Assembly (NCBI GenBank): GCA_947631205.1
Contig: CANRKL010000005.1
Coordinates: 1-38,632 of the forward strand
Direction of reading: 5' to 3'
DNA: 38,632 nt
From: an uncultured Bacilli bacterium
GTDB lineage: Bacteria; Bacillota_I; Bacilli_A; RF39; UBA660
In this document: one piece after another, positions 1 to 38,632 of the stretch
How the letters are laid out: the number at the start of each line of letters is the position of its first letter
How positions within the stretch are numbered: the stretch's first letter is position 1
Position numbers and translations under genes: made by a program
Notes under the pieces: model-generated
The model's input: only the letters and a program-made list of their open reading frames with translations
Databases searched by the model: none
Told to the model about the DNA's origin: nothing

Positions 1-69
1 CATGTGTTTGGATTATTTTAACGTCTTCATTGACGATTTTTGTCGTGGACAAAATTTATGTTTTTATTT

Positions 70-354
70 TCAACCTTCAACCTCTTTATTCTTTTTTTCT
101 TCTAATTTAGTTAAAATAGCTTCTACTGTATACCATTCTTCTTCTGTTTTTAAAGGCATTAATTCTTTGCTATTTTCTTTAATAATATTTGCATATACTC
201 TTTTAGATTCCCCATCATCTAAAACATTATCGGTATAAACAATATAACTTAAATTGCTTTTCTTAGGTGTAAAAATATATAAGACATCACATTCTTTAAT
301 ATTTCCTTTTTCATCTTTAATTTTAATTTTACTATAATTCTTTTTTTTGTTCAA
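70..354 (-). CDS. DUF1292 (YrzB-like) protein
   Basis: 94-residue small acidic protein. The order ireB-ruvX-DUF1292 is the conserved Bacillota arrangement (yrzL-yrrK-yrzB in Bacillus subtilis), and the sequence fits DUF1292: an early segment reading DEKGNIKECDVLYIF, then a YTDN turn and a central TEEEW motif in the second half. Function is unknown for the family. The start lies 23 bp inside the end of ruvX, so translation is probably coupled to it. The ORF ends at a TGA stop and the window ends 69 bp later. Family call rests on context plus motif and is fairly secure; no enzymatic residues are visible. Confidence 0.85.
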   Translation of the reverse strand: MNKKKNYSKIKIKDEKGNIKECDVLYIFTPKKSNLSYIVYTDNVLDDGESKRVYANIIKENSKELMPLKTEEEWYTVEAILTKLEEKKNKEVEG

Positions 355-775
355 ACTCTTTCCTTCTTCCTTTTAAAAAAGTATCTAAAATAAGAGAAGA
401 CGCTACATTATCAATAACTTTCTTTCTTTTTTTTCGACTATTATTGGAAGTTATTAATATTTTTTCAGCTTCAACAGTTGATAATCTTTCATCTACTAAA
501 TGAACTTTAAGCTTAAATTCTTCTTCTAATAATTCTTTAAACTTATAACTTCTTTCTCCGGCAAATCCTATACTATTATTCATATTTTTTGGTAATCCTA
601 AAACAAGCTCAGTAATATTTTTCTCTTCAATAATAGATTTTAGTTCTTTAAGACAAGCACGATAATCATTTACTGGAAAACAAATTGTCTTAACGGGCAA
701 AGCCATCATATTATCTTTATCACTTACTGATATTCCTAATGTTTTAGTTCCTAAATCTAATCCTAAGTATCTCAT
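332..775 (-). CDS. ruvX: RuvX/YqgF, putative pre-16S rRNA nuclease / Holliday junction resolvase
   Basis: 147 residues, the usual length of the YqgF/RuvX family (RNase H fold). The N-terminus MRYLGLDLGTKTLGIS carries the first catalytic Asp; a GLPKNMNNSIG segment sits around residues 60-70, and the LVDERLSTVEAEKIL motif around residues 97-111 holds the catalytic Glu and neighbouring Thr/Glu. A C-terminal IDNVASSLILDTFL segment supplies the last acidic residue. Family members trim the 5' end of 16S rRNA and have been proposed to resolve Holliday junctions. The start overlaps the ireB stop by 4 bp (ATGA type), which argues for one mRNA. Confidence 0.93.
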   Translation of the reverse strand: MRYLGLDLGTKTLGISVSDKDNMMALPVKTICFPVNDYRACLKELKSIIEEKNITELVLGLPKNMNNSIGFAGERSYKFKELLEEEFKLKVHLVDERLSTVEAEKILITSNNSRKKRKKVIDNVASSLILDTFLKGRRKEFEQKKEL

Positions 776-1011
776 TTTAAGAATTCTTCTAATAGATAAG
801 CTAATATTTCACTTCTCTCTAAACTCATAATCTTTCCTCTAGCATCTTCAAATGTTGATATATAACCTGGGTCCCCACTAATTAAGTAACCAGCTAGTTG
901 TTTAATTGGGTCATACCCTTTTAATCTTAGACTTTCACATACTTCTTTTAAAGTAAGTCTAATATTTGCTTTCTCTATCATTTTAACATCAAATAAAGTC
1001 GTGTTTTCCAT
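772..1011 (-). CDS. ireB: IreB family (DUF965) regulatory phosphoprotein
   Basis: 79 residues, matching IreB (YrzL). The segment LKEVCESLRLKGYDPIKQL followed by GYLISGDPGYI is the hallmark of this family, whose Enterococcus faecalis member is a substrate of the PASTA kinase IreK and affects cephalosporin resistance. An in-frame TTG lies 12 bp upstream, but AGGTGG directly precedes the ATG at 1011, so I place the start there. First gene of the ireB-ruvX-DUF1292 operon, with its own promoter. The usual upstream gene alaS is absent; the divergent neighbour is the giant sigma-like gene instead. Confidence 0.93.
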   Translation of the reverse strand: MENTTLFDVKMIEKANIRLTLKEVCESLRLKGYDPIKQLAGYLISGDPGYISTFEDARGKIMSLERSEILAYLLEEFLK

Positions 1012-1034
1012 ATTCCACCTCAATTATCTTCTTT

Positions 1035-1064
1035 ATTGTACCAAAAAAATACTATAAAGGTCAA
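1035..1064 (-). promoter_or_regulatory. Sigma-A type promoter of the ireB operon
   Basis: On the minus strand, TTGACC (1059-1064) and TACAAT (1035-1040) are separated by 18 bp, placing transcription start near 1028, about 17 nt before the ireB ATG. Its -35 lies 11 bp from the -35 of the divergent sigma-like gene. Confidence 0.7.
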
Positions 1065-1075
1065 GGTGGCTTATA

Positions 1076-1103
1076 TTGACTTCAAAAAAAAAATGATTAT
1101 AAT
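1076..1103 (+). promoter_or_regulatory. Sigma-A type promoter of the giant sigma-like gene
   Basis: TTGACT (1076-1081), 16-bp spacer, TATAAT (1098-1103). Start of transcription would fall near 1110, leaving a 5' leader of only about 12 nt that is mostly the ribosome site AGGTGG (1112-1117). Confidence 0.75.
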
Positions 1104-1122
1104 AACTTTCTAGGTGGTTTAT

Positions 1123-4100
1123 ATGCTTAATGATACTTTTAAAATGTATTTAAAAGAAATTAGTAGGTATCCTTTATTAGCAGAAGAAGAAACTAAAAGA
1201 CTAATTAAGGAATGGCAAGAAAATCATAATGTGGAAGCTTATCAAAAAGTTGTTAATTCTAACTTAAGATTAGTTATTAAACCCGCCAAAAAATACATAA
1301 ATCAAATAAATCACTTACAAATTTTAGATATTATTGAAGAAGGTAATTTAGGCTTATTAAGAGCAATTGATGATTATAATCCTGATTTAGGGTCTTTTAC
1401 AACTTATGCTTATGGTTGGATAGAAGGAAATATTTTAAAAGCTATTAATGAAAAAGAAGCAATGATAAGAAAACCTACTCACATCAAATATTTATTAGTT
1501 AAATATCTTAAGTTAATAGAAGAAAAACCTGATATTGATGATAAGTTAATATGTGAGACTTTAAATATTACTCTTAATACTTTAAAGAGAGTTAAAGAAT
1601 ATTATCAAACTGAACCAATAAGTTTAAATACTTTGATAAATGAAGAAGAAGAAGAAAGTGAAATAAGTGAGTTTCTTCCAATTAGTCACAATGATTATAA
1701 TGATTTAGTTGATAATATTAATGATAGAGAAATATATTTAGTATTTAAAGAAGTTTTAGGGGCACATGAATATTTTATTTTTTACTATCGTCTTATTAAT
1801 GATTCAAATATTTCTTTAAGAAAAATTGGTGATTATTTTCATGTTTCTGGAGAATCTATTAGAATGCTTGAAAAAAGAGTTAAGAAAAAAGTGGCGGCTT
1901 ATCTAAAAAATAAAAGATTATATCAAGCGACTTTAAAGAAAATTAAAAATAGAGAAAAAGATAATTTTAATAAATTAAAAATTACTCCTAATAATCCTTC
2001 AAATATTATTACTTACTTATACTTAAAAAATAAGATACCTTTTAGGGAACACTACTTATACTATTTAATTTATCTTAGTAACTATCATTATGAAATAGAT
2101 GATTATCAAAAAATATTTAATATTAGTTATCATGAATTAAAGGGTCTTATAAGTAACTTAAAAAAATATATAAATAATTTAAATTCTAAAGATTTTCAAG
2201 AATTTAGAGATAATCTTATGAATAAATATTTAGGATTAAAAATTTTAAAAATTAACTTAGATAGTCAAGATTTTTATTTCAAACGTTTTAAATTAACTCA
2301 AAAATATCAAAATCTAGATTTTCTAACGGTTATTAATTTATTTAATGAAATAAGCTATCACTTATCCCCTACTGATATTAGAATATTAAAAAAATATTAT
2401 AATGATTATTCGGATATGAAAGTAATTAGTCATTTAGAATTAGAAAAAAATATTAATTTAATTAAATTCAATTATTATCCTAAAGATACTAGTGTTTCTA
2501 AAAATAAACTTCTTAAAACTTTAGAAGAATATCGGAATGACTTTAGTGAAGAACAAATTTCATATTTACAAGCTTATTATTTTAATCAAATAGATAAAGA
2601 TGTTTTTCTTAAAAAGTATCCTAATTCTGGGTTAATTAAACATCATGAACATTTAGTAAATCGTTTAGAAAGATGTTATTATCATATCTTTAAGTATTTT
2701 GAAAATAATTTTAATAAAGAAAATTGGGTACAAATAAGAAGCCAATATTCAGAACGTTTTAGTGATTTGAAAAGGCAAATTTTAGACTTATATTATGGGA
2801 TTTATGATAGTCCTAAAAGTATTTTAGAAATATCTAATATTCTTCACTTAGATTATAAAAAAACTCATGCTTTTTGTCGTAATGCAAGGGATTTAGCTAT
2901 TAATATTTTAAATGGTTCAAGCGCTAAAAAGGAAATAATTAAGGAGAACTATATTCCGTATCTTAATGATTTACATTATGAATTTAAAAGTAGTATTAGA
3001 AATATTTTAAAATTATATATAATTGAAAATAAAACTTATGATGAAATAAGAGAGATAACTAGTTTATCAAAAACTAAAATATCTAATATTATAATTGAAG
3101 GAATTAAAAGAATTGATTATTATCGTTTTAATCTTTCTTCACCTTTTATTATTTCAAAAGAAGAATTACTTACTTTTTTGGATTCTCAAAATAAATTTAA
3201 TGAACAAGAAAAAGAAATACTTGTTTTAAAATATATTGATTGTTTGACAAATAAAGAAATTGAAGAAAAAACTCATGTGCAAATATCTAAAATAAATGCT
3301 ATTTCTAATAAATTTTCTAAACTTTACAACAGTTATTTAATTAAAGATATTTTGGTTAATGAAGATGATTATCAAGAAGAAATAAATAAACATCCAAGTG
3401 AGTCTTTGTTAAAAAAAGAAGAAAAAGAGTTTATCAGCTACTATTTAGGACTTACAAACTCTTATAATCCTCTTGGTCAAAAATTAGCTAAAGAAAAACT
3501 TATGGTAATGTTTTCTTTAAATCCCTCTACTTATCAGCATTTAGTTAATGATATTAGAAAAAAAATGAAAAGGTTAAAAGCAGGACTTCTTAGACCTTCT
3601 TATTCTTTTATTAAAAGAGATGATTTAGATAGAATCTTAGATGATAAACACTTACCTATTTCTTCTAAAGATAAAGATTTATTGTGTTATCTTTTTGAAT
3701 TAAAAGATTATCCTTATTATACTTTTGAAGAAGTAAGCACTATTAAAAATGAAAATGTAGATAATCTTCACCGAAGATATTATCAAATTATTGTAACTAT
3801 TTATAAGTATTTAAATCATGAAATAGATGGGAAGTATGATTTTAATGAAGATATTATGCCTATATTAAAATATTTTAGTTTGTCATCACGGGACTATATT
3901 ATTTCTTATTATAAAGATGAATTAACTTATGAGCAAATAAAAGATAAATATAATCTGACATTTAATGAGGTTGTTTCAATTTTTAGTCAGATTAAAAGTA
4001 AGATATATGATATTTTAAATAATCCGCAAGCTAAAAAGTTTGACTTTGATTTTTATTATCAAGAAAAAGATAATCCTGCCCTTCCTTATTATAGAGATAT

Positions 4101-4665
4101 AAGGTTAGCTAAACAAATTTTTGATTTGGCTTTTGGTCCTAAAAGATTAAGTAATCTAGGTATTGCTAAAGCTTTAAATTTAGATATTTCTTTATCAAAT
4201 ATTAATAGTATTATTAATGATTTTATGCTTAGTTTTTGTAAATTGAAAGATAATATTTTTAAAGAGAATACTTTTACTTATGAAGAAATATGGAGTTATT
4301 ATAAAAAAAATGAAGCTAATATGCCTAGTTATTTAAAAAATATTTATTTAAAATACTTTAAAAGAAAATGTGAACCATCATTTTTCATAATTAATGATTT
4401 AATTAAAGAAACTAAGAAAGATGCTTTTATCTACTCTTTAGCTACTAAAGAAGAAGTATTGCAACTATTAGATAAGTATAATGATAAATTACCTTATAAA
4501 GTTAAAGAAAATCTTATGAAAAATTTTAATATTTCTAAACAAAAATTTTTAAATGGTAAAGAGATAAATCATGTCTATAAATTATTAAATATTTTAGATA
4601 ATTCTTTAGAAAAAAAAGAAGCAATTAAAGAATTATATGATAAACCACCTATAAAACATCTGTAG
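1123..4665 (+). CDS. Giant sigma-70-like protein with tandem region-4-like units
   Basis: 1180 residues, against about 250-400 for a normal group 2 sigma factor. Residues 4-30 look like region 1.2 (MYLKEISRYPLL), 45-120 like region 2 (NLRLVI, IIEEGNLGLLRAIDDYNP, then SFTTYAYGWIEGNILKAI in the place of YATWWIRQAI), 121-165 like region 3, and 215-262 like region 4 (SLRKIGDYFHVSGESIRMLE). The remaining 900 residues are Lys/Asn/Tyr/Ile-rich helices with repeated HTH-like segments, clearest near 545-595, 615-668, 688-738 and 917-967 (TYEQI, TNKEIEEKTH, TYDEIREITS all sit where the region-4 HTH begins). AGGTGG precedes the ATG at 1123; the in-frame GTG at 1114 lies inside that ribosome site. It is single-copy, divergent from ireB, and ends at a hairpin terminator. 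N-terminal sigma assignment is strong; that the tail consists of duplicated region 4 is my reading by eye. Promoter specificity is unknown. Confidence 0.88.
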   Translation: MLNDTFKMYLKEISRYPLLAEEETKRLIKEWQENHNVEAYQKVVNSNLRLVIKPAKKYINQINHLQILDIIEEGNLGLLRAIDDYNPDLGSFTTYAYGWIEGNILKAINEKEAMIRKPTHIKYLLVKYLKLIEEKPDIDDKLICETLNITLNTLKRVKEYYQTEPISLNTLINEEEEESEISEFLPISHNDYNDLVDNINDREIYLVFKEVLGAHEYFIFYYRLINDSNISLRKIGDYFHVSGESIRMLEKRVKKKVAAYLKNKRLYQATLKKIKNREKDNFNKLKITPNNPSNIITYLYLKNKIPFREHYLYYLIYLSNYHYEIDDYQKIFNISYHELKGLISNLKKYINNLNSKDFQEFRDNLMNKYLGLKILKINLDSQDFYFKRFKLTQKYQNLDFLTVINLFNEISYHLSPTDIRILKKYYNDYSDMKVISHLELEKNINLIKFNYYPKDTSVSKNKLLKTLEEYRNDFSEEQISYLQAYYFNQIDKDVFLKKYPNSGLIKHHEHLVNRLERCYYHIFKYFENNFNKENWVQIRSQYSERFSDLKRQILDLYYGIYDSPKSILEISNILHLDYKKTHAFCRNARDLAINILNGSSAKKEIIKENYIPYLNDLHYEFKSSIRNILKLYIIENKTYDEIREITSLSKTKISNIIIEGIKRIDYYRFNLSSPFIISKEELLTFLDSQNKFNEQEKEILVLKYIDCLTNKEIEEKTHVQISKINAISNKFSKLYNSYLIKDILVNEDDYQEEINKHPSESLLKKEEKEFISYYLGLTNSYNPLGQKLAKEKLMVMFSLNPSTYQHLVNDIRKKMKRLKAGLLRPSYSFIKRDDLDRILDDKHLPISSKDKDLLCYLFELKDYPYYTFEEVSTIKNENVDNLHRRYYQIIVTIYKYLNHEIDGKYDFNEDIMPILKYFSLSSRDYIISYYKDELTYEQIKDKYNLTFNEVVSIFSQIKSKIYDILNNPQAKKFDFDFYYQEKDNPALPYYRDIRLAKQIFDLAFGPKRLSNLGIAKALNLDISLSNINSIINDFMLSFCKLKDNIFKENTFTYEEIWSYYKKNEANMPSYLKNIYLKYFKRKCEPSFFIINDLIKETKKDAFIYSLATKEEVLQLLDKYNDKLPYKVKENLMKNFNISKQKFLNGKEINHVYKLLNILDNSLEKKEAIKELYDKPPIKHL

Positions 4666-4698
4666 TTGATTTTTTGACAGTTTTTTTTATAAATAAGA

Positions 4699-4730
4699 AA
4701 AAAGCGATGATTTTTATTTCATCACTTTTT
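4699..4730. terminator. Bidirectional intrinsic terminator
   Basis: A 12-bp stem (4699-4710 with 4719-4730, one mismatch, loop of 8) flanked by A and T runs, between the convergent sigma-like gene and the repeat-protein gene. The minus-strand stem overlaps the stop codon of the latter. Confidence 0.75.
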
Positions 4731-7299
4731 AATTAGCTTCTACTATAAGTCTTGCTCTAAAGTTTTTACCAGCTTGATAATTTTGCTGTAAGCCAGTATC
4801 TAAAAATTTATATTCAAGTTCATATTCATAAGTTGAATGAGCTGGAATTAATAAACTTTCAACTACATATTCATCATTAGTTGGGGATGGACTTTGCCCT
4901 TTTACTATTACTCCCTCTCTTCTTACTGTATATACAAGCTCACTATTAGGACTAAATTCATTTTTGACATCTGTAAATTTAATACTATAAGGAAGTGTTA
5001 TATCACTTGAATTTGATATTCTTAAAACTAAAGTTGAACTCCAGTTAGGTTGAATATTTGTTGCTACAACATCTTTAACATGAGTAACATATAAAATATT
5101 TTGATTACCTGCAGTTACATCTAATAAACCACCATCAGAAGTATCACAATTTTTATTACATTTACCATCATTATCGGTATCGATGTTTCTATCAGGAATA
5201 CCATCACCATTGGTATCACAGTTTAAATCGCATTTGCCATCGCCGTCAGAATCAATATTTATATCAGGAACGTTATCTCCATCTGTATCACAGTTGACAT
5301 CACATTTACCGTCGCCATTAGTATCTTGGTTAGATAAGTTTTTATCAGGTTTACCATCACCATCGGTATCAACGTTTGTATCTGGTACGCCATCACCATT
5401 AGTATCTATATCAACATCTGGTTTACCATCACCATTGGTATCAATGTTTACATCAGGAGTACCATCTCCATCAATATCCACATTGGTATCTGGCCATCCA
5501 TCTTTATCGACATCACAATTTATATCACACTTACCATCACCATTAGTATCTTGATTAGTTAAATTTCTATCAGGGGTACCATCACCATTAGTATCTTGAT
5601 TAAAGTGTGGCACGCGGTCTTTTTGATAATCAACATTAGTATCTGGTTTACCATCACCATCAATATCACAGTTTATATCACATACACCATCACCATTGGT
5701 ATCAACATTAGTATCAGGACTTCCTGTACCATTGGTATCAACATTAGTATCTGGTTTTTTATCACCATCTAAGTCACAGTTTAAGTCACATTTACCATCA
5801 TTATCCATATCAACATTTATTTCTGGCCAACCGTCGCTATCAGTATCACAGTTTAAATCACATTTACCGTCACCATTAGTATCTTGGTCCATTAAATTGT
5901 GGTCAGGTTTACCATCGCTATTACTATCAACGTTAAAATGTGGAATTTGGTCATTGTTATAATCAACATTTAAATCAGGTTTACCATCACCATTAGTATC
6001 ACAGTTGACATCACAAACACCATCACCATTGGTATCTTGATTAACTTTTGAATTATCACGGTCACAGTTTTCATCACAAACGCCATCATTATTATGGTCA
6101 ATGTTTTTATCTGGTTTACCATCGTTATTGGTATCACAGTTAAAATTACATTTGCCATCACCATCGGTATCACAGTTTAAATCACATTTACCGTCACCAT
6201 TTGAATCAATATTTAAATCAGGCATTCCGTCGCCATCGGTATCACAATTAACATCACACTTACCATCGCCATTGGTGTCTTGGTTCATTAAGTTTTCATC
6301 AGGTTTACCATCGCCATCGGTATCAACATTGGTATCAGGTTTTCCGTCTCCGTCAGTATCGATATTAGTATCAGGCTTGCCATCTTTATCATTATCTAAA
6401 TTTACATCTGGAGTTCCATTGCCATCAATATCAACGTTTGTATCTGGCCAACCATCTTTATTGTTATCACAATTAACATCACACTTACCATCACCATCAG
6501 TATCTTGATTAGTTAAATTTCTATCTGGTTTACCATCACCATCAGTATCTTCATTAAAATGAGGTTTTCTATCTTTTTTATAATCAACATTAGTATCAGG
6601 AACGCCATCTCCATCAGTATCACAGTTTATATCGCATTTGCCATCACCATCGGTATCAATATTTAAATCAGGGTCGCCATCTCCATCAATGTCAATATCT
6701 TTATCAGGTTTACCGTCACCATCAGTATCAATATTAACATCAGGTTCTTTATCACCATCAATATCGACATTAGTATCTGGCCAACCATCTTTATCAGTGT
6801 CACAGTTTATATCACACTTACCATCGCCATCAATATCTTGATTCAATAAATTTTTATCAGGTTTGCCATCGCCATCAGTATCTTGATTAAAGGTAGCATT
6901 TAAACTATTTTGATAATCAATATTTAAATCAGGAACGCCATCACCATCAGTGTCAATATTGACATTTGCTTTACCATCACCTGTCACATCAACATTTAAA
7001 TCAGGAATGCCATCACCATTAGTATCACAGTTTAAATCGCATTTGCCATCATTATTTGTATCACAATTTAACTTACAGGTTGAAGATGGTTTACCAGTAG
7101 AACCACCTGGACTTTCTTTATTAATATTTTTAACAAAAGCAAAAGTCGCTCCACCTATCCCAATAAACATAAGAAAAAATAATAGTATAACTATAATTAA
7201 ACTCTTACGATTGCTCTTTTCTTTTTCATCATTTAATAATTCCTTATATTGTTCTTCAAAATCTTCTTGTCTATTAATAGGATTATTGTTTTGTTCCAT
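4729..7299 (-). CDS. Membrane-anchored rod of calcium-binding Asp repeats
   Basis: 856 residues. Residues 1-32 are a charged cytoplasmic tail, 33-56 one transmembrane helix (IIVILLFFLMFIGIGG), 57-79 a Gly/Ser/Pro linker, 80-718 about 52 units of 12 residues built on DTDGDGKPDxNx, and 719-856 a beta-rich C-terminal domain with Ser/Thr and no repeats. The units resemble thrombospondin type 3 / dockerin calcium loops (DxDxDG). About a third carry GKCDxNC, giving regularly spaced Cys pairs; six units are lengthened to 15 residues by NLxNQ. A type II surface protein whose rod stiffens with Ca2+ is the likely role; a ligand is not predictable. AGGAGA at 7304-7309 supports the start. Antisense open frames across it are a by-product of the repeat. 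Confidence 0.85.
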   Translation of the reverse strand: MEQNNNPINRQEDFEEQYKELLNDEKEKSNRKSLIIVILLFFLMFIGIGGATFAFVKNINKESPGGSTGKPSSTCKLNCDTNNDGKCDLNCDTNGDGIPDLNVDVTGDGKANVNIDTDGDGVPDLNIDYQNSLNATFNQDTDGDGKPDKNLLNQDIDGDGKCDINCDTDKDGWPDTNVDIDGDKEPDVNIDTDGDGKPDKDIDIDGDGDPDLNIDTDGDGKCDINCDTDGDGVPDTNVDYKKDRKPHFNEDTDGDGKPDRNLTNQDTDGDGKCDVNCDNNKDGWPDTNVDIDGNGTPDVNLDNDKDGKPDTNIDTDGDGKPDTNVDTDGDGKPDENLMNQDTNGDGKCDVNCDTDGDGMPDLNIDSNGDGKCDLNCDTDGDGKCNFNCDTNNDGKPDKNIDHNNDGVCDENCDRDNSKVNQDTNGDGVCDVNCDTNGDGKPDLNVDYNNDQIPHFNVDSNSDGKPDHNLMDQDTNGDGKCDLNCDTDSDGWPEINVDMDNDGKCDLNCDLDGDKKPDTNVDTNGTGSPDTNVDTNGDGVCDINCDIDGDGKPDTNVDYQKDRVPHFNQDTNGDGTPDRNLTNQDTNGDGKCDINCDVDKDGWPDTNVDIDGDGTPDVNIDTNGDGKPDVDIDTNGDGVPDTNVDTDGDGKPDKNLSNQDTNGDGKCDVNCDTDGDNVPDINIDSDGDGKCDLNCDTNGDGIPDRNIDTDNDGKCNKNCDTSDGGLLDVTAGNQNILYVTHVKDVVATNIQPNWSSTLVLRISNSSDITLPYSIKFTDVKNEFSPNSELVYTVRREGVIVKGQSPSPTNDEYVVESLLIPAHSTYEYELEYKFLDTGLQQNYQAGKNFRARLIVEAN
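5146..7062 (-). repeat. 36-bp coding repeat array, about 52 units
   Basis: In-frame tandem repeat encoding the 12-residue Asp-rich units. Most units are 36 bp; six are 45 bp (NLxNQ insert) and one is 27 bp (DRDNSKVNQ). Units with PHFN in place of the calcium loop recur four times, and the order of unit types indicates a large internal duplication. Confidence 0.9.
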
Positions 7300-7330
7300 A
7301 TTATCTCCTACTCTCTATTCTTATAGACTG

Positions 7331-7359
7331 ATTATAGCATAAAGTGTAGCACTTAACAA
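7331..7359 (-). promoter_or_regulatory. Extended -10 promoter of the repeat-protein gene
   Basis: Minus strand: TTGTTA (7354-7359), 17-bp spacer, TGCTATAAT with TATAAT at 7331-7336. Transcription would start near 7324, 25 nt before the ATG. Confidence 0.7.
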
Positions 7360-7539
7360 GATTTTTTTTCAAAATAAAAACACCATATTTTGTGTTAAAA
7401 TATTCATCTACAACGCGATTTGGATATATAAAGATTTTTCTGTTCATTATCTTGCGGTATTTCATTATTTAAAAACTCAAAAAAGTCAATTTGACACATA
7501 TTATTCAGTTATTTTTTCATACTAAAAATGGTGATATTT

Positions 7540-8964
7540 GTGAAAAAAAATAGTATATGGCTTGATTATCCTTATAAAGAATCTTCTAAAACTTTAGAAA
7601 AAGATATTACAACTGATGTTTTAATTATTGGTGGTGGAATGACGGGTCTGTCGGTATCTTATTTTTTAAAAGATAGTAATTTAAAAGTTTGTCTTGTTGA
7701 TAAATCTTTAATAGCTCATGGTGTCAGTTCTAAAATGACTGCTAAAATATCTTATATTCAAGGTAATTATTTAAAAATTAAAAATTCATCTTCTTTAAGT
7801 AATGCCAAAAAGTATTTTTTATCTCAAAAGGAAGCTATTGGTATTTTACTTAATATTATAAATAAAGAACATATTTCTTGTAATTTAGAAGAAGTTCTTA
7901 CATATATTTATGCAGATACTCCTAAAGAAATTGTAAAATTACAAAAAGAGAAAAATCTTTTATCTAGTTGGCAGGCAAATATAGAAGAAGTAAAAAAAGA
8001 TAATTACTATGCTATTTCGACAACTAATTATGTTTTTCATCCCTTAAAGTATCTTTATGCTTTAAAAAGAATTTGTGAAAAAAAGATAGATATTTATGAA
8101 AATACGGAAATTAAAAGTATTAAAAAAGAAGATAATTATTTTATTTGTTCTTCTAATAATTATACTATTAAAGCCAAAAAGGTTGTTTTAGCTTGCCACT
8201 ACCCATTTTCTTTGTTTCCTTTTTTACTTCCCTTAAGAAGTTATGTTGAAAAGTCTTATCTTATGGCCTATTCTTATCCTTATAATAATCATACAGCTTT
8301 ATTATCTCAAAATAAATCATATCGTTTTTATGAAGATAAAAAAATTTATAAAATTTATCTTAGTAATTCGCATAATATTGGTAATCATTTAAATCGAAAA
8401 AAAGAGTATTATAAATTAATTAATAGTATAAAAGAAAGACCAGAATATCTTTGGGAAAATGATGATTTAATTACTATTGATTATCTCCCCTTTATTGGTA
8501 AGTTAAAAAGTAATGAAGAAAATATTTTACTTTCTACAGGTTATAATACTTGGGGAACGACAAATGCAACCTTAGCTGGTAAAATATTAAGTGATATTAT
8601 TTTAAAGAAAGAAAATCCTTATATTTCTTTATTTTCATTACAAAGGAATTATAATTACTTAGCTATATTTAATTCTCTTTCTAATATTTTTATTAATGGA
8701 AAAAGTTATCTTATAAATAAAATTAATCCTTCTAAAAAATGGTATTCTAGTGATATTTTCTTTAAGAAAAATAAAGCAATTATAAAAAGTAATAATAGTG
8801 AACATATAGTTATTAATAAATGTCCTCATATGGGTTGTCCTTTAATTTTTAATGAAGTTGAAAATGTTTGGGAATGTCCTTGTCATGCTTCTAAATTTGA
8901 TATTGATGGTAAATGTCTTAAAGGTCCTAGTAAACAGGATATTTCTTATCAAGAAAAAAAGTAA
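7540..8964 (+). CDS. FAD-dependent oxidoreductase with C-terminal Rieske domain (YhfW-like)
   Basis: 474 residues. DVLIIGGGMTGLS (residues 26-38) is the Rossmann FAD-binding loop of the DAO/GlpO superfamily, and a second FAD-contact segment (STGYNTWGTTNA) lies near 335-346. The last 50 residues form a Rieske [2Fe-2S] site: C428-x-H430 and C446-x2-H449, with C433 and C448 placed as the disulfide pair of classical Rieske proteins. Bacillus YhfW has this architecture; the substrate is unknown. I choose the GTG at 7540 because GGTGAT sits just before it; an ATG at 7528 is in frame but has no ribosome site. It is followed 27 bp later by a membrane-protein gene, probably co-transcribed. Confidence 0.87.
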   Translation: MKKNSIWLDYPYKESSKTLEKDITTDVLIIGGGMTGLSVSYFLKDSNLKVCLVDKSLIAHGVSSKMTAKISYIQGNYLKIKNSSSLSNAKKYFLSQKEAIGILLNIINKEHISCNLEEVLTYIYADTPKEIVKLQKEKNLLSSWQANIEEVKKDNYYAISTTNYVFHPLKYLYALKRICEKKIDIYENTEIKSIKKEDNYFICSSNNYTIKAKKVVLACHYPFSLFPFLLPLRSYVEKSYLMAYSYPYNNHTALLSQNKSYRFYEDKKIYKIYLSNSHNIGNHLNRKKEYYKLINSIKERPEYLWENDDLITIDYLPFIGKLKSNEENILLSTGYNTWGTTNATLAGKILSDIILKKENPYISLFSLQRNYNYLAIFNSLSNIFINGKSYLINKINPSKKWYSSDIFFKKNKAIIKSNNSEHIVINKCPHMGCPLIFNEVENVWECPCHASKFDIDGKCLKGPSKQDISYQEKK

Positions 8965-8991
8965 AATAGCATATATTTTATTGAGGTAGTT

Positions 8992-9519
8992 ATGAAAAAG
9001 TTATTAATATGTAAAATTATTGGGATACTATTAACTTTTATTTTATGTTTTTTCTTACATTTTGCTTATCAAAATTTTCCTAATTTTCTTTTTAGTATCC
9101 TAACTCCAGTTAATGAAAGTATTTGGGAACACATGAAGTTAATTGCAACTTCTTTCATCATTATAAGTTTAATAGAGTATTTATTAATTCATAAAAAAAT
9201 TCATCTTAAAAATTTTACTCTAAACTTATTTATTGTTCCATCTTTAGGTATTATTACTTACTTAATTATTTATCTTCCCATCTTTTTAATTGTTGGTGAA
9301 AATATCTATATTAGTCTTGCTTTATTATTTTTAATTATTATTTTAATGCAAATACTAAGTTATTTTATTTTACAATATCCGACTATTAAGGGTGAAGAAA
9401 AAGTTGGCTTAATAGGATTATTCATTCTTTACTTTCTTTTCTTTTATTTTACTTATTTTCCACCCCATAATTTTCTTTTTTATGATTTAGTTAAAACTAG
9501 CTATGGTATTATTCATTGA
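8992..9519 (+). CDS. Multi-spanning membrane protein, DUF6512-like
   Basis: 175 residues, about five or six transmembrane helices (for example residues 5-27, 47-63, 78-103, 106-127, 143-157). The segment LTPVNESIWEHMK after the first helix is the conserved mark of a family of bacterial membrane proteins that I believe is DUF6512. No catalytic motif beyond that Glu/His-rich segment is recognised. TGAGGTAG precedes the ATG. It lies 27 bp behind the FAD/Rieske gene and its stop overlaps the 3' end of the convergent LigD-like gene by 7 bp. Confidence 0.75.
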   Translation: MKKLLICKIIGILLTFILCFFLHFAYQNFPNFLFSILTPVNESIWEHMKLIATSFIIISLIEYLLIHKKIHLKNFTLNLFIVPSLGIITYLIIYLPIFLIVGENIYISLALLFLIIILMQILSYFILQYPTIKGEEKVGLIGLFILYFLFFYFTYFPPHNFLFYDLVKTSYGIIH

Positions 9520-10880
9520 TAAATATCGAAATAACCCTCCCAAGGGTCTTTTCTTTTAATTCTTTTTAAAGCTTCATCAATAGTTATTTCATCAGGTCTT
9601 ATCTTATCTAGTTCACTCCATTTAAGAGGCATTGATACGGACCCATTTTTAATTCTAATAGAGTAAGGAGCAACAGTAGTTGAACCCATTGTATTTCTAA
9701 CCCAATCAATTAAGATTTTGCCTTTTCTTTTATTTAATCTAATATTACTTACATATTTTGTAGGATAACGGTATTCCATTAATTTAGCAATGTTTTTAGC
9801 AACACTTCTAAAAGTTTGCCAATTTTTAATAGTATAAATAGGAACTACAATGTGATAGCCTTTTCCACCACTTGTCTTTAAAAAAGATACTAAGTTAAGT
9901 TCATCTAAGATTTTCTTTAAATCTCTTACTCCTTCTCTTACTTTACTAAGGGGCATACCAGTATCAGGGTCTAAATCAAAAACCATCATGTTTGGATAGC
10001 GATAAGAAAAAGCATGGGAACCCCATAGATGAAACTCATAACCATTCATTTCTACTTCATTAAGTAATCCTTCCCTGTCTTCTAAATAATAAAATTTTTG
10101 TTTATCGCCTTCTTTATTAGTTATTGTTTTTTCTTTAAAATACTTATTTTCATTAAAATGTTTCTTAAAGAAAGTATCACCTTTTACTCCATTAGGCGCT
10201 CTTTTGGTAGTAATAAGACGATTGGCTATATAAGGAAGCATTAAGGGAGCAACTTTTTGATAGTAATTAAATAAATCTTTTTTGGTAATTTTTTGTTTAG
10301 GAAATATTATTTTATCAGGATTAGTGAGATTAATATTTATTTTTTTATTTTGTATTTCTTCTTTTGTTTTTCCACTTCTTACACTAAATTTATAATTTTT
10401 AATATCAACAAAATTTTTAAATTCATCAGCTTCTTTTATTAATAACCAATTGTTTTCTTTAAAATGAACAAGATTCCATATTCCTTTTAATCTTTTACCA
10501 TGAAGTTCAAATTTTAAAAATCCTTTTTCTAAAGATTTTTTAGGATTATCTTCTAAAGTATAAGTACCTTCATCAAAAAGCATTACTACTCCAGCCCCAT
10601 ATAATCCTTCTTTTATTATTCCTTCAAAATCTTTATAATCATAGGGATGGTCTTCTACCATGACCGCTAATCTTTTGTCTTTGGGATTATAAGATGGTCC
10701 TTTAGGAACTGCCCAACTTTTTAATACTCCACCTACTTCTAGTCTTAAGTCATAATGTTCTTTAGAGGCCCAATGATGTTGGACGACAAATATTTTTTCT
10801 TGGGAATTTTTTTTCTTAACTCCTTTAGGTTCTTTTGTTTTACTAAAATCTCTTTTTTGATTATATTTTTCTAAAGCCAT
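9513..10880 (-). CDS. LigD-like 3'-phosphoesterase + polymerase, no ligase domain
   Basis: 455 residues. Residues 28-150 are the LigD phosphoesterase domain, with H36, H42, D44 and R46 in HHWASKEHYDLRLE and H78/Y82 in EDHPYDY, the residues that bind Mn2+ and the 3'-phosphate in Pseudomonas LigD. Residues 185-455 are the primase-polymerase domain: PDKIIFPK, the metal-binding VFDLDPD near residue 300, SGGKGYHIVVP and a later LIDWVRN. The ATP-dependent ligase domain is absent, and no ku gene is present in the window. The family repairs double-strand ends by gap filling and end cleaning. GGTGGT precedes the ATG. It lies 48 bp behind the SWIM-SNF2 gene on the same strand. Domain identification is firm; which ligase partners it is unknown. 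Confidence 0.92.
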   Translation of the reverse strand: MALEKYNQKRDFSKTKEPKGVKKKNSQEKIFVVQHHWASKEHYDLRLEVGGVLKSWAVPKGPSYNPKDKRLAVMVEDHPYDYKDFEGIIKEGLYGAGVVMLFDEGTYTLEDNPKKSLEKGFLKFELHGKRLKGIWNLVHFKENNWLLIKEADEFKNFVDIKNYKFSVRSGKTKEEIQNKKININLTNPDKIIFPKQKITKKDLFNYYQKVAPLMLPYIANRLITTKRAPNGVKGDTFFKKHFNENKYFKEKTITNKEGDKQKFYYLEDREGLLNEVEMNGYEFHLWGSHAFSYRYPNMMVFDLDPDTGMPLSKVREGVRDLKKILDELNLVSFLKTSGGKGYHIVVPIYTIKNWQTFRSVAKNIAKLMEYRYPTKYVSNIRLNKRKGKILIDWVRNTMGSTTVAPYSIRIKNGSVSMPLKWSELDKIRPDEITIDEALKRIKRKDPWEGYFDIYQ

Positions 10881-10928
10881 AATACCACCATAATTTTAAT
10901 ATAGGAATATTGTTTAATTTTATACTAT

Positions 10929-13900
10929 TTAATCTTTATTTTCATAAGCTAATAAATCTCTAATATCTTGTTCTGTAAGATTTTGTAAGAATTTATCATT
11001 ATCCATATCTTCTTCAATTATTTTATCAGATAAAACTTTTTTCTTTTCTTGTAAGGCTAATATTTTTTCTTCAATTGTTCCTTTACATATTAGCTTAATA
11101 ACTTCTACGGTTTTGGTTTGACCAATTCTGTGTGTTCGGTCGGTTGCTTGATTTTCCGCTTGAGGATTCCACCACATATCTAAGTGAATAACTACATCAG
11201 CACTGGTTAAATTAAGTCCAGTTCCTCCACTTTTTAACATTATTAAAAATACATTAGTCTTATCTTTATTAAACGCATCAACAAGCATTTGTCTTTTTTT
11301 AGCAGGAACATCTCCCGAAATCATATAACTAGAGATATTTTCTTTAGAAAATTTTTGTTCTACTATATCAAGGGCTGTTTTAAAACTAGAAAATAGTAGT
11401 ATTTTATGACCATTAGATATAACTTCTTTAATTATTTTTATTAAGTTTTCTAATTTAGCACTTTCTTCTTCATAATTTTTATATAAGATATGAGGGTCAA
11501 TACAAATTTGTCTTAGTCTGGTAAGCAAAGTTATTATTAACATTTTATTTTTAGTAAAGCCACTGTTGGTAATTAAATCATTCATTTTATCATTAACTAA
11601 TTTAACTTCAGCAGCATAGTATTTTTTTTGTAAAGGATTTAAATCTATGTATATATTATTTTCTATTTTAGGTGGTAAATCTTTTATTACATCATTCTTT
11701 TTTCTTCTTAAGATAAAAGGTTTTACTTGTTCTTTTAAACTTTTTAATAATTTATTGGTATCTTCATCAAAATCTTTAACTTTATATTTTTTTTGAAATC
11801 TTACTAAACTAGATAAAAATCCAGGCATGATAAAATCAAATATACTCCATAATTCAACTATTGAGTTTTCAATTGGGGTTCCGGTTAAGGCAAGTTTAGT
11901 TTCAGCTTTAATATTTTTAACAGCCATTGATAATCCAGCATGAGGATTTTTGATATTTTGGGCTTCATCGATTGCAAAAACTTTAAATACTTTATCTTGG
12001 TAAAATTCCTCGTCTTCCCTTAGTAATCCATATGATGTAATGTAAATATTTCCATGAAAGTTTTCTAGTTTATTTCTTCTTTCACTTCTTTGACCAGCAA
12101 AGACTTGGTATTTTAAATGAGGAGCAAATTTATGAAACTCATTTTCCCAGTTGTAAACAAGTGATGTAGGACAAACAATTAAAAATTTAGAATCACTATC
12201 TTCTTTTAATAATTTTTCAATGAAGATTATTGTTTGTAATGATTTTCCTAAACCCATTTCATCAGCTAATATGCCTCCAAAACCACATTTACAAATAGTA
12301 TACAACCATTTTACGCCACTTACTTGATAATCTCTTAACAGTTTTTGTTCATCTTTGGTAAATTCTAAATCATTATTTTGGAATTCTTTAAATTGATTAA
12401 TAAATTTTTGAAATAAAGAGTCAGTTTCAATTATATTATATTTTTTCTCTTTTAGGGAATCTAAATATAATGCTCGGTATTTAGGTATTTCACCATGACC
12501 TTCTTTTATATCTTTATTAGATAATTCTAATTCTTGAGTTAAATCTTTTATTTCATTTAAAGAATCTTGATCTAAGCTTAAGATGTCACCACTTTTTAAG
12601 CGATAGTATTTTTTATTTTCTTGCATGGATAAAAGAATATTATCTAATTCATCATTACTAATACCACCTAAGTCAAATTCATAACGAAGTATTTCATCTT
12701 GACCAATGGAAAAGTGAGTAGTTATTTTATTATCTTTAATAATATGAGTATTTTTAAAATTTTCGGTAGTAAATACCATATATTTTTCAGATAATTCATT
12801 AATCATGTTATCCATAAAATCACAAATTAAATCTAAATCACATAAAATTAAAGCATTATCTTTTTTAACAAATCCTAATTCTTCTAACTCTTTAACTACT
12901 TTTTCTTCATAATCAATATCTCTTATAACTTGACTTTCTTTATCAAAATAACTAATATCTTCATCATAAACAAATTTAGGATTACAAATAATACTATCTT
13001 CATTTAAATCAAAGTATAATTTAGTATCGGGATTATTTCCAATAATTAAATCATTAGTAGTTTCATCTAAAGTAATTTTTCCTTTAATTATTCTTAATAA
13101 ACTTTTTTGGAAGTCATAAAATTCTTTTTCACTAAAAATCATTTCATCTAAAGAATTATTTTTAAATTCATTTAGTAAAAATTGTTGTTTGGGATTTAAA
13201 TGATAGATTATATTATTATAATAAATATATTCATAGTCATCAGTTAAATTATAGAGATTATTTATGTTGTCAAGTGAGACTAAAGTATATTGTCCATTAG
13301 AAAGATGAAGAGAAAAATGCATGGGAAACTCATTTACTATGGGTGAATCTTCGGGGCTTTCATTGATATTTATTTTATGATATATTTTTAATAAATCTTT
13401 TATTTCTTGGCTATTTAAGCTTAAATAATTTCCGGTATAATAATGTCTAATTTTATAATTACTTATAAGTTTAATTAATTCTCTACTTTCTTTAGATAGA
13501 AAATGTTTTTCTGGGTCATAGACAAAACTAGTTCCAAAAGGATACTCCATACGTTCTTCTAAAGCTCTTTCAAAGCCATTAAACTTACTTAATAATGAAT
13601 AGAGTTTATCTATACCGATTTTAACTTTTAAATTTATACTGTCATAATAATAGTTATTTTCAATAGTTAAATAAGGAATTAGTTTAACTTCTTTTTTAAT
13701 TGTTACTTCTTCACTAAATTTTTCTTTTAATTTTTGAAATAAATCTTTAGTTTTTTCAATGTTATTTTTCGATTTAGTTACTGATTTAAATAATTCGTCA
13801 GAATAAGTTATTAAACAAGCCGCGATGTGCTTACAAGAAAAAGTAGCATTAAATTGTTCACAAGTACAAGAAGCACTTTCTATTTCATTATTTTTAATAT

Positions 13901-14078
13901 TAATATAAACGACATATCTTTTATTAATTCGTTCAGACCTTACTAAAAAATTATGTCTAATCTCACTCATGACATTTACTTTACCAACATAATCTATATA
14001 ATCTTCATCATAATTAAGACCTTTTTCATAATCTTTTGGTAAAACAAAATCTAAAATTTTATTAGTTATTTCATCCAT
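10929..14078 (-). CDS. SWIM zinc-finger SNF2 family DNA-dependent ATPase
   Basis: 1049 residues. A SWIM finger (C71-x-C73 ... C82-x-H84) lies at the N-terminus, followed by about 500 residues of bacterial SNF2-associated region, then the motor: Walker A ILADEMGLGKS near 600, DEAQ near 704, LTGTPIENS near 735, and motif VI ATDRTHRIGQTK near 985. Bacterial Swi2/Snf2 proteins with SWIM fingers translocate on DNA and are thought to displace proteins such as RNA polymerase. In-frame TTG and GTG codons lie upstream, but GGTGAT followed by ATG at 14078 fits best. It precedes the LigD-like gene by 48 bp, so a shared DNA-repair role is plausible but unproven. Confidence 0.93.
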   Translation of the reverse strand: MDEITNKILDFVLPKDYEKGLNYDEDYIDYVGKVNVMSEIRHNFLVRSERINKRYVVYINIKNNEIESASCTCEQFNATFSCKHIAACLITYSDELFKSVTKSKNNIEKTKDLFQKLKEKFSEEVTIKKEVKLIPYLTIENNYYYDSINLKVKIGIDKLYSLLSKFNGFERALEERMEYPFGTSFVYDPEKHFLSKESRELIKLISNYKIRHYYTGNYLSLNSQEIKDLLKIYHKININESPEDSPIVNEFPMHFSLHLSNGQYTLVSLDNINNLYNLTDDYEYIYYNNIIYHLNPKQQFLLNEFKNNSLDEMIFSEKEFYDFQKSLLRIIKGKITLDETTNDLIIGNNPDTKLYFDLNEDSIICNPKFVYDEDISYFDKESQVIRDIDYEEKVVKELEELGFVKKDNALILCDLDLICDFMDNMINELSEKYMVFTTENFKNTHIIKDNKITTHFSIGQDEILRYEFDLGGISNDELDNILLSMQENKKYYRLKSGDILSLDQDSLNEIKDLTQELELSNKDIKEGHGEIPKYRALYLDSLKEKKYNIIETDSLFQKFINQFKEFQNNDLEFTKDEQKLLRDYQVSGVKWLYTICKCGFGGILADEMGLGKSLQTIIFIEKLLKEDSDSKFLIVCPTSLVYNWENEFHKFAPHLKYQVFAGQRSERRNKLENFHGNIYITSYGLLREDEEFYQDKVFKVFAIDEAQNIKNPHAGLSMAVKNIKAETKLALTGTPIENSIVELWSIFDFIMPGFLSSLVRFQKKYKVKDFDEDTNKLLKSLKEQVKPFILRRKKNDVIKDLPPKIENNIYIDLNPLQKKYYAAEVKLVNDKMNDLITNSGFTKNKMLIITLLTRLRQICIDPHILYKNYEEESAKLENLIKIIKEVISNGHKILLFSSFKTALDIVEQKFSKENISSYMISGDVPAKKRQMLVDAFNKDKTNVFLIMLKSGGTGLNLTSADVVIHLDMWWNPQAENQATDRTHRIGQTKTVEVIKLICKGTIEEKILALQEKKKVLSDKIIEEDMDNDKFLQNLTEQDIRDLLAYENKD

Positions 14079-14145
14079 TACAATCACCAAAAACTTTCAA
14101 GTCGGTAACTATTATATCATACTTTTTCTTATAAGCTATATTTTT

Positions 14146-17100
14146 TTATTTATTATTTGCAATTGTTTGGTAATAATTATATCTTTCTATGGCATTTTGT
14201 TTATTTTGTTCTAATAAAATAAGGGCTAAATCTTTATTTTTAATTTTTAATGAATTATAACGTATTTCATTGTCTAAAAATTCATGGTAACGATTAAAAT
14301 CTGGTTCTTTAGAATCCATAGTTAAAGTTTTCTCATCTGGATTATAGCGCATAAGTAAAGTATAACCTACATTTACAGCTAGTTTTTGTTCTTTAGTAGT
14401 ACAAGATAATCCTCCTTTTATTCCATGTTCAATACAAGGAGCATAAGCAATAATTAAACTAGGTCCATTATGTTCACTTGCTTCTTTAAAAGATTTTAAA
14501 GTTTGCATCATATCAGCCCCTAGGGAAATACTTGCAACATAACAATTAGGATATGACATAGCTATTCTAAATAAATCTTTTTTAGGACTTCTTTTTCCTA
14601 AATCAGCAAATTCAGCAACTTGACCATATCGACTGCTTTTACTTGTTTGACCTCCTGTATTAGAATATACTTCAGTATCTAATACTAAAACTTTAATATT
14701 TTCATTACTTGATAAGACATGGTCTAAGCCCCCAAAGCCTATATCATAAGCCCAGCCATCTCCTCCTATGGCCCAGACAGTTCTTCTAGGTATGTAAGAC
14801 AAGAGGCTTCGTAATTCTTCACTTATATCTCTCATAGCTAGTTCTTTAATTAATTCTTGGGTTTTATTGAAATCTTCAAAATTATCTAAAATATTTTGAT
14901 AAATAGGATAGTTTTTATCGTTTTTATTTTGGACATATGTATTAAGGATTTTTTTAATTCTTTCTCTTTTTACTTGATAAGATAAATGAATACCATAAGC
15001 AAATTCAGCATTATCTTCAAATAAAGAGTTAGCCCAAGGTATGGAATAAGGTGTTGTTGGTGCAGAGCCTCCATATATTGATGAACAACCTGTTGCATTA
15101 GCTATAACTATTTCATCTTGGAAAAGTTCGGTTAAAAGTTTAATATAACTAGTTTCTCCACAACCAGCACAAGCTCCTGAAAACTCAAATCTTGGCTTTA
15201 ATAATTGACTTCCTTTAATAGAATATTTAGGATATATTGAAGGATTTTCATAGTTATTAAAATATTTCATTGTTAAGTTATCTTCTTCTATATTATCAGT
15301 TAGTTCTAAAGCTTTTACTCCATTTTTTCCAGGACAAATGTCTATACATAATCCACAAGATGTACAATCCTTACTAGATACGCCGATATAAAAGTTATAG
15401 TTTTTATCTTTTATATCTGGTATACCATTACCATCTTTAACTAAGAAAGGTCTTATAACAGCATGAGGACAAACAAAAGAACACATTCCACAAGCAATAC
15501 AATTTTCTTTAATCCATTTAGGAGCATATTTAGATATACCTCTTTTTTCTAATTTACTAAGTCCATTAGGAAAAGCCCCATGACATACTTCTTTAAAGTA
15601 AGAGACTGGTACTTCATTGGCCATTCTGTGATTTATTAGACTAAATAAATCATTAGCTTCAATAATTGTTCCTATAGGGTTAGATAATTCATATTTTTTA
15701 ACTTTATTGATGGCTTCTTTAATAGCATTTTGGTTATTTGTAACTACATCCTCACCCTTAACTCTATAACTATCTTCTATTCTTTTAGATAATATTTCCA
15801 TACTATCTTTAATACCAAGAATATTTAAAATAATAATTTCCATAATCTTGCTTATTTTATCTTTTAAGTTATGTTTTAAAGCTAGGGAGAAAGCATCAAT
15901 AGTTAAAATTTTTAAGTTTCTTTCTTTGATAATTTTTAAATCATGTTGATTAATAATTTTAGATAAATCTTCATCATCACTCATATTAATTAAAACTAAA
16001 CTATTTTCTTTAGCTGAGTCTAATAAATGATATTTTTGAAAATATACTAATTTTGTTACAACAATTATGTCAGTATTAGTTACATAATAAGGGGCTTTAA
16101 TTATTTCATCGCTAATTCTTAAGTGACTAATTGTTACTCCTCCACTTTTTTTAGAATCATATTCAAAATATCCTTCAACATATGAATTATTGGCCCCAAT
16201 AATTTTTAATATATCTTTACTAGCTGATACCATTCCATCAGAACCAAAACCATATATTTTTAGTTCACGAGCATTAAGCATAATATTATAAGGTGATTCT
16301 TCTAAACTTTTATTAGTTACATCATCTTTAATGCCAATTGTAAAATCATTTTTTAAATTATTATCTAAGGCATCAAATACGCTTTTTATTTGACTAGGGG
16401 TGGTATTTTTAGAAGACAAGCCATATCTTCCACCAACAACTGTTATATTAGTATTTTTAAGGGCACTTAATATATCTAGGTATAAAGGCTCGCCATTACT
16501 TCCAGCTTCTTTGGTTCTATCTAAAACAGCAATTTTTTGGACAGTTTTAGGTAAAACATTTAATAAATATTTACTAGAAAAAGGACGATATAAATGGACT
16601 GTTATTAAACCAACTTTTCTATTATGTTTATTTAAATCATCAACAACTAATTTAATTGTATCACATACACTTCCCATAGCTACAATAACGTTTAAAGCTT
16701 CAGGGTCACCATAATAATTGAAAGGTTTATAATTTTCTCCTGTTAAATCGTTAATTTTTTGCATATAATCAAAAACAATATCTGGCATTTTTTCATAATA
16801 TGGATTTCTTGCTTCCACACTTTGAAAATATATATCTTCATTTAAAGCCATTCCATATTGAACATGGGCTCCAACATTTAAAGCATTATTTTTAAATTTT
16901 TCTAATTCTTCATAATCTATTAAATTTAATAATTTTTCTCTATCTATTGTTTCAATTACATTTATCTCATGACTAGTTCTAAAGCCATCAAAAAAGTGTA
17001 AGAATGGAATATGGCCTTTAATTGCAGAAAGGTGTGCCACAGCAGCTAAGTTATAGGCATCAGTTACACTGCTACTAGCAAGAATACAAAATCCTGTTTG

Positions 17101-17493
17101 TCTTGTAGCATAAATGTCTGAGTGGTCTCCAAAAATAGATAAAGCATGAGTGGCTACTGTTCTTGAAGCAACATGGATAACGCCTGGAAGTCCTTCTCCG
17201 GCTATTTTATACATATTGGGTATCATTAGTAGTAATCCTTGACTTGCTGTAAATGTTGTTGCTAAAGAGCCTGCTAATAAAGCCCCATGTAAAGCTCCAG
17301 CAGCTCCGGCTTCGGATTGCATTTCTACTACTTTAACTTTATCATTAAATAAATTTAGAGCACCTTCACTATTTAGATTATCAACATTACTAGCCATAGG
17401 GCTTGATGGGGTGATAGGATAAATGGAAGCCATTTCACTAAATAAATAAGCCATTTGACTACAAGCGGTATTTCCATCAACAATTTTTCTCAT
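14146..17493 (-). CDS. nifJ: Pyruvate:ferredoxin (flavodoxin) oxidoreductase
   Basis: 1115 residues, slightly short for single-chain PFOR (about 1170-1200). It oxidises pyruvate and CoA to acetyl-CoA and CO2, passing electrons to ferredoxin or flavodoxin. Domain I begins YPITPSSPMAS near residue 25, and domain II runs to about 410. Two [4Fe-4S] sites follow: CIACGMCSFVCP near 664 and CTSCGLCIDICP near 709. The thiamine-diphosphate domain has ACAGCGETSY near 775, IGGDGWAYDIGFGG near 913 and YSNTGGQTSKSS near 940. GGAGAG precedes the ATG. This points to fermentative anaerobic metabolism. No adjacent ferredoxin or hydrogenase gene. Confidence 0.97.
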   Translation of the reverse strand: MRKIVDGNTACSQMAYLFSEMASIYPITPSSPMASNVDNLNSEGALNLFNDKVKVVEMQSEAGAAGALHGALLAGSLATTFTASQGLLLMIPNMYKIAGEGLPGVIHVASRTVATHALSIFGDHSDIYATRQTGFCILASSSVTDAYNLAAVAHLSAIKGHIPFLHFFDGFRTSHEINVIETIDREKLLNLIDYEELEKFKNNALNVGAHVQYGMALNEDIYFQSVEARNPYYEKMPDIVFDYMQKINDLTGENYKPFNYYGDPEALNVIVAMGSVCDTIKLVVDDLNKHNRKVGLITVHLYRPFSSKYLLNVLPKTVQKIAVLDRTKEAGSNGEPLYLDILSALKNTNITVVGGRYGLSSKNTTPSQIKSVFDALDNNLKNDFTIGIKDDVTNKSLEESPYNIMLNARELKIYGFGSDGMVSASKDILKIIGANNSYVEGYFEYDSKKSGGVTISHLRISDEIIKAPYYVTNTDIIVVTKLVYFQKYHLLDSAKENSLVLINMSDDEDLSKIINQHDLKIIKERNLKILTIDAFSLALKHNLKDKISKIMEIIILNILGIKDSMEILSKRIEDSYRVKGEDVVTNNQNAIKEAINKVKKYELSNPIGTIIEANDLFSLINHRMANEVPVSYFKEVCHGAFPNGLSKLEKRGISKYAPKWIKENCIACGMCSFVCPHAVIRPFLVKDGNGIPDIKDKNYNFYIGVSSKDCTSCGLCIDICPGKNGVKALELTDNIEEDNLTMKYFNNYENPSIYPKYSIKGSQLLKPRFEFSGACAGCGETSYIKLLTELFQDEIVIANATGCSSIYGGSAPTTPYSIPWANSLFEDNAEFAYGIHLSYQVKRERIKKILNTYVQNKNDKNYPIYQNILDNFEDFNKTQELIKELAMRDISEELRSLLSYIPRRTVWAIGGDGWAYDIGFGGLDHVLSSNENIKVLVLDTEVYSNTGGQTSKSSRYGQVAEFADLGKRSPKKDLFRIAMSYPNCYVASISLGADMMQTLKSFKEASEHNGPSLIIAYAPCIEHGIKGGLSCTTKEQKLAVNVGYTLLMRYNPDEKTLTMDSKEPDFNRYHEFLDNEIRYNSLKIKNKDLALILLEQNKQNAIERYNYYQTIANNK

Positions 17494-17522
17494 ATTTAAA
17501 CTCTCCTATTCTAACTACCCCA

Positions 17523-17531
17523 ATTATATCA
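17523..17531 (-). promoter_or_regulatory. Extended -10 element upstream of nifJ
   Basis: Minus strand TGATATAAT, 30 nt before the nifJ start. No good -35 is visible, which extended -10 promoters can tolerate. Confidence 0.5.
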
Positions 17532-17570
17532 TAAGAAAATAAGAATAAGTTTAAAAAATTATTGCCCTTA

Positions 17571-17599
17571 TTGACAGTACAAAAATAGTTTGCTATGAT
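17571..17599 (+). promoter_or_regulatory. Consensus promoter of the HAD gene
   Basis: TTGACA (17571-17576), 17-bp spacer, TGCTATGAT with the -10 hexamer TATGAT at 17594-17599. Start near 17606, followed by the strong ribosome site AAGGAGG. Confidence 0.85.
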
Positions 17600-17623
17600 G
17601 TAGATACTTAAGGAGGGGGATTT

Positions 17624-18229
17624 ATGAAAGTTATTTTTTTAGATATTGATGGAGTATTACAACCATATAAAGCGAGAGAAAGATTTGAACACGATTTAGA
17701 TGAAACAGTAAAGGAATTATCAGAAAAATACAACATTGATTACACAATTTATAATAAGTATGATGTAGGTGCATGTTATTATGATTGGGATGTAGATGCT
17801 GTAAACAGAATTAAAAAAATTATTGAGAAAACAGGGGCTAAAATAGTTATTTCAAGTGATTGGCGAATGGCTGCTGACCTTGCTGACCCAGAAAAAAAGC
17901 AAATTAATAAAATGTTAAATTTTTTAAGATTATGGGGATTAGAAGAATATTTAGTTGGAGAAAATGATGTTTACAGAAGCAAAGAAATGGGCGATTTATA
18001 TGAGACTATAAGTTTAATGAAACGTGTAGGAAATATTAGTCGAACAATTGAAATACTTAATTATTTAAAAGCTCATGAAGAAATAAAAAACTATGTAATC
18101 CTTGATGATACTAGTATATTAATTGATGAACACTTTGTTAAAACTAAAGATGTAATTAATGATTACCAAATGAAAAAGGCAATTAAAATATTAAATGACA
18201 AACATATAGAAATTCATAAAGAATATTAA
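17624..18229 (+). CDS. HAD-like phosphatase/hydrolase
   Basis: 201 residues. VIFLDIDGVLQPY at the start is HAD motif I, with nucleophile D7 and acid/base D9. VISSDWRM near residue 77 fits motif II (Ser plus SDWR) and YVILDDTS near 161 is the acidic motif IV. The SDWR form is typical of the HAD domain found in RNA-repair-associated proteins (pfam18143-like), so polynucleotide 5' or 3' ends are possible substrates, but this is inference. A consensus promoter and AAGGAGG precede the ATG. It is monocistronic, ending in an A/T-only hairpin. Confidence 0.85.
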   Translation: MKVIFLDIDGVLQPYKARERFEHDLDETVKELSEKYNIDYTIYNKYDVGACYYDWDVDAVNRIKKIIEKTGAKIVISSDWRMAADLADPEKKQINKMLNFLRLWGLEEYLVGENDVYRSKEMGDLYETISLMKRVGNISRTIEILNYLKAHEEIKNYVILDDTSILIDEHFVKTKDVINDYQMKKAIKILNDKHIEIHKEY

Positions 18230-18265
18230 AAAAACTTTTTGTATAAAACTACAAAAAATTTTTTT
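18228..18265. terminator. A/T-rich bidirectional terminator
   Basis: Stem of about 15 bp (18228-18243 with 18250-18265; core TTTTTGTA/TACAAAAA) between convergent genes, with T runs on both strands. Confidence 0.6.
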
Positions 18266-18268
18266 ATT

Positions 18269-19588
18269 TTAATTTACTCCCTCTATTACAAAGGGATTAG
18301 ATTTACTTCCATAATCACTTGCTGAATTTTCTTTTATTTTTATATTGTTTTTTAAATAAGCAGTTGGTTGTATGTAAGCATCTCCTGCAGGAACTTTTAA
18401 TTCTACATCAGCGCTGGCACCAATAATAAACACATATTGATAACCCCCCGAACCTGTTGGACCATTTGAACTAGAGACAGGTGTTAGAGTATACCTTTGA
18501 ATACCGTAAATATAAAACCAATTATATACTTCACAGTCACCCCTATCCCAGTTAAACATTGTTCGAACTAAACAACTATATCGCTTGGCTCCTCCGACTG
18601 CATATCCATAATCACTTAGATACATAAGCCCTATATATCCGTCCCATGTTGTTGTTCTTGGCACGTTATCATTGCAATCAAGCCTACTACAATATGCTTT
18701 TCCATTAATGTCACTTCTTTCCGCTTTATACATATATTTGGCTGTTATTTTATTTCTATCAATGATATTAATAGCTTCATCTATTGTTCCTGTATTCCAA
18801 CGCACCTTGACTAACTTATCTTTAACTCCAGGAGTTAATCCAATACTACTAAAATCACAAGCTGTTTGTTTATTATTTTCTCCGCTATAACATTGCCCGC
18901 TCTCTTTGTTCCAATATGCTCCAAAATTTAACGTCGTCATTAAGTCCGCTTGGCTCCATTCATTCACTCCACTACCTCTGTTTACTTCATTTGATGATGA
19001 GTCCCAGCTCCATCTTCCTATGTTATATGCTCTAATGATTTTTACTAAATTTTCTAAATGAATTCCACCACTTTCATCTACTACTGTCATATTATTCATG
19101 ACTCCGATGATTCGCCATAAAATTGGTTCCCCACTAGAATCTCTATCTCCTATATCAATGTAATTTTTTGGACTTGCTCCGATATATCTTAAATTTACTT
19201 CACTTGTGTCATCATAAGTTAAATTAGTTGTATCTTTATCTGCTATATCATAAAAATAGTCACTTAATAAATTAGATGAAAAATATAGTTTACATCTTGT
19301 TTGATTTTTAGATATATTTGTTACAAAAGGTGCCCATTTTTGATAATTCCACGCAATATTTGCTCCATTATTACATTCAGCATGGTCAAATCTTAAATTA
19401 TCTAGATTTCCTTTTTGGGGCATTTCACTTAATTGTTGTTCACCATTGTAAAAAACTAAATAGACATCTTCTTTTTTATTATATTTTTTATAAGTATTAA
19501 TAAATTGAAAGATTATTAACATTAATGTAAAAAATAGAAAAATTACAATTATTTTTAAACATATATCTTTATTTAATATTTTTTTCAT
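18269..19588 (-). CDS. Surface protein, paralogue 1 (membrane-anchored, DUF6273-like)
   Basis: 439 residues. Residues 8-30 are one transmembrane helix (CLKIIVIFLFFTLMLIIFQF), then an extracellular part. Residues 40-105 form a small Cys-containing beta domain (VYLVFYNGEQQL ... CKLYFSS). The rest is a large domain with IDIGDRDSSGEPILWRIIGV, RWSWDSS, YWNKESGQCYSGE and TWDGYIGLMY; the LWRIIGV segment recalls DUF6273 surface modules, a tentative call. It ends NPFVIEGVN. It lies 10 bp behind its paralogue and shares 141 identical bases with it. The coding sequence uses noticeably more G/C-ending codons than its neighbours. No sorting signal is visible. Confidence 0.8.
   Translation of the reverse strand: MKKILNKDICLKIIVIFLFFTLMLIIFQFINTYKKYNKKEDVYLVFYNGEQQLSEMPQKGNLDNLRFDHAECNNGANIAWNYQKWAPFVTNISKNQTRCKLYFSSNLLSDYFYDIADKDTTNLTYDDTSEVNLRYIGASPKNYIDIGDRDSSGEPILWRIIGVMNNMTVVDESGGIHLENLVKIIRAYNIGRWSWDSSSNEVNRGSGVNEWSQADLMTTLNFGAYWNKESGQCYSGENNKQTACDFSSIGLTPGVKDKLVKVRWNTGTIDEAINIIDRNKITAKYMYKAERSDINGKAYCSRLDCNDNVPRTTTWDGYIGLMYLSDYGYAVGGAKRYSCLVRTMFNWDRGDCEVYNWFYIYGIQRYTLTPVSSSNGPTGSGGYQYVFIIGASADVELKVPAGDAYIQPTAYLKNNIKIKENSASDYGSKSNPFVIEGVN
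18785..18925 (-). repeat. 141-bp identical block, copy 1
   Basis: Base-for-base identical to 20082-20222 in the paralogous gene. It encodes NFGAYWNKESGQCYSGE through VKVRWNTGT, while flanking parts of the two genes are only moderately similar. Confidence 0.93.
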
Positions 19589-19598
19589 TTTTTATGCC

Positions 19599-20943
19599 TC
19601 AACTTTCTAACTCAAATGGATTTGTTTTGCTTCCATAATCACTTGCAGAATTTGTCTTTATTTTAACAAAAGGTTTTAAATAGGCAACAGGGTGTACGTA
19701 ATAATTGTATTTTGTCCCATCTATTTCTACAAATCCACTTGAAGCAACATAAAAAACATAACAAGCGTTTACTCCATATGATACACTGGTTATAGTCCAC
19801 TGATAGCCTGTATCATCTATTAACCATCCATTTCCTTTGCAATTAGGGCTACTTTCAGACCATTTGGACATGGTTTTGTCTAAACAGGATTTATCTCCAA
19901 CTGCATACCCATAATCTGACGGATATATAAGTCCTATATAGCCGTCCCATGTTGTTTTTCGCTCTACTTTATCATTACAGTAATTTCCACCACTACAAAA
20001 TTTTTTTCCATTATTTTCACTTCTCTCTGCTTGATACATATAATTTACTTTAATGTTATTAGTATTATATTCTTCTCCTAATGTTCCTGTATTCCAACGC
20101 ACCTTGACTAACTTATCTTTAACTCCAGGAGTTAATCCAATACTACTAAAATCACAAGCTGTTTGTTTATTATTTTCTCCGCTATAACATTGCCCGCTCT
20201 CTTTGTTCCAATATGCTCCAAAGTTTAAGGTAGTCATTAAATCGGCTTCACTCCATTCGTTTACTCCGTAGCCTCTGTTTACTTCATCCGCTGATGAGTC
20301 CCAACTCCATCTTCCTATGTTATCTGCTCTAATGATTTTTACTAAACTTTGTCCTGTATTTTCACTTCCATCTTCATTGATAATCGTCATGTTATTCATA
20401 ACTCCTATTATTCGCCATAAGATTTTATTACCATTTGTTTCTCTATCCCCTATATCTATATAATTTTTTGGAGTTGAAAAAATATATCTCAAATTAGCAT
20501 CATTAGTATAATCGTACGTTAAATATGTTGTATCTTTTTCAGCTAATTTTATCAAATAGTCATTTGCCAAATTAGAAGAAAAATAAACTTTACATTTTGT
20601 TTTACTTTCTTTTAAATTAGTTATTATAATTCCCCAATTTTGATAATCCCATGAAATACTTGCACCCTTATCGCATTCAGCGCGTTCAAATCCTAAATTA
20701 TCTGGATTATTTTTAGTTGGCATATTTTCCAAAACAGTATTTCCATTATAAAAAGTTAAAAAAATATCACCACTGCCTTCATAGTTCACTGTCCCTTCCA
20801 TAACTTTGAAACTGACACTCTCTTGGTAGGCAGCATAACTTTTATTTAAATACCCCCCCCCCAGCGCACATTACGCCAAGGGCTACCGCGAAAGCCACAA
20901 GTTTCTTTTTATTATTTTTTTCTTTAAATTTATCTATTCTCAT
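19599..20943 (-). CDS. Surface protein, paralogue 2, out of frame at a poly-G tract (phase-variable candidate)
   Basis: The real start appears to be the ATG at 20943 behind an extended -10 promoter: it reads MRIDKFKEKNNKKKLVAF then a hydrophobic AVALGVMCA, an export signal of SipW/Sec type. The codons for the following glycines are ten G (minus strand), and with ten the frame stops at TAA four codons later. With nine G it continues GGGYLNKSYAAYQESVSF into the 19599-20801 frame, giving 447 residues with a cleavage site near SYA-A. As sequenced only the internal ATG at 20801 opens the long frame, with no ribosome site and no signal. The mature part matches paralogue 1 (IDIGDRETNGNKILWRIIGV, TWDGYIGLIYPSDYGYAVG). 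A single-base slip, assembly error or pseudogene are the alternatives. Confidence 0.8.
20082..20222 (-). repeat. 141-bp identical block, copy 2
   Basis: Perfect copy of 18785-18925, in the same reading frame of the upstream paralogue. Confidence 0.93.
20853..20862 (-). repeat. G10 homopolymer in the signal-peptide coding region
   Basis: Ten C on the plus strand, ten G in the coding strand, 82-91 nt after the ATG at 20943. No other G/C run in this AT-rich window comes close. One base fewer restores the frame. Confidence 0.9.
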
Positions 20944-20969
20944 GACCTCACTCTCTTTCTATTATCTAC

Positions 20970-20978
20970 ATCATACCA
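20970..20978 (-). promoter_or_regulatory. Extended -10 promoter of the surface-protein pair
   Basis: Minus strand TGGTATGAT (TATGAT at 20970-20975), 27 nt upstream of the ATG at 20943 and just after the terminator of the preceding gene. GAGTGAGGT is the ribosome site. Confidence 0.6.
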
Positions 20979-20984
20979 TAAAAT

Positions 20985-21018
20985 AAAAAAGAAGTATAAC
21001 GTTTTTTTGTTACACTTC
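20985..21018 (-). terminator. Intrinsic terminator of the AAA/PD-(D/E)XK gene
   Basis: 10-bp stem (20991-21000 with 21009-21018, one G-U pair, loop of 8), followed on the minus strand by six T. The stem overlaps the stop codon of the upstream gene. Confidence 0.88.
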
Positions 21019-22683
21019 TACAATTTTCTTACATTCGTATCCTGAGAAGACTACGACATATTTTTTTAAGGGACTTTTTAAACTCTTATCTTTACTATAT
21101 TCTTCTATCTGTCTTTTTCCCTCTTCTATTTTACTATTTAATATTTTTTCACTATATTCACTTTTCTTGATATATTTTAATTCTATCATGATGTCATATT
21201 TGGCTTCTTCACTATTTCTAGTTATTAGTATATCAACATATCCATTATTACATGGATACTCTAATTTTCTATTTAAATCTGGGTGTCTTAATAAAGTATA
21301 ATACATTAATTCTATGTATTTTTCATCAAACTTGATAAATAATCTATTTCCTATTTCTTTTAATGTATCACTTACGTATTTACATATATTTTCTATCTTT
21401 CCAGTCTCTTCTATTTCTTTTACACTTTCTCCTAATCTGGCATTATCTAGTTCAACATTTATTGTTGATAAGATATGTTTAAAATAATTATTATAGGTAT
21501 CTTTCATTACTTGATTAGGTATTTTAAAAATTATACTATTTGCATATCTATCAAATCCATTAATAGTTAAGTATCCAAAATAATATAATAAACTTATTAT
21601 ATCTTCTTTACTAAAACTTTCTTCTAAATTAAATTTTGTTTTTAACTCTCCAATTATTCCATCAGTTTTTAATAGTTCATCTAATAGACTCTCATAGTAT
21701 TTATTGTCTTCTAATTTAATCAAATTTCCTATCTTTTCATAATTAACAGTTATATTATTATCTAATATTTGCTTTGGAATACTTTTAAATCTTTCATAAT
21801 AATCCAATAAATACATGACTAATGTTGCATTGAAGACTTTTTCATTAGAGTCTTCATTAAACAGATAACCATCGTAGTTTTCTATCATTAAATTATAGAT
21901 ATTTTCTCTATCTTTTTCTTCTACAAGGTCTTCTAATAATTTTTTTACTTCATCATGTGTTAAGCCTATCATGCTATTAAATTCTATGTCAGTTGATATA
22001 TCTGTTGCTATATTAAATCCAGTCGTCATTGAGTTTAGAGTTATCGGGCATATTCCTGTTGCAAAAAATCTTCCTACTACTCCTTCTTTTACATATATCT
22101 TTATATTAGCATAAAAACTTTTTACTATTCCAGTAACTACATTTTTAAATAATCCTGTATCTCCCTCTAAGATAGCATTTGTAAAGTTATCATATTCATC
22201 TATTATTATATATAATTTATGGTCTAATTCTAACCCTTTTACATAACTTAAAAATAATTTAATCATGTCATCTGCTGGTATCTCTTTATTATATTCATAT
22301 TCAATTTTATAACTATTTAAAAAATCATCTATTCCTGTTATGACACAATTTCTAAAACTATCTATTAACTCATCTTGTTCTTTAGATTCACTTATTCCTG
22401 AAAAATCGAATTTTAGAATATAATAATTATTTTTTCCAGAAGTTGGGTGTTTATATACATATGTCTCTTTAAACAAACTTTCAAATAAATCGACACTTTT
22501 AACATCATAGTAATAACTCATCATACTTGTAAACAAACTTTTCCCAAATCTGCCTGGTCTTAGATAAATTAATGTCTTTTTATAGTTCTCTAACTTTTCT
22601 AAATACATTGTCTTATCTACATATTTGTATCCCTCTAATATCAAATCTTTATAATCTATTATTCCATATGGTATTTTCTTCAT
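21010..22683 (-). CDS. AAA-ATPase-like protein with C-terminal PD-(D/E)XK nuclease domain
   Basis: 557 residues of the pfam09820/pfam08011 type, abundant and multi-copy in gut anaerobes. Walker A appears as LRPGRFGKSL (residues 41-50), Walker B as LYIIIDEYDNF near 167, and a GLTHDEV segment near 245. The C-terminus carries GYVDILI ... YDIMIELKY, the D-(x)-ExK core of a PD-(D/E)XK nuclease. The function of the family is not established; roles in mobile-element biology or defence have been suggested. AAGGAG lies 10 nt before the ATG. It has its own terminator and is not obviously part of an operon. Confidence 0.9.
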   Translation of the reverse strand: MKKIPYGIIDYKDLILEGYKYVDKTMYLEKLENYKKTLIYLRPGRFGKSLFTSMMSYYYDVKSVDLFESLFKETYVYKHPTSGKNNYYILKFDFSGISESKEQDELIDSFRNCVITGIDDFLNSYKIEYEYNKEIPADDMIKLFLSYVKGLELDHKLYIIIDEYDNFTNAILEGDTGLFKNVVTGIVKSFYANIKIYVKEGVVGRFFATGICPITLNSMTTGFNIATDISTDIEFNSMIGLTHDEVKKLLEDLVEEKDRENIYNLMIENYDGYLFNEDSNEKVFNATLVMYLLDYYERFKSIPKQILDNNITVNYEKIGNLIKLEDNKYYESLLDELLKTDGIIGELKTKFNLEESFSKEDIISLLYYFGYLTINGFDRYANSIIFKIPNQVMKDTYNNYFKHILSTINVELDNARLGESVKEIEETGKIENICKYVSDTLKEIGNRLFIKFDEKYIELMYYTLLRHPDLNRKLEYPCNNGYVDILITRNSEEAKYDIMIELKYIKKSEYSEKILNSKIEEGKRQIEEYSKDKSLKSPLKKYVVVFSGYECKKIVEV

Positions 22684-22727
22684 GAGGCTTCAACTCCTTT
22701 GTTATCTTTATTATATACTTATCCATC

Positions 22728-22749
22728 AAAAAAAGCTAGATTTTTCTAG
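22728..22749 (-). terminator. Terminator after trmB
   Basis: 5-bp stem CTAGA/TCTAG (22736-22740 and 22745-22749) followed on the minus strand by seven T. Confidence 0.65.
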
Positions 22750-22762
22750 TCTTCATAAATAA

Positions 22763-23395
22763 TTACAATTCTTTTATAGCTTCAACATAATTAATCTTAT
22801 AACCTAATTTTTGATATTTTTCTTCATATTCAGTTAAAACATTTGGAATATCACTATTAGCTAAATCTAGTGATACTTTTTTCAAACGATAACCTTTCTC
22901 ACTTAAAGTTTCTAAAGAATAAGCAAATAGACCAATATTGTCTGTTTTCATAATTATATGAGCATTATTTAAAAATATTTTTTCATAATGTTTTAAAAAT
23001 TCTTTGGAAGTTAGTCTTCTTTTAGAATGTCTTTTTTTAGGCCAAGGGTCAGAAAAATTTAGATATAAAGTGGTAATTTCTTTTGTAAATATATCTTCAA
23101 TATTTTTGGCGTCATAACAAATAAATTTTATATTATCTAAATTTTCATTAGAAACTTTTTCAATGGCTCTTACTAGGACACTAGGATATTTTTCAATTCC
23201 TATATAATTTATATGGGGATTTTCTTTAGCCATATTAATTAAAAATTGGCCTTTTCCAGTTCCTATTTCTAAACAAATAGGATTATTATTAGAAAAAAGT
23301 TTTAACCAATTACCTTTATTTTCTTGGGGATTTTTAACATAATAATTACTATTTTCTAATTTTAAATCAGCATTAGAAACATTTCTTAAACGCAT
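22763..23395 (-). CDS. trmB: tRNA (guanine-N7-)-methyltransferase
   Basis: 210 residues, full length for TrmB, which methylates G46 in the variable loop of tRNAs using SAM. CLEIGTGKGQFLINMA (about 41-56) is SAM motif I, YIGIEKYPSVL motif II, and LNFSDPWPKKRHSKRRLTS near 113-131 is the TrmB signature. LTEYEEKYQKLG near the C-terminus is also typical of the family. The start ATG is preceded by GTGATA. The divergent small-protein gene begins 55 bp away. Confidence 0.96.
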   Translation of the reverse strand: MRLRNVSNADLKLENSNYYVKNPQENKGNWLKLFSNNNPICLEIGTGKGQFLINMAKENPHINYIGIEKYPSVLVRAIEKVSNENLDNIKFICYDAKNIEDIFTKEITTLYLNFSDPWPKKRHSKRRLTSKEFLKHYEKIFLNNAHIIMKTDNIGLFAYSLETLSEKGYRLKKVSLDLANSDIPNVLTEYEEKYQKLGYKINYVEAIKEL

Positions 23396-23420
23396 ATTAT
23401 CACTACTTTCTTTTTATTTT

Positions 23421-23429
23421 CATATAATA
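23421..23429 (+). promoter_or_regulatory. -10 region of the Met/Asn-rich gene (sigma-A or sigma-K like)
   Basis: CATATAATA contains TATAAT (23423-23428) and also fits the sigma-E/K pattern CATAnnnTA with an AC dinucleotide 17 bp upstream. The sequence alone cannot decide between them. AAGGAGG follows at 23436-23442. Confidence 0.45.
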
Positions 23430-23449
23430 TTTATAAAGGAGGATATAAA

Positions 23450-23782
23450 ATGAAAAAGGACCGCAACTCATTTTTTCAATCTTCTAATTTTAACATGAGT
23501 ACTGCTCAAAATATTACTCCAATGAATTATGGAATGCCTCAAATGATGGGAAATATGTATAATCCTAATATGCCAAATATGATGGAGATGAAAGAACAGT
23601 TTTATCAAGCAAATATTCCATATAACAATCCTATGCCATCTAATATGAGTGAAATAGAAGCCAGAATGGCTAAATTAGAAAGGTCACTTAATCGTCTTGA
23701 AGCTAGGATAAATAAATTAGAAGGAACAACTTATTACTCCAAAGATAATTACGAAGTTGATGGAAATATGTATATGGTTTAA
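23450..23782 (+). CDS. Small Met/Asn/Pro-rich protein with C-terminal coiled coil
   Basis: 110 residues of unrecognised family. Residues 1-65 are low-complexity, rich in Met, Asn, Pro and Tyr (NYGMPQMMGN, NMPNMMEM), with 17 or more Met. Residues 66-91 form a heptad-like helix (EARMAKLERSLNRLEARINKL), and a short polar tail follows. A perfect ribosome site AAGGAGG and a hairpin terminator bracket it, so it is surely expressed. Composition resembles small coat proteins, and it lies beside spoVB-like, cse60 and collagen-like genes, so a spore-coat role is a reasonable guess, not a finding. Its stop overlaps the convergent flippase gene by 4 bp. Confidence 0.85.
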   Translation: MKKDRNSFFQSSNFNMSTAQNITPMNYGMPQMMGNMYNPNMPNMMEMKEQFYQANIPYNNPMPSNMSEIEARMAKLERSLNRLEARINKLEGTTYYSKDNYEVDGNMYMV

Positions 23783-25443
23783 TCGAGGCTTACTTTTCCT
23801 AAAGTAAGTTTTTTAATAATTTTATTAAGCATCTTTTTTCCTATAACTTCACTTAATAATCCTGTTTTATAAGTTAAATATAAATATATCACTCCTCCAC
23901 TAATGCTTATAATTATAACATAAATTAAAGAAGATAGTTTATTTTCTATATTAACAGGAATAATTTTTGATAAACATAAGACGACTATTATCATAGAAAC
24001 TATAGGATAAATAAGTTTTTTTAGCATATTTAAAGTACTATGATATTTAATTTGATGGTCTTTTTTTAAAGTAAATAAAGTATAAATTATTGAGAAAATT
24101 GTTCCAAGTAAAGTTGATAAAAGGGCACCATAAAAAGGTTCATAACCTAGGTGATTAAATAGAATCATTAAAGGAACATCAAAAATAGCATTTATTAAAT
24201 AACCAATGAATGTACATATGTAAACTGTTTTAAATTTGTTTAGGCTTTGCAATGTAGAGATAGCTATAATATTGATATTAAATACTAGGGAAGTAAGTAT
24301 TTGAAATTGTAAAATATTGGCTCCTAATTCGTTATATCCATAAAATAAGCTCCATATGGGTTTACTTAATAAAGATATTCCAATAGTCATAGGTAAGCTT
24401 ATTAAAATAATTAATTGTAATGATTGATTAAAGCGATGACCAACTTTTTCATAATTTTTTAAAGTTGCTTCTTCGACAATATTGGGAATTAAACTAATTT
24501 TAAGTCCACTAGCAATAGCATTTATTATCATTCCTATTTTAGCACTCCAAGTAACTACTGAAGATGTTACAAATTCCGTTGTTTTAGCAAGGTAGCCTAA
24601 ATGATTCATAGTTCTAGTTATTAGTACCATATCAATAAAGTTATATAAAGAAGCTGAGACATCTATAACAATAAAAGGAATAGAATAATTGATAATTTTA
24701 CGAAATATTTCTTTATTGGTTATATTATTTTTTTTTAATGATTTATTTAAATCTAATTTATGACTATTAATTTTTAAGCTATGATTTATATAAAAGAAAG
24801 CTAATAAGCCCCCTGCACACGCTCCAAAGATAGCAATACTTATAGATGGACCTATAGCTAATTTAAATACTTTTAAAGAAAGATAACTTCCTAATAAAAT
24901 AAATAATATTCTAATTACTTGTTCTATTATTTGACTAATACTTGTAACATTTATTATATTATGTCCTTGAAGGTACCCTCTTTTGACACTTAAAAGAGGA
25001 ATTACTAAAATAGCAAAAGATACACTTCTAATAACATTTGTTATGTCTTCTATTTTATTTCCACCTTGAAGGTCACCTAATATTAAATGACTTAAAGGAT
25101 TAGCTAAAATAAATAATATTAAAAAAGCAATAATGGAAATAATAAAAATTAATTTTTGACCTAAATGATATGCTCTTACTTTGGCTTCTATGTAACCTAA
25201 AGTATTATATTCTTTAATTATTTTACTGATTGCAATAGGAATACCAGCTGAACTTATTTCTAAAAAAATAACATAAATATTATAGCCATATGAATACAGT
25301 GATGAACCAAGATTACCGATAATAGCATAAAAAGGAATAACATAGAGCATTCCTAATATTTTAGTTAAAATAATAGCTAGAGTAGCAATAAAAGTTCCTT
25401 CAATAAATGAACTTTTTTGAGCTTTGACTAACTTATTTTTCAC
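23779..25443 (-). CDS. SpoVB/MurJ-family polysaccharide (lipid II) flippase
   Basis: 554 residues with about 14 predicted membrane helices, the size and layout of the MOP-superfamily SpoVB/YtgP/YkvU group. N-terminal FIEGTFIATLAIILTKILG and the later GIPIAISKII are typical. SpoVB-type proteins flip peptidoglycan precursors for the spore cortex; vegetative paralogues also exist, so the exact role is open. It begins with GTG at 25443, preceded by GGTGAT, and this start lies 11 bp inside the end of cse60, so it is likely translated by coupling to that sporulation gene. Confidence 0.88.
   Translation of the reverse strand: MKNKLVKAQKSSFIEGTFIATLAIILTKILGMLYVIPFYAIIGNLGSSLYSYGYNIYVIFLEISSAGIPIAISKIIKEYNTLGYIEAKVRAYHLGQKLIFIISIIAFLILFILANPLSHLILGDLQGGNKIEDITNVIRSVSFAILVIPLLSVKRGYLQGHNIINVTSISQIIEQVIRILFILLGSYLSLKVFKLAIGPSISIAIFGACAGGLLAFFYINHSLKINSHKLDLNKSLKKNNITNKEIFRKIINYSIPFIVIDVSASLYNFIDMVLITRTMNHLGYLAKTTEFVTSSVVTWSAKIGMIINAIASGLKISLIPNIVEEATLKNYEKVGHRFNQSLQLIILISLPMTIGISLLSKPIWSLFYGYNELGANILQFQILTSLVFNINIIAISTLQSLNKFKTVYICTFIGYLINAIFDVPLMILFNHLGYEPFYGALLSTLLGTIFSIIYTLFTLKKDHQIKYHSTLNMLKKLIYPIVSMIIVVLCLSKIIPVNIENKLSSLIYVIIISISGGVIYLYLTYKTGLLSEVIGKKMLNKIIKKLTLGKVSLD
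23789..23814 (+). terminator. Terminator of the Met/Asn-rich gene
   Basis: CTTACTTT, loop TCCT, AAAGTAAG, then six T. It lies inside the 3' coding end of the convergent flippase gene. Confidence 0.88.
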
Positions 25444-25609
25444 AATATATCACCATAGCAGAAAAACAATAGAGTTGGTCTTCTCCTTGCATGGCAATGG
25501 CTACTTGGTATTTTATATCAATAAGCTCACCATTTAGACTAGCTAAAAAACTATTAATTTTTATTTCTAAATCTTTTTCATGATTTTCATCAAAACATTT
25601 AACTTTCAT
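25433..25609 (-). CDS. Sporulation protein Cse60 family
   Basis: 58 residues, short enough to be missed by length cut-offs. The sequence begins MKVKCFDENHEKDLE and has IDIKYQVAIA and LYCFSAMVIY, which match the Cse60 (DUF2758) family, including the near-invariant YCFSAM. In B. subtilis cse60 belongs to the sigma-E mother-cell regulon; its biochemical role is unknown. GAGGG lies 8 nt before the ATG. The 3' end overlaps the GTG of the SpoVB-like gene by 11 bp. Confidence 0.88.
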   Translation of the reverse strand: MKVKCFDENHEKDLEIKINSFLASLNGELIDIKYQVAIAMQGEDQLYCFSAMVIYCEK

Positions 25610-25683
25610 AATCTTACCCTCTTTTTTATAGTTATATCAAATAAATATTTAGAATGTTGTCGAAAAAAGGGATTTTTATTAAT

Positions 25684-26838
25684 TTATTTTAATTTTTCTA
25701 TTGTTACAGTTACAACTGGAGTGGAAAGAGCAGATGATGATGAGATGTCACTAAGACTTGGAGATTCTATTACAAGAGGGCTTTTACCAGTGTTTACTAT
25801 CTCTATCCATTCAGCTGCATTGTTTAAATTGACAACACAACTTCCAGAAATTAAAGTGGGAATAGTTCTATTAGCCCAAAGGGAACAGCCTGATAAAATA
25901 ATGTCTTCTCCTACTTTTTTTATACTAACAGAAATAATATTATCAGAAGAACCTGGAAAAGAATCAGAAAGACGGGCAAGAAGTGAGAAAGTTATTTTAT
26001 ATACTCCTGATTCATAAAATGTAATGGTATCATTAATATCACTTAAATAAAATAATTTATTGGTGTCAATTGTTTTGGTTTTAATAGGTATTTCATAAGT
26101 TGGATTAATAGTTGCACTACCATTTATATCTTCACTTGTTGTGATAAAATAACCAACAGGAATATCTAAAGGACTTGCAGGACCTGGAGGACCTTCTATT
26201 CCTTGGGGGCCTTGTGGTCCAGTTTTACCCTCAGGACCCATAGGACCCATTTCTCCTCTTTCACCTTGGGGTCCTTTCTCTCCTGTTGGTCCCATATCTC
26301 CTTTAGGTCCTTTTATTTGACCGACATTTATCCATTCATTATTATCCGCTGACCAAACATATAAATCTGAATCTACTAAGTATGACTCCCCAATCGAACC
26401 TGTTGGGTGATTTTCTTCTAACTGTGATAAATCATCATAGTTTCCTAAAATAGTTACACTTGTTCCATCAGTTCCAACTTCTCCTTTAGGCCCCGTAAGC
26501 CCCATAGGACCTGTGGGACCCGTGGGCCCAATTGAACCTGTGGGACCCATTTTGCCTTCTGGTCCTTTTATTTGTCCAACATTTAACCAACTAAATGTAT
26601 CTTCTCCCCAAACATATAAATCTGAATCAACTAAGTAACATTCTCCACATTCACCAATAGGATGATTTTCTTCTAATTCAGCTAAGCTTTTATAATTCCC
26701 TAAAATTTGCAAAGGAGGTCCAACATTTCCTGTAGGGCCTGTAGGTCCAGTTACTAATAGCATACAATAAGATGTTTGAAATTTATTTTTCTCTTGATTA
26801 TTTTTTATTTTATTTAAAGCTTTTTCATAGGCATTCAT
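25684..26838 (-). CDS. Collagen-like surface/exosporium protein (BclA-like)
   Basis: 384 residues. Three Gly-X-Y blocks rich in GPTGPTG and GPQG lie near 30-42, 92-125 and 175-226. Between them sit two copies of a 50-residue module (LGNYxxLxxLEENHPxG ... [13 protein letters not shown] ... [10 protein letters not shown]). The C-terminal 155 residues are a beta-sandwich of the BclA/C1q-TNF type ([18 protein letters not shown] ... [16 protein letters not shown]). There is no signal peptide; the N-terminal 25 residues are charged, as in exosporium proteins assembled from the mother cell. AGGAGG precedes the ATG, behind a sigma-K-like promoter. The spore assignment is inferred from the family and neighbours. 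Confidence 0.9.
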
Positions 26839-26856
26839 AAGATTTTCCTCCTACAG

Positions 26857-26883
26857 TAGTCTATGCTTATTTTATTTATAAGT
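26857..26883 (-). promoter_or_regulatory. Sigma-K/E-like promoter of the collagen gene
   Basis: Minus strand CATAGACTA (26857-26865) fits CATAnnnTA, with AC (26882-26883) 16 bp upstream. The gene lies just past the leuS terminator, so it needs its own promoter. No clear sigma-A site competes, though TATAAA-like bases are nearby. Confidence 0.5.
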
Positions 26884-26886
26884 AAT

Positions 26887-26925
26887 AAAAAAGATTGGAA
26901 AATAATTAAATCCTCAATCTTTTTT
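26887..26925 (-). terminator. Intrinsic terminator of leuS
   Basis: 11-bp perfect stem (26887-26897 with 26915-26925) whose upstream arm contains the last leuS codons and stop; the downstream arm ends in T-rich sequence. Confidence 0.85.
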
Positions 26926-29730
26926 AATAATAATATTAACAATTTTATTTGGAATATATATAAATTTAATTATATCTTTACCATCAAGATATTTCTTTAT
27001 ATTTTCTAATTTTAAACATCTTTCTTTTACTTCTAATTCATTTTCATCAGTTGTAACTTCAAGTTCTCCACGTAATTTACCATTAATTTGAATACCAATT
27101 ACTTTAGAATTATCTAAAGTTTTTTCTTCATCATATTCTGGCCATTTACTTTCACAAATTGGCTTATAACCTAATTGTTCATTTAATTCTTCAGTTATAT
27201 GTGGAGCATAAGGATTCAATAGAGTTAGTAATAAGTGATAATCTTCTTTAGTTATATGGTCTTTTTTATCATAGGTATTAGCTAAAATCATTAATGTAGA
27301 AATAGCTGTGTTATAACCTAAATTAGTTGTATCATGTAATACTTTTTTTATTGATTTATGTATTATATTTTCTAAATCTTTAGAATAATTTTCTTCATCG
27401 ATTACTTTATTTTTAAGACGAATTATTTTATCAATAAATCTTTTACAACCTTTTAATGATTCAGTACTCCATGGAGCGTCTTGTTCATAGTCTCCCATAA
27501 ACATTTCATATACTCGTAATGTATCAGCCCCATATTCTTTAACTATATCATCTGGATTAATAACATTTCCTTTACTTTTACTCATTTTTTCATTATTAGA
27601 ACCTAAGACCATTCCATGACTTACTCTGGTCCATATCATTTCTTTATTAGGAACTAAGCCAATGTTATATAAGAATTGGACCCAGAATCTTGCATATAAT
27701 AGGTGTCTTGCTGTGTGTTCCATTCCCCCATTATACCAATCAACTTTTTTCCAGTATTTTAAGGCGTCCATACTGGCAAATTCTTCTTCATTATGAGCAT
27801 CCATAAATCTTAGAAAGTACCATGATGAACCAGCCCAATTAGGCATTGTATCAGTCTCTCTTTTGGCGTCTTTCCCACATTTTGGACATTTGCAATTTAC
27901 CCATTCGCTAATTTTAGCTAAAGGACTTTCTCCATTATCAGTAGGAACATATTCTGCTACATCAGGAAGTAATAAAGGTAAATCACTTTCATTCATTGGT
28001 ACCCAACCACAATCGGGACAATTTATCATAGGAATTGGTTCGCCCCAGAATCTTTGACGCGAAAATATCCAATCTCGCATTTTATAATTAACTTTTTTAC
28101 TTCCAAGACGTTTTTCTTCTAAGTACTCAATCATCTTAGTAATAGCTTCTTCTTTATTTAAGCCATTTAAAAATTCTGAATTAATATGAATTCCGTCAGA
28201 TAAAATGGCCGTAGGATTTATAGCATAGCTATATGTTTTTAAGTGTAATTCATCTTTTATTTCTTTAGCTATTGTATCTTTATCTACCCATTCAACAGTA
28301 AACTTTTCATCTTCATCTAAATTAAGACTAGTTTGTTCATTATTTTTTAATTTAAATAAGAAGCCAGTGCATTCAATATTAAAATATTTATCTTTATTAT
28401 AAGCATAATAGTGATGATTTATTTTAGGTAACTCTCTAATTAATTCTAAATTCTTATAACCTGTTTCTTCTTCTACTTCTCTTATGGCACATGATATGGC
28501 ATCTTCATTATCTTTAATAGAACCCCCAATAAATAGTCTTCCACCTAATTCATGCCAATTTATGGTTAGATATTTATCATTTTTTTCATCATAAACTATG
28601 GCTACTATAGATTTTTTAAATGTTTCATCAGAATGTTTAGAACCTGTTTCTTCTTCTAAAACTTGAATAATTGGAATATTAAATTTTTTAGCAAATTCAT
28701 AGTCTCTTTCATCGTGAGCTGGAACTGCCATAATAGCTCCTGTTCCATAAGAAGATAAGACATAATCACTTATATAAATTGGAATTTTTTCATTATTAAC
28801 GGGATTAATAGCATAAGCCCCAGTAAAAACACCTGTTTTTTCTTTGTTTAATTCAGTTCTTTCTAATTCATTTTTTAAAGTACAAGCTTTTTTATAAGAT
28901 TTTACTTCTTCTTTTTGAGAAAGAGTAGTTATTTTATCTACTAATTCATGTTCTGGGGCTAAGACACAATAAGTTACACCAAATAAAGTATCACATCTTG
29001 TTGTAAAGACTGTAAATTCTTCATTACTATCATAAACTTTAAATTTAACATGGGCCCCAACTGATTTACCTATCCAATTTATTTGACCTAGTTTTACTTT
29101 CTCAGCAAAATTGGTATCATCTAGTCCTTTTAGTAAATCTTCGGCATAATCACTCATTTTAAGCATCCATTGGGATTTTTCTTTTTGGACTACTAAAGAA
29201 CCACATCTTTCACAAATACCTCCAGCACTGTCTTCATTAGATAAAACGGTTTTACAAGTGTTACACCAATTTACTGGAACCGTGGCTTTATAAGCCATAT
29301 TGTGTTTATAAAATTGTAAAAATTGCCACTGGGTCCAACGATAATAAAGAGGGTCAGTTGTGGAAAACTCTCTACTCCAATCAAAGGAAAATCCTAAAGA
29401 TTGCATTTGTCTTTTAAAAGTTTTTATGTTTTCTTTAACAGCTTCTTTGGGATGAATATGATTTTTAATAGCATATTGTTCAGCAGGAGCTCCAAAAGCA
29501 TCCCAACCCATTGGAAATAAAACATTATATCCTTGCATTCTTTTAAGTCTTGCTAAGGCATCTTGAGCAGTGTAACTTCTTACGTGTCCAACGTGTAAGC
29601 CGGCCCCTGATGGATAGGGAAATTCAACTAATATATAATAAGGAGGCTTACTATCATTATTTATTGCCTTAAATGTTTCATTTTCTTCCCAATATTTTTG
29701 CCATTTTTTTTCTATATCATTAAAATTCAT
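26914..29730 (-). CDS. leuS: Leucyl-tRNA synthetase with a Nudix domain inserted in the editing region
   Basis: 938 residues; bacterial LeuRS is usually about 800-860. The HIGH-type motif is HVGH (46-49) and KMSKS is at 715-719. Two zinc-ribbon-like segments (CNTC...CERC near 156-176, CPDC...CPKC near 571-618) and the CP1 editing signatures TTRCDTLFG (243-251) and GTGAIMAVPAHDERDYEFA are intact. Between residues about 361 and 505, where the editing domain normally continues to GVLFNSGEFNGL (here HINSEFLNGL), sits a complete Nudix domain with box G403-x5-E409-x7-R417-E-V-E-E-E-T-G424. LeuRS charges tRNA-Leu; the role of the Nudix part is unknown. Start shares one base with the stop of the upstream membrane gene (TAATG); GGAAGAA is the ribosome site. 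Confidence 0.97.
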   Translation of the reverse strand: MNFNDIEKKWQKYWEENETFKAINNDSKPPYYILVEFPYPSGAGLHVGHVRSYTAQDALARLKRMQGYNVLFPMGWDAFGAPAEQYAIKNHIHPKEAVKENIKTFKRQMQSLGFSFDWSREFSTTDPLYYRWTQWQFLQFYKHNMAYKATVPVNWCNTCKTVLSNEDSAGGICERCGSLVVQKEKSQWMLKMSDYAEDLLKGLDDTNFAEKVKLGQINWIGKSVGAHVKFKVYDSNEEFTVFTTRCDTLFGVTYCVLAPEHELVDKITTLSQKEEVKSYKKACTLKNELERTELNKEKTGVFTGAYAINPVNNEKIPIYISDYVLSSYGTGAIMAVPAHDERDYEFAKKFNIPIIQVLEEETGSKHSDETFKKSIVAIVYDEKNDKYLTINWHELGGRLFIGGSIKDNEDAISCAIREVEEETGYKNLELIRELPKINHHYYAYNKDKYFNIECTGFLFKLKNNEQTSLNLDEDEKFTVEWVDKDTIAKEIKDELHLKTYSYAINPTAILSDGIHINSEFLNGLNKEEAITKMIEYLEEKRLGSKKVNYKMRDWIFSRQRFWGEPIPMINCPDCGWVPMNESDLPLLLPDVAEYVPTDNGESPLAKISEWVNCKCPKCGKDAKRETDTMPNWAGSSWYFLRFMDAHNEEEFASMDALKYWKKVDWYNGGMEHTARHLLYARFWVQFLYNIGLVPNKEMIWTRVSHGMVLGSNNEKMSKSKGNVINPDDIVKEYGADTLRVYEMFMGDYEQDAPWSTESLKGCKRFIDKIIRLKNKVIDEENYSKDLENIIHKSIKKVLHDTTNLGYNTAISTLMILANTYDKKDHITKEDYHLLLTLLNPYAPHITEELNEQLGYKPICESKWPEYDEEKTLDNSKVIGIQINGKLRGELEVTTDENELEVKERCLKLENIKKYLDGKDIIKFIYIPNKIVNIIIKKD

Positions 29731-30098
29731 TATTTCTTCCTTCTTTCTACACCATATTTTTTTACTAAGTATCTTCCATATATTTCATATAAGGAATAGA
29801 TAAGCCCAAATAATAAAACAAAGCCAATCATAATTTGCCACAAAAAACTAATATCTAAAATAGTTATAAATGTTGTAACAAAAGATATTATAAAAGCATT
29901 TATTAAACTGATTACTAAGATTATTTTAAAGGGTTTTATTTTAGTTTTGTCTAGTCTAAATCTTCTTATTAAATAATTTAATAATTCTATTTTGTTAGTT
30001 TTATGTTTTTTTATTTTTCTTATTGAACTTAAGTAATTAACAACAAAAACGATTAAGAACAGTACTAAAAAAAATAAAATATCATAGATGTTTACCAT
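29730..30098 (-). CDS. Small membrane protein of unknown function
   Basis: 122 residues with three probable helices (6-24, 58-78, 84-107), basic loops between them and a strongly basic C-terminus (RRKK). I do not recognise the family. AAAGGAGG precedes the ATG and a good promoter lies upstream. The stop codon shares one base with the leuS start, so leuS is probably the second gene of this operon. Confidence 0.8.
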   Translation of the reverse strand: MVNIYDILFFLVLFLIVFVVNYLSSIRKIKKHKTNKIELLNYLIRRFRLDKTKIKPFKIILVISLINAFIISFVTTFITILDISFLWQIMIGFVLLFGLIYSLYEIYGRYLVKKYGVERRKK

Positions 30099-30147
30099 AT
30101 TAGACCTCCTTTAATATACGTAGAAACTTTTTAAAACACTTTTAAGT

Positions 30148-30176
30148 ATTATAAAAAATTATTAACTTTTTTTCAA
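30148..30176 (-). promoter_or_regulatory. Promoter of the membrane-protein-leuS operon
   Basis: Minus strand TTGAAA (30171-30176), 17-bp spacer, TATAAT (30148-30153). No T-box leader is visible between it and the first gene. Confidence 0.75.
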
Positions 30177-30184
30177 TGCTTTTT

Positions 30185-30213
30185 TTGACATTAGCCAAAA
30201 TGTTTATTATAAT
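30185..30213 (+). promoter_or_regulatory. Perfect consensus promoter of an orphan small RNA
   Basis: TTGACA (30185-30190), 17-bp spacer, TATAAT (30208-30213). It drives no coding sequence. Confidence 0.9.
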
Positions 30214-30219
30214 TAAAGA

Positions 30220-30300
30220 GCAAAAGTATTTTGGTACTTTTGTATTGTTATGGTTGGTAGGAGCGTCGCCTAATTTTATAGATGTTCCTACTTTTTATTT
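30220..30300 (+). ncRNA. Orphan small RNA of about 80 nt
   Basis: The predicted transcript starts right at a hairpin (CAAAAGTA, loop TTTTGG, TACTTTTG; 30221-30242), has about 14 unpaired nt, then an 11-bp terminator hairpin (30257-30267 with 30281-30291, including G-U pairs) and TTTTTATTT. No ORF longer than 7 codons fits. It matches none of SRP RNA, 6S, tmRNA or RNase P that I can recall. Confidence 0.75.
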
Positions 30301-30303
30301 GAT

Positions 30304-30344
30304 AAAAAAAGGTAATAACTACATTTTTCTTTATTACCCTTTTT
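30304..30344. terminator. Bidirectional terminator downstream of the GH31 gene
   Basis: GGTAATAA (30311-30318) pairs with TTATTACC (30331-30338), with A and T runs on the two flanks. On the minus strand it ends the glucosidase transcript; on the plus strand it backs up the small-RNA terminator. Confidence 0.8.
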
Positions 30345-30373
30345 AAATACTCAAAAATTCTTAATAAGAAACT

Positions 30374-32764
30374 TTATATTTCTGAAGCATATTCTAACAT
30401 TTTTAAAATCATATTAATATATTTAGAATCTAATCCATCTTTTTTCATTTTCTTAATAGCTATTCTTTTACGATTTACTGCTAAATCACTAAAGACTATA
30501 TTAGCTAATTTTTCTTTAACATAGGTTTCAATTTGTAAATCACTAATAATAGAGTCAATATCTTCATTAATTAGTCTTACCGCGTCTATTTCAATATCTT
30601 TACCTTTACAGTATACAGTTAGTTGACTAGTTGTTGACACATCTTTTATAGAAACAACAAAATCAGTATCATCGACATAACAAGTTTTTTCAATTGTATC
30701 TTTATCTTGATATACTGTAACATTATCAGCTTCTCTTGTATTTCTAAAGCGAATTTTGTAATCTCTTGTTGGAGGAATTATTCCTGATTTTCCTTCAATT
30801 GGATGAATGATAACCGTATAACTATTTTGAAGATAATTATAATCTATTGCGGTAGTCAGATAATAGCCATCTTTATAAAGACTTGTCACTCCATCATCTT
30901 CATATAATTTATATATATTACTTTTTCCTGGGAAAATATGTATTTCAAGTGATTTAGGTAGAGCTGTACTATTTAGATTATCTTCTAAATCTTGTAAAGG
31001 AATAATTGCTCCTTGTCTTGCAAAAATGGGATAATCTTCTTCTTTGAAAAAGGTAACATATCTTTTATTTCCAATAAATTTTTTACCTGTTTTAAAGTCA
31101 TACCATATTCCATTAGGTAAAAAAATTCTTTTAACTGACCGATTCATTAATAAGTCTTTTTCTGAAGTTATTGGGGCTACTAAAAGCTGAGTTCCAAAAA
31201 AGTATTCATTTTTGTATAATGGCTCATCAATTATTTCAGGGTGACTATAATATATTGGTTGAATTAAGGGAAGACCAGTTTTGTGATAATTGTAATTTTC
31301 GGTATATAAATAAGGTATTAGACGATGTCTTAATTGAGTATAATCTTTAATAACACTTAAAGTTTTATTATCCCATGCCCAAGGTTCTCTTTTGTAATAA
31401 CGTCCTTCATTAGAAGAAAAACGGAAAATAGGACTAAAACAACCTAATTCAACATAACGAATATATAATTCACTTTGTTCAATTCCCCCATTTGTTCCAC
31501 CAATATCATGACTCCACCAAGAAAGGCCGATATTAGACGCTAGGGAATTATAAAAAGGTATTTCTTCTAAAGTTTTCCATGATACTATATTGCTTCCACT
31601 ATAAAGTGTCCCATAGCGATGAGAGGAACGACAAATATTTCTTGTCATCATAAAGTTTCGATGGTTTATATCATTTAATTCATTACGATAGTGATAATAA
31701 TTTAGGGCTCTACTTGCTTCGGCGCTTTGCGGTTTACTATAATCAATCCAGAAAAAATCAATTCCTCCTTGTTTTAAAGGATTTATTAAAATATTAAAGT
31801 AATTAAATAAGACTGATTTATCAAATACATTAAAAGGGATTGTTCCACGATTGGTAAGACCAATATTATGTGCAATAGCGTCATACCCATCTTCATGAGG
31901 CATTATTCCTTCCGATGGGTCAATTTGTAAGCCTACTCTAACCCCATTTTCGTGCATATAATTTAAAAAGTAACTTGGGTCAGGTATTAAATTACGGTTA
32001 AATGTATATCCTGTTTTATATAAATTTGGGGCATTTCTATCTTTTAAATGCCAATTATCATCAAATAAAAATACAGACAAAGGAATTTGATTTTTTTGAA
32101 AATTTTTAACTAATTGTTTAATACTATCAAAAGTATATACTCCCTTTTTGTTCCACCAAACACCAAGAGCATAACGAGGAATTAATAAAGGGTATCCTGT
32201 AAGCATGAAATAATCTCTTAAGCAATAACCAAAATCTCTTTTATACATAAATAAATAAATATCAGTACTAGGATTTTGGCGCATTTGAAAGAATCCCTCT
32301 TCACTAAGTAGTAAAGAATTAGAATCATTTAATGTAGCAAAGCCATCTCCTGAATATAATCCTTTTATAAAATCTAACTTATTATTTATATAACCATTAC
32401 CAGTTGTTTTATAATTTCTAACTTCTTTTTGCTTAGGATTCCATATTTTATCAGTATTTAACAAAAATACTTCAATATTCATGCCTTCAAAAGGTTTTTC
32501 TTTAACATATTTTAAAGTAAAGTATTTAGTTGTTATTTCTAATATTCTTGTATCTTGTTTGACACTAAATTCTGGTTTGGGGAAAAGACGATTAGAAACA
32601 GTTTCTGTTAAATCATTAACAAAAATTCCATTTTTACTATACTCCAAACGTAATAATCGCTCAGTAAGCACAGTTATGCGGTAATTAGAACCTTGAAAAA
32701 CGCATTCACTATTACTGACCGCATTTTGATAATTTAATTTAAAATTATTAGCTAAATCGTTCAT
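30374..32764 (-). CDS. Glycoside hydrolase family 31 (alpha-glucosidase-like)
   Basis: 796 residues. An N-terminal beta domain (1-190) leads to a TIM barrel with PLSVFLFDDNWH near 230, FFWIDYSK near 340 (the Asp is the expected nucleophile), and SWWSHDIGG near 414 (Asp as acid/base). IFRFSSNEGRYYKREPWAW and the PLIQPIYY segment are also family features. C-terminal beta domains (570-735) and a short helical tail complete it. GH31 enzymes cleave terminal alpha-glucose or alpha-xylose residues; exact specificity cannot be read. No signal peptide, so cytoplasmic. GGGAGAGGG is the ribosome site. Confidence 0.93.
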   Translation of the reverse strand: MNDLANNFKLNYQNAVSNSECVFQGSNYRITVLTERLLRLEYSKNGIFVNDLTETVSNRLFPKPEFSVKQDTRILEITTKYFTLKYVKEKPFEGMNIEVFLLNTDKIWNPKQKEVRNYKTTGNGYINNKLDFIKGLYSGDGFATLNDSNSLLLSEEGFFQMRQNPSTDIYLFMYKRDFGYCLRDYFMLTGYPLLIPRYALGVWWNKKGVYTFDSIKQLVKNFQKNQIPLSVFLFDDNWHLKDRNAPNLYKTGYTFNRNLIPDPSYFLNYMHENGVRVGLQIDPSEGIMPHEDGYDAIAHNIGLTNRGTIPFNVFDKSVLFNYFNILINPLKQGGIDFFWIDYSKPQSAEASRALNYYHYRNELNDINHRNFMMTRNICRSSHRYGTLYSGSNIVSWKTLEEIPFYNSLASNIGLSWWSHDIGGTNGGIEQSELYIRYVELGCFSPIFRFSSNEGRYYKREPWAWDNKTLSVIKDYTQLRHRLIPYLYTENYNYHKTGLPLIQPIYYSHPEIIDEPLYKNEYFFGTQLLVAPITSEKDLLMNRSVKRIFLPNGIWYDFKTGKKFIGNKRYVTFFKEEDYPIFARQGAIIPLQDLEDNLNSTALPKSLEIHIFPGKSNIYKLYEDDGVTSLYKDGYYLTTAIDYNYLQNSYTVIIHPIEGKSGIIPPTRDYKIRFRNTREADNVTVYQDKDTIEKTCYVDDTDFVVSIKDVSTTSQLTVYCKGKDIEIDAVRLINEDIDSIISDLQIETYVKEKLANIVFSDLAVNRKRIAIKKMKKDGLDSKYINMILKMLEYASEI

Positions 32765-32793
32765 TTTCCCTCTCCCTACTCTTACTAGACTTT

Positions 32794-32822
32794 AGTATAT
32801 CATAATTGCTTAATTTTATCAA
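32794..32822 (-). promoter_or_regulatory. Promoter of the GH31 gene
   Basis: Minus strand TTGATA (32817-32822), 17-bp spacer, TGATATACT with TATACT at 32794-32799. It overlaps the divergent radical SAM promoter. Confidence 0.7.
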
Positions 32823-32834
32823 ACTAAGTATAAT
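32806..32834 (+). promoter_or_regulatory. Promoter of the radical SAM gene
   Basis: TTGCTT (32806-32811), 17-bp spacer, TATAAT (32829-32834). The -10 ends 17 nt before the chosen ATG, so the leader is only about 10 nt. Confidence 0.7.
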
Positions 32835-32851
32835 ATATTTTGGTGATGGTG

Positions 32852-33799
32852 ATGTTTAAATATTCTTTGGATAACAAGAGGTATCATACTTTAAATTATT
32901 TTTATAAAAATAAATTTGGCAAAAAGGTTTTTAAAATTAGTTTAAATCCAGGATTTGGTTGTCCTAATATTAAAAATGGACATGGTTGTATTTTCTGTTC
33001 TCATTTTAGTGGGGATTTTGCTGGTGACCCTAGAGATAATCTTTTAAAGCAGTTTAATGAAGGAAAAATGATGATGGAAAAAAAATGGTGTGATGGCTAT
33101 TATATAGGTTATTTTCAAGCTGGAACTAATACTTATGCTCCATTAGATGTCTTAAAAGATTGTTATGAAAGTATTTTAAAAATTCCTAATGTGGTTGGTC
33201 TTTCTATTGCAACAAGATGTGATGCCTTACCCACTGATGTTATAAATTATTTAGAAGAGTTAAATCAAAAAACTTTTTTAACAATTGAACTGGGACTACA
33301 AAGTATCCATTCTAAAACTTTAAAATTAATTAACCGAGGACATACCTTAGAAGATTTTACAAAATGTGTTAAGTTATTAAAGAAAAAAGGACTTAAATGT
33401 GTAGTTCATATTATTAATGGACTTCCAAATGAAACAAAAGAAGATATGGTAAATACTGTTAAATATTTAAATGACCTTGGAATTGATGGAATAAAAATTC
33501 ATATGCTTCATATTTTAAAAGATACACCTTTAGCTAAGTTATATGAAGAAAAAAAATTCCATGTTTTAACTAAAGAAGAATATATTGATATTGTTTGTAC
33601 ACAGTTGTGTTATCTTGATGAAAATGTTGTTATTCATCGTATAACAGGAGACCCAACTAAAGAAGATTTGATTGGACCGGCATGGCTTCTTAAAAAATTT
33701 GTTGTTTTAAATGATATTGATAAAGAAATGAAAAAAAGAAATATTTATCAAGGATGTTTAGTCCATAAGGTAGATACTAGTAATAGGAAATCCCTTTAA
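32852..33799 (+). CDS. TIGR01212-family radical SAM protein (YtqA/YhcC-like)
   Basis: 315 residues. The cluster-binding Cys are C37, C46 and C49 in GCPNIKNGHGCIFC, the extended spacing that marks the YtqA/YhcC group, and FAGDPRDNLLKQF and YFQAGTNTYAPL are also diagnostic. LGLQSIHSKTLKLINRGH near 145 and INGLPNETKEDM near 190 belong to the radical SAM barrel. The reaction is unknown; a tRNA or nucleotide role has been suggested for relatives. Repeated TTG/GTG/ATG codons precede the start; I choose the ATG at 32852, with GGTGAT as ribosome site. Its 3' end overlaps a convergent small gene by 42 bp. Confidence 0.92.
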   Translation: MFKYSLDNKRYHTLNYFYKNKFGKKVFKISLNPGFGCPNIKNGHGCIFCSHFSGDFAGDPRDNLLKQFNEGKMMMEKKWCDGYYIGYFQAGTNTYAPLDVLKDCYESILKIPNVVGLSIATRCDALPTDVINYLEELNQKTFLTIELGLQSIHSKTLKLINRGHTLEDFTKCVKLLKKKGLKCVVHIINGLPNETKEDMVNTVKYLNDLGIDGIKIHMLHILKDTPLAKLYEEKKFHVLTKEEYIDIVCTQLCYLDENVVIHRITGDPTKEDLIGPAWLLKKFVVLNDIDKEMKKRNIYQGCLVHKVDTSNRKSL

Positions 33800-34096
33800 T
33801 ATAGTTGTGTAAGATAATTCTTCACTACTTTGGGATGCGATATAATCTTGATATTTTTTCTTATATATTTCAAAAGAATTAGTAATATTGTTTCCTCTTA
33901 GATAATCACAAAAATCATAACTACAAATTTTACTAATTTTATTAGCAATCTTTTGTTCTTTAGCAAAAGAGACAAACTTATTACTATTTAAATTTACTAA
34001 GTTTATTTGATTTTTTTCTTGGCCATTAGTTTCTTTTATATTAATAATTCCATAACAAATAATGATAGTTAAAAAAAGAATTAGATATTTTTTCAT
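33758..34096 (-). CDS. Small exported or membrane-tethered protein, unknown
   Basis: 112 residues. MKKYLILFLTIIICYGIINI is a signal peptide or membrane anchor; no clear cleavage or lipobox is present. The remainder is polar, with two Cys in KICSYDFCDYL and a Tyr/Lys-rich helix. I do not recognise the family. AGGTGA lies 6 nt before the ATG. The last 42 bp overlap the end of the convergent radical SAM gene. It follows hisS by 62 bp with a weak terminator between. Confidence 0.65.
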   Translation of the reverse strand: MKKYLILFLTIIICYGIINIKETNGQEKNQINLVNLNSNKFVSFAKEQKIANKISKICSYDFCDYLRGNNITNSFEIYKKKYQDYIASQSSEELSYTTILKGFPITSIYLMD

Positions 34097-34132
34097 TTTA
34101 CTTCACCTATCATTAAAATGGACTTTTTTTCA

Positions 34133-34160
34133 TAAAAAAAATTGGTACTTTTTCCCAATT
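34133..34160 (-). terminator. Terminator of hisS
   Basis: 6-bp stem AATTGG/CCAATT (34140-34145 and 34155-34160), with a run of T following on the minus strand. Confidence 0.55.
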
Positions 34161-35370
34161 AATTTATTTTGTAATTTTCTTTTTCTAAAGATTCTCTTTG
34201 AAATTTAAAATTTTTATTTCTTTCCACAATTTTAACAATTTTTCCTTGTTCTCTTTCTTTGTTAGCTAAAGTAAATATTGTCATTTTTTCTTCTTTAGTA
34301 GCTTCTTTATTTAGAATATGGCAAATTTTTTCTTTGTGCCTTGGAACTTTAAAGCCTCTTTCTTCTAACAAAAGTATTAAGCGCTCAAAGCCAATTGAAA
34401 AGCCACAAGCTGCAACATCTATATTGGCAAAGTTAGAAATCATTTTGTCATAACGACCTCCGCCTCCTATGGCACTTGAAAGACCCTCTGCTAATATTTC
34501 AAAGATTGGTCCAGTATAATAGCCCATGCCTCTTACTAAAGTTGGGTCAAAAACTATTTCAGCATTAGTTATGTTTTTAACACAAGTAATTATTTCTTGT
34601 AAATTATTAACTATTTCTTTATCTATAGGTAGAGGCTCACAAAATTCTTCTAAAGTTTTAGAATCTTTGGTTATCAAAGATAAGTAATTATCAACAATTT
34701 TTTCATCAAGGCCATCTTTTAATAATTCTTCTTTAACCCCAGTTTCCCCTATTTTATCGTACTTATCTAGTGATATTAATACTTGATTTATTTTATCTAT
34801 TGGAATACATACATATTTACCCATTGCTTCTAGTATTCTTCTATCATTGATTTTTATTTTAAATTGCTGAAAATTTAATTTAGTTAAAAAGGTTATTACT
34901 GCCGTCATTAATTCAATTTCGGCGATGTTAGATTTTTCACCTAAAATGTCTAAATCACATTGCATTAATTCTCTGTAGCGTCCTTTTTGAGGTCTTTCTG
35001 CTCGGTAACTATATCCTGTTTGAAATGCTCTAAAAGGAGTACTTAAATTTTGCATATTATTAGAATACATTCTTGCTAAAGGAACAGTTAAATCATAACG
35101 AAGTCCACTATCAACAAGAGAATCAATAGAATCATCTAATGAATTTTCTAATTTTTCTCCTCTTTTTAATATTTTAAAAATAAGTTTCTCATTTTCTCCC
35201 CCTTGTTTACTTGTTAAGTTTTCGATATGTTCAACAGCTGGGGTGCCAATTAATTCAAAGCCAAAATTTTGATAAACTTCTTTCATTTGCTTTAAAACGT
35301 ATTCTCTTAATTCCATATCTTTAGGTAAAAAGTCTCGCATTCCTTTGGTTGGTGTTTTTATAAAAGTCAT
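34159..35370 (-). CDS. hisS: Histidyl-tRNA synthetase, short C-terminus
   Basis: 403 residues; most bacterial HisRS have 420-430. Class II motifs are present: KGMRDFLPKDM at the start, motif 2 RAERPQKGRYREL near 127, the histidine-specific RGMGYYTGPIFEI near 278, GGGRYDKMISN and motif 3 ACGFSIGFERLIL near 320. The anticodon-binding domain ends abruptly after KIVKIVERNKNFKFQRESLE, so roughly the last 40 residues of the usual domain are missing, and no continuation is visible in other frames. AAAGGAAAG is the ribosome site. It charges tRNA-His; the truncation may be tolerated or reflect lineage reduction. Confidence 0.95.
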   Translation of the reverse strand: MTFIKTPTKGMRDFLPKDMELREYVLKQMKEVYQNFGFELIGTPAVEHIENLTSKQGGENEKLIFKILKRGEKLENSLDDSIDSLVDSGLRYDLTVPLARMYSNNMQNLSTPFRAFQTGYSYRAERPQKGRYRELMQCDLDILGEKSNIAEIELMTAVITFLTKLNFQQFKIKINDRRILEAMGKYVCIPIDKINQVLISLDKYDKIGETGVKEELLKDGLDEKIVDNYLSLITKDSKTLEEFCEPLPIDKEIVNNLQEIITCVKNITNAEIVFDPTLVRGMGYYTGPIFEILAEGLSSAIGGGGRYDKMISNFANIDVAACGFSIGFERLILLLEERGFKVPRHKEKICHILNKEATKEEKMTIFTLANKEREQGKIVKIVERNKNFKFQRESLEKENYKIN

Positions 35371-35457
35371 AATATCTTTCCTTTCATTTACTATATTTTA
35401 CTATAATAATCTCTTAGTTTACAAGAAAAAATAGTAGAATTTAGCATTAGTTTATAT

Positions 35458-35463
35458 TATAAT
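35458..35463 (+). promoter_or_regulatory. -10 element of the tRNA gene
   Basis: TATAAT ends 10 bp before the tRNA 5' end; the -35 17 bp upstream (TAGAAT) is poor. Confidence 0.5.
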
Positions 35464-35473
35464 TATCTTACTT

Positions 35474-35549
35474 GCTGAAATAGCTCAGTTGGTAGAGCAC
35501 TTCACTCGTAATGAAGGGGTCGCAGGTTCGATTCCTGTTTTCAGCACCA
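35474..35549 (+). tRNA. tRNA-Thr(CGT)
   Basis: 76-nt cloverleaf. Acceptor arms GCTGAAA/TTTCAGC, D-arm with GCTC...GAGC, anticodon stem CTTCA/TGAAG with loop CTCGTAA (anticodon CGT, reading ACG), T-arm CAGGTTCGATTCCTG, and CCA encoded in the DNA. Confidence 0.97.
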
Positions 35550-35561
35550 GATTGATTGATA

Positions 35562-35586
35562 CTCGGACTTTTGTAGTTCGGGTTTT
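35562..35586 (+). terminator. Terminator of the tRNA gene
   Basis: 8-bp stem CTCGGACT/AGTTCGGG (two G-U pairs), loop of 5, then TTTT. Confidence 0.65.
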
Positions 35587-35642
35587 AAAATGTTTGAGTT
35601 TATGATAAAATATTTATAGATTGAAATTGTCATGTTTGTCAA

Positions 35643-35688
35643 TTTAGAAAATAGAAAACACACTTGCATATTGTCAAAAACAATATGC
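35643..35688 (+). repeat. Dispersed repeat copy 1 plus inverted repeat, upstream of the methyltransferase
   Basis: 35643-35675 shares TTTAGAAAA and CACACTTGCATATTG with copies at 38066 and 38459. It runs into a perfect 9-bp inverted repeat, GCATATTGT (35666-35674) and ACAATATGC (35680-35688), loop of 5, just before the gene. No T run follows, so an operator or leader hairpin is more likely than a terminator. Confidence 0.7.
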
Positions 35689-35704
35689 CTATAGGGGAAT
35701 AAAA

Positions 35705-36397
35705 ATGGAATACAAAGAATTTGCAAAATATTATGATATATTTTATAAAAATAAAAATTATGCTGAAGAAACAGAATTTTTAAAAAATTTTATTAATCAA
35801 GATGATAAAATTATCGATATAGGTTGTGGAACTGGCTTGCATGCTTCTTTACTACAACAGAATGGTTTCAAAGTTGATGGATTAGATCTTAATAAAGAAA
35901 TGTTAGATATTGCTAAAACTAGAGTTCACTCTAACCTTTATTTACAAAATATATTAGATATAAATATTAATCAAAAATATGATGTCATTATCTCCATGTT
36001 TGCTGTATTAAATCATTTAAAAGATACCCAAGAGTTAGAAAAGGCTCTTATGAATTTAAAAAATATTTTAACTGATAAAGGAAAAATAATAATTGATTTG
36101 CATAATCCCCAAAGCTCGGGTAATAAAACAGATTCTTATGATAATATGACTAGAATTATGGAATGGCATTATGATAAAAAATCAAAAATAGAAGATAGCA
36201 AAATTATATTTGAAATTGATGGTAAGAAGTATATAGGCAATCATACTTTTCGAATTTTTACAATTGATGAGGTAAAGCAATGTTGTGAAAATGTTGGTCT
36301 TGTTGTAAAAAAAGTATATGAAAATTATAATGTTAATAAGTGTGGCTCATGCATTTCTAAAAATTTACAATTTTTAATATATAAAGACCTATTTTAA
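35705..36397 (+). CDS. Class I SAM-dependent methyltransferase
   Basis: 230 residues. KIIDIGCGTGLHASLL (35-50) is motif I, GLDLNKEML near 58-66 motif II, and DVIISMFAVLNHL near 94-106 motif IV. The opening MEYKEFAKYYDIFYKNKNY and overall size place it among small-molecule methyltransferases of the Methyltransf_25 type; the substrate is unknown. AGGGGAA precedes the ATG. It is the first gene past tRNA-Thr and lies behind a dispersed repeat and an inverted repeat. A hairpin terminator follows at 36476. Confidence 0.88.
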   Translation: MEYKEFAKYYDIFYKNKNYAEETEFLKNFINQDDKIIDIGCGTGLHASLLQQNGFKVDGLDLNKEMLDIAKTRVHSNLYLQNILDININQKYDVIISMFAVLNHLKDTQELEKALMNLKNILTDKGKIIIDLHNPQSSGNKTDSYDNMTRIMEWHYDKKSKIEDSKIIFEIDGKKYIGNHTFRIFTIDEVKQCCENVGLVVKKVYENYNVNKCGSCISKNLQFLIYKDLF

Positions 36398-36475
36398 TAC
36401 TTAAAAGTTGTCGTACTTCTTCCTTTAGGGCACCAGTGACGTTTCCTTTTATAGTTTGAACTTAACATATATAAT

Positions 36476-36498
36476 CAATCCGTTTGGGTTGTTTTTTT
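36476..36498 (+). terminator. Terminator downstream of the methyltransferase
   Basis: CAATCC, loop GTTT, GGGTTG, then seven T. Confidence 0.8.
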
Positions 36499-36866
36499 GT
36501 GTTTTACAAAAAAATTAACAAAGAAAAGATGGTGTTTTATGATAAAGTTTACGACGCCAGAATTAGAAAAAAGTTCTAGAAAGTCCCAGTTCACAAGGTG
36601 ATTTTGATGGTACGTCAAAATACCTAGGAGGTTAAGTATTTCGGTATAAACAAAATAAGCAATCAATCACCAAAATATTATTCACTATTTAGCTGCTCTT
36701 AGGGAATAGATATTAATAGCATTTAAAGAATAATAAAATAAGCCAGACGAGTCTCACTAATTTAGCAAATTGATTTTAATTTTTTGAAAAGATACTATCT
36801 AAAAACATTTAAAGGTATTATAATATTTAGCGAAGAAATGATAGTTTGTTATATGGTTGGTGAAAT
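36499..36866. other. Non-coding stretch with decayed coding remnant
   Basis: No intact gene. From 36534 a frame reads MVFYDKVYDARIRKKF then stops; a -1 shift at the A run would continue VLESPSSQGDFDGTSKYLGG to a stop near 36634. This looks like a broken small gene of unknown family, with low confidence. A TATAAT at 36819-36824 may serve the protease gene that follows. Confidence 0.3.
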
Positions 36867-37600
36867 ATGAAAAATAAAGTTTTAAAATATTTACTTATCA
36901 CTTTTGGAATAAGCTGGATATGCTGGTTAGTAGTTATTTTATTCATTCAATTTGGTCTTTCTAAATATCCAGATGTTTTAAGTTGCACTATAGAAATTAT
37001 AGGAACTTTAGCTCCTACTATTGCATCAATTATGTTATTAGAAGAAAAGAAGAATTTTAAAAACATTGTGAAATTTATATTTAAAAAAATGAAAAAACTT
37101 TTTTGTATGTAATTATTTTTAGTATTATTTTGATTTTTAGTTTTGCATTTATTTGTAATTATAATAAAGAAATTCCATTTTATTTTATAGTACCATTATT
37201 TATATATGCTATAACTTTTGGCGGAGGTTTTGAGGAATTAGGTTGGAGAGGAATACTGCAACCTAATTTAGAAAAAAAGCATTCATTTATTGTTAATGCA
37301 ATAATAACTGAAATTATATGGGGACTATGGCATATTCCATTACAAATAATTCAAGGATTTGTTTTATTTGATCCTAATTTTGTTCCATTTATGTTTGGAA
37401 TTATTATGTTTAGTATTGTTTTAGCATATATTTATAAGAAAACGAATTCTATATTTTATTGTGCTTTTCTACACAGTTTGTATAATACTTTAACAACAAT
37501 TTTTATTGCCAACAATACTGAAGTATTAATGATAGAGTTTGTACTTGCATTCATATCTATATCTTTATATTACAAAGAAAAATATATGAATAAAGTATAA
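36867..37600 (+). pseudogene. CPBP-family intramembrane metalloprotease, frameshifted
   Basis: Two frames together give about 244 residues, the normal size for a CPBP (CAAX/bacteriocin-processing, Abi) protease. The first (36867-37112) has two membrane helices and ends after FKKMKKLFCM. The second (37103-37600) carries the catalytic motifs FEELGWRG (EExxxR), LWHIPLQ and FLHSLYN, with four or more helices. The break lies at six T (37099-37104); a seventh T would read KKLFLYVIIFSII and join them. GGTTGGTGA precedes the ATG. It may be a true pseudogene, a sequencing error or a switchable tract. Such proteases process peptides or give bacteriocin self-immunity in some species. Confidence 0.85.
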
Positions 37601-37666
37601 TAATGATATAACGAATATTTTGTTATTGTAGATGTCTAAAACATTTGCTTTATGCTAAATTTATTG

Positions 37667-37699
37667 GTTGCCGAAAAGTTGCCGAAAAGTTGCCGAAAA
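37667..37699 (+). repeat. Three tandem 11-bp repeats
   Basis: GTTGCCGAAAA three times without interruption, in a region with no gene, 67 bp after the protease frame and 14 bp before the antisense RNA promoter. Much richer in G/C than its surroundings. Confidence 0.9.
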
Positions 37700-37712
37700 A
37701 ATAGGAAACGAC

Positions 37713-37741
37713 TTGTAAAAAGGCCGTTTTTATGTTATTAT
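37713..37741 (+). promoter_or_regulatory. Promoter of the antisense RNA
   Basis: TTGTAA (37713-37718), 17-bp spacer, TGTTATTAT with TATTAT at 37736-37741 (extended -10). Confidence 0.6.
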
Positions 37742-37747
37742 GTATTT

Positions 37748-37863
37748 GTCAAGGAAACTTGCATAAAATAAAAAAGGAACATTCAGTTTTGCTATGTTGA
37801 ATGTCTACCCAATTAATATTGTTTAGACATTTAATTCAAATGTGAATTAAATGTCATTTTTTT
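37748..37863 (+). ncRNA. Predicted antitoxin RNA, convergent with the toxin mRNA
   Basis: About 115 nt with three hairpins: CAAG-GAAA-CTTG at the 5' end (37750-37761), a 7-bp stem ACATTCA/TGAATGT (37779-37785 and 37798-37804), and a perfect 12-bp terminator stem (37826-37837 with 37844-37855) followed by seven T. Its 3' part is complementary to the last codon and 3' UTR of the 30-residue peptide gene on the other strand, the arrangement known from RatA/txpA and SR4/bsrG. Confidence 0.6.
37763..37804 (-). terminator. Probable terminator of the toxin mRNA
   Basis: On the minus strand the 7-bp stem ACATTCA/TGAATGT is followed by TCC and then TTTTTTATTTTA. Confidence 0.5.
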
Positions 37864-37946
37864 ATAACTACTATCATAATGATAATGAGAAATAAAATGA
37901 TAGCAATGAGCTTTAGAACTTTTACTACAAAAGTCTTAGTTTTCAT
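37854..37946 (-). CDS. 30-residue hydrophobic peptide, type I toxin-like
   Basis: Reads MKTKTFVVKVLKLIAI then ILFLIIIMIVVIKK: a basic N-terminus, one membrane helix of about 18 residues and a Lys-Lys end, like Fst/TxpA/BsrG-type toxins that damage membranes. A near-perfect ribosome site AGGAGG lies 9 nt before the ATG but can pair with ACCTCT upstream (37955-37980), which would hide it, a usual feature of type I toxin mRNAs. It has its own promoter and a long 5' leader. A convergent structured RNA overlaps the 3' end. No homologue is recognised by sequence; the call rests on architecture. Confidence 0.6.
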   Translation of the reverse strand: MKTKTFVVKVLKLIAIILFLIIIMIVVIKK

Positions 37947-38008
37947 TTTATCAAACCTCCTCTCCACAAAGATTAGAGGTAGACACTCAACAACCGAAGT
38001 TCGAGAGT

Positions 38009-38038
38009 ATTGTGCCAAACATTTGTTTTTTTATACAA
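38009..38038 (-). promoter_or_regulatory. Promoter of the toxin-like peptide
   Basis: Minus strand TTGTAT (38033-38038), 18-bp spacer, TGGCACAAT with CACAAT at 38009-38014. Start near 38002 gives a leader of about 55 nt containing an AAC-TTCG-GTT hairpin. Confidence 0.5.
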
Positions 38039-38065
38039 GCAATTTTAATTCTAAATTTATGAAAG

Positions 38066-38166
38066 TTTAGAAAATACACTTGCTTATTGACCAAGATAAT
38101 GAGTATTTAAAAAATACTAATATTATGTTATTTTTAAAAAAAAGATGATATAATACCCTTTGAAAG
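38066..38166 (+). repeat. Dispersed 100-bp repeat, copy 2
   Basis: About 95% identical to 38459-38558. It includes TATAAT (38149-38154) and sits directly before the 62-residue ORF, so it may act as that gene's promoter region. Confidence 0.85.
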
Positions 38167-38176
38167 AAGTGATGAT

Positions 38177-38365
38177 ATGACAATACGAGTCCGAGTTCTA
38201 AATGGCTACTCAAAAAACATACCTAAAAATCTAAAAAAAGAACCTGTTATTTTAACGCCTGAGTATGTTAGAAGACTAAATGAACAAATCGCATATAATA
38301 TTCTTAAAAATCAAATAAATTCTCAGCCTGATGTTTTCACTTTAAAAAAAGTCATCAAGCATTAG
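38177..38365 (+). CDS. Small basic protein, unknown
   Basis: 62 residues, MTIRVRVLNGYSKNIP then a helical, basic part (EYVRRLNEQIAYNILKNQI). No family recognised. GTGATG lies just before the ATG and TATAAT of the dispersed repeat ends 22 nt upstream. Likely a real but short accessory gene; size and charge would fit a DNA-binding or mobile-element protein, which is speculation. Confidence 0.5.
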   Translation: MTIRVRVLNGYSKNIPKNLKKEPVILTPEYVRRLNEQIAYNILKNQINSQPDVFTLKKVIKH

Positions 38366-38632
38366 TTGATTTGATTATTGCTTTGTTTAGTATAACTGCT
38401 AAAAAATAGCGAGAATAATCCTTATATTGAATTTAAAAAATTTACTGATTTTATATAATTTAGAAAACACACTTGCATATTGACCAAGATAATGATTATT
38501 TAAAAAATACTAATATTATGTTATTTTTAAAAAAAGGTGATATAATACCCTTCGAAAGATAGTGTGAAAAGTTTTATGGAAAATTAATAACACTAGTTGA
38601 AAAAGATATTAAGATGAAAATCTTGATATAAA
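38366..38632. other. Intergenic end of window with repeat copy 3
   Basis: No gene is seen. The stretch holds dispersed repeat copy 3 (38459-38558) and after it only a 7-codon frame. Confidence 0.6.
38459..38558 (+). repeat. Dispersed 100-bp repeat, copy 3
   Basis: Matches 38066-38166 with about five substitutions and one missing A; TATAAT is at 38541-38546. Any gene it serves would lie beyond the window. Confidence 0.85.

What the first reader, a model, noticed from the sequence alone, without database searches (positions are those of the whole stretch)
37713..38038. Candidate complete type I toxin-antitoxin locus
On the minus strand: promoter, leader able to mask AGGAGG, a 30-residue single-helix peptide, terminator. 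On the plus strand: promoter, a three-hairpin RNA of about 115 nt ending in a 12-bp terminator that overlaps the toxin 3' end for roughly 90 nt. This is the layout of txpA/RatA and bsrG/SR4, but I do not recognise the peptide sequence.
Basis: partly seen in the sequence, partly recalled or inferred. Interest (0 to 1): 0.8.

Follow-up and report, generated by a model that had tools for sequence, protein, structure and literature searches.

The report
Widespread type I toxin–antitoxin family, gut Bacilli
The locus encodes a predicted 30-residue toxic membrane peptide whose messenger RNA is silenced by an RNA made from the opposite DNA strand; it belongs to a previously unlabelled family found in about three quarters of the sampled species of one bacterial family of uncultured gut Bacilli.

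Summary
Confirmed. It is one copy of a large family: DNA homologues in 218 of 291 genomes of the same bacterial family (126 of 150 genera), usually intergenic, often several per genome. Across 117 aligned copies both convergent promoters, leader, SD, 30-aa ORF, both terminators and the antisense 5' hairpin are conserved while flanks are not; the ORF is under purifying selection. The toxin mRNA's leader pairs with its own 3' end, with covariation; the antisense RNA covers that 3' arm and so nearly repeats the leader's sequence. Folding of 93 copies, plus 46 loci with different toxins, predicts the leader masks the SD when the 3' arm is unavailable. Best model: antisense RNA captures the 3' arm, marks the duplex for RNase III and frees the leader to lock the SD (bsrG/SR4-like outcome, opposite to hok/AapA1). 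The same RNA chassis carries at least six toxin groups, including a second type in this genome. No Pfam, PHROGs, Rfam or PDB match; negligible NCBIfam hits. The module is 90-93% identical between genera whose hisS is undetectable by blastn: horizontal spread. Expression and toxicity are untested; T1TAdb could not be searched.

The parts
38009..38038 (-). toxin mRNA promoter, TTGTAT-18-CACAAT with extended TG
   Evidence: sequence; CTTG and TATAAT columns conserved in 117 copies
37768..38002 (-). predicted toxin mRNA, about 235 nt
   Evidence: promoter to terminator; family homology starts near 37997; folding z -7.39
37978..37990 (-). leader arm TTGAGTGTCTACC, pairs with the mRNA 3' arm
   Evidence: 13 pairs, 95.5% paired, 29 double-change cells against 5.6 in shuffles
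37976..37980 (-). leader anti-SD ACCTC
   Evidence: pairs with SD; variant copies use CAAATCTC instead
37956..37961 (-). Shine-Dalgarno AGGAGG
   Evidence: sequence; conserved
37854..37946 (-). toxin ORF, 30 aa, MKTKTFVVKVLKLIAIILFLIIIMIVVIKK, with stop TGA
   Evidence: 99 of 117 copies encode exactly 30 aa; dN/dS 0.44
37797..37809 (-). mRNA 3' arm GGTAGACATTCAA, partner of the leader and target of the antisense RNA
37770..37805 (-). toxin mRNA terminator (GACATTCA / TGAATGTTC stem, 12-nt loop, T6)
   Evidence: sequence; stem kept in 76-93 of 93 copies per pair
37713..37741 (+). antisense RNA promoter TTGTAA-17-TATTAT, extended TG (family consensus TTGACA)
37748..37862 (+). predicted antisense RNA antitoxin, about 115 nt
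   Evidence: promoter to terminator; folding z -4.35
37750..37761 (+). antisense 5' hairpin CAAG-GAAA-CTTG
   Evidence: closing pair covaries across 73 loci: C-G 53, G-C 14, U-A 1, U-G 3, unpaired 2
37826..37863 (+). antisense RNA terminator, 13-bp stem and T-run
   Evidence: stem covaries, e.g. U-A 42 / C-G 41 at one pair

Best explanation
A type I toxin-antitoxin module. The minus strand makes an mRNA of about 235 nt for a 30-aa single-helix membrane peptide that is toxic by membrane insertion (inferred). The plus strand makes an antisense RNA of about 115 nt from a convergent promoter, covering the last ~93 nt of the mRNA. The leader has two partners: its own SD (local hairpin ACCUC:GAGGU) or the mRNA 3' arm (GGUAGACAUUCAA). 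[quoted passage not shown] once the 3' end exists it takes the leader away and the SD becomes easier to open. The antisense RNA, nearly the same sequence as the leader over this stretch, captures the 3' arm, so the leader falls back on the SD (translation block), and the long duplex is cut by RNase III (inferred). Shown by computation: anatomy, conservation, coding selection, covariation, folding energies. Inferred: transcription, toxicity, RNase III, RNA half-lives, and the switch itself. Confidence 0.8 is for a type I TA module; the specific leader-switch step is about 0.45.
For: Conserved elements with diverged flanks in 117 copies. ORF dN/dS 0.44; pN/pS 0.54 in frame against 0.82 and 0.90 in the other frames. 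Leader/3'-arm helix: 95.5% paired, 29 double-change cells against 5.6 in shuffles, slid controls 28-44% paired; RNAalifold finds it unaided. SD opening energy 4.03 kcal/mol full length against 6.79 for leader+ORF, tighter in 94% of 93 copies; leader-shuffled control 4.20 / 3.97. Same direction in 46 loci with other toxins (5.57 against 7.75) and in six hand-checked members. Same architecture with different toxins. Two frameshifted toxin copies with the antisense part intact in this genome. SR4 is reported to extend bsrG SD sequestration from 4 to 8 bp (PMC6562991).
Against: No transcript or toxicity data. The SD is still mostly paired in the full-length fold (mean unpaired probability 0.14), so the 'open' state may need a further step. 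Equilibrium folding ignores kinetics. In the full-length state the 3' arm is occupied by the leader, which could slow antisense binding. The covariation is concentrated in a few positions and partly reflects two subfamilies. About one in six aligned copies lacks an exact 30-aa ORF.
Confidence: 0.8

Rival explanations
1. Type I TA of hok/AapA1 style: the 5'-3' pairing makes the full-length mRNA inert and 3' trimming activates it.
For: A long 5'-3' interaction is conserved with covariation, as described for AapA1 and hok (PMC8167048; PMC6733600).
Against: In 94% of copies removing the 3' region makes the SD harder, not easier, to open, and trimming the window mRNA step by step closes the SD. The antisense RNA overlaps the 3' end, not the 5' region.
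Confidence: 0.2
2. Type I TA of txpA/RatA style: the antisense RNA only triggers RNase III decay, and the 5'-3' pairing serves mRNA stability.
For: Same convergent 3' overlap of about 93 nt; RatA and SR5 cause no refolding (PMC6562991).
Against: SD-lock energetics follow 3'-arm availability across different toxin groups.
Confidence: 0.25
3. Antisense-controlled small membrane peptide that regulates rather than poisons the cell.
For: Toxicity not shown; ORFs are mostly intact and under purifying selection.
Against: Safeguards against translation, multi-copy and tandem occurrence, spread between genera, swappable peptides on one RNA chassis and frameshifted copies fit a toxin better.
Confidence: 0.1
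4. A dispersed repeat (MITE-like) with incidental ORF and promoters.
For: Many intergenic copies in unrelated contexts, high identity between genera.
Against: Codon-level selection, covarying structures and the same layout with different sequences. Target-site duplications were not tested.
Confidence: 0.03

Closest known systems
bsrG/SR4 (Bacillus subtilis SPbeta)
   Same: 3'-overlapping antisense RNA, SD masked in the mRNA, antisense binding predicted to extend SD masking and promote decay
   Different: No Pfam match links the peptides; here the leader swaps between its own SD and the mRNA 3' arm, a family-wide covarying 5'-3' interaction
txpA/RatA (B. subtilis)
   Same: Convergent genes overlapping at 3' ends, small single-helix peptide
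   Different: No Hol_Tox (PF16935) match at the loci; predicted translational switch in addition to decay
AapA/IsoA (Helicobacter pylori)
   Same: 5'-3' long-distance interaction in the toxin mRNA, local anti-SD hairpin, multi-copy chromosomal loci
   Different: Antisense covers the 3' end, not the 5' region; folding predicts the 3' end opens the SD instead of closing it
hok/Sok
   Same: 5'-3' fold-back of a toxin mRNA
   Different: No mok-like coupled reading frame was noted, antisense at the 3' end, different peptide
fst/RNAII (par, Enterococcus faecalis pAD1)
   Same: Convergent small RNAs and a peptide of about 30 aa (from memory)
   Different: No Fst_toxin (PF13955) match; no repeat-mediated 5' contact noted

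Membership tests
Type I toxin-antitoxin system (general kind) | small hydrophobic peptide gene with SD, conserved as protein | tested here: met
Type I toxin-antitoxin system (general kind) | antisense RNA gene with its own conserved promoter and terminator overlapping the toxin mRNA | tested here: met
   sequence features and conservation; transcription not shown
Type I toxin-antitoxin system (general kind) | peptide toxic, antisense RNA rescues | not testable with these tools
   needs an expression experiment
TxpA/BsrG/YonT (Pfam Hol_Tox PF16935) | toxin matches Hol_Tox | tested here: not met
   no Pfam hit for the peptide; none over cut-off and none at the TA loci in 7 genomes
TxpA/BsrG group | antisense overlaps 3' ends, about 100 nt | tested here: met
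   93-nt predicted overlap
Fst (Pfam PF13955) | toxin matches Fst_toxin | tested here: not met
hok/Sok and AapA/IsoA | 5'-3' long-distance interaction in toxin mRNA | tested here: met
hok/Sok and AapA/IsoA | 3' trimming opens the SD | tested here: not met
   in silico the reverse; not an experiment
Known RNA antitoxins of Rfam 15 | covariance-model match | tested here: not met
T1TAdb families | listing of this toxin family | not testable with these tools
   database not available here

The most novel reading that the evidence does not exclude
An RNA chassis shared by at least six toxin groups in uncultured gut Bacilli in which the toxin mRNA's own 3' end is the activator: it pulls the leader off the SD, and the antitoxin RNA works as a mimic of that leader, taking the 3' end so the leader returns to lock the SD. 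This reverses the hok/AapA logic and lets leader, 3' arm and antisense RNA change together to give modules that do not cross-react.
Probability: 0.4. Interest if true: 0.75.

Novelty: new variant of a known kind. Interest (0 to 1): 0.6.

Why it matters
Type I systems look phylogenetically narrow partly because searches rely on similarity to known loci (PMC12390103). Here one RNA architecture, recognisable by a motif of about 25 nt and a 5'-3' duplex, marks hundreds of loci with at least six toxin sequence groups in a bacterial family known here only from metagenome-assembled or uncultured records. It gives a handle for finding type I modules independent of the toxin sequence, a set of natural sense/antisense pairs that may be orthogonal, and a clear test of whether a toxin mRNA's 3' end can switch translation on.

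Tried and rejected
Rfam, Pfam, PHROGs, PDB: no meaningful match; NCBIfam gave only weak PRK13682 hits to a few members, best E 0.006, taken as low-complexity chance. Phage and plasmid collections: none; IMG/VR with the leader pattern: none. Gene neighbourhood: no enriched mobile-element families among those listed, only dihydrouridine synthase in 5 of 100 neighbours. A further match to the U-tract motif in this contig (20977-20992) lies upstream of another gene and has no TA anatomy. Whole-alignment RNAalifold does not recover the outer GGGAAUAU:AUGUUCCC part of the 5'-3' stem, probably because MAFFT misaligns it; it is seen in single folds. A class-wide search found only one copy outside the family (G545:C32), which could be transfer or contamination. 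Target-site duplications and a copy tree were not examined.

Full report
The observation. On the minus strand the window encodes the 30-aa peptide MKTKTFVVKVLKLIAIILFLIIIMIVVIKK (37946-37857) behind AGGAGG, and on the plus strand a promoter at 37713-37741 and a strong terminator at 37826-37863. The promoter scan alone is not above chance (17 against 15.6 expected), terminators are (2 against 0.3). The mRNA terminator (stem GACATTCA/TGAATGTTC, 12-nt loop, T6) was missed by the scan because of its loop length. Both predicted RNAs fold far better than shuffles (z -4.35 and -7.39).

A family. DNA homologues lie in 218 of 291 genomes of the same bacterial family, 126 of 150 genera, and in 167 of 241 genomes of the order sample; in the class sample only one copy lies outside the family, among about 258 such genomes. 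The peptide alone is found in 130 of 291. No hit in phages, plasmids or IMG/VR. Copies are intergenic (2 of 115 overlap a long ORF), stand next to assorted housekeeping genes, and are sometimes in tandem.

Conservation. In 117 aligned copies with 100-nt flanks, conservation starts at the mRNA -35 (CTTG) and ends at the antisense -35, and falls off outside. 99 of 117 encode exactly 30 aa, with dN/dS 0.44; pN/pS is 0.54 in frame against 0.82 and 0.90 in the other two frames. The antisense promoter region matches the sigma-70 consensus better than shuffles (9.6 against 8.4 of 12). Several copies have broken ORFs or lost start codons.

Structure. RNAalifold on 93 diverse copies finds, unaided, pairing of the leader with the 3' end. 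The 13-bp helix is 95.5% paired, with 29 double-change cells against 5.6 in shuffles and 28-44% paired in slid controls; the shuffles do not control for relatedness. Subfamily A pairs GUUGUUGAGUGUCUACC with GGUAGACAUUCAAC; subfamily B pairs GUGAGUGUCGUCCUC with GAGG(A)CGACAUUCAC. The antisense terminator stem also covaries, as does the closing pair of the antisense 5' hairpin.

Other toxins on the same chassis. Small pieces of homology at the antisense 5' end led to further loci. In this genome, contigs C34, C26 and C9 carry MKKEDNKDKQLFIIIILLFLVIYMLLIFK-type loci, intact on C34 and frameshifted on C26 and C9 (assembly error not excluded). The motif TTTTATTTTATGN{0,2}AAGTTTCCTTNA occurs in 43 of 117 genomes, while the reversed control pattern never occurs. 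Of 73 motif-anchored loci, 54 have a strong 5'-3' duplex; their toxins fall into groups MKTKTF/KKRxF (5), KKDFLI (20), KYLC (9), KRE..FIIILLLF (14), LKKFIL-type (2) and one other by regex; three have no intact ORF and 19 lack the duplex, looking antisense-only or decayed. The groups were drawn by eye and regex and may be distantly related to one another.

Mechanism. The leader segment that pairs with the 3' arm also holds or adjoins the anti-SD. Opening the SD costs 4.03 kcal/mol in the full-length mRNA but 6.79 in leader+ORF, tighter in 94% of 93 copies; shuffling the leader abolishes the difference (4.20, 3.97). The same holds for 46 loci with other toxins (5.57, 7.75) and six hand-checked members. 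So the 3' arm acts as an anti-anti-SD. Because the antisense RNA is complementary to the 3' arm it resembles the leader (GUUGAAUGUCUACC against GUUGAGUGUCUACC) and should displace it, returning the leader to the SD. The outcome matches SR4 on bsrG, which extends SD masking from 4 to 8 bp (PMC6562991), and is the reverse of AapA1 and hok, where the 5'-3' interaction closes the mRNA and 3' processing opens it (PMC8167048; PMC6733600). This step is inferred from equilibrium folding.

Spread. The window's hisS is 68-69% identical to two congeneric genomes and below blastn detection in seven genomes of other genera that carry the TA DNA at about 90-93% identity. Horizontal transfer is the simplest reading.

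Membership. No Pfam, PHROGs, Rfam or PDB match, negligible NCBIfam hits; Hol_Tox and Fst models do not hit the TA loci. It works like a type I TA and shares layout with txpA/RatA and bsrG/SR4, but is not shown to be a member of any named toxin family. T1TAdb and the lists of earlier computational surveys could not be searched, so an earlier listing is possible; no paper in the held library contains both 'RF39' and 'toxin-antitoxin', though calling this lineage RF39-like is from memory.

Noticed in passing
window 38060-38170 and 38460-38560: About 100-bp direct repeat with a promoter-like core (TTGACC..GATATAATACCC), the first copy just upstream of a 62-aa ORF (38177-38365) with a sub-threshold EntA_Immun match (E 0.05). 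The core was found in no other fetched locus.
   Followed up: partly
window 36867-37600: CAAX/Rce1-like membrane protease split into two overlapping frames (81 and 165 aa), possibly frameshifted.
   Followed up: no
window 37668-37699: Three tandem TTGCCGAAAAG units between the protease gene and the antisense promoter.
   Followed up: no
window 1114-4665: 1183-aa protein with an N-terminal sigma-70 (regions 1.2, 2, 4) and about 900 further residues with only a weak second region-4 match.
   Followed up: partly
L341, L375, L342: Loci with the antisense promoter and 5' hairpin but no toxin ORF; L341 and L375 share a different terminator stem, possible orphan antitoxins.
   Followed up: partly
L273, L275 (own genome C26, C9): Toxin ORFs frameshifted relative to the intact copy on C34 (L274) while the antisense part is kept.
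   Followed up: yes
L285 (G545:C32): Single copy outside the bacterial family, about 80% identical: transfer or contamination.
   Followed up: no
neighbours of L149-L216: Dihydrouridine synthase appears in 5 of 100 scanned neighbour genes, a possible preferred site.
   Followed up: no
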